DNA of 32,953 bases from Spirochaetota bacterium (GTDB taxonomy: Bacteria; Spirochaetota; Spirochaetia; Treponematales; UBA12059). A model generated the notes under the pieces. That model ran no database searches, was not told the origin of the DNA, and worked only from the letters and a program-made list of their open reading frames with translations. The first letter of the stretch is position 1. Each line of letters begins with the position of its first letter. Positions 1-32,953 of the stretch are shown here, one piece after another. A program made the position numbers and the translations under genes. The stretch covers positions 1 through 32,953 of the forward strand of contig JAKPPT010000018.1 of the NCBI GenBank assembly GCA_029547205.1, in the 5' to 3' direction.

Positions 1-69
1 TAACATCCCCCTATACTGTACAGGGTCTTTACTGTTACGATAGAGTTCATAATACTTAAGCGTAAACAT
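1..69 (-). CDS. 5' end of a minus-strand gene, possibly a transposase/HTH protein (partial)
   Basis: An ATG at 69 reading leftwards is preceded by a strong Shine-Dalgarno AGGAGG on the minus strand (about 74-80). It opens a frame with no stop to the window edge, beginning MFTLKYYELYRNSKDPVQYR. The Tyr/Lys-rich start resembles N-termini of helix-turn-helix transposase-type proteins, but only about 23 codons are visible, so the function is a guess. The gene is divergent from the chemoreceptor that follows. Confidence 0.45.
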   Translation of the reverse strand, partial: MFTLKYYELYRNSKDPVQYRGML

Positions 70-149
70 GGTCCCTCCTGTGGTTAGAGTTATGTATAGT
101 AATGCTACTTGATTTCGTTGACTTCAAGTAGCGCCTTGGGGGGGACCAT
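68..149. repeat. Nested inverted repeats upstream of the left-edge gene
   Basis: GCTACTTGA (104-112) and TCAAGTAGC (124-132) form a perfect 9-bp inverted repeat. It is enclosed by a second pair, ATGGTCCC (68-75) and GGGACCAT (142-149). The outer left arm covers the start codon and part of the ribosome-binding site of the minus-strand gene. A folded leader could therefore hide its start. No T-run follows, so a terminator is unlikely. Confidence 0.5.
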
Positions 150-184
150 CTCCCTTCGCTGTTCATGTTTTCATATTTATTTTA

Positions 185-213
185 TTGACTCTTTTATATA
201 GTAAATTTATAAT
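185..213 (+). promoter_or_regulatory. Sigma-70-type promoter for the chemoreceptor at 252
   Basis: TTGACT (185-190), a 17-nt spacer and a perfect TATAAT (208-213). The predicted start of transcription is near 220, giving a leader of about 32 nt before the ATG at 252. Confidence 0.75.
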
Positions 214-251
214 AGAACGGACTATAAATATTATAACAATAAGGTTTAAAC

Positions 252-2054
252 ATGAAACTAAAAACAAAGCTAATCTCATTAATTTTAATTGTGATGACAT
301 TTGTTCTACTGGCAATTTTTCTCATTGTTATGGGAATGTATAAAGAGAGAGTCATTTCGATATATAAACAACGTGCTCTGGCAATTGCAAATTCTGCTGC
401 AGTGGTGATATCGCCTGATGATTTCGCAGTTGTTGCAGCAGACCGAGATAAGGAGAGCGATGTATTTAAACGGAACTATGTGCTCCTCAACAAGATTCTG
501 CGTGCAAACGATGTAACATATTTGTACTCAATGGCAAAAATTGATGACAGCACTTTCATGTATGTGCTTGATGGTACGGATATAGACTCAGATGGTTTTT
601 CTAACCCAGGTGATACGGACACTTTAGATAACTTCGACCCTGCAGTGCTAGAAGCCTTTGCTGGAAACTCGGTGGCTACTGATATTTATGATGGAGGCGT
701 ATGGGGCGACCTCCTTTCGGCTTTTGTTCCCATAAAGGATACTGCTGGTGAGGTAATAGGCGTAATGGGTATTGATATTCAGGCTAAGGATGTTCGGTCT
801 GGTGTCCTTGCTGCCACGACGCGGCTCTTTTTCGTTTTTGTGGTGAGCCTTATGGCTATGTGGTTTGTCAACATTTTGCTTATTGAGATAATTTTGTCGC
901 GACGCATAGACCGGTTGCTCGTTCTTTTCCATGATATAACAAGTGGTACGGGAGATTTAACGCAGAGACTCAATTTTTCAGGAAAGGACGAGATGTCCAA
1001 GCTCTCTTATTATTTTGATGAATTTGTTGGACGAATGCAGGGTATTGTAAAGCAAGTTGCAGCTTCTGCTCACGAACTTGAAATCTCAGGGGTTTTGCTT
1101 GCATCCGATATAACAGAAACAGCAGCTTCCATGAATGAGATCAATGCAAATATACAGAGCATAAGAGGGCTAGCAAAGAACCAGACTTCCTGTGTGGAAG
1201 AAACTATAAAAACTATCGATTCCATGGTTGCAAATACTGAACAGCTCTCTCAGTTCATAGCGTCTTTGTCGGAGAATGTAACAGAGTCTTCTCGAGGCGT
1301 CTATGAAATGCTCGAAAATATCCGAGGAATCTCTCAAAAGCTTGAGAAAAACAGCCAAAACATAACAGCTCTCGTGTTGGCGGCAAATCGGGGGGAAACC
1401 AGCATTAAAACTATGAAGAACGAAACGAACGCCATAGCAGCCGATGCGGGGAAGCTTTTGGAGGTTAGCTCGATGCTACAGAAAATAGCGAGTCAGACAA
1501 ACCTTCTTGCCATGAATGCTGCTATAGAAGCAGCGCATGCAGGTGATGCAGGTTCGGGTTTTGCCGTTGTAGCTGGTGAGGTTAGAGCATTAGCCGAATC
1601 AGCTGGAAACCAGGCAAAGGAATTTTCTTCAATATTAAAGGCAATTAAAAATTCGATAGATAAAGTTAATGGTTTTGTTGAAAATGTTCATGAAGAATTT
1701 ATAACAATAAAAGAAGATATAACTATGGTTTCACAAGAGGAGCTGTCTATACAATCCGATATAACCAAACAAGTGGAAAACAGCCAAAAGTTAGAGCAGA
1801 TGTTTGAAATTTTACAGACGAGTGCAAAGGATACAAAAAATACTGTCGATGAGCTTGCGAGTGCAAATGTTCAGGTTCATTTAGAGAGTAACAAGCTTGC
1901 ACAGATAACCCAAGAAATAGAGGCGAGCATAGCAGAGATGGCAATAGGGTCGGAAGAAGTTGCTAATGCACTTTATGGTATCAATGATATATCGCTTAAA
2001 AACAAGGAGCAGGTTGTTCTGCTAAAGGACGAAATTGATATGTTCAAGGTCTGA
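252..2054 (+). CDS. Methyl-accepting chemotaxis protein (transmembrane)
   Basis: A 600-residue chemoreceptor. It senses a periplasmic ligand and controls CheA at the cell pole. A first membrane helix (about 8-28) and a second (about 191-214) flank a periplasmic domain of about 160 residues that resembles a Cache/PAS-like sensor. A HAMP linker follows (about 215-267), then a long coiled coil. The signalling tip is clear at about 412-450, with [20 protein letters not shown] and a GEVRALAE segment. No C-terminal CheR/CheB-binding pentapeptide is seen (the end is DEIDMFKV). The ATG has a weak AAGG ribosome site, but a strong promoter lies upstream and a hairpin follows, so it is probably a single-gene unit. 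The ligand is unknown. Confidence 0.95.
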
Positions 2055-2080
2055 TGATCTGGTTTTGTTTCAGCTTGATG

Positions 2081-2118
2081 CAAAAAACTGCTCCAGTTTT
2101 GGACAGTTTTTTGTGTTT
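2081..2118 (+). terminator. Probable Rho-independent terminator after the chemoreceptor
   Basis: CAAAAAACTG (2081-2090) and CAGTTTTTTG (2104-2113) form a perfect 10-bp stem whose 3' arm contains six T. It begins 26 nt after the stop codon. The stem is AT-rich, so strength is uncertain. Confidence 0.6.
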
Positions 2119-2136
2119 GTGACGCATACCATCATA

Positions 2137-2161
2137 ATGCCTCATCATAAATTCTTACCGT
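2137..2161 (+). repeat. Left terminal inverted repeat of the dead IS
   Basis: The sequence starts ATGCCTCATCATAAATTC and is the reverse complement of 2882-2906 with a single mismatch over 25 bp. A partial second copy of the internal motif (CATCATGC...ATCTTACC) lies just inside, at about 2176-2196, as in elements with repeated transposase-binding sites. Confidence 0.75.
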
Positions 2162-2237
2162 AAGCGTACTAGATGCATCATGCAAAAATCTTACCAGAGC
2201 ACTGTGGGTCTCTGTACTAGGCAGAGTTTCGTTTTTT

Positions 2238-2593
2238 TTAAGGTGTTTTGCACTGTTTGTAAATTGTATGGACTTTTTCTCCAATCATGGTTTTGTTGAT
2301 GAATTCGAATCCGTTGTCAGTGTCCACCCCATGCAACTCATACGGCAGTGATTGTTTTAGGCTCTCGGCACACCCTCCTTGACCCAGTGATGAGCACTGT
2401 TTTGCAGTGCTAGTAGCACGGTCTAGCCCAAGACAAACATCAGTCATGGTCAATGTTCTGCAAAACTCGCCGTGTACGGTTCCTCAATCATGAAAAACAG
2501 TGTCAAATTCAAAGAAACCTGGCTGTCGTTCTTCGAAACTAAATGAAAGCCTTACCGGTTTTTTATACTTAAGAAACCCTGATTTTTTACTAC
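2238..2593 (-). pseudogene. Remnant of an IS481/rve-type DDE transposase
   Basis: Reading the minus strand from about 2593 to 2238 gives a DDE integrase core. It contains QPGFFEFDTV with the first catalytic Asp, GEFCRTLTMTDV, and later LHGVDTDNGFEFIN with the second catalytic Asp. An in-frame TGA at 2486-2484 breaks the frame between the first Asp and the GEFCRTLTMTDV block. The usual NGSEF has become NGFEF. The frame ends in a short unrelated tail before the left inverted repeat, so the C-terminal Glu region is missing. The upstream DNA-binding part is too decayed to follow and may contain frameshifts. It cannot make an active transposase. Confidence 0.75.
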
Positions 2594-2881
2594 TATACTG
2601 CGCCGTGCAGGTATGGTTTGCCCGTTCAAAATCTTTTGTAAGCACGCACAAAACACCGTATCATACCGGCATATTCCTTGTCGTTTTTTCCGTTTTTGTT
2701 GTGTCTCGGCGATTATGTTGACAGCTTTTCCATTGCAAGTACGTAAAAGCTACTTTCCCCAAGTAGATAAGAGCATGGTTGCATATTTCCTGTGTTAGCG
2801 ACTTGCTTTCCCTCATAGTTAACCCCCCCCATGTTTTCACCCCGCTGTAAGTTTATAGCTGGGTATAAATAACATACATTC

Positions 2882-2906
2882 ACGGTAAGAATTTATAATG
2901 AGGCAT
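2882..2906 (-). repeat. Right terminal inverted repeat of the dead IS
   Basis: ACGGTAAGAATTTATAATG continuing to AGGCAT, matching the reverse complement of 2137-2161 at 24 of 25 positions. It ends 44 bp upstream of the -35 box of the kinase-like gene, so the native promoter of that gene was not interrupted. Confidence 0.75.
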
Positions 2907-2950
2907 CAGACTACATTTGGGTAAGATTTTTGATGAGGCAACTCGTGCAA

Positions 2951-2979
2951 TTTACAAAATCGTACTTCTCCTTTACAAT
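2951..2979 (+). promoter_or_regulatory. Promoter of the kinase-like gene, predicted to give a leaderless mRNA
   Basis: TTTACA (2951-2956), 17-nt spacer, TACAAT (2974-2979), then exactly 6 nt to the ATG at 2986. No Shine-Dalgarno sequence precedes this ATG. The predicted +1 therefore coincides with the start codon. Confidence 0.65.
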
Positions 2980-2985
2980 TACCAT

Positions 2986-4128
2986 ATGGAACTATCTTCA
3001 TTGGAGCAAAAACTTAAGATTCTTATTTCACGCTCACGTGTAATGAATATCAGTACAGTAGCTGTTCGGGTCATTGTGAATCCTTTTGCAGGTGGCTTTT
3101 CACGAGCACTCAAGTTCGAGCAGACACACGGGATTCTCGATAAGCTATTAGCGGAAACAGAGGAGCTCCCAGAACAAAAACCAATATCTTGGGAAGTGCT
3201 TACGACTACAGCGAGCCGACATGCGACACAAATTGCAAATGACCTATTAGAGAAAGCTGCGCTGCAAAGTAACCAACAGTGGCTTGTGATACTTGCCTGT
3301 GGTGATGGCACCACATGGGAATTTCTCGATGGACTGACACGGGCTCCTGCTGAAATTGTTGAGCGTTTTACAATACTGAGACTCCCGCTGGGGACAGGCA
3401 ATGATGGTACCGATGGATGGACACTGGAAGATTCATTATCGAGGCTTTTTGATGAAGGTGTAATACTAAAACAGCCGTATGTCACTATACACACTGCAAA
3501 ACAGAGCAAGCAGAGTAAGGCATCACCTTCTGGTTTTAGGGCTTTTAATATTGTTAGTATAGGACTCGATGCATTTGTTGCACATATGACAAATAAATTA
3601 AAAAAGAAGCTTCCTGGTGATTCCTTTAAGCTTTGGCTTGATCTTGCTACGGTATTCTATGACAGCATCTATAAAACTGGAACAATGAAAATTGTTGGGA
3701 AGGGAACAATAGCTACTATCCCATCGGAGTCTACTCGTAAATATGCTGCCCATGTTACGGTTGGTACTGACCAGTTTACCATCGAAGGCAGATTTCTTCT
3801 TCTTGCTGTAGGTGCTGATGGTAGACGTACATATGGTTCTCATCAGTTCATTTTGCCCGATGAAAACAACGTGTGTCTTATAGAGAAAATGAGTCTGTTC
3901 CGAAAAATCAAACTCAAAACACCCATAGTAAGCGGAGAGCATAAAAAATTTCCTGAAGTAATTCTCGCTCAATCAAGAGAACTCACGGTTTACTATGATG
4001 AAACAATACTTATGCAGATGGATGGTGAATCAATCGAATTAAGTCCAGAAGATTTTCCGCTGGTTATAAAAGTCTCCGAACCAATTTTGCGTTATCTGGG
4101 AAGAAAAGACGGAAAGCGACATGTGTAA
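2986..4128 (+). CDS. Diacylglycerol/sphingosine-kinase-family lipid kinase
   Basis: A 380-residue protein with the DAGK catalytic fold. It contains an N-terminal IVNPFAGG nucleotide-site motif, an ACGDGTTWEFLDGL segment corresponding to the family's GGDGT loop (first Gly replaced by Cys), and LPLGTGND. Known members phosphorylate diacylglycerol, ceramide or sphingoid bases at the inner membrane face; the substrate here cannot be told. The frame stays open upstream to a TTG at 2917. I prefer the ATG at 2986 because a -35/-10 pair ends 6 nt before it and conserved sequence begins only after it. A YciO-like gene follows after 76 nt with no terminator, so cotranscription is possible. Confidence 0.85.
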   Translation: MELSSLEQKLKILISRSRVMNISTVAVRVIVNPFAGGFSRALKFEQTHGILDKLLAETEELPEQKPISWEVLTTTASRHATQIANDLLEKAALQSNQQWLVILACGDGTTWEFLDGLTRAPAEIVERFTILRLPLGTGNDGTDGWTLEDSLSRLFDEGVILKQPYVTIHTAKQSKQSKASPSGFRAFNIVSIGLDAFVAHMTNKLKKKLPGDSFKLWLDLATVFYDSIYKTGTMKIVGKGTIATIPSESTRKYAAHVTVGTDQFTIEGRFLLLAVGADGRRTYGSHQFILPDENNVCLIEKMSLFRKIKLKTPIVSGEHKKFPEVILAQSRELTVYYDETILMQMDGESIELSPEDFPLVIKVSEPILRYLGRKDGKRHV

Positions 4129-4204
4129 TGCTGAAGCCAATTTTGATGTGCCATAGAAAAGCTGATTACGTTTGATACTGAAGCAATATACAGAATGGAG
4201 CACT

Positions 4205-4840
4205 ATGATCGAATATATTATTGCATCAAATCCAGATAGTCGCATTGTTAAGAAGACTGCTGATATGCTCAAGCGAGGTGGTCTTGTTGCTATACCAACG
4301 GATACAAGCTGGGCTATTATTGCATCAATCGGTTCAAAAGAAGGCAGGGATAAGCTGCTTGACTGCATGCCGTTGGAACGGAGGCATGCACCTACGTTTA
4401 TCTGTACCGATATTCAGCAAACTTCTGAATACTGTGAAATTTCTGATGCAGTGTTTAGATACATTAAAAAATTAGTTCCAGGGCCATTTGTGTTTATACT
4501 GCGAAGTACAAATAAAATTGCTAAACTTTTTTCACTAAAACGTGCAGAAGTAGGGGTGAGAATTCCTGCGCATCCAGTAGCGCATGCTATAATTGCTGAA
4601 TTGGGTGTCCCGCTTTTAGCAATCACCGCACGTAAAACTATGATAAACAAATCAAGCGAGCCTCCTCAATATCCAGAAGAAGAATTATTTGATGAAGCAT
4701 GGGAACTTGAGGATATCCCGGGTCTTGATCTCATTATCACAGGAGAAGAAAATTGTGATAAAAAAATAACAACAGTAATTGATTTAAGAACAGATGAACC
4801 AATCGTAATTAGACAGGGTGCTGGAATTATCGAAAAATAG
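4205..4840 (+). CDS. YciO/Sua5/YrdC-family RNA-binding protein
   Basis: A 211-residue single-domain protein of the Sua5-YciO-YrdC fold. Known TsaC/Sua5 members make L-threonylcarbamoyl-AMP for the t6A37 modification of ANN-decoding tRNAs. Family marks are GGLVAIPTDTSWAI near the N-terminus, LVPGPFVFILRST and VGVRIPAHP. The APTFICTDIQQTSEY block and overall length resemble the YciO branch more than TsaC, and YciO may not replace TsaC, so t6A synthesis is not assured. The ATG at 4205 has GGAG four bases upstream and is favoured over an earlier in-frame TTG at 4172. It ends 14 bp from the convergent DinB-like gene. Confidence 0.85.
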   Translation: MIEYIIASNPDSRIVKKTADMLKRGGLVAIPTDTSWAIIASIGSKEGRDKLLDCMPLERRHAPTFICTDIQQTSEYCEISDAVFRYIKKLVPGPFVFILRSTNKIAKLFSLKRAEVGVRIPAHPVAHAIIAELGVPLLAITARKTMINKSSEPPQYPEEELFDEAWELEDIPGLDLIITGEENCDKKITTVIDLRTDEPIVIRQGAGIIEK

Positions 4841-4854
4841 AATGTGAGCAGCTA

Positions 4855-5331
4855 CTAATGGTGTTTCTCTTTTAATGAAGGTAGACCCATCGAACGCATT
4901 TGTGCCCCATGAAACGCATCATGTGTCAATAACCAGGAAATAACAGCTTTCCAAGGTTTTTTCCATGAGGGCATAGGTTCTTCAAGCCTGGATTCTCCCA
5001 ATGAGCGAAGGCCGTTCATACATGCAGTATGCATCGCAATAAGTAATTTTTTGTCCTGTTCCCAGCCTTCTTTGTTCACGGCATGTGGAGCAGGGAACCA
5101 GCTTTCGTCCGTATAATTCCATGATGAAACATTTTGATCTAAATCTTTTGCAATAATATATTTACATTTTGCACAATGCAGCATAATTTCCCATGCACTG
5201 TATCCTTCCCATGTGTTTTTGTTTTGTGCCTCTTCCCATGAAAGCTTTTCCAGAGTAGCCATAAAAGAGAGGCCATTCCAGGATTTTCCATTAAATTCAG
5301 CATCGAGCATCGCAAGCACTGCATCAAACAT
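4855..5331 (-). CDS. DinB-like four-helix metal-binding protein
   Basis: A 158-residue protein with the look of the DinB/YfiT superfamily, four-helix proteins that bind a divalent metal through three His. Visible candidates are the His of EIMLHCAKCK in the middle and the pair in THDAFHGAQMR near the C-terminus, typical of the family's last helix. Family members include damage-inducible proteins and thiol-dependent transferases; no specific reaction can be assigned. The start at 5331 follows a perfect AAGGAGG ribosome site and is preferred to the upstream ATG at 5349. It lies 32 nt downstream of the pseudo-helicase gene on the same strand and is probably cotranscribed with it. Confidence 0.8.
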   Translation of the reverse strand: MFDAVLAMLDAEFNGKSWNGLSFMATLEKLSWEEAQNKNTWEGYSAWEIMLHCAKCKYIIAKDLDQNVSSWNYTDESWFPAPHAVNKEGWEQDKKLLIAMHTACMNGLRSLGESRLEEPMPSWKKPWKAVISWLLTHDAFHGAQMRSMGLPSLKEKHH

Positions 5332-5363
5332 GTATTCCTCCTTAATCAAAATCTTTTCAGATT

Positions 5364-7028
5364 TCAGTCCTGTTTATCTTTTTTTGTTTTTACCTTAAAT
5401 AGATTGGATATGCCTGTAAGTAAATTACGAAACACTGATGATTTTTGAGGATTATTACGATTTGTTGCTATTTGTTTCTTTGCATTGCCTGATTTTCGAT
5501 TATTGTTTGTTTGATTCCGGTCTGTGCTATGCCTGTGAGGTTGTTTATCTATCCTGGTTGTTTCTTTTGTGTTTGTTGGCTTACCGCTGGTACGTTGTTT
5601 CCCTTTTTTAGTATATGAGCCTTCAGTTTTTCCTGTGTTGAACTTTTTACCGTACTTTTCTTGATAGTATTTAAGCCGTTCTTCTGCGCTCATAGCATAT
5701 AATGCAGCATTGGAGTTTTCGTTATGGCCAGTAGTATAATGCTCTGCGTGATTCCTATCATGGTTGTATTTTTTTTGTTTTTCTATATGTTGATTTCTTG
5801 TTGGATGCTTACTTTCGTTATGTTTCTGAGCGTTGTGGCTATAATCATCGTTCTTGCCGTTTCTTTGATAATTGTTTTTGTCACGGCTTCTGGATCGTTT
5901 GTATTCATGCGATACAGCATCTTTATCAGCTTTGAGCTTCGATGGTACAAGTTCTTCTACTGGTATTTTAAACCCAAGTTCTTGTTCAATGATAGGAAGA
6001 TTGTAAACATACTCTTCGCATGCAAAGCTTATTGCTGTATGTGTTCCGCTCGTATCAATATGGTGCAGCCGTAATTTGTATGCTTGCGGAGATAATGGCA
6101 AATCGTAATTGATAAGGTACTGTATTTTTATTCCCGATCGCTCGAGACTTTTATCATTAGTAACGAGTACAGATGTGGTACCTTTTTGAAAGCCTTCAAG
6201 AATCTCTTTTTGTTCTTTTCTGCTTATGTAGGACAAAAACAAACTGGCAGAAACAGTATTAGCTCTTAGCCTGTTGGTGACATACTCTGCTGCTCCTTTT
6301 GTGTTACATACAACGACAGCTTTGGGAAGTGCTTGCAGTATGCCAAGCAGTAATGGAATTTTTTCCTGCTTATTGACATGGTACAATTGCTGTTTGAGTA
6401 CATCCGGTGTGATTGCTGTATCTTCAAGGGTTATTTTTTGAATATTTTTTGAAGCAGCGGAAAGAACTGCATCAATTTTTTGTTGTTCTGTCGTTGAAAA
6501 TACAAGCCACTGTGCAATAGTTTGAAATTTGAGCAGTGTTTTTAAGTCTTCCCCATAGCCTAAATTGATCATTGCATCAATAGCGTCGATCGTTATTGTT
6601 TCTATATCCTGTATAAGTTCTGGTTGTACTCGCTTTTGAGCAAGAAAAGCTTTAATAGATCCAATAATAATTGCTGGTTTTGTTGTTAAAACTTCAGGAT
6701 TACTCCCCGGAAGCGGTTCTAAAAGCTCCTGGACAGTGATTCTAAGTTTTTGCGCAATAGTATTGATTGCTTGCATAAGCTCATGGCTCTTTTGAGCAGT
6801 GCTCGTGAGTAGTGCCTGTATTGCATGGGGAGATGCTTTAGCCTTTGTAATAATCGGTAACGTACAGCATACAACATGATTATATGTAGTCTTGTTAATG
6901 ACATATATAGATGCTCCGCTCAGCGATTGCTGGAGAGGGTTTTGAAACACTTCAAGGAGTTCGTCGGAATAATGAACTAATGCAATGTCGTGTAAAAAAG
7001 AATCGAGTTCCACAGAATCAGAAAGCAT
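5364..7028 (-). CDS. DEAD-box-helicase-like protein with degenerate motifs and a basic tail
   Basis: A 554-residue protein that can be laid along both RecA-like halves of a DEAD-box RNA helicase but has lost the catalytic motifs. At the motif I position there is KTTYNHV instead of GSGKT. Motif II reads DAID (148-151) in TITIDAIDAMINLGYG instead of DEAD. Motif III is STT. Motif V is NDKSLERSG in place of ATDVAARGLD. Motif VI is LRLHHIDTSG (319-328) in place of HRIGRTGR. After about residue 363 comes a tail rich in Lys, Arg, Asn, His and Gln, including an EERLKYYQEKYGKKF segment like that in spirochaete helicase tails. ATP hydrolysis is unlikely; an RNA-binding or ribosome-associated scaffold is an inference. 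The start at 7028 has AGGTGG upstream. Confidence 0.75.
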   Translation of the reverse strand: MLSDSVELDSFLHDIALVHYSDELLEVFQNPLQQSLSGASIYVINKTTYNHVVCCTLPIITKAKASPHAIQALLTSTAQKSHELMQAINTIAQKLRITVQELLEPLPGSNPEVLTTKPAIIIGSIKAFLAQKRVQPELIQDIETITIDAIDAMINLGYGEDLKTLLKFQTIAQWLVFSTTEQQKIDAVLSAASKNIQKITLEDTAITPDVLKQQLYHVNKQEKIPLLLGILQALPKAVVVCNTKGAAEYVTNRLRANTVSASLFLSYISRKEQKEILEGFQKGTTSVLVTNDKSLERSGIKIQYLINYDLPLSPQAYKLRLHHIDTSGTHTAISFACEEYVYNLPIIEQELGFKIPVEELVPSKLKADKDAVSHEYKRSRSRDKNNYQRNGKNDDYSHNAQKHNESKHPTRNQHIEKQKKYNHDRNHAEHYTTGHNENSNAALYAMSAEERLKYYQEKYGKKFNTGKTEGSYTKKGKQRTSGKPTNTKETTRIDKQPHRHSTDRNQTNNNRKSGNAKKQIATNRNNPQKSSVFRNLLTGISNLFKVKTKKDKQD

Positions 7029-7081
7029 GAATACCACCTGTGCCAAAAATAATTTTATTGTTTTTCTTACAGTATTATTGG

Positions 7082-7109
7082 TTGCATAAAAACTGTTATA
7101 TGTTACAAT
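7082..7109 (+). promoter_or_regulatory. Putative promoter of the phospholipase-C-like gene
   Basis: TTGCAT (7082-7087), 16-nt spacer, TACAAT (7104-7109). The leader would be about 40 nt. It lies in the divergent region shared with the pseudo-helicase gene. Confidence 0.55.
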
Positions 7110-7156
7110 ATCATACATTTGATGCTTATAAAAGACATTGGAAAAGGATTATCGTT

Positions 7157-8593
7157 ATGAAACACAAACTGTTTGTATTTTTTTTGTTTACACTATTTGT
7201 GATCCAGTTTTTATTTTCCTGGGATGATCATGATCAGATCACTCACTATGCATTACAAGAAGAACAGTGGGCACATGATGCAGTTATTGCAGAATCGTTT
7301 GAGGCTTTTTTATCTAAAGAAAAAATTCAGCTCGTAGATGTGCTTTCGTATCTTGAGAAAGAAGCAGCTCATATACTTCCTTACTATGCTCCGTTACCTG
7401 ACTCTTTATACTTTAATCCTGTTCTTTCGGGAGATGCATTAGTTGAAAGTTTTCTCAAAGCTTTACGTGTCAATCCTTCATATCGATTTCTTCTCTTTTA
7501 TCAACCTCGTGCCAATGAGGCACGACCTACGGGAAAACCGGATATTGATACAGCAGTAATCGATGTATTTAATAATCGATTCCCGAACAGTCCCTTTATC
7601 GGTTTAGCAGAAAATGAATCGATTCCAGTCTGTGATGTTGTTGCAAGTGCTTCAGATGAACCGGATTATGGTTTAGACCTTGGGCTTTTTGAAGATAATA
7701 AAACACCATATGGTGCTCAGTATGGCTTTAACATTCAACCGTGGGGGAATCCTGCTCTCCTCTATGGAAGTCAGGCTCCATTACACATGGCATTCCCATG
7801 GGAAGACCCTATTATCAAACTAGTAGCACCATGGACACAGCAGAGCTTAAGTGCCTATAGAATTCATCAATTTACTACGCTCGCACGGTTTGCTTTTCAA
7901 GCAGGACACCCTTACTGGGGATACCGCTTTGCTGGAATAGCTCTCCATTACCTTCAGGATTTAGCGCAGCCATACCATGCACGGCTTTTCCCTGGAAAAT
8001 CTACACTTGCACTGCTGGCTATGAATATGTTTGGTTCTCAAAAACAAAAAGATGATGCAGTTGTAATACTTTCGAACCGTCATCTTGCTTTTGAGGATTA
8101 TGTGTATGATATTCTGGCAGAGGAAGTAAATTCTGAAATTCATCAAAAAGCAATAAAAGCGCTTTCTCAGTCTACAAAAATTATCGAGTATCGAACCATG
8201 TATGGTTATGATGTAGTTGCCTTTCAGGCATATAGAGCAGGCAATACGCTCGATAGAATGATTGCATCACAATTTCCAAAGCATATAGTAAATGATCCTG
8301 GCTATGACTATGGCGCAGATAAAAACAGACCATGGAAAGAATTGTATGCAATGGTACAGCAATCAGGAAATACAAAAGATTTGAACGCATTTATAACATC
8401 GCAGCTAGAGCTTGTTGGTATGTATACCCGGTCGTATCTTAATTCTGTACGATTACTTCAGGAAGAAAAGCCCAGAAATGTTCCTGCCGATTCCCGAAGT
8501 TTTTTGTATGTACTCATTGTTTTGCTTATAATTGCAGGAATAGGTTTGCTTATTACACGCATTGCAATTACCTCACGAAAGAAGCGAGCATAA
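7157..8593 (+). CDS. Exported zinc-dependent phospholipase C / P1-nuclease-like protein with C-terminal membrane anchor
   Basis: A 478-residue protein with an N-terminal signal sequence (MKHKLFVFFLFTLFVIQFLFS) followed at once by WDDHDQITHYAL. A Trp plus early His is typical of mature zinc phospholipases C. A second signature, ALHYLQDLAQPYHA, matches the family's HYxxD...PxH zinc motif, and SNRHLAFEDYV supplies another His/Glu pair. One hydrophobic helix near the C-terminus (FLYVLIVLLIIAGIGLLI) followed by Arg/Lys suggests a tail anchor in the inner membrane, with the enzyme facing the periplasm. The start at 7157 has AAGGA upstream and the signal peptide begins there; the frame extends upstream without a plausible start. 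Whether lipids or nucleic acid are cleaved is unknown. Confidence 0.75.
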   Translation: MKHKLFVFFLFTLFVIQFLFSWDDHDQITHYALQEEQWAHDAVIAESFEAFLSKEKIQLVDVLSYLEKEAAHILPYYAPLPDSLYFNPVLSGDALVESFLKALRVNPSYRFLLFYQPRANEARPTGKPDIDTAVIDVFNNRFPNSPFIGLAENESIPVCDVVASASDEPDYGLDLGLFEDNKTPYGAQYGFNIQPWGNPALLYGSQAPLHMAFPWEDPIIKLVAPWTQQSLSAYRIHQFTTLARFAFQAGHPYWGYRFAGIALHYLQDLAQPYHARLFPGKSTLALLAMNMFGSQKQKDDAVVILSNRHLAFEDYVYDILAEEVNSEIHQKAIKALSQSTKIIEYRTMYGYDVVAFQAYRAGNTLDRMIASQFPKHIVNDPGYDYGADKNRPWKELYAMVQQSGNTKDLNAFITSQLELVGMYTRSYLNSVRLLQEEKPRNVPADSRSFLYVLIVLLIIAGIGLLITRIAITSRKKRA

Positions 8594-8605
8594 TTGATGG
8601 TTACA

Positions 8606-10231
8606 CTATGCTAAGCGTTCTTTCAATTCTGTAATGTATTGCTGGTTTTCCAAACTGAGCTTCTTAAGTTGATCCGCCTCGGTCAAGAGGTTACTGCATG
8701 CATGAGCTATAGATTGTGAGCTATTCCGGAGATTTTCTGCAATAGCTTGCGATTGGCTCGATCGGGCTACAGTTTGTTCTATTGCTGTTTGTATTTCGTC
8801 AAGTGCATGATGCGCTTCATCGCTAAAAACACTAAAGTCATTGATTGCTTCACTAATTTCTGCAGTGCCAGAGGTTATTTCTTTGAGTCGACTTAATAGC
8901 TGATTAAGTGTGGCGGCTACCTGTTGGATTTCTTCTGACATTTTACTGAAAAACTCTGTTGTAGCCTGTCCAGATTTTTCAGCCTGCTCCATCATCTCCT
9001 GTGTATCACTGAGAATGGATGCAATTGTTCGGCTCCCTTCGGATGCTTCTTCTGCTAATGCTCGGATTTCTTCTGCTACCACACCAAAACCCTTTCCTGC
9101 ATCACCGGCATGAGCTGCTTCGATGGATGCGTTCATTCCAAGCAAGTTAGTGCGGCCAGCTACATCGCCAATGAGCGTGTTCATTTCTTCCATTCGGCTT
9201 GTCGACTGGACGAGTTCCTGAATCGAATGGGAGATTTCAGCGACTCGTTCTTCGCCATCGTGGGCAAGCGCTGACAGGTTCGCAACACCATGCTGGCGCT
9301 GTAATGCTGCAGTTCCAATTTCCTCGATAGCTTGAATCATCTGGTTGATAGAAGCACTGGATTCATGAATTTTAGAAAAATACTGATTTATTGCTTGTGT
9401 TACGCGTTTTTGAGTAGCAAGCACATCATGTTCACTGCGGTTGTTTGCTGAAATTGTATCATCGAGCATGGCCAGTCCCTGGAGCGCTTCTTCAATAAAA
9501 TTTTGAAGCTGATGCGCTGCTCGTTGAAGATTTTCTGCAGAGTGTGTAAGCTGTTCGCTAATCATCTGACTTTTTGTCTGTGTGTCGTTAATTGCATTGA
9601 TAGTTTCAAGGTATTGCAGCCGCGAAGCTTCGGACATTTCTGCAGTTTCATCAACGAGTTTTTTTTGCATGCGGATGGTTGCTGCGACAAATGAGCTTCC
9701 AGCAATAATCAAAATTGCACAGGTAGAAAGCGATTGTATGGCAAGAGTGGTCACTATTCCTTCCTCGAGGGGAAGCGCATCAGATATGTAGAGAAATGCA
9801 ATTGCTGCTAGAGTGAGAATAGCCATCACAATTACCTGTACCTGTGATATACCGATAAGAGCAAGCACAACAAGTACAAAAAATCCCAGTGTGGCAAATA
9901 CATAGCACTCATAGATATTTTGGTAGGCATCAAATTTAATCGCAGCAAACATTACAAGAAATAAACCATAAATAAAGAGCGAGGAAGCAATCCCATACTG
10001 TTTTTTGGTCATGAGAATTAATGTTGCAAGACAGATAGCAAATAAGAAACCAATAGCAATTGCTACCGTGATTGCTCCAGTTGTAAGCATAATGACAGCA
10101 AGAGCAATTGAAAAAATTCCAATTGTAAGTGAAACAGGAGCCAATACACGTGCCTTTTTATAAATACGTAGATCACCTTCTATATATGGATAAATAAATG
10201 GTTTAAATATTTTTTCAAATAGACCCGCCAT
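8606..10231 (-). CDS. Methyl-accepting chemotaxis protein with six-helix membrane domain
   Basis: A 541-residue chemoreceptor with no sizeable periplasmic domain. About six hydrophobic helices lie between residues 30 and 187, followed by a coiled-coil signalling domain. The tip is at about 356-395, with AGRTNLLGMNASIEAAHAG and AEEIRALAEEASEG. No HAMP domain is evident. Signals are probably sensed within or through the membrane (energy state or a lipophilic ligand), which is an inference from topology. The start at 10231 is supported by AGGAAGG upstream. The gene is convergent with the phospholipase-like gene (12 bp between stops). A perfect palindrome, ACTATAA-TC-TTATAGT, sits 48-63 bp upstream of the start. 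Confidence 0.93.
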   Translation of the reverse strand: MAGLFEKIFKPFIYPYIEGDLRIYKKARVLAPVSLTIGIFSIALAVIMLTTGAITVAIAIGFLFAICLATLILMTKKQYGIASSLFIYGLFLVMFAAIKFDAYQNIYECYVFATLGFFVLVVLALIGISQVQVIVMAILTLAAIAFLYISDALPLEEGIVTTLAIQSLSTCAILIIAGSSFVAATIRMQKKLVDETAEMSEASRLQYLETINAINDTQTKSQMISEQLTHSAENLQRAAHQLQNFIEEALQGLAMLDDTISANNRSEHDVLATQKRVTQAINQYFSKIHESSASINQMIQAIEEIGTAALQRQHGVANLSALAHDGEERVAEISHSIQELVQSTSRMEEMNTLIGDVAGRTNLLGMNASIEAAHAGDAGKGFGVVAEEIRALAEEASEGSRTIASILSDTQEMMEQAEKSGQATTEFFSKMSEEIQQVAATLNQLLSRLKEITSGTAEISEAINDFSVFSDEAHHALDEIQTAIEQTVARSSQSQAIAENLRNSSQSIAHACSNLLTEADQLKKLSLENQQYITELKERLA

Positions 10232-10278
10232 ACATTACCTTCCTCGCATAACCGAATTGTAACTATACAATTAAAATC

Positions 10279-10294
10279 ACTATAATCTTATAGT
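10279..10294. promoter_or_regulatory. Palindrome in the chemoreceptor upstream region
   Basis: ACTATAA-TC-TTATAGT is a perfect 7-bp inverted repeat with a 2-nt centre. On the minus strand it contains TATAGT and has TTCACG 17 nt upstream, so it may overlap the -10 box and act as an operator. The 170-bp gap around it holds no gene. Confidence 0.4.
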
Positions 10295-10401
10295 CTCTTG
10301 TCGTGAAAAGCAAGAATTTTCAGCAAAATATTACAAACTCTGTGAAACGTTACACTATTTCCATGTTGTATTTACAGATAATTTTCACATTTTTCCTGAC
10401 A

Positions 10402-11850
10402 CTAAGGAAGTTCAGCAAGTAATGCTGTAAGGTAGGTCCAGAACTGCTGAACCGAACCAATGTGTACCCGCTCGTCAGGCGAATGCGGATACTGGATTGT
10501 TGGTCCAATAGAAATCATCTCCCAGGAAGGGTATAGTGTTCTAAATAATCCACATTCGAGTGCGCCATGTGTACAGGAAAGGAGCGGTTCTTTGTTGAAG
10601 AGTTTACTAAAGACTGAAATTGCTGTTTGAGCAAGATTTGTTGTTTGATCAGGTTCCCATGCAGGAGCTGAAGATGTTTTGCGCGTAGTTGCACCGAGTT
10701 TGAATAGTATTGATTCAATTGATTCTACTATCTCATTTTTTTCTTTTTCGTCTGAACTGCGTACGAGGTTGTATGTCTCTACAAAAAACATGCCTCTGTC
10801 TTCATGTTTGATTTTTACAATACCAAGGTTCGAGGATGTTCGTGTCCATGAGGGATTACTTGGCTCAACGGATAGTAACCCATTGGGCAATGCAAGCAAT
10901 GCTTTCAGTATAGGTGTAACTGCAGCCGGTACGAGGGCATAATCAGGAGGCTCTGTTTCTGTAATGTTTACTGTAAGTCCGGGATCTGTTTTTGCAAATT
11001 CTGCTTGCAGTGACAGTATAGCACTATTAAAGCGATTGAGCCAGTCGGTATCGTTTTTAGGAATACCAATGATAGCTTGCGCATCCCGTGGTATGGCATT
11101 GGCTGCAGTTCCGCTTTCAAGGTTTGCGACATATGGGACTCCTGTTTCCAGAAGCAGTTTACAGAGCAGTATGCCCGCATTGCCCCTACCGCGGTGAATA
11201 TCAACACCTGAGTGTCCGCCAAGGAGTCCTGTTAGTGTAATGGAGTACCATGTAAGTGATGAAAGACCTTCGGATGTACCCTTGCTGTTATACAACGAAG
11301 TAATGCGAGCGGTTCCAGCACAACCTAAAGTAATTTCGTTGCAGTCTTCTCCATCGAGGTTGATGAGATAGGTACCCTTTATTCCTATTGAGGACAGACC
11401 TCGTGCTCCACTCATCCCATCTTCTTCATTTGTGGTAAAAATACATTCAAGTGGGCCATGTTTCAGTGTTTTATCAGCTAAAACTGATAATGCTGCGGCC
11501 ACACCAATTCCATTATCAGCTCCAAGTGTTGTTTTTTGTGCTGTTACCCATTCTCCATTGATAACAGGCTTAATAGCATCTTTTGTAAAATCATGATGAG
11601 CTTCCGGCAAAGCCTGTGGAACCATGTCGATATGTGCCTGTAGCATTACTCCCTTATGATTTTCATAGCCAGGGCTCGCAGGCTTTTTAACAATCACGTT
11701 AAGTGTTGCATCGATTGTGGCTTCAAAACCAAGATTTTTTGCAGTTTCCAGTATCCATCGGGCCAGTGTTTCTTCATGATGCGAAGGGTGAGGTATAGCA
11801 CAAATTGCTTGAAAGTAATTCCAGAGACTCTTAGGTTCTAAGGTATCCAT
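10402..11850 (-). CDS. pepD: Aminoacyl-histidine dipeptidase (PepD, peptidase family M20)
   Basis: A 482-residue cytosolic dipeptidase that hydrolyses Xaa-His and other dipeptides using two zinc ions. M20 metal-site motifs are present in order: QAHIDMV (His73, Asp75), TLGADNGIGVA (bridging Asp112), TNEEDGMSGA (catalytic Glu142 and ligand Glu143), LINLDGED (Asp166) and a C-terminal THGALECG His. The PepD-type lid region HSGVDIHRGRGNA is complete. Length matches the family (about 480-490). The start at 11850 has GGAG ten bases upstream. It lies 46 nt downstream of the nucleoside phosphorylase gene on the same strand, so the two probably form a salvage operon. Confidence 0.93.
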   Translation of the reverse strand: MDTLEPKSLWNYFQAICAIPHPSHHEETLARWILETAKNLGFEATIDATLNVIVKKPASPGYENHKGVMLQAHIDMVPQALPEAHHDFTKDAIKPVINGEWVTAQKTTLGADNGIGVAAALSVLADKTLKHGPLECIFTTNEEDGMSGARGLSSIGIKGTYLINLDGEDCNEITLGCAGTARITSLYNSKGTSEGLSSLTWYSITLTGLLGGHSGVDIHRGRGNAGILLCKLLLETGVPYVANLESGTAANAIPRDAQAIIGIPKNDTDWLNRFNSAILSLQAEFAKTDPGLTVNITETEPPDYALVPAAVTPILKALLALPNGLLSVEPSNPSWTRTSSNLGIVKIKHEDRGMFFVETYNLVRSSDEKEKNEIVESIESILFKLGATTRKTSSAPAWEPDQTTNLAQTAISVFSKLFNKEPLLSCTHGALECGLFRTLYPSWEMISIGPTIQYPHSPDERVHIGSVQQFWTYLTALLAELP

Positions 11851-11896
11851 ACTGAAAGTGCTCCATTCATGATTACAATTTTTGTTTTATTCAATA

Positions 11897-12703
11897 CTAT
11901 AAATCATTGTTTTTTATAGCATTATAAGCTTCAAAAGCTTTGCATGCAGTGCGAAAAAGTGTTTCAAGCCCTATACTCGTTTGTTCTGATAAAAATTCCG
12001 GCTTCCATTCTGGCTCGGCAAGTGAATCGCTAATAGTAAAACATGCAGCGAGCGGGCATTTGCGATATCGTGCAACGGTAAATAGAGCGCTTGCTTCCAT
12101 CTCAACAACAAGAGCACCTTTAGCACTGCGGTCAGCTACTTCTTGTTTGGTTTCTCTATATATTGCATCGGTTGTCCATGTCAAACCTTTATGAAAAGGT
12201 ATCTGATTTTGAGTACATTGTTCGATAAGCATATTTGTAAGCTGTTCATCTGGCAGGGCGGGAGCACCTCCGGGAACATAGTGATATGAAGTACCTTCAT
12301 CTCGAAATGCACCTGTGCAGATGACCAGTTCACCTGGATGTAATTCTTTTACTAATGCACCAGCTGTTCCTATTGAAATGAATTCTTTAACGCCAAAGGC
12401 TATCAGTTCTTCCAGCATAATGGCTGCAGCAGGAGCACCAATACCAAAATGCCCTGCTATGGCTATCGTTCCATCTGTCTCATCAAGGTATCTGAGATGA
12501 TTTTTAAAGTATCCCTCTGGTGCTGTCACAGTATGGTTATTGACTACATAGTCAAAAAGACTGCGTTGATAGGAGAGAATGACACATTGCGGAGCCCGTA
12601 TAGTATCTGGTAAAAGTTGATTGCTGCGAATGTATGAGAGAAAATTTTCGGGTTCAAAGAGTGCTTTTTCGCTGTATTTAGAAAATGAAAGGGGGACTGG
12701 CAT
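11897..12703 (-). CDS. Uridine-phosphorylase-like nucleoside phosphorylase
   Basis: A 268-residue member of the PNP/UDP phosphorylase superfamily, which splits nucleosides with phosphate to a base and ribose-1-phosphate. Seen here are GHFGIGAPAAAIMLEELIAFG, matching the family's G.GiG..sa.i...EL..~G segment, then ISIGTAGAL, and VVEMEASALFTVARYR, the ribose-binding Met-Glu motif. The general layout favours uridine phosphorylase, but substrate specificity should not be taken as fixed. The start at 12703 has a good AAGGAG. It is divergent from nfnA across a 121-bp region with repeated TATGACA-like motifs. Confidence 0.85.
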   Translation of the reverse strand: MPVPLSFSKYSEKALFEPENFLSYIRSNQLLPDTIRAPQCVILSYQRSLFDYVVNNHTVTAPEGYFKNHLRYLDETDGTIAIAGHFGIGAPAAAIMLEELIAFGVKEFISIGTAGALVKELHPGELVICTGAFRDEGTSYHYVPGGAPALPDEQLTNMLIEQCTQNQIPFHKGLTWTTDAIYRETKQEVADRSAKGALVVEMEASALFTVARYRKCPLAACFTISDSLAEPEWKPEFLSEQTSIGLETLFRTACKAFEAYNAIKNNDL

Positions 12704-12713
12704 ACAAGCTCCT

Positions 12714-12803
12714 TACAGTATGACAGTATCGGTTTTTAGGTTTTTTCTCAAGTACTCTACAGTGTGACAAAACAACTTGAGTCTCGATAAAAAACCTGTC
12801 ATA
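12714..12803. promoter_or_regulatory. Repeated TATGACA/TGTGACA motifs between divergent genes
   Basis: TACAGTATGACA (12714-12725) and TACAGTGTGACA (12758-12769) are direct copies 44 bp apart. TGTCATA (12797-12803) is an inverted copy overlapping the -10 box of nfnA. Spacing and position suggest a shared operator, but no regulator is identifiable. Confidence 0.35.
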
Positions 12804-12805
12804 AT
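12777..12805 (+). promoter_or_regulatory. Promoter of the nfnAB operon
   Basis: TTGAGT (12777-12782), 17-nt spacer, CATAAT (12800-12805), followed by a GGAGG ribosome site at 12816-12820 and the ATG at 12825. Confidence 0.65.
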
Positions 12806-12824
12806 ACATTAAACCGGAGGATGT

Positions 12825-13703
12825 ATGAATAAAATTATAGCAAAAGAACGTTTATCTGAAGAAGTATACAAGATAGTTGTACATGCACCCTGGATAGCAA
12901 AAGAAAGAAAAGCAGGACAGTTTGTAATCGTTCAGCGTGATATTGATTATGGAGAACGCATACCTTTGACAATTGCAGATGCCGATGCTCAGGCTGGCAC
13001 TATTACATTGATATTTCAAACGGTAGGTGAGAGTACGCATCGGCTTGCTGAGCTTGAAAAGGGAGATTCAATTCAGGCTGTGCTCGGTCCTCTCGGTAAT
13101 CCTACTCATATAGAACAATTCGGATGGGTAGTAGGTGTGGGCGGTGGTATTGGTGCTGCGCCACTCTATCCTATCGCTCAAGCAATGAAACAAGCAGGAA
13201 ACCGGCTTACCATTATTCTTGGTGCCAGAACAAAAGAGCTGCTTATTATGGAAGAAGAAATGCGTGCTGTTGCTGATGAACTTATTCTGGTTACCGATGA
13301 TGGCAGCTATGGCACAAAAGCACTGGTTACTGAGCCCTTAAAAACACTCTGCGAGCGATCGCCTGCACCCGATTTAGTAGTAGCAATTGGTCCTCCTATT
13401 ATGATGAAGTTTTGTGCAGCAACGACTAAACCCTTCAATGTGCCAACGCTCGCTTCTTTAAATACTATTATGATTGATGGAACCGGCATGTGTGGCGGAT
13501 GCCGTGTCACGGTAGGGGGGAACACAAAATTTGTTTGTGTCGATGGCCCTGAGTTTGATGCACATCAGGTTGATTGGGATAATATGCTCAAGCGCCTCTC
13601 AACCTATAAAAACCTAGAAGCTCAGCACCATGCATTATACCATGAGGAAGCCTGCAAACTTAATGCTGCAATACAAGAAGCAGAAAAGCATGCAGGTCTT
13701 TAG
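12825..13703 (+). CDS. nfnA: NfnA: FAD/[2Fe-2S] subunit of NADH-dependent ferredoxin:NADP+ oxidoreductase
   Basis: A 292-residue ferredoxin-NADP-reductase-like subunit. In characterised NfnAB enzymes this subunit exchanges electrons with NAD(H) while the large subunit couples NADPH to ferredoxin. Seen are the FAD-binding RIPLTI (45-50), the nucleotide-binding GVGGGIGAAPLYP (about 104-116) and a C-terminal iron-sulphur site MCGGCRVTVGG...FVC (Cys223, Cys226, Cys238). Start at 12825, GGAGG four bases upstream. The nfnB partner follows after 72 nt. The family also includes SudB-type sulphide dehydrogenase and PyrK-like subunits, but the NfnB-type neighbour settles the likely identity. Confidence 0.88.
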   Translation: MNKIIAKERLSEEVYKIVVHAPWIAKERKAGQFVIVQRDIDYGERIPLTIADADAQAGTITLIFQTVGESTHRLAELEKGDSIQAVLGPLGNPTHIEQFGWVVGVGGGIGAAPLYPIAQAMKQAGNRLTIILGARTKELLIMEEEMRAVADELILVTDDGSYGTKALVTEPLKTLCERSPAPDLVVAIGPPIMMKFCAATTKPFNVPTLASLNTIMIDGTGMCGGCRVTVGGNTKFVCVDGPEFDAHQVDWDNMLKRLSTYKNLEAQHHALYHEEACKLNAAIQEAEKHAGL

Positions 13704-13775
13704 TTTGAGGCAGATGAATGAGATAAAACCATGTAATCAGATACTCGAGTTAAGTTTCGAGTGCCAGGAGTGATT

Positions 13776-15269
13776 ATGAACAGCTATTATGAAAATAAGT
13801 TGACAACAAATGAAGAAAAGGCTTTGCTCGATGAACTATTAGCAAAGGAAAATCTTACTCCAAAAGATCGTATGGCAATACCTGTTCAAGAAATGCCAGT
13901 GCAGGATCCCGATGCAAGAATCCATACTATGAGTGAAGTTGCGCTTGGGTACACAAAAACGCAGGCACAACTTGAAGCCTTACGTTGCCTGCAATGCAAA
14001 ACAGCGCCTTGTATAAAAGGATGTCCTGTCAATATCAATATTCCTGCATTCATTGCAAAAATTGCACATGATGATATTCAGGGTGCGGCTGCTATAATTA
14101 GAGAAACAAATCTCCTCCCTGCTATCTGTGGAAGAGTGTGTCCTCAAGAAAAGCAGTGTCAGGAACCCTGCACACTGGGGAAATCACTTAAAGATGTCGG
14201 TAAAGCTGTTCAGATCGGACGGCTGGAACGGTATGTAGCTGATAGAGAACGTGCTCAGGGAATTATTGCACTGCCGGACATTGCTCCTCCAACAGGGAAA
14301 AAAGTAGCTATTGTCGGTTCTGGACCAGCAGGCCTAACTGTCGCTGCTGATGTGCGAAGAAATGGACACGAAGTTGTAGTGTTTGAAGCATTTCAGAAGG
14401 GTGGAGGAGTCATGGTATATGGCATACCGGAATTCCGTCTCCCGAAAGCAATTGTCCAGGAAGAAATCAGTAAGCTTGAAAAAATGGGGGTCAGGTTTGA
14501 ATACAACACCCTCATTGGGAAAACACGACCGCTCATGGCTTTATTTGATGAAGATGGTTTTGATGCTGTGTTTTTAGGTGTCGGAGCAGGTCTTCCTAAG
14601 TTTATGAATATTCCAGGAGAAAACCTAGTTGGAGTATTCAGTGCTAACGAATACTTAACGAGAGCAAACCTTATGCGTGCATGGGATACTGGGCGAGCTG
14701 CGACACCACTTTTCCCGTCAAAGCGTGTTGCTGTCCTCGGTGGCGGTAATGTAGCTATGGATGCAGCTCGTATGGCAAAACGGCTTGGTGCAGAAGAGGT
14801 TCATGTTGTATATCGCCGCACGCGAGATGAGATGCCTGCACGTGCAGAAGAAGTAGCTCATGCGTTTGAAGAAGGTATACTCTTTGATTTTTTATCAAAT
14901 CCTATTGAGATTCTTGGAAACGAAGCTGGTATGGTGACAGGTTTGCGTCTGCTCCGCTATTCACTTGGTGAACCAGATGCATCAGGTCGAAGGAGTCCTG
15001 TCCCGATACCCGGAAGTGAACACGATGAGATTTTTGATACAGTCATTGTTGCACTCGGTAATGAGTCAAATCCACTTCTTGCACGTACGACACCAGAGCT
15101 CGCTGTTGATAAACACGGACACATTATTGTAGATGAAGAACAGCGCACATCAATTGAAGGGGTCTGGGCTGGTGGAGATATTGTGCTCGGAGCTGCTACG
15201 GTGATACTGGCAATGGGAGAAGGAAGAAGAGCTGCAGCTTCTATCAACCGCTTTTTAGCTGAGCATTGA
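13776..15269 (+). CDS. nfnB: NfnB: glutamate-synthase-small-subunit-like FAD/[4Fe-4S] oxidoreductase
   Basis: A 497-residue flavoprotein often annotated gltA (homotetrameric NADPH glutamate synthase). With NfnA next door it is better read as the large Nfn subunit, which carries the bifurcating FAD. Two [4Fe-4S] cysteine sets are visible: Cys71, 74, 79, 83 and Cys118, 122, 128, 132. Then come an FAD Rossmann motif VGSGPAGLTVA (about 180-190), a second dinucleotide site VLGGGNVAMDAAR, and a C-terminal GVWAGGDIVLGAATVILAMG FAD motif. The start at 13776 has AGGAG five bases upstream and is preferred to the GTG at 13761. A short N-terminal extension (about 45 residues) precedes the conserved region. 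It links ferredoxin, NADH and NADPH pools in fermentation. Confidence 0.88.
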   Translation: MNSYYENKLTTNEEKALLDELLAKENLTPKDRMAIPVQEMPVQDPDARIHTMSEVALGYTKTQAQLEALRCLQCKTAPCIKGCPVNINIPAFIAKIAHDDIQGAAAIIRETNLLPAICGRVCPQEKQCQEPCTLGKSLKDVGKAVQIGRLERYVADRERAQGIIALPDIAPPTGKKVAIVGSGPAGLTVAADVRRNGHEVVVFEAFQKGGGVMVYGIPEFRLPKAIVQEEISKLEKMGVRFEYNTLIGKTRPLMALFDEDGFDAVFLGVGAGLPKFMNIPGENLVGVFSANEYLTRANLMRAWDTGRAATPLFPSKRVAVLGGGNVAMDAARMAKRLGAEEVHVVYRRTRDEMPARAEEVAHAFEEGILFDFLSNPIEILGNEAGMVTGLRLLRYSLGEPDASGRRSPVPIPGSEHDEIFDTVIVALGNESNPLLARTTPELAVDKHGHIIVDEEQRTSIEGVWAGGDIVLGAATVILAMGEGRRAAASINRFLAEH

Positions 15270-15315
15270 AACAATCGGTAAATTTAGATATATTCATTGA
15301 GAATTAAGGATGATG

Positions 15316-16083
15316 ATGAGAAATAGTAAAACCTATGGCTATCTCTTTATTGTTTTACTCATTTGTGCAGGTTGGATTACAGCACAGGATACCTTGCCAA
15401 TTGTTGAGCCTCAACCGCCTGCAACAGCTCCACAGACACCGCCTGTTTCTGTTCAGCCTCAAGTTACACCGCAACAAACACAAACTGCAAAGGCTGATGC
15501 GCTTATACTGTTCCGTCAGGGAAGAGATCTGGAACTCAAAGGAAGAAAATCGGAGGCAATCAAGCTTTATCAAGATGCAATAGCTGTGTGTAATACTGAG
15601 CTTGCACGAGACGCTACGCGCATGGATGCTTATACCATAAAATGCTGGGCACTATTCAGGCTTGAGCAGTATAGAGAAGTAATCGATGTAGGATCACAGG
15701 CACTCAATGTCCGCTTTGATGCGCGAATTGTTGAAACAATGGGAGAAGCATATTATTTTTTAAACGATTTTGCTAACTGTCTCAAAAGCTTACAAAGTTA
15801 TATCAATGCTACTAATGAAGATGCTGATAGAGTAGCAACAGCTTATTTTTATATGGCTGAGACATATGTGCGTTTGCAAAAATTTGAACATGCTGATATC
15901 GCCTATGCAATGGCAGTGTATAAAGAACCTTCAATGGCACGGTGGTGGCTGCGGTACGCTCAGAACGTGGAAAAATTAGAAGATTTTAAGCGAGCATATA
16001 ATCTTTATTCAAAAGTTCTGCAGCTGAGCCCTGACAATAAAGAAGCCACTGATGGACTGGCGCGAGTAAAAACAAAGCTGTAA
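15316..16083 (+). CDS. Exported tetratricopeptide-repeat protein
   Basis: A 255-residue protein with a signal peptide (MRNSKTYGYLFIVLLICAGWITAQ, probable cleavage after TAQ or nearby). A Pro/Gln-rich spacer follows (about 27-60), then TPR helices to the end; SEAIKLYQDAIAVC and FKRAYNLYSKVLQLSPDNKEA are typical repeats. It is likely a periplasmic protein-interaction adaptor. Three ATGs overlap at 15310, 15313 and 15316; TAAGGA sits at 15305-15310, so only 15316 has sensible spacing. It follows nfnB by 46 nt without a terminator and could be in the same transcript. No specific role can be assigned. Confidence 0.8.
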   Translation: MRNSKTYGYLFIVLLICAGWITAQDTLPIVEPQPPATAPQTPPVSVQPQVTPQQTQTAKADALILFRQGRDLELKGRKSEAIKLYQDAIAVCNTELARDATRMDAYTIKCWALFRLEQYREVIDVGSQALNVRFDARIVETMGEAYYFLNDFANCLKSLQSYINATNEDADRVATAYFYMAETYVRLQKFEHADIAYAMAVYKEPSMARWWLRYAQNVEKLEDFKRAYNLYSKVLQLSPDNKEATDGLARVKTKL

Positions 16084-16118
16084 TACAAGTAATTATTGTT
16101 CGATATTCAATATTTTTC

Positions 16119-16147
16119 TTGCGCAATGGCTTGATGTAGGATACACT
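16119..16147 (+). promoter_or_regulatory. Promoter of the STAS gene, predicted leaderless
   Basis: TTGCGC (16119-16124), 17-nt spacer, TACACT (16142-16147), then AAAAAC and the ATG at 16154, so the predicted +1 is the A of the start codon. The only purine-rich site (AGGA, 16138-16141) lies upstream of the predicted +1 and would not be in the transcript. Confidence 0.5.
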
Positions 16148-16153
16148 AAAAAC

Positions 16154-16555
16154 ATGAGTACAATGCATTATGTGGAACTATTGCCTTTACTTAATTCTCG
16201 AAATGCAGGTGAAGAAGCTGCGGATTATATATGCAAACTTAATATCCGTGGGAATATCAGTATAGAGAATGCTCATGAAATAGCGGTTCTGGTTAAGGCA
16301 CTCATGGATGGTGGTTTTAAGCGTATGATATTTAATCTTGAAAATCTCAATTACATTGATTCAACCGGTATAGGGATCATCATTCGTATCAAAAAAAATT
16401 GCATGCAGTCAGGTTGCGGTGAAATAGTTCTGTACAATGTACCCCCAAAAATCAATGAAGTGTTTGATCTCGTTAACCTTAAAGATTTTGTAAAAATATC
16501 CTATTCTGAGCAGAAGGCTATTGAATACCTAAAAACGATAAGTCTTCAAGCTTAG
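16154..16555 (+). CDS. STAS-domain anti-sigma-factor antagonist
   Basis: A 133-residue single STAS domain. Members such as SpoIIAA/RsbV bind an anti-sigma kinase and are switched off by phosphorylation of a conserved Ser/Thr. Here the site is in NLENLNYIDSTGIGIIIRI, where DSTG is the phospho-acceptor motif. The preceding LNIRGNISIENAHEI strand-helix and the following CGEIVLYNVPPKINEVFDL fit the fold. No anti-sigma kinase, phosphatase or sigma factor lies nearby, so its partners are encoded elsewhere. Confidence 0.88.
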   Translation: MSTMHYVELLPLLNSRNAGEEAADYICKLNIRGNISIENAHEIAVLVKALMDGGFKRMIFNLENLNYIDSTGIGIIIRIKKNCMQSGCGEIVLYNVPPKINEVFDLVNLKDFVKISYSEQKAIEYLKTISLQA

Positions 16556-16728
16556 AATAGCAATAACTTGCGACAATTCTATCGCTGCACTATTAAAATT
16601 GCTGTAATTATGTAATCAAAAGAATATGCTCTTTATTTTTCAATGTGAAAATAAAAATGGCATTCGTTCATTGAATAATTTCAATATTTGATATACTATA
16701 CACGCTATCACTATTTATTAAGGAGAAC

Positions 16729-17424
16729 ATGATGATATATTCCGCTGAAGTTGAACACATGTGTCCCCTCGCAAAGGGTGCATATCATGGTCCTGCGCCA
16801 ATTCCAGAAGAAGGAAAATGGGTGCAGGCAAAGGAAATCAAAGATATTTCTGGTTTTACGCACGGTGTTGGCTGGTGCGCTCCACAGCAGGGGGCTTGCA
16901 AGCTCACACTTAATATAAAAGATGGAATAATCGAAGAAGCATTGGTTGAAACACTTGGCTGTTCAGGTATGACACACTCGGCTGCAATGGCAGCAGAGAT
17001 TCTTATTGGGAAGACTATACTCGAAGCACTCAATACCGATCTTGTTTGTGATGCCATCAATACCGCTATGCGTGAGCTGTTTTTACAGATAGCATACGGA
17101 CGGAGTCAATCGGCATTTTCTGAAGGTGGTCTCCCTATTGGTGCAAGCCTTGAAGATCTCGGAAAAGGTCTCCGAAGCCAGGTTGGCACAATGTTCGCGA
17201 CACGAGCTAAAGGTCCGCGATACCTGGAAATGGCTGAAGGGTACATCACAAGCATCGGTGTTGATGAAAATAACGAAATCATTGGGTATGAGTTTGTTAA
17301 TCTTGGAAAGCTTATGGATGCCATTAAAAAAGGTACCGATGCCAATGAAGCACTGGCAAAGGCAAAAGGTACATATGGCCGCTATGCAGAAGCTGTTAAA
17401 AAAATTGATCCAAGGCATGAGTAA
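16729..17424 (+). CDS. NifU/IscU-like scaffold protein, partner of the GGGtGRT protein
   Basis: A 231-residue protein with an IscU/NifU-N-like core. CKLTLNIKDGIIEEALVETLGCSG (Cys57, Cys78) lines up with the first two IscU cluster cysteines, and EILIGKTILEALN matches the family's conserved segment. The third IscU ligand (the HCS motif) is not present at its normal place; Cys12, Cys50 and Cys107 are other candidates. A C-terminal extension of about 90 residues follows. The start is 16729 or 16732: AGGAG at 16721-16725 gives better spacing for the second ATG. The GGGtGRT gene begins 11 nt after the stop. Families like this are annotated as Fe-S scaffolds by homology only, and no SufS/IscS cysteine desulphurase is nearby. 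Confidence 0.8.
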   Translation: MMIYSAEVEHMCPLAKGAYHGPAPIPEEGKWVQAKEIKDISGFTHGVGWCAPQQGACKLTLNIKDGIIEEALVETLGCSGMTHSAAMAAEILIGKTILEALNTDLVCDAINTAMRELFLQIAYGRSQSAFSEGGLPIGASLEDLGKGLRSQVGTMFATRAKGPRYLEMAEGYITSIGVDENNEIIGYEFVNLGKLMDAIKKGTDANEALAKAKGTYGRYAEAVKKIDPRHE

Positions 17425-17435
17425 GGGGGGACAGC

Positions 17436-18437
17436 ATGGCATTATTTGAAAGTTATGAACGGCGTATTGCTCAGATAGAAGCGTTGCTAAAAAAATATGG
17501 AATAAATTCACTCGAAGAAGCAAAGGCTCTGGTTGAATCAAAAGGGTTGGATATACCTGGTATTGTCCGTGGTATACAACCTATAGTATTCGATAATGCT
17601 CCATGGGCTTACATTGTTGGTGCAGCAGTGGCAATTAAGAAAGGTTCATCTAATGCAGCAGAAATTGCACGGACGCTCGGTGAAGGGCTGCAGGCTTTCT
17701 GTATTCCGGGTTCAGTTGCCGATGACCGTAAAGTTGGTTTAGGACACGGCAATCTAGCTGCCATGCTCCTTTCTGAGGAGACAGAATGTTTCTGCTTCCT
17801 TGCTGGACATGAGTCATTTGCTGCAGCAGAAGGCGCTATTGGAATTGCGAAGAGTGCAAACAGAGCACGCAAAAAGCCGCTCAGAGTAATCTTGAATGGT
17901 CTTGGCAAAGATGCAGCGCAGATTATCAGCAGAATTAACGGTTTTACGTATGTACAGACAAAGTTTGATTACTATACAGGCAAGCTCGATATCGTAAAAG
18001 AGATTGCATATTCCAAGGGAGAGCGCGCACAGGTTCGCTGTTATGGTGCCGATGATGTCCGTGAGGGTGTTGCGATTATGCACCATGAAAACGTTGATAT
18101 TTCTATAACTGGTAACTCCACAAACCCTACACGCTTCCAGCATCCAGTTGCTGGTACGTATAAAAAGGAATGTTGGGATCAGGGTAAAAAATATTTCTCA
18201 GTTGCATCTGGAGGAGGTACAGGCCGCACGCTGCACCCCGATAACATGGCAGCAGGACCAGCTTCATACGGTATGACCGACACCATGGGGCGCATGCACT
18301 CTGATGCTCAATTCGCTGGTTCTTCATCAGTGCCTGCCCATGTAGAAATGATGGGTTTCTTGGGCATGGGTAACAATCCGATGGTTGGTGCTTCTGTGGC
18401 GGTAGCGGTCGCACTTTCCGAAGCTATGAAAAAATAA
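17436..18437 (+). CDS. GGGtGRT-family protein of unknown function
   Basis: A 333-residue member of the family named for its motif, here GGGTGRT at 259-265, within SVASGGGTGRTLHPDNMAAG. Other strongly patterned stretches are GLGHGNLAAMLLSEETECFCFLAGHESFAA, VILNGLGKDAAQIISRINGF and a Gly-rich C-terminus. No signal peptide or membrane helix is seen, so it should be cytoplasmic. From memory, the gene is regularly found beside a NifU-like scaffold gene, as here, with a GGGGGG ribosome site between them, but its biochemical function is not established. The Gly-rich loop suggests binding of a phosphate-bearing ligand, which is speculation. A terminator follows. Confidence 0.85.
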   Translation: MALFESYERRIAQIEALLKKYGINSLEEAKALVESKGLDIPGIVRGIQPIVFDNAPWAYIVGAAVAIKKGSSNAAEIARTLGEGLQAFCIPGSVADDRKVGLGHGNLAAMLLSEETECFCFLAGHESFAAAEGAIGIAKSANRARKKPLRVILNGLGKDAAQIISRINGFTYVQTKFDYYTGKLDIVKEIAYSKGERAQVRCYGADDVREGVAIMHHENVDISITGNSTNPTRFQHPVAGTYKKECWDQGKKYFSVASGGGTGRTLHPDNMAAGPASYGMTDTMGRMHSDAQFAGSSSVPAHVEMMGFLGMGNNPMVGASVAVAVALSEAMKK

Positions 18438-18496
18438 CTATTGTATAATACAGATATGTTTCAGCACATAGTGCTGGTACCATAAACTGTAAGAAT

Positions 18497-18542
18497 AAGC
18501 CTGGCTGATTACATGTGCCGTAAACAGCTGGGCTTTTATTTT
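18497..18542 (+). terminator. Rho-independent terminator of the GGGtGRT operon
   Basis: AAGCCTGGCTG (18497-18507) pairs over 11 bp (two G-U) with CAGCTGGGCTT (18525-18535), followed by a T-rich run (TTTTATTTT). It ends next to the stop of the convergent priA and may also help terminate that transcript. Confidence 0.8.
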
Positions 18543-18543
18543 G

Positions 18544-20526
18544 CTACATAAAGTTTTGCGGATCTACATCAATATCGATATCAACACCACCTGGTTTTTG
18601 AAAGGTTTGCAAAACACTATACAAAAGATCGTGAATTGGTTTTAAATCACTCGCTCGTAAAAGGATGTGATAGCGGTAGTATCCCGTTATACGGAATATG
18701 GGGCATTCGATTGGCCCTAATAACTCAGATCCATTATAAGTAAACATTTTTTGATAGTGCTCGCAAATGCGACATAGCTCCTGTGCAGTAGTTTGTGCTT
18801 TATCAAGATTTTTGGATCGTATAATGAGACGTATGATTCTGGAAAATGGTGGAAAAAACTGTTCTCTGCGCTGTACAAGTTCTTTTTCATAAAAGTCTTC
18901 GAGTTCATTATTGGCAGCATGCTGTATTACAAAATACTTTGGTCGCCAGGTTTGCAGGATGACTTTTCCTCCTTTGGTAAACCGGCCTGCTCTGCCTGCA
19001 ACCTGCGTAATGAGAGCAAAAGTTCTCTCCTGTGCTCTAAAATCAGGTATCGCAAGTCCCATATCTGCCATGACAATGCCTACAAGTTTTACTCTTGGGA
19101 TATTTAATCCTTTAGCAACCATCTGCGTGCCTAAAAGTACATCTATTTTGCCTTCTGCAAAATCAGCAAGTGTATTTTTAATTACCTCTTTTTTCACTGC
19201 GATATCGGTATCGAGTCTTGCAATTGTAAGACCGGGAAGCAGGTTTTGAATGGTTTCTTCTATTCTTTCGGTCCCAAACCCTGAATATGTAATATCAAGA
19301 GAACTGCATTCCGGACACGATGCTGGAGGTATTTCTTGATAGCCGCAATAATGACAAATTAGTTTCCCTTTGCTCTTGTGATATGTTAAAGGGACATCAC
19401 ACTGTTTGCATTTTAATATGAGCCCGCATGTTTTACAGTTCCAATTGTTGGAAAACCCTCTGCGGTTTAAGAACAGAATAGTCTGTCCTCCCTGTTCATG
19501 TTCCTGAATTATTGATTCTATAAGCCTTTTGGACAGTATAGATTCCTCATGCTTCATATCAACAATTTCGACGGAAGGCATAGCACCACCTGCAAGCCGT
19601 TTGGTCAGTGTAAGTTTTTTTATGATACCTCTTTGCATGAGGTGCCATGCTTCAACACTTGGTGTTGCTGAACCCATTACGATTCTTGTTTTTTCCACTG
19701 AAGCGCGGTGTAATGCTACCTGTCGCGCATGGTAATGTGGAAATGATCCCGATTTATACGATGCTTCATGTTCCTCATCCAGAATAATTAAGCCAAGGTT
19801 AGTGAGTGGTGCAAATGCAGCGCTTCGGGCTCCTACTACAATGCTTGCAGATCCCTTTTGAATGCGTTTCCATTCTTTGAGCTTCTGTGAAGGAGTTATT
19901 CCAGAATGCAAAATGGCGCAGCAAGACCCAAATCGTTTTTGTATGGAATCAATTACCTGATGTGTGAGTGCAATTTCTGGAACAAGGTATAGAACCGATC
20001 TACCTTCCTTGAGTGTTGCTTCTGCAGCTTGCAAAAAGACTTCGGTTTTGCCTGTTCCTGTTTTTCCATAGAGATACCAGATACCGCTATGTTCAGAAAT
20101 AATTGCATCGATAGCTTGCTGTTGTTCGGGTGATGGAGTTATAGAGTGGTCACTGATTTCCATATCTTCAAATGGGAGAGCGGGTTCACTGCTTTCTCGT
20201 TTCCCGCCAGGAAGCATAACACCAAGAGCTTCTCCAAGCGAACAAAAGTACATAGAACATAACCATTCTGCAAGCGCAATGGTTTCAGCTCCAAAAAGCG
20301 GTTCGCGGTCTATTAGCCTTAAGATTGGTTTAATTGTTAATGGTTTATCACCATTAGATATATCCTGTAGCGATACCGTTTCGGAAATGGCAATAATCCA
20401 TCCAATTATTTTTCTTTTACCAAACATGACCTCAGCACGCATGCCTGGTTCTGCAATCATGCCTTCTGGAATCTCGTAGGTAAATGCTTTATTGACAGGA
20501 ACATTAAAAACAATACTGCAATACAT
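18544..20526 (-). CDS. priA: Primosomal replication restart helicase PriA
   Basis: A 660-residue helicase that reloads the replisome at stalled forks. An N-terminal 3'-DNA-end-binding domain comes first, then Walker A GKTGTGKT (154-161), a DEEH box (250-253) and GSATPS (motif III). Eight zinc-ligand cysteines follow (364, 367, 373, 376, 391, 394, 404, 407). Motif V QMVAKGLNIP and motif VI QVAGRAGR are intact. Length is slightly below that of E. coli PriA. The ATG at 20526 lies 10 nt after the stop of the glycosylase gene, so translation is probably coupled. All catalytic residues are present. Confidence 0.96.
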   Translation of the reverse strand: MYCSIVFNVPVNKAFTYEIPEGMIAEPGMRAEVMFGKRKIIGWIIAISETVSLQDISNGDKPLTIKPILRLIDREPLFGAETIALAEWLCSMYFCSLGEALGVMLPGGKRESSEPALPFEDMEISDHSITPSPEQQQAIDAIISEHSGIWYLYGKTGTGKTEVFLQAAEATLKEGRSVLYLVPEIALTHQVIDSIQKRFGSCCAILHSGITPSQKLKEWKRIQKGSASIVVGARSAAFAPLTNLGLIILDEEHEASYKSGSFPHYHARQVALHRASVEKTRIVMGSATPSVEAWHLMQRGIIKKLTLTKRLAGGAMPSVEIVDMKHEESILSKRLIESIIQEHEQGGQTILFLNRRGFSNNWNCKTCGLILKCKQCDVPLTYHKSKGKLICHYCGYQEIPPASCPECSSLDITYSGFGTERIEETIQNLLPGLTIARLDTDIAVKKEVIKNTLADFAEGKIDVLLGTQMVAKGLNIPRVKLVGIVMADMGLAIPDFRAQERTFALITQVAGRAGRFTKGGKVILQTWRPKYFVIQHAANNELEDFYEKELVQRREQFFPPFSRIIRLIIRSKNLDKAQTTAQELCRICEHYQKMFTYNGSELLGPIECPIFRITGYYRYHILLRASDLKPIHDLLYSVLQTFQKPGGVDIDIDVDPQNFM

Positions 20527-20536
20527 GAGCGGTACT

Positions 20537-21343
20537 CTACAATAGTGTCTTGAGAATCTTTAGGTCTTCCCATACAGGCCGTTTAAGAGCTGCATTAGCC
20601 AGCACATCGCGAGGATGATAAGTTGCTACACAGCGCCGTTCTGTAAAAATTGATACTGTATGAATCGTATTTCGTAAACTGGTTAAAGGTTCCTGTGTTT
20701 TACCGGTACAGCATTGTGCGCTTACCCTGCCAAAGGCGAGTATGATTGGTATGGAAATTAGTTCCAGCTGTCGCAATATGAACTTGCTGCAGTGCATCTC
20801 TTCATCTGGTGCTGGTTCTCTGTTTGGTGTGCGGCATTTTGTGATTGGTAACATTATGACATCCCTATTTTTGGAGAGCCCTATCGCAGCAAGCATTTTT
20901 TCAAGGAGTTCTCCAGCTTCATCGGAAAAAAGTGTTCCGCTGCTGTCATCGATGCTGGAAGGAGAATCTGTAAGAATAATAAGTCTGGCATTGGCCTGCC
21001 CTGTATGTGCTATGGCTGTTTTCCGGTAATTAAAAAGCCTGCATGCCTGACAGAGTGCAGCATCTTTCCCAATTTTTTCAATCGTGTCACCTGACATTTT
21101 TGAATGATTTCTGGCTAATTCAGGAAGCGATATCGATTTAGTAGGGATAATTTTTTGAGATTGCGATGGATTTCTTGTTTGACTTTTATCGGAGGAGGGT
21201 GTTTGCAGCGTACCGTGCTGTGTATATGTTTTTTCCGCTTTTAAGATTGGAATATCATGTGAATGTTTAATACCAGTTGTTATATAATCTTCAATTAATT
21301 CGAGTGTCTCATATAATTTCAGACGTGGATCTTCATCGCTCAT
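20537..21343 (-). CDS. Uracil-DNA glycosylase superfamily protein (family-4-like, Fe-S)
   Basis: A 268-residue protein with a C-terminal UDG domain after about 95 poorly conserved residues. The four cysteines of family-4 [4Fe-4S] enzymes are present: CQAC (98, 101), KCRTPNREPAP (170) and MHC (185). The family's G-E-x-P-G uracil-site motif is altered to TDSPS (125-129), while LFSDEAGELLEKMLAAIGL still matches the following segment. The C-terminal TYHPRDVL replaces the usual HPS motif. Activity or base preference may therefore differ. The start at 21343 has GGGAG upstream and overlaps the cyclase stop by 11 nt (ATGAGCGATGA), implying translational coupling. Upstream codons to 21442 are open but overlap the cyclase. 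Confidence 0.85.
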   Translation of the reverse strand: MSDEDPRLKLYETLELIEDYITTGIKHSHDIPILKAEKTYTQHGTLQTPSSDKSQTRNPSQSQKIIPTKSISLPELARNHSKMSGDTIEKIGKDAALCQACRLFNYRKTAIAHTGQANARLIILTDSPSSIDDSSGTLFSDEAGELLEKMLAAIGLSKNRDVIMLPITKCRTPNREPAPDEEMHCSKFILRQLELISIPIILAFGRVSAQCCTGKTQEPLTSLRNTIHTVSIFTERRCVATYHPRDVLANAALKRPVWEDLKILKTLL

Positions 21344-24326
21344 TGTTTTCTGCTCCCGAGAAGAGAGAATCGATTTCATTAAAATGTCTAATTGATAAAA
21401 ATTCTTTAACCGTATTGTGTGTTTGAATTCGTGCTTTTTCATCCTGTAAAAGATTCCATGCGAGCTTTTTAAATTTTTCTATATTTTCTGCTGTTCCAAG
21501 AATAGCAGCATAGTAGTAGTATAAAATAAGATCTTTTGCTGGTAGAAGAAAACCTGTTGATAGAAAATATGATGCTTCGGTTAAATAAAATTTTGCAGAC
21601 TCACTGTTATTTCGATCAACATAAATTTGAACGAGAACCATAAGCACGGTGAATGTTGGATAATAGCATGAGTGCCTGAGACCTAATGCGAGCGCTTCCT
21701 GAGCGTACACCTCAGTCTCATGGAGATTTCCAGAAACATATTGGCACAGGGATAATGTTCTCAGTGCATCAACTCGATCAAAATCATTTTTTATATGCTG
21801 AATGTAATAGTCAGCCTGGAGAAAATTTTCTGTAGCTGCATCAGCATCACAGCATTTATACAGAGATGCCGCAAGCATAGCGTATGCCTGTGCCATGCTC
21901 GATTCACTGAGCATACGAGATTCTATTAGCCTCCGTGACTCTTTACCTAGATTTTCAAAATCACAGAGTTGCCACAATATTTTTAGTTTAAGATCAAGTC
22001 CAAAAAAGCGGGCTACAAAATGAGAATATTCTTCTTCACTATCTGTTAATGATTCTATGGTTTTTAGCGCTCTGGTATATTCTCCCGAAAGAGTTTGTAA
22101 ATCTGCAAGTGCTGAGTTATATTCAAAGAGATCGAGTTCGCCATACTGTTTCATTGATTCAATAAGCTCCGTGGCTTCCTTAAAATTTTGACGCTCTGCT
22201 TCTGAAAATGAAAGATAGCGCAGAATATTTTGAATACTGCGGCTGTTTTTTTTATCTTTTGTATAGTAATAAATTGCTTTTTCCCCGGTAAAAACAGCTT
22301 TTTGTAATGCATAGCTCATGACATTGTATGCACAGATCATATGGTAGGCAAATCCCATACAGGTATCATTGTGTTCGGTGATAGCAATTTTCATAATTCG
22401 TTTTAATTCATTTTCTGCATCTTCAATTTTGCCGGAATTAAAGTACATTGCACTTTTAAGAATTAAGAGCTGTATGGCGGTGTCTTTATCATTTTTTTCA
22501 AGGTTTTTATAGATAATATCAATATGATTGAGATACTCGTACATATAGGTACGGAGTGGATCTTTGAGCATAATCTGTGCTGCATCATTCCATCGGTCTG
22601 ATTTGATAAGATGAATAATTAACCTGACTTTATTGTGTTTGGGGCGTTCAATGAGAAGATCTGCGATAATACCATGAATTATTTTTTTATTATGGTTGAG
22701 CAAGCTGTCATAGACAGCTTTGCGGTGAACATCAAGACTAAAGCGGTAAAAGTCTCCTTCTTTTATGAGTATACCATCCTGTACGAGTGTGTGCAGTATT
22801 TCTGGTACCGCGTCGGGGTTTCCACCAGTTTTTTTAATAATAACTTTACTGTCAGATTCAGAAAAATGATGTAAAAAAACAGAAACTTTTTTTATAAATT
22901 CACGAGTTTCTTCATTATAGCGCTGTAAGCTGCTTAAAAAAATATTTTGAATTGTTTCAGGAAGATGAGAGAGATCTTTGTGCTTTTTCGCATACAACGT
23001 GTATTCTTTGATAAAAAGCGGCATTCCAAGACTTTGCGCTATAATGAGTGATTGAAGATTCTCTGGACATTCTGGCCAATAATAGTGAATAAGCTCTTTC
23101 GTTTCATCGGGTGTAAGAGGCGGTAGTTTAATTAATTTTATTTCTGGAAATGCATCATGTATTTTTTGAGGGTACTCCTTCCCTGACATAATAATAAATG
23201 GTTTGATTTTACCATTTTTAAAGTAATATTTGAAAAATTCTCGTGAAAGTCTATCCAAATCCTGTGCATTATCGATGAAAATAAGACAGGAGTACATTGA
23301 ATTTTCATACTGATCCATAATGCAGGAAAAAATAGCAAATAGTGTGAGGACAATATTAGTTACCGAACTGTCTGTTTCTTTTTCTGAAATAAATGTTAAA
23401 AAATCTTTAATGTATTTAGATTGAATACCTGGTATTTTTAATAAGTGTTTTTCTATAATCTCTGGCGAGGAAAAACTATCAAGTCCAAGGTATCCTGTGA
23501 TAATATCGAGTACAGTAGCATAGCGCATCGTTCTAAATCGCTGTGCAGTAGCTTTAAGAATTGGTGCATTAAAATCCGGATAGTGTGTTATGCGTTCAAT
23601 AAAAGCCTGAATGAGCCTTGTTTTTCCGCTGCCAGTTTCAGCAAGAATATAGCGACCTGTTACAACTTTATTATCATCTTTAATATATATTTTGACAAGC
23701 TCATCCAAAATTTCTTTTCTTCCGATAAATGGCTCATCGATTGCAGGTGGCATGTCCTGATTAATTTCAACTTTCCATGCTGTAATGGGTTCTAATTTCC
23801 CTTTTACTTGAAACGAAAATGGACCTGTAAAAGCAAAATCTGTTTTGCATAATTCGTAGACAGCATCGGATACCAGAATGCTATTAGGTTCAGCAGCAGC
23901 TTCGAGTCGTTGTGCAATTGCCATTGCATGTCCGGTTACTACATCAAATTTGCCCCGTTTGCCGGTTGCAACCTGCCCGTAATGAATACCGATGCGGAAT
24001 GCAAATTCAACAGAATCTTTTTTTAAATCTAAAGCAAGGTTTTTAATCCGGTGTAAAAATTCTAAAGCTGCTTTTACGGCACGAAAAGGATCATCATCGT
24101 GGAGTTCCTTTACTCCAAAAACTGCAACAAGCGCATCGCCAATGTATTTTTCTACATATCCGCCATAGTTCTGAATTATTTCTTCAAATGTTCCAAAGAT
24201 TTTATTCATCAGGCTATCCATCTCTTCTGGATCCATATACTCAGAAAGATGTGTAAAGCCTTTCATGTCTGCAAAGAGTAGTGTTGCATTGCGGCGTTCG
24301 CCGTTTTTTATAAATAAACCTGGCAT
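21333..24326 (-). CDS. Class III nucleotidyl-cyclase-like domain fused to a STAND-type ATPase and TPR region
   Basis: A 997-residue cytoplasmic multidomain regulator. Residues about 10-185 form a class III cyclase homology domain. It has metal-binding Asp20 (LLFADMKGFT) and Asp64 (YIGDALVAVFG), Lys60 and Arg140. The Asn two turns before that Arg (usual VNxAxRL) is Ala136 in GHAMAIAQRL. Residues about 200-500 form an AAA/STAND ATPase with Walker A AETGSGKT (229-236) and a Walker B-like CLIFIDNAQ. The rest is alpha-helical, TPR-like. No membrane helix is seen. The start at 24326 is preferred over 24371 because a promoter ends 6 nt before it and the earlier ATG abuts a hairpin. It overlaps the downstream glycosylase gene. 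Confidence 0.85.
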   Translation of the reverse strand: MPGLFIKNGERRNATLLFADMKGFTHLSEYMDPEEMDSLMNKIFGTFEEIIQNYGGYVEKYIGDALVAVFGVKELHDDDPFRAVKAALEFLHRIKNLALDLKKDSVEFAFRIGIHYGQVATGKRGKFDVVTGHAMAIAQRLEAAAEPNSILVSDAVYELCKTDFAFTGPFSFQVKGKLEPITAWKVEINQDMPPAIDEPFIGRKEILDELVKIYIKDDNKVVTGRYILAETGSGKTRLIQAFIERITHYPDFNAPILKATAQRFRTMRYATVLDIITGYLGLDSFSSPEIIEKHLLKIPGIQSKYIKDFLTFISEKETDSSVTNIVLTLFAIFSCIMDQYENSMYSCLIFIDNAQDLDRLSREFFKYYFKNGKIKPFIIMSGKEYPQKIHDAFPEIKLIKLPPLTPDETKELIHYYWPECPENLQSLIIAQSLGMPLFIKEYTLYAKKHKDLSHLPETIQNIFLSSLQRYNEETREFIKKVSVFLHHFSESDSKVIIKKTGGNPDAVPEILHTLVQDGILIKEGDFYRFSLDVHRKAVYDSLLNHNKKIIHGIIADLLIERPKHNKVRLIIHLIKSDRWNDAAQIMLKDPLRTYMYEYLNHIDIIYKNLEKNDKDTAIQLLILKSAMYFNSGKIEDAENELKRIMKIAITEHNDTCMGFAYHMICAYNVMSYALQKAVFTGEKAIYYYTKDKKNSRSIQNILRYLSFSEAERQNFKEATELIESMKQYGELDLFEYNSALADLQTLSGEYTRALKTIESLTDSEEEYSHFVARFFGLDLKLKILWQLCDFENLGKESRRLIESRMLSESSMAQAYAMLAASLYKCCDADAATENFLQADYYIQHIKNDFDRVDALRTLSLCQYVSGNLHETEVYAQEALALGLRHSCYYPTFTVLMVLVQIYVDRNNSESAKFYLTEASYFLSTGFLLPAKDLILYYYYAAILGTAENIEKFKKLAWNLLQDEKARIQTHNTVKEFLSIRHFNEIDSLFSGAENNER

Positions 24327-24332
24327 AACACT

Positions 24333-24361
24333 ATTGTATAGTCTGCATGAGGAAACTGCAA
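24333..24361 (-). promoter_or_regulatory. Promoter of the cyclase-ATPase gene, predicted leaderless
   Basis: On the minus strand TTGCAG (24361-24356), 17-nt spacer, TACAAT (24338-24333), then AGTGTT and the ATG at 24326. There is no Shine-Dalgarno sequence. The promoter lies inside the longer open frame that begins at 24371, arguing for the later start. Confidence 0.65.
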
Positions 24362-24372
24362 GCGCTCTCATT

Positions 24373-24410
24373 AGGCCTGTAGACTATGAATTTTCAAAGT
24401 CTACAGGCCT
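24373..24410. repeat. Near-perfect 38-bp palindrome between flotillin and cyclase genes
   Basis: AGGCCTGTAGACT (24373-24385) and AGTCTACAGGCCT (24398-24410) are perfect 13-bp inverted repeats. The 12-nt centre can add a TGAA/TTCA helix. The palindrome lies 15 bp after the flotillin stop and 11 bp upstream of the cyclase -35 box. There is no T-run on the minus strand, so a transcript-stabilising hairpin or a protein-binding site is as likely as a terminator. Confidence 0.7.
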
Positions 24411-24425
24411 CTGGTTCCTGTATTA

Positions 24426-25703
24426 CTATTTTTCTTGTTTACTAGCAGGTGGTATATCCTGCAAGGAAGGTTTTTTCAGTGCTTGCTTCATGACATCAGT
24501 GAGGAGATCATTTTTCCCTAATGCAATTGCATCGGGATGTATAGCTGATATAGGTTCCCTGTTTCCGCTCACTCCAGTAAGGACAGTTAGATTTTTTACG
24601 GGTATGAGGCTCATGGTCTCTGCAAATGGCTCAACGATGCGGTTAAAATTTTCAATAAGATAAGCTTGCAATCCCTGTTTGCCACTGGATTTGAGAATTG
24701 AGAGTGTTTTTTTAAGCTGTTCAATCTCTGCCATTGCTCGTGAGCGCATTTTTACTGCTTCGGCCTCTGCCTCGAGAATCATTCGGTCACGCTCTGCAGT
24801 TGCCGGTGTAATTATTTCGGCTTCATATTTTTCTTTGAGCATGTTCACCATTTCTTTTTCAGCTTCGATTTTTTGAATGAGACCTTTAACATGCGCCTCT
24901 GCATCTCGCTCAGCTTTTTGAATACCGACCATTTTTCTGATATTTTGTTCCTGTATCTGTACGTTAGTTGCAGCAACAAGGTTTTCATATTCGTTTTCGA
25001 GCGACTTTACTTCTATTTCTGCTCTACGAGCTTCCTGTTGTTCTGCTGCATTTGCTCGCGCTTCTGCTTTTGCAGCTCGAGCCTTCATTTCTGCATTGGC
25101 AGTTTGAATGCGTTTAAGGAGTGCTATGTATAAATCGGGTTCATCAACACCATCGAGCCTGTGATCATCAACATCTGCAATGTTCATGGTTGTAATCTCA
25201 AGACCGATATTTTCAAGATCGTTTTTACAGATATTGATCATTTTTCGAACGAGTGTGTCTTTATCTTTCATAACCTGTTCGGGTGTAATTGATGCAATAG
25301 AATCACGGAGGTGTCCTTCGATAATATCACTCGCAACATGACGGAGTTCATCCCAATTTTTGGCTATCTTTAGTATTCGGGTTACAGCTCTGTTTCTTCC
25401 AGCTTCATTGGATGCAATAGCAAAACTTACTGTTGCTTTGACATTGAGAGGAACGATTCCAGCTGCAATTGCAGACTCGACTTTAACTTCGATAGTTTGA
25501 GGAGTAAGGTCAAGTTTCGCGAATTTATTGATAAGCGGAATAATGAATACTCTGCCTCCGCTCAATGTTTTAAAACCTTTTCCTGAACTTTTTCCGGAAA
25601 CGATACCAAGCTCATTTCCTCCAACAATTTTCATTTTTGTAATAAGTTGGTATCCGACAATAACGCCAAGTGTAATTAATAAGCTTCCGATAAAGTAGAT
25701 CAT
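24426..25703 (-). CDS. Flotillin-like SPFH-domain membrane protein
   Basis: A 425-residue protein with one N-terminal membrane helix (about 2-20), an SPFH domain (about 25-200), and a long coiled coil rich in Ala, Glu, Lys and Arg (KARAAKAEARANAAEQQEAR and similar). It ends in a 60-residue tail. Flotillins assemble large oligomers that organise membrane microdomains. The ATG overlaps the stop of the upstream SPFH gene by 4 nt (ATGA), so the two are almost certainly translated together and may form hetero-oligomers. A conspicuous 38-bp palindrome follows the gene. Confidence 0.88.
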   Translation of the reverse strand: MIYFIGSLLITLGVIVGYQLITKMKIVGGNELGIVSGKSSGKGFKTLSGGRVFIIPLINKFAKLDLTPQTIEVKVESAIAAGIVPLNVKATVSFAIASNEAGRNRAVTRILKIAKNWDELRHVASDIIEGHLRDSIASITPEQVMKDKDTLVRKMINICKNDLENIGLEITTMNIADVDDHRLDGVDEPDLYIALLKRIQTANAEMKARAAKAEARANAAEQQEARRAEIEVKSLENEYENLVAATNVQIQEQNIRKMVGIQKAERDAEAHVKGLIQKIEAEKEMVNMLKEKYEAEIITPATAERDRMILEAEAEAVKMRSRAMAEIEQLKKTLSILKSSGKQGLQAYLIENFNRIVEPFAETMSLIPVKNLTVLTGVSGNREPISAIHPDAIALGKNDLLTDVMKQALKKPSLQDIPPASKQEK

Positions 25704-27028
25704 TTTTCAACTCCTTCTGTTAAGAATTTTTTTACATCAATACCAAGTGATTCTTCAAGTGTATTGAGAAAGTAAGCAAAAGCAGAAGGACCTCTGTTTA
25801 CAGCTCCGTCAATTCCATCTTTATCGTCCATAACAACCATTGACTCAACACTGGTCTCTGAAGCATGTTTGATGAATTTTTCAAAAAGATTGGGAAGCTG
25901 CTGCTGAACAAAGAGAACAACTTTACCAATATCTCCAGCTTCTGCAAGCATTTCAACTTTTTGCTTAAGAATATCGTTTCTGGTCTGTTCGATAATTTCT
26001 GTAACTTTTTTTTCACCTTCTGCGCGAATTTCAGCTGCTCTGGTTTCTGCTTCTGCTTTGAGTGTGACTTCTGTTTGGTTTTTTAACTTCTGGAGAATGA
26101 TATACTGTGCTTGAACAGCGCTTTCTCCCTTGTTAATTGCAGCTTCTATTGCATTATCCGCTTCTAATCTTGCCTGTTCAATCATTGCGACACTTTGCTG
26201 TTTGTAAATATCAAGTTTTTCTTTGGCTTTTAGAATTTCACCATCGGCTTTACTTTTTGCTACTGCAATGCGTCGTTCTGCATCAGATTCTGCTTTTTGT
26301 GCTATAGCAGAAAGCCTTGCTTCTTCTATTTCTACCTGCTGGCGTTTTTCTGCGAGTGTTTTTTCTGCAAGATTAGCTATGTAATTTGATGTGTCCCAGA
26401 TTTTTTGAAGACTGACGGAAACTACTTTCATACCAAAATTGGCGAGGTCACTGTTAATATCGTTTAACAGTTCCTGCCTAAATTGTGCACGCTCTCCTTT
26501 TTCAAGAGCTAAGAGTGTGTCGGTATTACTTTCTTCCACTGAGGTTTCTGTCATGCCAATAGCTTCAAGCGGTGTTGCCTTATTGAGAGCACCACGGAAA
26601 TTACCAATGAGAGTCTGCTGAATCTGTGCGGCTATTTCTCGTCGGTCTTTACCCATGAGTCGTTCAACTGCAGAGTAGAGCATACCTTCATCGTCGTCAT
26701 CGATACACACGCAGGCTGTAGCATCGGCTCCAACGGTAATTCCGTTTGCAGAATTGACTCCCTCAACGCGTACGTTTATTGGGAGTATCCCAATATCAAG
26801 TGTTGATATTGACTGGAAATATGGAATACAGAATGCTCTTCCACGTTCCACAGAAAACCCAAACGTTTTACCATTTTTAACACGTTTTTTGCCCGTTACA
26901 ACGAGAAGCTGATCTGGCAGCGTAACTGTTATAAAAACTTTAATGAGGCCTATGAATCCAAGTACAGCAAGTACACCAGCTGCACCTGCAACCACACTGA
27001 AATACTCTGTAAAGAGTTCCCGTAACAT
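25700..27028 (-). CDS. Second SPFH/flotillin-like membrane protein
   Basis: A 442-residue SPFH-type protein: N-terminal membrane helix (about 10-35), SPFH region, then a coiled coil with many Glu-Ala-Lys repeats and a short C-terminal segment. It is only distantly similar to its neighbour, suggesting different roles in one complex. The start at 27028 has AAGGAG seven bases upstream and lies just after the NfeD stop (2 nt gap). The frame continues to 27061, but that would overlap NfeD and lacks a ribosome site. NfeD-SPFH gene pairs are a well-known arrangement; here there are two SPFH partners. Confidence 0.87.
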   Translation of the reverse strand: MLRELFTEYFSVVAGAAGVLAVLGFIGLIKVFITVTLPDQLLVVTGKKRVKNGKTFGFSVERGRAFCIPYFQSISTLDIGILPINVRVEGVNSANGITVGADATACVCIDDDDEGMLYSAVERLMGKDRREIAAQIQQTLIGNFRGALNKATPLEAIGMTETSVEESNTDTLLALEKGERAQFRQELLNDINSDLANFGMKVVSVSLQKIWDTSNYIANLAEKTLAEKRQQVEIEEARLSAIAQKAESDAERRIAVAKSKADGEILKAKEKLDIYKQQSVAMIEQARLEADNAIEAAINKGESAVQAQYIILQKLKNQTEVTLKAEAETRAAEIRAEGEKKVTEIIEQTRNDILKQKVEMLAEAGDIGKVVLFVQQQLPNLFEKFIKHASETSVESMVVMDDKDGIDGAVNRGPSAFAYFLNTLEESLGIDVKKFLTEGVEK

Positions 27029-27030
27029 AC

Positions 27031-27849
27031 TTATTCTCCTTCCTTTTCTACAATGAGACAATCTTCTTCTATATCACATACATAAATAGATGATCCAAGC
27101 GGAATGGACTCGTTGGGATTTTTCGCTTTCGCATAGCGGTCAATGTATGCACTCCCTAAATTGATACGTACTTTGCCTATTTCTCCCTTTTCAATACTTA
27201 CCGTTACAATGCCATGTTCCATGAGGAGCTCATGTTCCTTAACTGTCGAATCCATTTCCTTTTTGAAAAGCCGCATGAGTAATCTGGTTATAACAATCGA
27301 TGCAATGCCAGTAGGAATGCTCCACATGAGCGATGAAATAGGAGACAGTTTGGACAACCAGGCAAATAATCCAACAGGACCAAATCCTGCACAAAAATAC
27401 ACTGCAGATCGCAGTATGGTAAGCGTTTTAAATACCATGCTGCCCTGTATCGGTTTATCGTGCATGACTGTTGATACTGCATGTGCAGTCTCGTTTCCTG
27501 CTCCGCCAAAATCTTGTCCATGAGACGTGATTGCATGCGAAGCAGAATCAGTCAGGTGAGTTGCGGTCACCTCATGGCTCGATAGGGAAGCTTCAGCACT
27601 GGCATCAAATTGGGTATCACTTTCTGGGTTATCTGTGGCATCTGTATCGATGTCAGAGTAAGAATCGGAATCAAGAGCGTCAGCATCATTGTTGCCTGAT
27701 GATTCAGCACTGACCTCATCGGAACCGGCTTGAGCATCACCACCAGAGTCAGGGCTCTGTTCATGCCCAAGGAGACCTAATATGTCGACAAGGAGTACAC
27801 CAACACCAAAAATAGTTGATCCAAGATATACCGAAAAAAGCCAGCTCAT
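27031..27849 (-). CDS. NfeD-like membrane protein with acidic spacer
   Basis: A 272-residue protein. A first membrane helix (about 7-27) is followed by a low-complexity spacer of about 100 residues rich in Asp, Ser, Ala and Glu (around 32-130). A cluster of hydrophobic helices comes next (about 145-195), and the C-terminal domain has the pattern of the NfeD OB-fold (HGIVTVSIEKGEIGKVRINL to the end). NfeD proteins partner flotillin/SPFH proteins, and both downstream genes are of that kind. The ClpP-like serine protease domain of long NfeD forms is absent. The start at 27849 has AGAGG seven bases upstream. It is the first gene of the minus-strand block. Confidence 0.82.
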   Translation of the reverse strand: MSWLFSVYLGSTIFGVGVLLVDILGLLGHEQSPDSGGDAQAGSDEVSAESSGNNDADALDSDSYSDIDTDATDNPESDTQFDASAEASLSSHEVTATHLTDSASHAITSHGQDFGGAGNETAHAVSTVMHDKPIQGSMVFKTLTILRSAVYFCAGFGPVGLFAWLSKLSPISSLMWSIPTGIASIVITRLLMRLFKKEMDSTVKEHELLMEHGIVTVSIEKGEIGKVRINLGSAYIDRYAKAKNPNESIPLGSSIYVCDIEEDCLIVEKEGE

Positions 27850-27908
27850 TTATTACCTCTAATCAACACTTTACCATTGAACTTTATAAAAGTACATCCT
27901 ATAATTAC

Positions 27909-27937
27909 TGGACAATTTCAACTTGTATTAGTAGCAT
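27909..27937 (+). promoter_or_regulatory. Putative promoter of the methyltransferase-like gene, predicted leaderless
   Basis: TGGACA (27909-27914), 17-nt spacer, TAGCAT (27932-27937), then 6 nt to the ATG at 27944, which lacks a Shine-Dalgarno sequence. The -10 box is weak. Confidence 0.45.
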
Positions 27938-27943
27938 TACAGT

Positions 27944-28555
27944 ATGAATATATTTATTACGCTGGCAGTGAGTGGTTTATATACATTGTATACGCTCATT
28001 TTAGTATTGGTAAAGAAATCCGCACAAAAACGGAAAAAACTTTCTGGCCAGGAAACAACAATCAATCCTTATGCAAAACGAGATTCACTGCTGCTTGCAG
28101 TTCTGGTAGGCATTGAAGTTATAGTGTTATTTTTGTATATCATTCGTTTTCCTCTCTTGCTACGGAGCATGCTTGCAGTACCAATTGTGCTTCGCATTGC
28201 TGGGCTTATTATAGGGCTTTCTGGAGTAAGCATAATTGGTTGGGCAAGCTATACACTAGATGGAGAGTTTTCTGCAACAATCGAGCTTAAAGAATCTCAC
28301 CGATTGATTACTAATGGGCCATATCGATATATACGGCATCCGATTTATGCAGGTTTTATTTTACTGCATATCGGAGTAACCATTGCGCTTGCTAATTGGT
28401 TTATTGTTGCACTCTATAATGGGGGGCTTGCAATTTTGCTTGTTGAGCGAATACCGCGGGAAGAGCGAGTGCTCCATGCTTATTTTGGTGCAGCATGGGA
28501 ACAGTATACTCATTCTCGTGGCAGGTTTTTACCAAAATTACATAAAAATAACTGA
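27944..28555 (+). CDS. Isoprenylcysteine-carboxyl-methyltransferase / phospholipid-methyltransferase family protein
   Basis: A 203-residue inner-membrane protein with four or five hydrophobic helices. The C-terminal half carries the ICMT/PEMT S-adenosylmethionine-binding pattern, LITNGPYRYIRHPIYAGFI, followed by the helix pair and ERIPREERVLHAYFGAAWEQY, which ends in the family's conserved Glu/Tyr region. Bacterial members methylate unknown lipids or small molecules. It is divergent from nfeD and 78 nt upstream of ribA, which has its own promoter. The substrate cannot be predicted. Confidence 0.82.
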   Translation: MNIFITLAVSGLYTLYTLILVLVKKSAQKRKKLSGQETTINPYAKRDSLLLAVLVGIEVIVLFLYIIRFPLLLRSMLAVPIVLRIAGLIIGLSGVSIIGWASYTLDGEFSATIELKESHRLITNGPYRYIRHPIYAGFILLHIGVTIALANWFIVALYNGGLAILLVERIPREERVLHAYFGAAWEQYTHSRGRFLPKLHKNN

Positions 28556-28595
28556 TTGTATTTTTTTCATGATTTATGTTAAAATTTATTTGATA

Positions 28596-28624
28596 TTGAT
28601 AATTCTATACTACGGTGTTATACT
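28596..28624 (+). promoter_or_regulatory. Promoter of ribA with minimal leader
   Basis: TTGATA (28596-28601), 17-nt spacer, TATACT (28619-28624), then 9 nt to the ATG at 28634. The predicted leader is 0-3 nt, and no ribosome-binding site precedes the ATG. No FMN riboswitch fits in this space. Confidence 0.65.
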
Positions 28625-28633
28625 GGTTCTATC

Positions 28634-29338
28634 ATGCTCATTAAACCGACCGTTGAAGAAATTGTAAAACAGGATTTAGATTTTTTATATCAGTGCCCGC
28701 ACAAGCTTGATTGTGAGCATTGCGAAGAAACTATTTGTGTGCGTTTAGTATCTGTTGCTGATTTTCCTACGCGATATGGTTATTTTTCTATTCTGGGATT
28801 TGTCAACAACCGGGATCGTAAAGACCATATCATAATTCTAAAAGGTGATATTGACGATGGAGAATCATTGTTGTGCCGCATACATTCTGCGTGTCTTACG
28901 GGGGATGCTCTGGGAAGTTTGCGCTGTGATTGTGGTCCTCAGCTGCATCATGCGCTGGAGCTAATAGAACGAGAGGGAAGAGGACTTGTACTGTACCATC
29001 AAGAGGAGGGACGCGGAATCGGGCTTGTTAATAAAATTAGAGCATACGCCCTCCAGGATGCAGGGTACGACACGTATGATGCTAACACAGCACTGGGTTT
29101 TGCACCCGATGAGAGGGACTTTAAAGTTCCAGCTGCGATGCTTGCTAAAATTGGTGTAAAGAGTGTGCGGTTACTCACAAATAATCCAGAAAAAGTTAAA
29201 GGGATCGAGAGCGAAGGCATTAAGGTGGTAGAACGAGTACCGCTTGAGCTTCCAGTACAGGAACATAATCAATTTTATTTGAAAACAAAGCAAGAACGGT
29301 TTGGGCACCTCTTGAGTCTTGATCATAGAAAAAGTTAA
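28634..29338 (+). CDS. ribA: GTP cyclohydrolase II (RibA)
   Basis: A 234-residue enzyme for the first step of riboflavin synthesis, GTP to 2,5-diamino-6-ribosylamino-pyrimidinone phosphate. The zinc site CLTGDALGSLRCDCG is complete. HQEEGRGIGLVNKIRAYALQ provides the catalytic and GTP-binding segment, and LLTNNPEKVKGIE closes the fold. It is about 30 residues longer than typical stand-alone RibA. The extra N-terminal part carries a cysteine cluster, Cys21-x5-Cys27-x2-Cys30-x4-Cys35, not part of the usual zinc site. No ribB domain or other rib gene is adjacent, so the pathway is scattered or incomplete. Confidence 0.92.
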   Translation: MLIKPTVEEIVKQDLDFLYQCPHKLDCEHCEETICVRLVSVADFPTRYGYFSILGFVNNRDRKDHIIILKGDIDDGESLLCRIHSACLTGDALGSLRCDCGPQLHHALELIEREGRGLVLYHQEEGRGIGLVNKIRAYALQDAGYDTYDANTALGFAPDERDFKVPAAMLAKIGVKSVRLLTNNPEKVKGIESEGIKVVERVPLELPVQEHNQFYLKTKQERFGHLLSLDHRKS

Positions 29339-29463
29339 TCAGGGTTCACTGGACTATGGTTAGGAGTGGTTTTGTTATTTTATTATCATCTACACTGCAG
29401 TTGATATGATATGTTCACAGAGTATTGATCGTGTTTTGTAAGACCATGTCCGAGGTTGCATAG

Positions 29464-29483
29464 CAAAAAGTTATAACTTTTTG
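29464..29483 (+). terminator. Possible terminator downstream of ribA
   Basis: CAAAAAGTTATAACTTTTTG is a perfect palindrome whose right arm has five T. It could terminate ribA (125 nt upstream), but the stem is AT-rich and the loop minimal. Confidence 0.4.
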
Positions 29484-29540
29484 TCATGACGGTACTGTTT
29501 CAATTTTCTTGTTTTCCGTGCCTCTGGGAATGGAATTAAA

Positions 29541-29578
29541 GGTATGCAGTGGCAGGCAAATCATTAAATTTGCATACC
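29541..29578. repeat. Competing inverted repeats
   Basis: GGTATGCA (29541-29548) pairs with TGCATACC (29571-29578). Inside it GCAAAT (29556-29561) pairs with ATTTGC (29568-29573). The two helices share bases 29571-29573, so only one can form fully. Confidence 0.5.
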
Positions 29579-29635
29579 CAAAGCAGCAGATATCAGCTAC
29601 AATACACCACACTAGCTGTTAATACTTAGTGTTTT

Positions 29636-29709
29636 TGGAGAATAGGGGAGTCGAACCCCCGACCTATAGATTGCGAACCTATCGCTCTAGCCAACTGAGC
29701 TAATTCCCC
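29636..29709 (-). tRNA. tRNA-Ala (anticodon CGC)
   Basis: On the minus strand the 74-nt sequence folds into a complete cloverleaf. The acceptor stem is GGGGAAT/ATTCTCC, with the D-arm GCTCAGTTGGCTAGAGC. The anticodon arm ATAGG-TTCGCAA-TCTAT places CGC at 34-36. The T-arm has GTTCGACTC. The acceptor contains the G3-U70 pair that identifies alanine tRNAs, and A73 is the discriminator, which supports Ala reading GCG. CCA is not encoded. It lies 201 bp from the end of intI. Confidence 0.93.
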
Positions 29710-29721
29710 ACAGTAGGCAAC

Positions 29722-29750
29722 ACTATACTATACTATTAAAAAAAATACAA
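29722..29750 (-). promoter_or_regulatory. Promoter of tRNA-Ala
   Basis: On the minus strand TTGTAT (29750-29745), 17-nt spacer beginning with seven T, TATAGT (29727-29722). The mature tRNA starts 13 nt downstream at 29709. Confidence 0.65.
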
Positions 29751-29910
29751 GAAACTTGTTCGTATGAGCTATTACATGCTATCCATTTTCGATTTGACAT
29801 ATCCATGTTTCGCATATATCCTATCTTTAGGACAATGCAGAGATAGCTGACTTACGAGTATGTTTCGGCTGCCGTGAGCAAGCTCTGCTACAAGGTGGGA
29901 GAGGGGAAGG

Positions 29911-31299
29911 CTAGAGTTTTTCCAAAGGACTCCGAACTCCGCGTTTATTTCTGACGGCGACGTGGGTATAGATCATCGTAGTCCGAACATTGGAATGACC
30001 AAGCAGATCCTGAATGGTGCGGATGTCATAACCGTCTTCGAGTAGATGGGTGGCAAAGCTGTGCCTGAGCGTGTGGGCCGATGCCGGCTTTGTTATACCA
30101 GCCCTGCGAACCGCGTTGTGTATCTGTTTTTGCACGACAGAGTGATGGATGTGCCAGAGAGCTTGCTTGCCAGTCGCAGGATTTATGCAGGGACCTCGCG
30201 CAGGAAAGATCCAATACCAACTCCATTCGCTTGCAAGCCCGGGATACTTGCGCTCGAGTGCTTCAGGCAAGGATACACCAGGCATAGCCTCTTTTCGTTC
30301 CTGTTCCCACCGTATATGCAGCTCATTGAAATATACTTCAAGCTCGCGATGTAACGATACAGGCAGTACCGTGAATCTGTCTTTTCCTCCCTTACCAGAA
30401 CGAACCTCTACCGATTCTTCCCGTATGTTGATGTCCTTTATGCGCAGGTTGAGACACTCATCGAGCCGGAGCCCGCAGCCGTACATTAGCGAAGCCATAA
30501 GCCTAAAAGGCTGGTGCAGGTTCTTCAAGAGCGTGGAAACTTCCTCCCTGTTTAGTACGACAGGCAGACGCAGCCGCTTCTTTGCACGGACAACCGAAGC
30601 GAGTCCTTCGATCTCGATATGAAGGATGTGTTTGTATAGCATCATGATTGCGTTGAGCGCTAATTCCTGCGTCGCTGCGCTCACATGTTGCCTGACTGCA
30701 AGGTGAGAGAGGTAACCACGGAGATCGTTTGCGGTAAGTGAGCGGACATCCATAGTTCGAGTAGCAGTCGGGTCGGATTCCTCAGTCTCTCTGCGCGATT
30801 CACACCACGAAAGAAAACGTCGTATCCAACCGAGATATGTTTTTTGCGTACGCAGAGTATAATGTTTTACCGTGAGGTAATCCCGTGCCTCCCGCATAAG
30901 TGACCCGGAATAAACAGTCCATGGTGATATTCCTGCCGGAAGTCTAACCGGTTTATTTCCTTCAGGTACAACCACTTCAGAGGCAGCGCTAACAGGATCG
31001 CTTCCTGTGGGTTCTGACATACGTTGCTCGACAGTCTTTTCTGGCTTAGTTTTATTTAAACAATCCATGAAAGCGAAAAATGTGCGGACTGCGTTTCGGG
31101 CTTTATCAGCGACAAAGCTTCCTTTACGCTCCTCTACAGCGTTAACAAAGCAAGTGATGGAGCGTTCTCGATCACTACACCACCATGGAAACCGTCTCGT
31201 GAAATTATCAATCCAAACGAGCGCCCATTTTGTATCGATTTCTGAAAACCTGCAGGTAGTTTTCAAAAAAATTTCAAGCTTGCCGATATCAAAAACCAT
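29911..31299 (-). CDS. intI: Integron integrase IntI with N-terminal extension
   Basis: A 462-residue tyrosine recombinase that inserts cassettes by attI x attC recombination. Catalytic residues are present: Arg278 (GLRLDECLNLRIKDI), Lys303/306 (GKGGKDRF), His409-x2-Arg412 (HTLRHSFATH), His435 (LLGHSNVRTT) and Tyr444. The segment ALERKYPGLASEWSWYWIFP is the IntI-specific insertion that separates integron integrases from XerC/D. The core starts near residue 130. The preceding 120 or so residues are extra compared with the usual 320-340, and include a helical block (about 20-85) like a second core-binding domain. Start 31299 has GGAGG five bases upstream, better than ATGs at 31302 and 31311. 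The gene looks more G+C-rich than its neighbours. It diverges from the cassettes, the standard orientation. Confidence 0.93.
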   Translation of the reverse strand: MVFDIGKLEIFLKTTCRFSEIDTKWALVWIDNFTRRFPWWCSDRERSITCFVNAVEERKGSFVADKARNAVRTFFAFMDCLNKTKPEKTVEQRMSEPTGSDPVSAASEVVVPEGNKPVRLPAGISPWTVYSGSLMREARDYLTVKHYTLRTQKTYLGWIRRFLSWCESRRETEESDPTATRTMDVRSLTANDLRGYLSHLAVRQHVSAATQELALNAIMMLYKHILHIEIEGLASVVRAKKRLRLPVVLNREEVSTLLKNLHQPFRLMASLMYGCGLRLDECLNLRIKDINIREESVEVRSGKGGKDRFTVLPVSLHRELEVYFNELHIRWEQERKEAMPGVSLPEALERKYPGLASEWSWYWIFPARGPCINPATGKQALWHIHHSVVQKQIHNAVRRAGITKPASAHTLRHSFATHLLEDGYDIRTIQDLLGHSNVRTTMIYTHVAVRNKRGVRSPLEKL

Positions 31300-31591
31300 C
31301 ATGACCTCCATACTAAAAACTTACGTTGAAAGCCAAATAATCGCATGCACAACAAATGGTGGAATGAAAATGTTCACATTATCTTTCTTCGAGGAGTTGA
31401 ATATCTTAAATGTAGTCGGTTTCCACGTGCGGCATAGGATACTTCCTGCTGCGCTTTCATGGACTACGAGCTATGCTGCTGAATGTCGCTACTTTCATTG
31501 CAAGATATCCTCATTGCCCAACTCCACGGCAAATTTCCTCTTCGCTTAAACCCACGAAATTGACTATCGAGGTTTTCTAGGGTAGAATATG
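31300..31591 (+). other. attI recombination region
   Basis: The gene-free interval between intI and the first cassette. The core site is GTTAGAT at 31591-31597, with crossover between G31591 and T31592. Identification rests on position, on the GTTRRRY-like core and on the match to the attC at 32698-32822: ATCTAAC there is the exact reverse complement of GTTAGAT. The cassette promoter occupies its right end. Further integrase-binding sites could not be defined. Confidence 0.8.
31560..31588 (+). promoter_or_regulatory. Integron cassette promoter (Pc) abutting the attI crossover
   Basis: TTGACT (31560-31565), 17-nt spacer, TAGAAT (31583-31588). The -10 box ends three bases before the crossover point. 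The predicted start of transcription, near 31595, is therefore within the first bases of whichever cassette is inserted. Confidence 0.75.
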
Positions 31592-32816
31592 TTAGATGGA
31601 CGCCTACGGCGCAAAAAGGAGAAATGTATGAAAAAAGCAATAGTTGTAATATCTATTACATTATTATTGTTTTCCTGTGATTTAGTAAATTATGTAAATA
31701 AAGGAAATTTCAAAATTATAAATTCTTACTATAGGAGATCAAATTACAAATCAGTATTAATAAGTAAAGATACTGAAATAAATAATGGAGATGTAGTAAA
31801 TTTTGATGTAATAACAAAGTACGATGCTATAGATATTACAAAGATAGATTTTTACTGGACTTATGGAATTGACGATCCTGATTTATGGAATTACGCACCT
31901 AGCCAAAGTCCTGAATATCAGAAAGTAGGTACAGATATAGAACTTACCGGAGAATTCATATTCAACACCTCGTTTACAGGAGTAAACTGGATAACATTAA
32001 AAGGTATAGCATTTAAAAAAGATGGTAGTGAAGTAGTAGATAAAATATGGTTTAATATTGATAATCTAGGTCCTGATATTGATATAGAACCTCGAGACTT
32101 ATCAGTAATTAAGAACCTAAACGAAATTAAAGTTCGTATTGCAGATGGTGGATCAGAAGTAGGTGTGGATTATAATAGGACATCAATTGTTTTGAAAAAT
32201 TCAAGTAATGAATTACTCAGTTTAAAGCAGCCAACAAATTCTAATGGAACATTTATTACAGAACCAATTAGAAGTTTATCTGATGGAGAATACCAAGTTA
32301 CTGTTATAGCGTATGATAACATTGGAAATCCTAATAGTAAATCCACAACATTTACCAAAATTACTTCTCCAAAAAATCCTGCAAATATATTTCTTAAAAT
32401 ACCTATATGGAATGGAGAAGAAGTAAAAGGAAAAATATTTCTTGAATATGAATCCGATAAACCATTATCAAAGGTAATATTAGATTGTTCTTGTTATGGA
32501 GGTGAGTATTATCCAAATGTTTTTGGAAGCTTTCCAAGTATTGATGTTAATAATCCTTCTCAAACTGGAATAATTGAAATTGATACTTCATTTACTGGAA
32601 AAAATTATGCTTACTTTAGATTGTTTTCTTTAGATATTGATGGATTATCTTCAATTAGTAATATAGTTTGGTGTAATATAAATAATATTTATTAAACATC
32701 TAACAACCGCTTCAACCTGATAAAAACTTTGTCACGGTTTGTGCGGTCGCTTCGCTCTTTACGCACAAACCGCGCCAAGCGCGAGTACGCGCCCGTTTTT
32801 ACAGGTTAAGCCAATG
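31592..32816 (+). mobile_element. First integron gene cassette (complete)
   Basis: The 1,225-bp unit runs from the base after the attI crossover to the G at 32816 in GTTAGCC of its attC. In the excised circle G32816 joins TTAGAT to give GTTAGAT, which is exactly complementary to ATCTAAC at the left end of the same attC. This self-consistency fixes both ends. It carries one lipoprotein gene and is visibly more AT-rich than the integrase gene. Confidence 0.85.
31628..32695 (+). CDS. Cassette-encoded lipoprotein with Ig-like repeats
   Basis: A 355-residue protein beginning MKKAIVVISITLLLFSCDLV, a lipoprotein signal peptide with the lipobox LFSC (Cys17). The mature part is beta-rich, with two or three spaced segments such as TGVNWITLKGIAFKKDGSEV, DGEYQVTVIAYDNIGNPN and TGKNYAYFRLFSLDIDG. 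These resemble bacterial Ig/fibronectin-like domains. It should be anchored in a membrane, possibly exposed on the surface. The start at 31628 has AAAGGAG upstream; the in-frame ATG at 31589 spans the recombination site and is not used. Expression probably comes from Pc. I cannot assign a ligand or role; no enzyme motif is seen. The stop lies two bases before the attC. Confidence 0.8.
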   Translation: MKKAIVVISITLLLFSCDLVNYVNKGNFKIINSYYRRSNYKSVLISKDTEINNGDVVNFDVITKYDAIDITKIDFYWTYGIDDPDLWNYAPSQSPEYQKVGTDIELTGEFIFNTSFTGVNWITLKGIAFKKDGSEVVDKIWFNIDNLGPDIDIEPRDLSVIKNLNEIKVRIADGGSEVGVDYNRTSIVLKNSSNELLSLKQPTNSNGTFITEPIRSLSDGEYQVTVIAYDNIGNPNSKSTTFTKITSPKNPANIFLKIPIWNGEEVKGKIFLEYESDKPLSKVILDCSCYGGEYYPNVFGSFPSIDVNNPSQTGIIEIDTSFTGKNYAYFRLFSLDIDGLSSISNIVWCNINNIY

Positions 32817-32822
32817 TTAGCC
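32698..32822 (+). repeat. attC site of the first cassette
   Basis: It begins ATCTAAC (R'') and ends GTTAGCC (R'). Inner arms AACCTGATAAAAAC and GTTTTTACAGGTT pair except for one extra A on the left strand, like the extrahelical base that orients IntI on folded attC. The centre folds into a further stem, CGGTTTGTGCG with CGCACAAACCG. Length of about 125 bp and this shape are typical of long attC sites. Confidence 0.88.
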
Positions 32823-32953
32823 AGACCCTTCGGGCCGAGGAAAAAAATGAAATTAGAAGGATTCGGAATTTTTGTTAATGACATGTCAATGATGATTAAA
32901 TTCTATAGAGATGTATTGGGATTTAATATTAAGGAAGATGAAAATACATCAAA
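32817..32953 (+). mobile_element. Start of the second integron cassette (partial)
   Basis: It begins at TTAGCC, just after the crossover at 32816/32817. It continues past the window edge, so more cassettes are likely to follow. From the rule seen in the first cassette, its own attC should start with GGCTAAC. Confidence 0.8.
32847..32953 (+). CDS. VOC/glyoxalase-superfamily protein (partial, cassette-encoded)
   Basis: The start ATG at 32847 has GAGG seven bases upstream. The first 35 residues run MKLEGFGIFVNDMSMMIKFY and then RDVLGFNIKEDENT. This is the classic first beta-strand and helix of a vicinal-oxygen-chelate domain (F.V.D...-..FY...LGF). Members include glyoxalase I, fosfomycin or bleomycin resistance proteins and many unknowns; such genes are common in integron cassettes. 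The metal ligands lie beyond the window, so no function can be given. Confidence 0.8.
   Translation, partial: MKLEGFGIFVNDMSMMIKFYRDVLGFNIKEDENTS

Follow-up and report, generated by a model that had tools for sequence, protein, structure and literature searches.

Does transcription of an integron cassette array begin in the integron platform, or can it begin in the inserted cassette itself? This question is raised by a locus at the right end of the window, the 33 kb stretch of DNA analysed here, which is the entire contig (G000:C39) of a 2.65 Mb draft genome. There, an intI gene is followed by a 280-bp gap, a first cassette with its attC and part of a second one. The original prediction placed a cassette promoter (Pc) so close to the attI crossover that transcripts would start in cassette DNA. 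If true, each cassette insertion would exchange the transcript from its very first nucleotides, the platform would contribute no constant leader, and a single handful of base pairs would have to serve both recombinase and RNA polymerase. The features of the locus, in window coordinates, are as follows.

29911-31311, minus strand: intI, integron integrase of 466 residues with an N-terminal extension of ~135 residues
31560-31565, plus strand: -35 hexamer of Pc, TTGACT
31583-31588, plus strand: -10 hexamer of Pc, TAGAAT, whose GAAT is also attI core sequence
31582-31595, plus strand: attI core, GTAGAATATG^TTAG, crossover 31591/31592
31594-31597, plus strand: predicted +1 (most likely A31594 or G31595), within the cassette TTAG core, placed from the position of the -10
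31601-31611, plus strand: 5' hairpin of cassette 1, CGCC-TAC-GGCG, from cassette nucleotide 10
31616-31621, plus strand: Shine-Dalgarno (SD) sequence of cassette 1, AAGGAG
31628-32695, plus strand: cassette 1 ORF, putative lipoprotein of 355 residues
32700-32821, plus strand: attC of cassette 1, crossover 32816/32817
32817-32953, plus strand: beginning of cassette 2 (first 137 bp, up to the contig end), with leader hairpin GACCCTTCGGGC

The intI product is a tyrosine recombinase with the integron-specific region; it matches TIGR02249 with an E-value of 6e-110, above the cut-off, and clusters with integron integrases in a quick tree. An attI with a G^TT crossover adjoins the gene, and the first cassette carries one complete attC of ~122 bp, the remaining array lying beyond the contig end. 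The position of the crossover is supported by the adjacent integrase, by a GAAT-ATG^TTAG core common to relatives (GTAGAATATG^TT is identical in 7 of them) and by the end of the cassette 1 attC, AATG^TTAG, which matches the attI core. Our crossover calling differed by at most 1 nt from the published attI R of T. brennaborense (PMC3607928), genome G082 being taken as this species by its matching coordinates. The assemblies of two relatives (L019 and L021) break off precisely at the attI crossover (TTAG/TTAGA); this would be expected with first cassettes that vary within the population, and may be an indirect trace of recombination activity at attI. The cassette 1 ORF shows a marginal match to the Ig-like family Big_13 (E 1e-5, slightly under the curated cut-off). 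An in-frame ATG at 31589, which the attI core creates, was not accepted as the start codon, as it has no SD sequence and lies upstream of the predicted transcript.

The letters and positions of the promoter given in the original prediction are correct, namely the two hexamers separated by 17 bp and an ATG that leads from the -10 to the crossover, and the -10 indeed ends 3 nt before the crossover. The pair agrees with the consensus at 10 of 12 positions and scores 11.2 bits in a position-weight matrix scan, and no other sigma70-like site on the plus strand between intI and the first cassette comes close. In 1000 dinucleotide shuffles of the gap (292 nt), a score of at least 11.2 bits anywhere had P = 0.003, and an equally good site whose -10 ended at most 13 nt upstream of the crossover was never obtained (0/1000). 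Across the whole window, sites scoring this high occur twice on the plus strand and not at all on the minus strand. A class 1-like Pc inside intI was not found on the plus strand of its first 1 kb (best site, 6.9 bits). Thus, sigma70-type hexamers at a 16-18 bp spacing are present above chance, and judging by these letters it is very likely that a sigma70-type Pc is present at this attI.

As the -10 ends 3 nt before the crossover, a normal start would fall at about 31594-31597, in cassette DNA, which begins at 31592; the predicted placement of +1 holds for any discriminator of at least 3 nt. The initiating bases would come from the near-invariant attC core (TT comes first in 150 of 151 distinct cassettes, and A third in 148), so that the start sequence would vary little from one cassette to another. 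In the window, the leader would measure about 33 nt and comprise the hairpin, the SD sequence and the ATG at 31628.

These elements suggest the following arrangement. The junction would be where attI meets Pc in a chromosomal integron of canonical (divergent) layout, carried by a member of the Treponema order, with the -35 in the outer attI region, the -10 over the attI core, and GAAT common to promoter and recombination site. Initiation would be expected 6-9 nt past the -10, within the TTAG brought by the attC core of nearly every cassette, and the first cassette would provide the entire 5' leader, here a small hairpin and an SD sequence. Since the -10 overlaps the core, occupancy of the core by IntI would be expected to compete with open-complex formation, and the mutual exclusion of IntI and RNA polymerase in the original prediction is a reasonable inference from this overlap. 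Sequence and comparison establish the hexamers, their spacing, the crossover, the fixed offset of each clade and the shared core; promoter activity and the start site are inferred from them. That a genuine sigma70 Pc is present, with its -10 lying across the attI core, we consider probable.

A search of 294 genomes from this order recovered IntI in 67, and attI sites were compared over 53 called crossovers within the order. In a quick tree of 112 integrases, the window and nine relatives, the only ones found, form one clade (clade A, 10 loci; SH-aLRT 99), remote from the second set, to which the T. denticola-type integrons belong. The layouts also differ, since clade A is divergent (in the window, intI lies on the minus and the cassettes on the plus strand) and the second set is of the reversed type; the reverse layout is absent from the window, which belongs to a separate, well-supported clade. 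Together with the window, loci L018-L026 make up this canonical (divergent) clade of the Treponema order, distinct from the reversed T. denticola type. The reversed type was described earlier in Treponema, with a single gain inferred (PMC3607928), and clade A does not figure in that account; in the accessible Treponema literature only the reversed type is described. Clade A looks like a separate integron lineage, with a single origin followed by rearrangement as the formal alternative.

Within clade A, the arrangement TAGAAT-ATG^TT, with the -10 ending 3 nt from the crossover, is found in 8 of the 10 loci. In the other two, L024 and L025, the entire promoter (TTGC(G/A)A-N17-TATAAT) sits 7 bp further upstream, the -10 ends 10 nt from the crossover and the start is predicted in attI. 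This paired shift, which a motif belonging to attI alone would not demand, sets promoter and recombination site apart and provides good evidence for a promoter. The -10 reads TA(G/T)AAT in all ten loci, and a TTG -35 stands at exactly 17 bp in four (the window, L023, L024 and L025); the per-position chance product for these four is ~9e-9, a value backed by fewer independent cases than four as L024 and L025 are closely related. A spacing of 17 between the hexamers is the rule in nearly all attI loci compared.

The -35 itself is less constant. TTGACT becomes TTGAAT in one clade A relative, and in one genus of the clade (6 loci) it is replaced by TTTTCT (3 of 6 consensus positions), and TTTTC recurs 13 bp further along. 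In this genus the site is hardly above shuffles (p 0.05-0.4) and is not top-scoring in 2 of the 6 loci; the case for a promoter there is weak, and the TTTTC repeats may be integrase sites. In the T. denticola-type clade the promoter lies 20 nt from the crossover in 13/13 loci and mostly reads TTGNAA-N17-TATAAT, and in the gut/rumen-type group a promoter-like site is found at about 80-84 nt in most loci. The expectation that close relatives would keep both the hexamer pair and its distance from the crossover was thus borne out in part: TAGAAT and the 3-nt offset persist in 8/10 clade A loci, but TTGACT does not persist throughout, and the offset is 10 nt in two loci and 20 or ~82 nt in the other groups. 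The predicted start inside the cassette is confined to part of one lineage. The series of 3, 10, 20 and ~82 nt constitutes a natural experiment on how closely a promoter can approach a recombination site, and also on whether cassette expression is shut off when IntI binds.

Part of the conserved -10 belongs to attI in any case. The other groups, in which the promoter lies at a different place or is unclear, carry GAA just 5' of the crossover in 13/13, 13/14 and 8/16 of their sites, and 36 of 120 attC junctions contain GAAT. GAAT is hence a recombination core sequence, and the conservation of TAGAAT is not purely promoter evidence. One could therefore read TAGAAT as attI core only, an IntI binding or spacer element, with the true Pc elsewhere or with cassettes using promoters of their own. 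Such a reading accounts for GAAT by attI alone and for the recurrence of GAA(T), in an identical position, in attI sites that have their best promoter 20 or ~82 nt away; it also fits two gut-type sites that hold TAGAAT without a convincing -35, and L043, which gave the one plausible attI obtained among sister integrons outside clade A, with the candidate sequence GAGGGAATATG^TTA. What it leaves aside is the TA in front of GAAT together with a TTG -35 at exactly 17 bp, the joint displacement of both hexamers in L024 and L025, the lack of any other Pc candidate of comparable score in the window, and the absence of TAGAAT from the attC junctions (0/120). We regard it as rather unlikely; from the sequences compared, a promoter appears to be overlaid on the core GAAT by the preceding TA and the TTG 17 bp upstream.

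The promoter could also be real and its dominant start lie outside the cassette, for example if initiation were atypically placed or a further promoter acted upstream. The promoters of clade A are predictions from sequence, and in L024 and L025 the start is itself predicted in attI; in the window, by contrast, a start in attI would need a discriminator shorter than 3 nt, and the next-best upstream site reaches just 5.6 bits, which leaves this alternative with very little probability. Beyond the favoured reading of a sigma70 Pc with its -10 across the attI core, a more far-reaching version would have the -10 equal to the recombination core, integrase occupancy and transcription mutually exclusive, and cassettes built with a 5' hairpin leader module of their own, so that a hairpin, free in sequence but always 9-10 nt from the crossover, would form the start of the transcript. 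This we put forward as a speculative possibility, somewhat doubtful as a whole. The loci with a 10-nt offset and the T. denticola type, in which the -10 lies outside the core, offer a ready comparison for exclusion.

The hairpin is widespread among cassettes of the order. A stem of at least 4 Watson-Crick pairs starting 9-11 nt after the crossover is present in 106 of 151 distinct cassettes (shuffle mean 9, maximum 16), and one of at least 5 pairs in 78 (shuffle 2.3); the same test applied 100 nt into the cassette gave 12/118. This positional stem test was employed for scoring because the minimum-free-energy z-score is poor for short hairpins. The sequence is variable, with 31 different 5' arms among cassettes of the order (L012-L176); the hairpin is often preceded by GGAC or TGAC, and the loop ACT is recurrent in the gut/rumen type. 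G-T (12) and A-C (11) mismatches are equally rare in the stems, giving no sign that only the RNA strand matters. The hairpin occurs at all promoter distances and in internal cassettes, and is thus not tied to the 3-nt arrangement. A search of genome contigs with a single protein gave no match; one with the alignment found integrons in many phyla with almost no attC in reach, so that the hairpin test outside the spirochaetes rests on few sites: 18 candidates, two of them with a stem, of which one is a spirochaete record at the expected offset. No description of the cassette 5' hairpin was found in the accessible parts of the Treponema integron literature, and no Rfam family matched at attI or the cassette leaders. 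Matches to TD-2 (Rfam) in L034 lie on the opposite side of intI from attI.

The original prediction had set the locus against class 1 integrons. The contrast is fair: class 1 resembles the window in having divergent intI and cassettes and a single promoter for the array, but its main Pc lies in intI1 and its transcripts include the whole attI1 with ORF-11 (PMC8876359). A Pc inside attI, on the other hand, has precedents in class 2, V. cholerae and T. denticola. The class 2 integron has its cassette promoter (Pc2A/Pc2B) inside attI2 (PMC8876359), with Pc2A 192 bp upstream of the first cassette gene and away from the crossover. The V. cholerae superintegron is likewise chromosomal, with Pc within the attI region, but its mRNA starts 65 bp upstream of attI (PMC3948777), and Pc overlaps Pint there. 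A further close parallel is the T. denticola reverse integron, with a sigma70-like Pc near the crossover, a GAA..TG^TTA core and a similar cassette 5' hairpin. It differs in that intI points toward attI and is co-directional with the cassettes, and in that the -10 ends 20 nt from the crossover (13/13), off the core, so that the leader begins in attI. In a published scheme, a putative start is marked at the 3' end of the T. denticola attI (PMC7691350), and a reporter in E. coli showed that a Pc fragment of this integron type is active (PMC6557892). The open-access literature yielded no report of a -10 abutting the crossover, nor of transcription that starts within a cassette.

In three T. denticola-type attI sites (L126, L153 and L034), the predicted transcript carries a GAGGAAGG-like SD sequence followed by an ATG at the crossover, which recalls ORF-11 of class 1 attI1. 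A search for further cassettes elsewhere in the window genome found none except a decayed integron fragment (L160, G000:C130:305000-312000), where a remnant of intI lies near 307187 and a truncated attC is located near 307978. The N-terminal extension of the window IntI gave no Pfam match. This extension (30900-31311, ~135 residues) precedes the SAM-like domain and is kept in relatives, where matches begin at residues 5-15 with ~50% identity. A tRNA-Ala (CGC) gene lies on the minus strand at 29635-29710, ~200 bp beyond the 3' end of intI.
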